Assembly: GCA_016199325.1 (NCBI GenBank)
Contig: JACQGW010000192.1
Coordinates: 1-5,468, forward strand
Length of the DNA stretch: 5,468 nt
Origin: Chloroflexota bacterium
GTDB taxonomy: Bacteria > Chloroflexota > Dehalococcoidia > JACQGW01
Direction: 5' to 3'
The notes below the pieces were generated by a model. The model searched no databases and had not been told where the DNA came from. It saw only the letters and a list, made by a program, of their open reading frames with translations. The translations under genes were made by a program, and so were the position numbers. Below are positions 1 to 5,468 of the stretch, one piece after another; positions within the stretch are counted from its first letter, which is position 1; each line of letters begins with the position of its first letter.

Positions 1-2
1 GC

Positions 3-1556
3 GTAGGTCGGGGGTCGGGGGTCGGGGATTGGGGGACGGGGGACGGGGGGCGGCAGTCGGCAGTCGGCAGTCGGGGGTCAGCTACGGATGATCCTGAAGA
101 TGGCGGGCTCGGCAGTCACACGAAGACAGAGGGGGTCAGCCGTCAGCCGCCAGTTGCACGGGATTCCCAGAGGGGTCATGCGCCACGTGCCATGGGGCAT
201 GTGTCAGTCAACCGTCAGCCGTTGGCCGGTTGCGAGCCCGAGGCTGCCGAGCCCGATGGCCCTGTGCCTGATGCGGGCGCCGACAGACTTGAGCCCCAGC
301 GGACCAGGGACGGGGCCATCGGGCGACACAGCCACCAGATACCGGATCCGGTTGTCCAGAGCGTGCGCCGCACCGCCATCCGGGTCGTCGCCATCGCGCT
401 GGCTGGCAGCGGCGTGCTGCTGCTCGCCACTCCGTTCCTGTCCACCTTCTTGCACCTCTCCTCCCCCGCCCCGCTGGCGGCCCTTGCCCTGCTCGTCGCG
501 CTGAGCAGCGGCCTGGCCGTCTTCCGGGCCGCCATCTGGGGGCTCGGCCGGTTCATCTCGCTCGGCCTCAACCAGGTGGTCGAGGCGTTCCTGCGACTGC
601 TCGCCGGCGTTATCCTCGTCGGCTCGGGGCCTGGCCCGACCGGCGCGCTGGGCGCCTACGCCTTCGGCCAGGCCGCAGCCCTCGCCCTCGCCACCCGCGG
701 CTTCCTCCGGCCGTCCCCGTGTGCTGGAGCGGCTCCGATAGACAACGAACCGCCAGGACGCCAAGAGCGCCAAGGAAGGACGCCAGGAACGTCGGTTGGT
801 CGCCTGGTCAATCCTTTTGCAGACCGCTCCAGGGGCCGGAATACAGCCGATTCGGGCGATTTGGCGATAACCAGAAACCACAAATCATCAGACCAGAATC
901 CTCGTTCTTGGCGAACTTGGCGTCTTGGCGGTTCGACCTCTCCCGGCGGCATCGGCTGGGCCGCCCTCCTCGTGAACGCGGCCTTCCTCGTCATGCTCAG
1001 CGCCGACGTCATCGCCGTCAAACACTTCTTCCCGCCTGAGACGGCCGGCCAGTACGCGGCGCTCTCGACCCTCGGCAAGGCGCTGTTCATGGTCACCAAC
1101 GCCTTCGACACCGCCCTTTTCCCGGCCGCCGCCGCCGCCCACGCCGCTGGCAGTTCTGCCGGCCGCCAGCTCCACCTGGCGCTCGCCGGCATCGCCGCCA
1201 CCGTTGCCCCGAGCCTGGCGATCTACTGGCTGCTTGCCGAGCCGCTCGTCCATCTGCTCTTCGGCGAGCGGTACGCCGCCGCGGCGCCGCTCCTCGGACC
1301 GTACGGGCTCGCCATCGCCGCCCTGGCGCTCGCCGCCACGCTCGCTAAGTATGCGCTCGCCTTCGGCCGGGCGACCCTCTGCGGACCGCTGCTCGTCCTG
1401 GCGGCCGCCGAGCTTGCCGCCCTCGCCGCCTTCCACGAGTCGCTCGAACAGGTCGTCGCGGTGCTGCTCACCGTCGGCGCTGTTGCGCTGGCCGGTAGCA
1501 TCCTGGTCGAGCTCCGAGCGGGACCGGCCTTGACTCTGCCGGCGAGGGGCCGCTGA
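3..1556 (+). CDS. Oligosaccharide (Wzx-type) flippase, 5' end beyond the left edge, with in-frame repeat insertions
   Basis: Inner-membrane flippase of the polysaccharide biosynthesis/MOP type, expected to move undecaprenyl-linked oligosaccharide units to the periplasm. Numbering from the in-frame ATG at 192 (454 residues), I see about ten hydrophobic segments: roughly 62-84, 92-110, 130-146, 150-168, 254-277, 292-312, 328-348, 366-388, 393-413 and 418-439. Family-like stretches are PFLSTFLHL, GLNQVVEAFLRLLAGV, ADVIAVKHFFPPETAGQY and LVHLLFGERYAAAAPLL. The family usually has 12-14 helices, and the first visible helix resembles TM3, so TM1-2 are missing after the ATG at 192. My codon-by-codon reading shows the frame is open leftward to base 3, so I favour a gene that begins outside the window; a start at 192 would give a 5'-truncated protein. 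Residues about 185-248 are hydrophilic and Arg-rich and come from a repeat element. The stop TGA is at 1554-1556, 3 nt before the next gene. Family assignment is firm; the left end is inference. Confidence 0.75.
   Translation, partial: VGRGSGVGDWGTGDGGRQSAVGSRGSATDDPEDGGLGSHTKTEGVSRQPPVARDSQRGHAPRAMGHVSVNRQPLAGCEPEAAEPDGPVPDAGADRLEPQRTRDGAIGRHSHQIPDPVVQSVRRTAIRVVAIALAGSGVLLLATPFLSTFLHLSSPAPLAALALLVALSSGLAVFRAAIWGLGRFISLGLNQVVEAFLRLLAGVILVGSGPGPTGALGAYAFGQAAALALATRGFLRPSPCAGAAPIDNEPPGRQERQGRTPGTSVGRLVNPFADRSRGRNTADSGDLAITRNHKSSDQNPRSWRTWRLGGSTSPGGIGWAALLVNAAFLVMLSADVIAVKHFFPPETAGQYAALSTLGKALFMVTNAFDTALFPAAAAAHAAGSSAGRQLHLALAGIAATVAPSLAIYWLLAEPLVHLLFGERYAAAAPLLGPYGLAIAALALAATLAKYALAFGRATLCGPLLVLAAAELAALAAFHESLEQVVAVLLTVGAVALAGSILVELRAGPALTLPARGR
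7..83. repeat. Heptanucleotide tandem array, 11 units (GTCGGGG/GTCGGCA type)
   Basis: Eleven consecutive 7-nt units can be laid end to end without a gap: GTCGGGG three times, ATTGGGG, GACGGGG twice, GGCGGCA, GTCGGCA twice, GTCGGGG and GTCAGCT. The array starts near the left edge and may extend beyond it. The complement reads CCCCGAC, CCCCAAT and CCCCGTC, recalling the CCCCRRT short tandem repeats described in filamentous cyanobacteria; this is a resemblance in form, not proof of kinship. It lies in the open flippase frame and would encode a Gly-rich stretch. Confidence 0.85.
135..227. repeat. Degenerate heptamer remnants (GTCAGCC type)
   Basis: Units of the same 7-nt length recur after the main array: GTCAGCC, GTCAGCC, GCCAGTT at 135-155 and GTCAACC, GTCAGCC, GTTGGCC at 207-227. 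The segment between them shows no clear periodicity. They look like decayed or separately expanded copies of the upstream array, and suggest that repeat-derived sequence extends to at least base 227, inside the open flippase frame. Confidence 0.5.
741..942. repeat. MITE-like inverted-repeat element (CGCCAAG arms) inserted in the flippase gene
   Basis: The left arm 746-774 and the reverse complement of the right arm 907-935 match at 26 of 29 positions. Each arm is built from 9-nt units of the form CGCCAAGnn. The interior (about 775-906) is poorer in GC than the flanking flippase coding sequence. The right end through CCTCTC (937-942) recurs at 5165-5170 next to a second copy of the arm, which sets an approximate right boundary; the left boundary near 741 is less certain. 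No transposase or clear target-site duplication is seen. The flippase frame is open through the whole element, so it contributes residues about 185-248 of the protein (counted from ATG 192). A non-autonomous mobile or palindromic repeat is the best description. Confidence 0.7.
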
Positions 1557-1559
1557 GCC

Positions 1560-3494
1560 ATGTGCGGAATCGTCGGCATCTGGCATCGCGACGGCGCACC
1601 GGTCGACGGGGCCATCCTGGAGGCGATGTGCCGGGCTATCGCTCATCGCGGCCCCGACGACCAGGGCATCCAGGCCGGGCCGGGCATCGGCCTCGGCAAC
1701 CGGCGGCTGAAGGTCATCGACCTCTCGCCGGCCGGCCACCAGCCGATGGTCAGTGAGAACGGCGCCCTCTGGCTGACTTTCAACGGCGAGATCTACAACT
1801 TCGAGGAGATCCGGAAAGAGCTCCTGGCGCGCGGGCACCGCTTCCACTCCCGCACCGACACCGAGGTGCTGCTTCGCGCCTACGCCGAATACGGCGACGC
1901 CTGTCTGGACCGCCTGAACGGCATGTTCGCCTTCGCGCTCTGGGACGGCCACCGCCGGCGCCTGCTCCTCACGCGCGACCGCCTTGGCATCAAGCCGCTC
2001 TACTACGCCCAGGTCGGCAACGCGCTCGTCTTCGGCTCGGAGATCAAGGGGCTGCTGGCCAGCGGCCTGGTCCCGCGCGACGTCGACCCGGCGGCGATTC
2101 ACCATCTCCTGGGCTCTCTGACCATCCCGGCGCCGCTGACGATCCTGAAGGACGTTCGGGCGCTGCTGCCCGGCCACACCCTCATCGCCGACGAGCGCGG
2201 CGTGCGCACCGCGCCGTACTGGAAACTGCCGTTTGGCGCCACGCCGGAGCCGGCATCCGAGAGAGAATGGACCGAGCGGCTTCGGGCGCTGCTGGAGGAC
2301 GCCGTCCGGCTCCAGCAGGTCGGCGACGTCCCCATCGGCGCCTTCCTCTCCGGCGGCGTCGATTCGACCGGCGTCGTCGGTCTGATGACCCGGCTCACGG
2401 GCCGTCCGGTCAGGACCTTCTGCGTTGGGTGCGAGGAGGACCGCGCGGCACACGACGAGCGGCGCTATGCCCGCCTTGCGGCCGAGCGGTTCGGGGCCGA
2501 GCACGTCGAGCTCGTCGTCGGCGCCGCCGACCTGGCGAGCCATCTCGCCCGCATCGTCTGGTTCATGGACCAGCCGGCCGGGCGCGCCCTCGAAAGCTAT
2601 TTCGTCGCCCAGGCGGCCTGCAGCCGGGTGACCGTCGCCCTCTCCGGCCTCGGCGGCGACGAGCTCTTCGCCGGCTATCGGCTCGAATCGATTCTCGGTT
2701 GGGCCGACCGGCTGGCTCCGCTCTACCGGCTCCCCCAGATCCCGTCCCTCGTCCGATCGCTCGCCGCCCGGTGGCCGACCGCTCCCACGCGCTGGCGGCT
2801 CACCCTGGTGGACCGCCTCCTGAGCGCGTCGAGCTTTCCTGAGCGCTACGCCGCTCTGCACTTTCCGTTCGCCGAGGCCGAGCGGCGCTCGCTCTACACC
2901 CCGGCGTTCGGCGCCGCGGTCGGCGAAGCGTCCAGCCTCGACCTCGTCGGCCGGCTCACCGCCGAGACCGGCGGCTGGGATGGCGCCAACCGGCTGGGAT
3001 ACCTGAACGCGCAGCTCTACCTCGCCAATGACCTGCTCCTTCACACCGACACGATGAGCATGGCGCATTCTCTGGAGGTCCGGGTGCCGCTGCTGGACCA
3101 TCGACTCGTCGAGTTGGCCGCGCGGGTGCCGCACGACCTCAAGGTGCGCCGAGGAATGACCAAGTACCTCTTGCGGCGGGCGCTCGCCGACCTGCTGCCG
3201 CCGGAGACCGTCTCCCGGCCCAAGACCGGCTTCTCGCTGCCGATGGCCCGATACCTCCGGCACCAACTGCGGCCGCTCGTCGAATCCACCCTGGCCGACG
3301 CCGTCGTCGCTCGCCGTGGCTATTTCCGGCCGGCGGCAGTGCGCGCCATCCGGGACCACTTCTTCCAGCAGCGCGACGTCGTCTGGGCCGAGCACCTCCA
3401 GCTCTGGCTGCTCGTCGTGCTCGAGCTCTGGCACCGGCTCTACGTCGACCGGACGGCGCCGACACCGCCCGGCATCGGGGAGCAGATCTGGTGA
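1560..3494 (+). CDS. asnB: Class II glutamine-dependent amidotransferase, asparagine synthetase (AsnB) family
   Basis: Cytosolic two-domain enzyme of 644 residues. The N-terminal Ntn glutaminase domain (about 1-190) has the nucleophile Cys2 in MCGIVGIW, then RGPDDQG at 30-36, NGEIYNF at 75-81, SRTDTE at 97-102 and TRDRLGIKPLYY at 138-149. The C-terminal ATP-binding synthetase domain has the PP-loop SGGVDS at 264-269, SGLGGDELFAGY at 362-373, EVRVPLLDHRLVEL at 506-519 and RGMTKYLLR at 531-539. The family chemistry releases ammonia from glutamine, channels it and amidates an adenylated carboxylate, classically aspartate. Position 364 is Leu where E. coli AsnB has Glu348, so the acceptor may not be aspartate. 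The ATG at 1560 follows GAGGGG (1544-1549) by 10 nt and lies 3 nt after the flippase stop; the stop overlaps the next start. In a polysaccharide operon, amidation of a uronic acid or a related acceptor is plausible but inferred. Family is certain; substrate is not. Confidence 0.95.
   Translation: MCGIVGIWHRDGAPVDGAILEAMCRAIAHRGPDDQGIQAGPGIGLGNRRLKVIDLSPAGHQPMVSENGALWLTFNGEIYNFEEIRKELLARGHRFHSRTDTEVLLRAYAEYGDACLDRLNGMFAFALWDGHRRRLLLTRDRLGIKPLYYAQVGNALVFGSEIKGLLASGLVPRDVDPAAIHHLLGSLTIPAPLTILKDVRALLPGHTLIADERGVRTAPYWKLPFGATPEPASEREWTERLRALLEDAVRLQQVGDVPIGAFLSGGVDSTGVVGLMTRLTGRPVRTFCVGCEEDRAAHDERRYARLAAERFGAEHVELVVGAADLASHLARIVWFMDQPAGRALESYFVAQAACSRVTVALSGLGGDELFAGYRLESILGWADRLAPLYRLPQIPSLVRSLAARWPTAPTRWRLTLVDRLLSASSFPERYAALHFPFAEAERRSLYTPAFGAAVGEASSLDLVGRLTAETGGWDGANRLGYLNAQLYLANDLLLHTDTMSMAHSLEVRVPLLDHRLVELAARVPHDLKVRRGMTKYLLRRALADLLPPETVSRPKTGFSLPMARYLRHQLRPLVESTLADAVVARRGYFRPAAVRAIRDHFFQQRDVVWAEHLQLWLLVVLELWHRLYVDRTAPTPPGIGEQIW
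3477..3482 (+). promoter_or_regulatory. Ribosome binding site supporting the GTG start at 3491
   Basis: GGGGAG lies 8 nt upstream of the GTG at 3491, within the last codons of the asnB-family gene. This spacing and the GTGA stop/start overlap pick this GTG over internal start codons and suggest translational coupling. Confidence 0.6.
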
Positions 3495-4657
3495 AGCTCA
3501 GAAGAATCGTCGCCCTGTGCTCCTCGCTCGACCTGGCCGGCCCCTACGCCTGCACGCCGTCCTGGTGGCAACTGCTCAAGGCACTGGCCGAGACCGGCGT
3601 CGAGGTCATCGCCACCCCCTACCACAGCGCCGCGACCGACACGCTCTGGTGGCGGGCCGAGCCCAACCCCTGCCGGTGGGAGAGCGACCTCTTCAGCCGG
3701 TTCCGCTCATTGTGGCCGCGACAAACCGGCCAGCGGGGAGAGCCCTTGGGCGAGCGCCTTCAGCATTTCCTCGTCGCCGAGCTGATCCGGCCGCGCTGGC
3801 AGCGCCACCTCGCCGCCATCCTGGATCGCCACCGCCCCGTCGACGCTCTGGTCGTCCTGACCGTGCCGATGAACCACCTCACCGGCGTGCCCACGGCGCT
3901 CCGGCGGCACCTTGCCGGACCCATTGTCTTTTACGACGGCGACGCGCCCGCCAGCCTGCCCGCCTTCGGGGGGTTCTCGACGGGCTTTCGGAGCTACCGG
4001 CGGGCCGACCTCGCCGAGTACGACGCCGTCCTCTCGAACTCGCTCGGCGCCGCCGTCGAGCTGCGCCGGATGGGAGCGCGTCGCGTCGAAGTGCTCCACT
4101 ACGCCGCCGACCCCGACGTCTTCCGCCCGGTCGGGACCGAGCAGGACGTCGACGTCCTCTTCTACGGCACCGGCCACCAGTTTCGCCGGGAGTGGATCGA
4201 GCAGATGTTGATCGGCCCGAGCCAGGAGATGGACGGCCGATTCGCCATCCGGGGCGGCGGCTTCGACGACCTCCCGCTCGGCCGCGTCGAACGGCTGCCG
4301 CAGACGTCCTTCGGCGAGCTCCCCAGGCTGGTCGCCCGCGCCCGCATCAACCTGCTGATCACCCGCGGCGCCCACGCCAGCGTGTACGGCTCGTCGACCG
4401 CTCGTCCGTTCGAGCTGGCCGCGCTCGGCTGCGCCATCGTCTCGAACCCCACGGCCGGCATCGAAGAATGGTTCGAGCCGGACCGGGATCTGATCGTCGT
4501 CCACAACCAGGCCGAAGCCGTCGCCGCCTACCGCACGCTCCTGGCCGACCCGGCCGCCCGCGCTGCCCTCGGCCGCCAAGCCCGCGCCCGGCTCCTGCAA
4601 GAACACACCTACCGCCACCGCGCCGAGCAACTGATCAAGATCCTCGAAGCGATCTGA
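3491..4657 (+). CDS. CgeB-like family glycosyltransferase (GT-B fold)
   Basis: Protein of 388 residues without a signal peptide or membrane helix, so probably cytosolic or peripheral at the membrane. The N-terminal half ends in FYDGD (147-151), SNS (182-184) and LHYAADPDVFRP (202-213), a pattern typical of CgeB/DUF3880-type transferases. The C-terminal half carries DVLFYGTGHQFRREWI (221-236) and STARPFELAALGCAIVSNP (302-320), the nucleotide-sugar-binding signature of the glycosyl transferases group 1 type, with Glu308 as the likely conserved acid. It would transfer a sugar from a nucleotide donor to a lipid-linked oligosaccharide or another acceptor; donor and acceptor cannot be read from sequence. 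The start is GTG at 3491, overlapping the preceding stop by 4 nt, with a good ribosome binding site. It is the last plus-strand gene of the operon visible here and converges with the antitoxin gene. Superfamily assignment is good; CgeB subfamily is probable. Confidence 0.85.
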   Translation: MKLRRIVALCSSLDLAGPYACTPSWWQLLKALAETGVEVIATPYHSAATDTLWWRAEPNPCRWESDLFSRFRSLWPRQTGQRGEPLGERLQHFLVAELIRPRWQRHLAAILDRHRPVDALVVLTVPMNHLTGVPTALRRHLAGPIVFYDGDAPASLPAFGGFSTGFRSYRRADLAEYDAVLSNSLGAAVELRRMGARRVEVLHYAADPDVFRPVGTEQDVDVLFYGTGHQFRREWIEQMLIGPSQEMDGRFAIRGGGFDDLPLGRVERLPQTSFGELPRLVARARINLLITRGAHASVYGSSTARPFELAALGCAIVSNPTAGIEEWFEPDRDLIVVHNQAEAVAAYRTLLADPAARAALGRQARARLLQEHTYRHRAEQLIKILEAI

Positions 4658-4660
4658 CCG

Positions 4661-4682
4661 TCTCCCCTCGGTGGGAGAGGGG
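4661..4682 (+). terminator. Short hairpin just after the glycosyltransferase stop
   Basis: TCTCCC (4661-4666) can pair with GGGAGA (4673-4678), or alternatively CCCCTC (4664-4669) with GAGGGG (4677-4682). Each gives a 6-bp GC-rich stem beginning a few bases after the stop at 4657. No T-tract follows, so intrinsic termination is uncertain; it may be another repeat fragment. Confidence 0.3.
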
Positions 4683-4691
4683 CCGTTCGGA

Positions 4692-4800
4692 TCACGAAAG
4701 GCGCGAAACACCGCGAAAAGGCACGAACTGAGTGGTTGCCCTCAACCTGACGGACGCTCCCGCTTTCGCGGCTTTCGCGTCGTTTCGCGCCCTTTCGCGG
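4692..4800. repeat. Inverted-repeat element with CGCGAAA-type arms between convergent genes
   Basis: The left arm (about 4692-4728) and the reverse complement of the right arm (about 4763-4800) align over roughly 37 nt with single-base offsets and a few mismatches, separated by about 34 nt. Each arm is made of near-9-nt units: CACGAAAGG, CGCGAAACA, CGCGAAAAG and a final CACGAAC on the left. The RNA of either strand could fold into a long hairpin, so it could end transcription from both sides. The right arm also encodes the last residues of the minus-strand antitoxin. No transposase is present; a non-autonomous palindromic repeat family is the likely class. Confidence 0.75.
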
Positions 4801-5083
4801 TCCAGGACTCATCCAGGCCGACCCTGGCCCGGAGATCTTTCAGCGTCAGCACCTCACCCTCGCCCCGATCTGCCTGTTCCACCGACTCCATAAGGCGGAC
4901 CAGGTTTCTGGGTGAACGCATAAGGTGCAAGGTTTCTCGCAGGCTTTCCAGCTCGTCCAGTACGAGCATGGCGACGGGACGCTTTCCCCGTCGAGAAATC
5001 ACTATGGTCTCCCTGTCGTCGGTGGCCCTGTCGATCAGCTCGGCCAGATGGGCTCGCGCCTCCGTGTAGCTTACCCGCACCAT
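4742..5083 (-). CDS. Phd/YefM-family antitoxin, apparently without a toxin partner
   Basis: Protein of 113 residues. The N-terminal part VSYTEARAHLAELIDRATDD (4-23) followed by ETIVISRRGKRPVAMLVLDELESL (25-48) is the DNA-binding and dimerisation fold of Phd/YefM antitoxins. The family neutralises a RelE/YoeB-type or Doc toxin through its C-terminal region and represses its own promoter. I start at ATG 5083 because GGGGAGG lies 8 nt upstream and the family's N-terminus begins there; the longer open frame upstream runs through a repeat. A TATAGA hexamer at 5119-5114 on the minus strand is a possible -10 with no convincing -35. The usual family C-terminus seems to end near GLDE (89-92); the remaining tail (93-113) is Lys/Arg-rich and is encoded largely by the CGCGAAA repeat arm. 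Only 84 nt separate its stop from the convergent glycosyltransferase, so no toxin follows. Family assignment is good; function as a lone regulator or a relic is inference. Confidence 0.85.
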   Translation of the reverse strand: MVRVSYTEARAHLAELIDRATDDRETIVISRRGKRPVAMLVLDELESLRETLHLMRSPRNLVRLMESVEQADRGEGEVLTLKDLRARVGLDESWTAKGRETTRKPRKRERPSG

Positions 5084-5091
5084 AGAATCGG

Positions 5092-5098
5092 CCTCCCC
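5092..5098 (-). promoter_or_regulatory. Ribosome binding site fixing the antitoxin start
   Basis: GGGGAGG on the minus strand, 8 nt before the ATG at 5083. It decides for this start over the much longer upstream open frame, whose extra residues would come from a repeat and from the neighbouring gene read out of frame. Confidence 0.65.
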
Positions 5099-5132
5099 GA
5101 AAACATCGTCATTTCTATACAACCCGGCGTCA

Positions 5133-5170
5133 TTCTTGGCGACCTTGGCGTCTTGGCGGTTCGGCCTCTC
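5133..5170. repeat. Solo arm of the CGCCAAG-type element
   Basis: Bases 5133-5163 match 905-935 (the right arm of the element in the flippase gene) with one mismatch, and CCTCTC follows one base later in both. I see no matching left arm nearby. It lies in the 112-nt gap between the two minus-strand genes, upstream of the antitoxin. It could be a solo or truncated copy of the same repeat family. Confidence 0.75.
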
Positions 5171-5181
5171 TCGAAACCGCC
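5155..5181 (-). terminator. Hairpin downstream of the 5196-5468 gene
   Basis: GGCGGTTCG (5155-5163) pairs with CGAAACCGCC (5172-5181) through an 8-nt loop and one bulged base. It begins 14 nt after the stop of the upstream minus-strand gene. No T-tract follows, and one side of the stem belongs to the repeat arm, so terminator function is only possible. Confidence 0.35.
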
Positions 5182-5195
5182 CTGCTCCACAGACG

Positions 5196-5468
5196 TCAAG
5201 ACGGCCGCAGCAGCGCGTAGTTGGTGCTCTTTCGGCCGTTCTCGTACCAGAAGTAGTCGAGGTTCCGGATCTTCCGGAGGATCTCGGCGCCATCGGGGAA
5301 ATCGGTCCGAACGTAGTAGTAATGGGTATCGCGCGGCGAATCGCCGTAGGCGGCCGCCAGCGTGTAGCCGTGCTTCTGGGCATACCCTTTCAGCGTCAGC
5401 ACCATCGACGACCAGGCGTTCCTCTGCTCGGGCGCAGCGATGGGCGAGTCGTACGCGTGGAACACGAC
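5196..5468 (-). CDS. C-terminal part of an unrecognised protein, entering from the right edge
   Basis: The minus-strand frame is open from the right edge (codon GTC at 5468-5466, then GTG at 5465-5463) to a TGA at 5198-5196. About 90 residues are visible: a start near VFHAYDSPIAAPEQRNAW, a helix-like stretch with LTLKGYAQKHGY, then THYYYVRTDFPDGAEI, LRKIRNLDYFWYENGR and a final NYALLRPS. It is rich in Tyr and other aromatics, has no clear membrane segment and reads like the end of a folded soluble domain. I do not recognise the family. The GTG at 5465 could be a start for an 89-residue protein, but it sits at the edge with no room to see a ribosome binding site, so I treat the gene as partial. 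It is in the same direction as the antitoxin, 112 nt upstream of it. Codon use and lack of stops support real coding. Confidence 0.6.
   Translation of the reverse strand, partial: VVFHAYDSPIAAPEQRNAWSSMVLTLKGYAQKHGYTLAAAYGDSPRDTHYYYVRTDFPDGAEILRKIRNLDYFWYENGRKSTNYALLRPS

What the first reader, a model, noticed from the sequence alone, without database searches (positions are those of the whole stretch)
741..942. Inverted-repeat element embedded in frame in a flippase gene
The sequence shows two arms with 26 of 29 matching positions flanking a GC-poorer interior, all inside a membrane-protein gene whose frame stays open on both sides and through the element. It adds about 64 hydrophilic, Arg-rich residues between the helices I read as TM6 and TM7, i.e. 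the central cytoplasmic loop where an insertion is most likely to be tolerated. This is reminiscent of the in-gene palindromic elements of Rickettsia, but with unrelated sequence. It could be a repeat family that creates protein segments.
Basis: partly seen in the sequence, partly recalled or inferred. Interest (0 to 1): 0.7.

Follow-up and report, generated by a model that had tools for sequence, protein, structure and literature searches.

The report
Palindromic mobile repeat inside flippase gene
A small hairpin-forming repeat, probably a gene-less relative of mobile elements that carry a little DNA-cutting enzyme, has landed inside a membrane-transporter gene without shifting its reading frame; the insertion itself looks accidental, but the link between such repeats and that enzyme did not turn up in my literature searches.

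Summary
The inverted repeat is real: arms 746-774/907-935 match at 26 of 29, beyond 2000 shuffles. Three flippase homologues lack the segment, so it is an insertion. "Creating protein segments" is not supported: the insert has non-coding composition (GC3 0.52 against 0.90 on both sides), an open frame has a 27% chance, one protein search found no other carrier, and the gene also lacks its N-terminal 65-100 residues. The arms, regularly spaced 7-base units, belong to a dispersed family. In one Chloroflexota genus a gene-less element with the same CGCCAAG arms has 7-10 bp direct repeats at its ends in 15 of 17 copies, so it transposes. Arms of this form flank GxxExxY nuclease genes (PF13366) in 70 of 81 loci. 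At one site arms plus gene are present in 5 of 21 related genomes and absent in 14. I read the window copy as a MITE-like, gene-less member. The GxxExxY-arm unit, and a parallel 7-bp-periodic unit around 23S IVP genes, appeared in none of my literature searches and are the more interesting result.

The parts
738..943 (.). inserted palindromic element (outer limits approximate, by eye)
   Evidence: arms; outer GAGAGG(T/C)CGAACC shared by the right arm and the third arm; gap in homologues
746..774 (+). left arm, three 7-base units CGCCA[AG]G spaced 8 and 9 bases apart
   Evidence: 26 of 29 matches to 907-935; spacing read from the letters of that call
907..935 (-). right arm (inverted copy)
   Evidence: 31 of 32 bases equal to copies of the mobile element of G468
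775..906 (.). interior, no Pfam match and no relative among the 363 loci held
330..734 (+). flippase, part before the insert (GC3 0.896)
948..1556 (+). flippase, part after the insert (PF13440; GC3 0.896)
3..329 (+). open but non-coding-like stretch where homologues have their first 65-100 residues
   Evidence: GC3 0.679; alignment
1..85 (.). 7-bp-periodic repeat (0.76 identity at lag 7), of the kind that flanks IVP genes elsewhere; cut by the contig end
   Evidence: comparison
4684..4805 (.). second palindromic element of similar form, unit CGCGAAA, between genes
   Evidence: inverted repeats I6 and I19; scan
5130..5173 (-). third, single arm of the CGCCAAG type, 91% identical to 902-945
   Evidence: D4

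Best explanation
Window ~738-943 is a gene-less, MITE-like copy of a dispersed family of palindromic-arm elements. It inserted into the central cytoplasmic loop of a polysaccharide flippase gene and kept the frame by chance. The arms are regularly spaced 7-base units (8 and 9 bases apart here) that look like protein-binding sites. The fuller form of the family carries, between arms of this form, a GxxExxY gene: a small Cas4/RecB-like PD-(D/E)XK nuclease with conserved active site. Shown: the arms, the insertion relative to homologues, dispersal of the same arms in other genomes, direct repeats at the ends of gene-less CGCCAAG elements in one genus, the arm-GxxExxY association, and presence/absence of arms plus gene as one unit at one site. 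Inferred: that the window copy moved in the same way, that GxxExxY binds or cuts the arms, and that gene-less copies are mobilised in trans. The flippase is probably a recent pseudogene (inferred).
Against: The window element carries no gene and no clear target duplication (best direct repeat 5 bp). It lacks the outer CTACCGTACA ends of the copies in G033/G468 that have direct repeats, so those copies may be moved by an unseen transposase acting on those ends, not on the arms. No genome is held for the window and no relative with an empty flippase site was found. GxxExxY elements show no convincing duplications (7 of 65 with 7 bp or more against 3.2% in controls, some of the seven in arm-like repeats). 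11 of 81 GxxExxY loci have no significant arms. Co-variation is expected from linkage alone and was not corrected for relatedness of genomes. Arm periodicity around GxxExxY is weak (0.34-0.36 at lag 9 against 0.25-0.30 at most other lags).
Confidence: 0.68

Rival explanations
1. An in-frame palindromic insert that is retained as part of a working protein, as proposed for Rickettsia palindromic elements.
For: Open frame through the insert, hydrophilic loop position, strong codon bias in both preserved gene parts. 5 single arms in four of 12 viral stretches (L322, L327, L331, L333) lie in frames open for 500 nt or more on both sides.
Against: GC3 of the insert 0.521; chance of an open frame 27%; no protein relative in one search; in 58 bacterial arm loci the longest frame spanning the arm never extends 300 nt on both sides; the gene lacks its first 65-100 residues.
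Confidence: 0.1
2. A classical MITE of an ordinary DDE-type insertion sequence; the arms are incidental sub-terminal sequence and GxxExxY is unrelated cargo or a gene that happens to lie in repeats. (Overlaps with the best explanation as to the window copy.)
For: 7-10 bp direct repeats, mostly 8-9, and outer CTACCGTACA ends in G033/G468 fit such a transposase.
Against: By eye, arms without those outer ends occur in the window, in G001, G333, in viral contigs L323 and L329 and around GxxExxY genes. Arms track the GxxExxY protein.
Confidence: 0.22
3. REP/REPIN-type repeat spread by a RAYT (Y1) transposase.
For: Single and paired inverted copies, many per genome, as in REPs.
Against: Y1_Tnp genes of six genomes: 3 of 22 evaluable loci (of 30) have inverted flanks above 27, by eye none of the arm form seen here. 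That RAYTs leave no such duplications is recalled.
Confidence: 0.05
4. A metagenome assembly chimera joining unrelated repeat-bearing pieces.
For: The contig is a single 5.5-kb piece, starts inside a simple repeat and holds three related arms.
Against: The same frame, one gene family and equal GC3 on both sides of the insert.
Confidence: 0.05

Closest known systems
Rickettsia palindromic elements (RPE)
   Same: Palindromic element of about 150 bp in frame inside a gene (passages of review PMC10969869).
   Different: RPEs encode a conserved peptide and lie in genes very often (same passages). No conserved peptide here; location in genes is mixed.
Prokaryotic MITEs, including intragenic RU elements of enterobacteria
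   Same: Short, gene-less, MITE-like, dispersed, sometimes in frame in genes (abstract of PMC2759123).
   Different: Arms are rows of regularly spaced 7-base units, shared across genera, and also occur around a nuclease gene.
REP / REPIN repeats with RAYT transposase
   Same: Single and inverted paired copies at many sites per genome.
   Different: No Y1_Tnp gene with arms of this form in six genomes; direct repeats at the ends of a relative.
23S rRNA intervening sequences with S23p/IVP gene
   Same: Inverted-repeat ends enclosing one small gene of unknown function (passages of PMC4990558). IVP genes of the phylum of G014 have analogous 7-bp-periodic arms.
   Different: Other gene family, other period, not in rRNA.

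Membership tests
MITE | inverted terminal sequences | tested here: met
   26 of 29
MITE | no transposase gene of its own, under about 600 bp | tested here: met
   about 206 bp, no Pfam match in 735-947
MITE | target-site duplication | tested here: inconclusive
   window best direct repeat 5 bp; 15 of 17 copies of a relative with the same arms have 7 bp or more
MITE | several copies in the host genome | tested here: inconclusive
   one more CGCCAAG arm in the window; no genome held
MITE | matching autonomous partner | tested here: inconclusive
   GxxExxY elements share the arm form, but movement by GxxExxY is not shown
Rickettsia palindromic element | conserved peptide encoded by the element | tested here: not met
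   one protein search of the insert found only the window's protein
Rickettsia palindromic element | frequent location in frame inside genes | tested here: inconclusive
   58 bacterial loci against, 5 places in four viral stretches possibly for
Rickettsia palindromic element | sequence similarity to an RPE family | not tested
   no RPE sequence was fetched
REP/REPIN | RAYT gene flanked by the repeats | tested here: not met
   by eye 0 of 22 evaluable Y1_Tnp loci with arms of this form in six genomes
23S rRNA IVS | lies in 23S rRNA | tested here: not met
   lies in a protein gene; no Rfam match in the window

The most novel reading that the evidence does not exclude
GxxExxY (PDDEXK_3) proteins are the nucleases of a minimal class of mobile element, about 550 bp. 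A single Cas4/RecB-like PD-(D/E)XK enzyme recognises inverted arms of regularly spaced 7-base units whose sequence co-evolves with it, and gene-less arm pairs such as the window's are its MITEs. A parallel class pairs the 23S 'IVP' protein with 7-bp-periodic arms.
Probability: 0.35. Interest if true: 0.85.

Novelty: new variant of a known kind. Interest (0 to 1): 0.58.

Why it matters
In-frame intragenic repeats are often presented as sources of new protein; this case shows how easily GC-rich DNA gives that appearance. The larger point is that PF13366/GxxExxY, a nuclease family without assigned function (recalled) found in 32 of 40 sampled genomes of the phylum of G014, sits between its own paired arms in most loci examined. 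That gives the family a testable job, recognition and mobilisation of the arms, and gives these repeats, whose letters I found in no held paper, a candidate agent.

Tried and rejected
Plasmid DNA search: no match. Rfam: no match at gathering threshold. Pfam on the insert: none. PF13366 in the phylum of G012: 0 of 60 genomes, so no test there. The window interior has no relative among the 363 loci held. Target duplications of GxxExxY elements: inconclusive. PDB sequence search with the GxxExxY profile: best E 0.7. PADLOC: one weak Cas4 match in one of four. Helical phasing of the arms, which I first assumed, is not borne out: units are 8-9 bases apart in the window and the best lag is mostly 8-10 elsewhere. 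For this and for the viral arms in open frames I lowered the best explanation slightly and raised the first rival. Literature: 10 answered searches. 'GxxExxY' occurs in two held papers; I read one passage of PMC8934634 and only the listing of PMC12085832; what I saw does not link it to repeats. Of PMC2759123 I saw the abstract and outline, of PMC4990558 and PMC10969869 passages. Subscription papers and preprints are mostly not held, so novelty in print is not proven. The first flank test (44 of 51) was repeated with better gene placement because four proteins came out wrong.

Full report
What is in the window. The window is a whole 5468-base contig (one search gives the longest contig of its protein as 5468) with no genome held. 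It carries part of a polysaccharide flippase (PF13440 on 948-1553), an asparagine synthase-like gene 1560-3494, a glycosyltransferase 3491-4657 and a Phd/YefM antitoxin-like frame on the minus strand. Of 15 glycosyltransferase relatives at 44-51% identity, 12 carry Chloroflexi/Anaerolineae or actinobacterial titles.

The repeat is real. The best 29-base arms are 746-774 and 907-935, 26 of 29. The inverted-repeat score is 43 against at most 28 in 2000 dinucleotide shuffles, and the RNA folds at z -5.7. Alignment to P0002, P0003 and P0004 puts the segment in a gap. Identities there are only 28-30%; a second search with the insert left out added one more distant protein, so the exact insertion point is not defined.

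It does not look like a protein-making element. GC at third positions is 0.896 in both preserved flippase parts, 0.90-0.91 in the next two genes, 0.521 in the insert and 0.679 in 3-329. A shuffled insert is open in a given frame 27% of the time, and three of the six real frames are open. A search of the insert region returned only the window's protein. The three homologues start about 65-100 residues earlier than the recognisable flippase here. The missing part coincides with a stretch that begins with a 7-bp-periodic repeat. The simplest reading is a recently broken gene hit by two repeats. I cannot exclude that the N-terminal part continues beyond the contig end.

The arms are a family. Each window arm has three 7-base units spaced 8 and 9 bases apart. 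The 19-base arm with up to one mismatch was found in 1 of the 15 genomes behind the glycosyltransferase loci (40 places in G001) and in 6 of 400 genomes drawn from the phylum of G002 (20 places in G255, 16 in G033, 1-3 in the other four; the reversed control hit once, in another genome). G001 is titled Bacteroidetes, but its phylum draw is the same as that of G033, so I treat it as Chloroflexota. Of these 84 places 58 were read. In G001 27 of 30 lack a downstream partner scoring 27 or more within 1.2 kb; in G333, G030, G017 and several G033 loci there is an inverted partner about 15-25 bases away. In none of the 58 does the longest frame spanning the arm extend 300 nt on both sides. Twelve stretches of viral contigs hold the exact arm; L323 and L329 have inverted pairs with 88-96 bases between, much like the window's, while 5 single arms in L322, L327, L331 and L333 lie in frames open for 500 nt or more on both sides. 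The latter speak for occasional in-gene copies, or for chance in GC-rich DNA; I did not resolve them.

Gene-less copies move. In the genus of G033 an element of about 110 bases contains the CGCCAAG arms; its arm is 31 of 32 identical to the window's right arm. It occurs repeatedly in G033 and G468. Of 20 fetched copies 17 had both ends. 15 of these 17 have direct repeats of 7-10 bases at near-constant offsets, against 0 of 2000 mismatched pairs. These copies also have outer CTACCGTACA ends that the window lacks.

GxxExxY genes sit between such arms. PF13366 searches gave loci whose proteins NCBIfam names GxxExxY in 4 of 4 tested. Of 94 loci held, 88 genes could be placed, 2 were duplicates and 5 had too little flank. 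Of the 81 left, 70 have inverted flanks above the highest of 50 far-flank controls; 5.7% of mismatched pairs do. Other genes: antitoxin 0 of 7, the six weakest IVP hits 1 of 6, Y1_Tnp 3 of 22. The arms are rows of units such as CACAGAG, CGCCAAG, CACGAAG, CGCGGAT or ACAGGAT, alike on both sides of one gene and different between genes. The best lag is 9 or 10 in 26 of 44 and 14 of 16 loci. Unit type follows protein similarity (Mantel r 0.259, n 69, 0 of 2000 permutations; nearest-neighbour percentile 0.71). This shows that arms and gene travel together; it does not by itself show recognition, and relatedness of genomes was not corrected for.

The unit comes and goes. At the site of L078, 31 genus genomes were searched and 21 with both flanks were read. 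5 have arms plus the GxxExxY region (545-686 bp), 14 have 19-91 bp, 2 have other DNA. Divergence prevents reading target duplications there.

A parallel family. IVP genes (PF05635) in the phylum of G014 are flanked by inverted arms in 13 of 16 evaluable strong loci (30 held; 6 weakest set aside, two of them just over the cut-off; 8 without full flanks). Their period is 7 bp (0.546 identity at lag 7 and 0.483 at lag 14 against 0.23-0.35 at the other lags from 5 to 13). Window 1-85 has that period (0.76). Heptanucleotide STRR repeats of cyanobacteria are a recalled parallel.

Verdict. The proposed role is not supported. The window copy is best read as a gene-less, MITE-like palindromic element in a decaying flippase gene. 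The association with GxxExxY is the part worth following.

Noticed in passing
window 1-85: 7-bp-periodic repeat like the arms that flank IVP (PF05635) genes elsewhere; the contig ends in it and the flippase N-terminus is missing next to it.
   Followed up: partly
L157-L180: IVP genes lie between inverted arms with a 7-bp period in 13 of 16 evaluable loci.
   Followed up: partly
window 4684-4805: Second palindrome of similar form with unit CGCGAAA between the glycosyltransferase and the antitoxin frame.
   Followed up: partly
window 5130-5173: Third CGCCAAG arm, 91% identical to 902-945, without an evident partner.
   Followed up: no
window 242-333: Another imperfect inverted repeat (34-base arms, 76%) in the non-coding-like 5' stretch.
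   Followed up: no
L078:795-883: A different 89-base dispersed palindrome (ends TGTCATTGCGAG...CTCGCAATGACA) with copies in several genus members.
   Followed up: no
L322, L327, L331, L333: Viral contigs with 5 single exact arms inside frames open for 500 bases or more on both sides; insertion or chance not resolved.
   Followed up: no
L001 / G001: MAG titled Bacteroidetes that the genome tool places in the same phylum as Anaerolineae genomes.
   Followed up: partly
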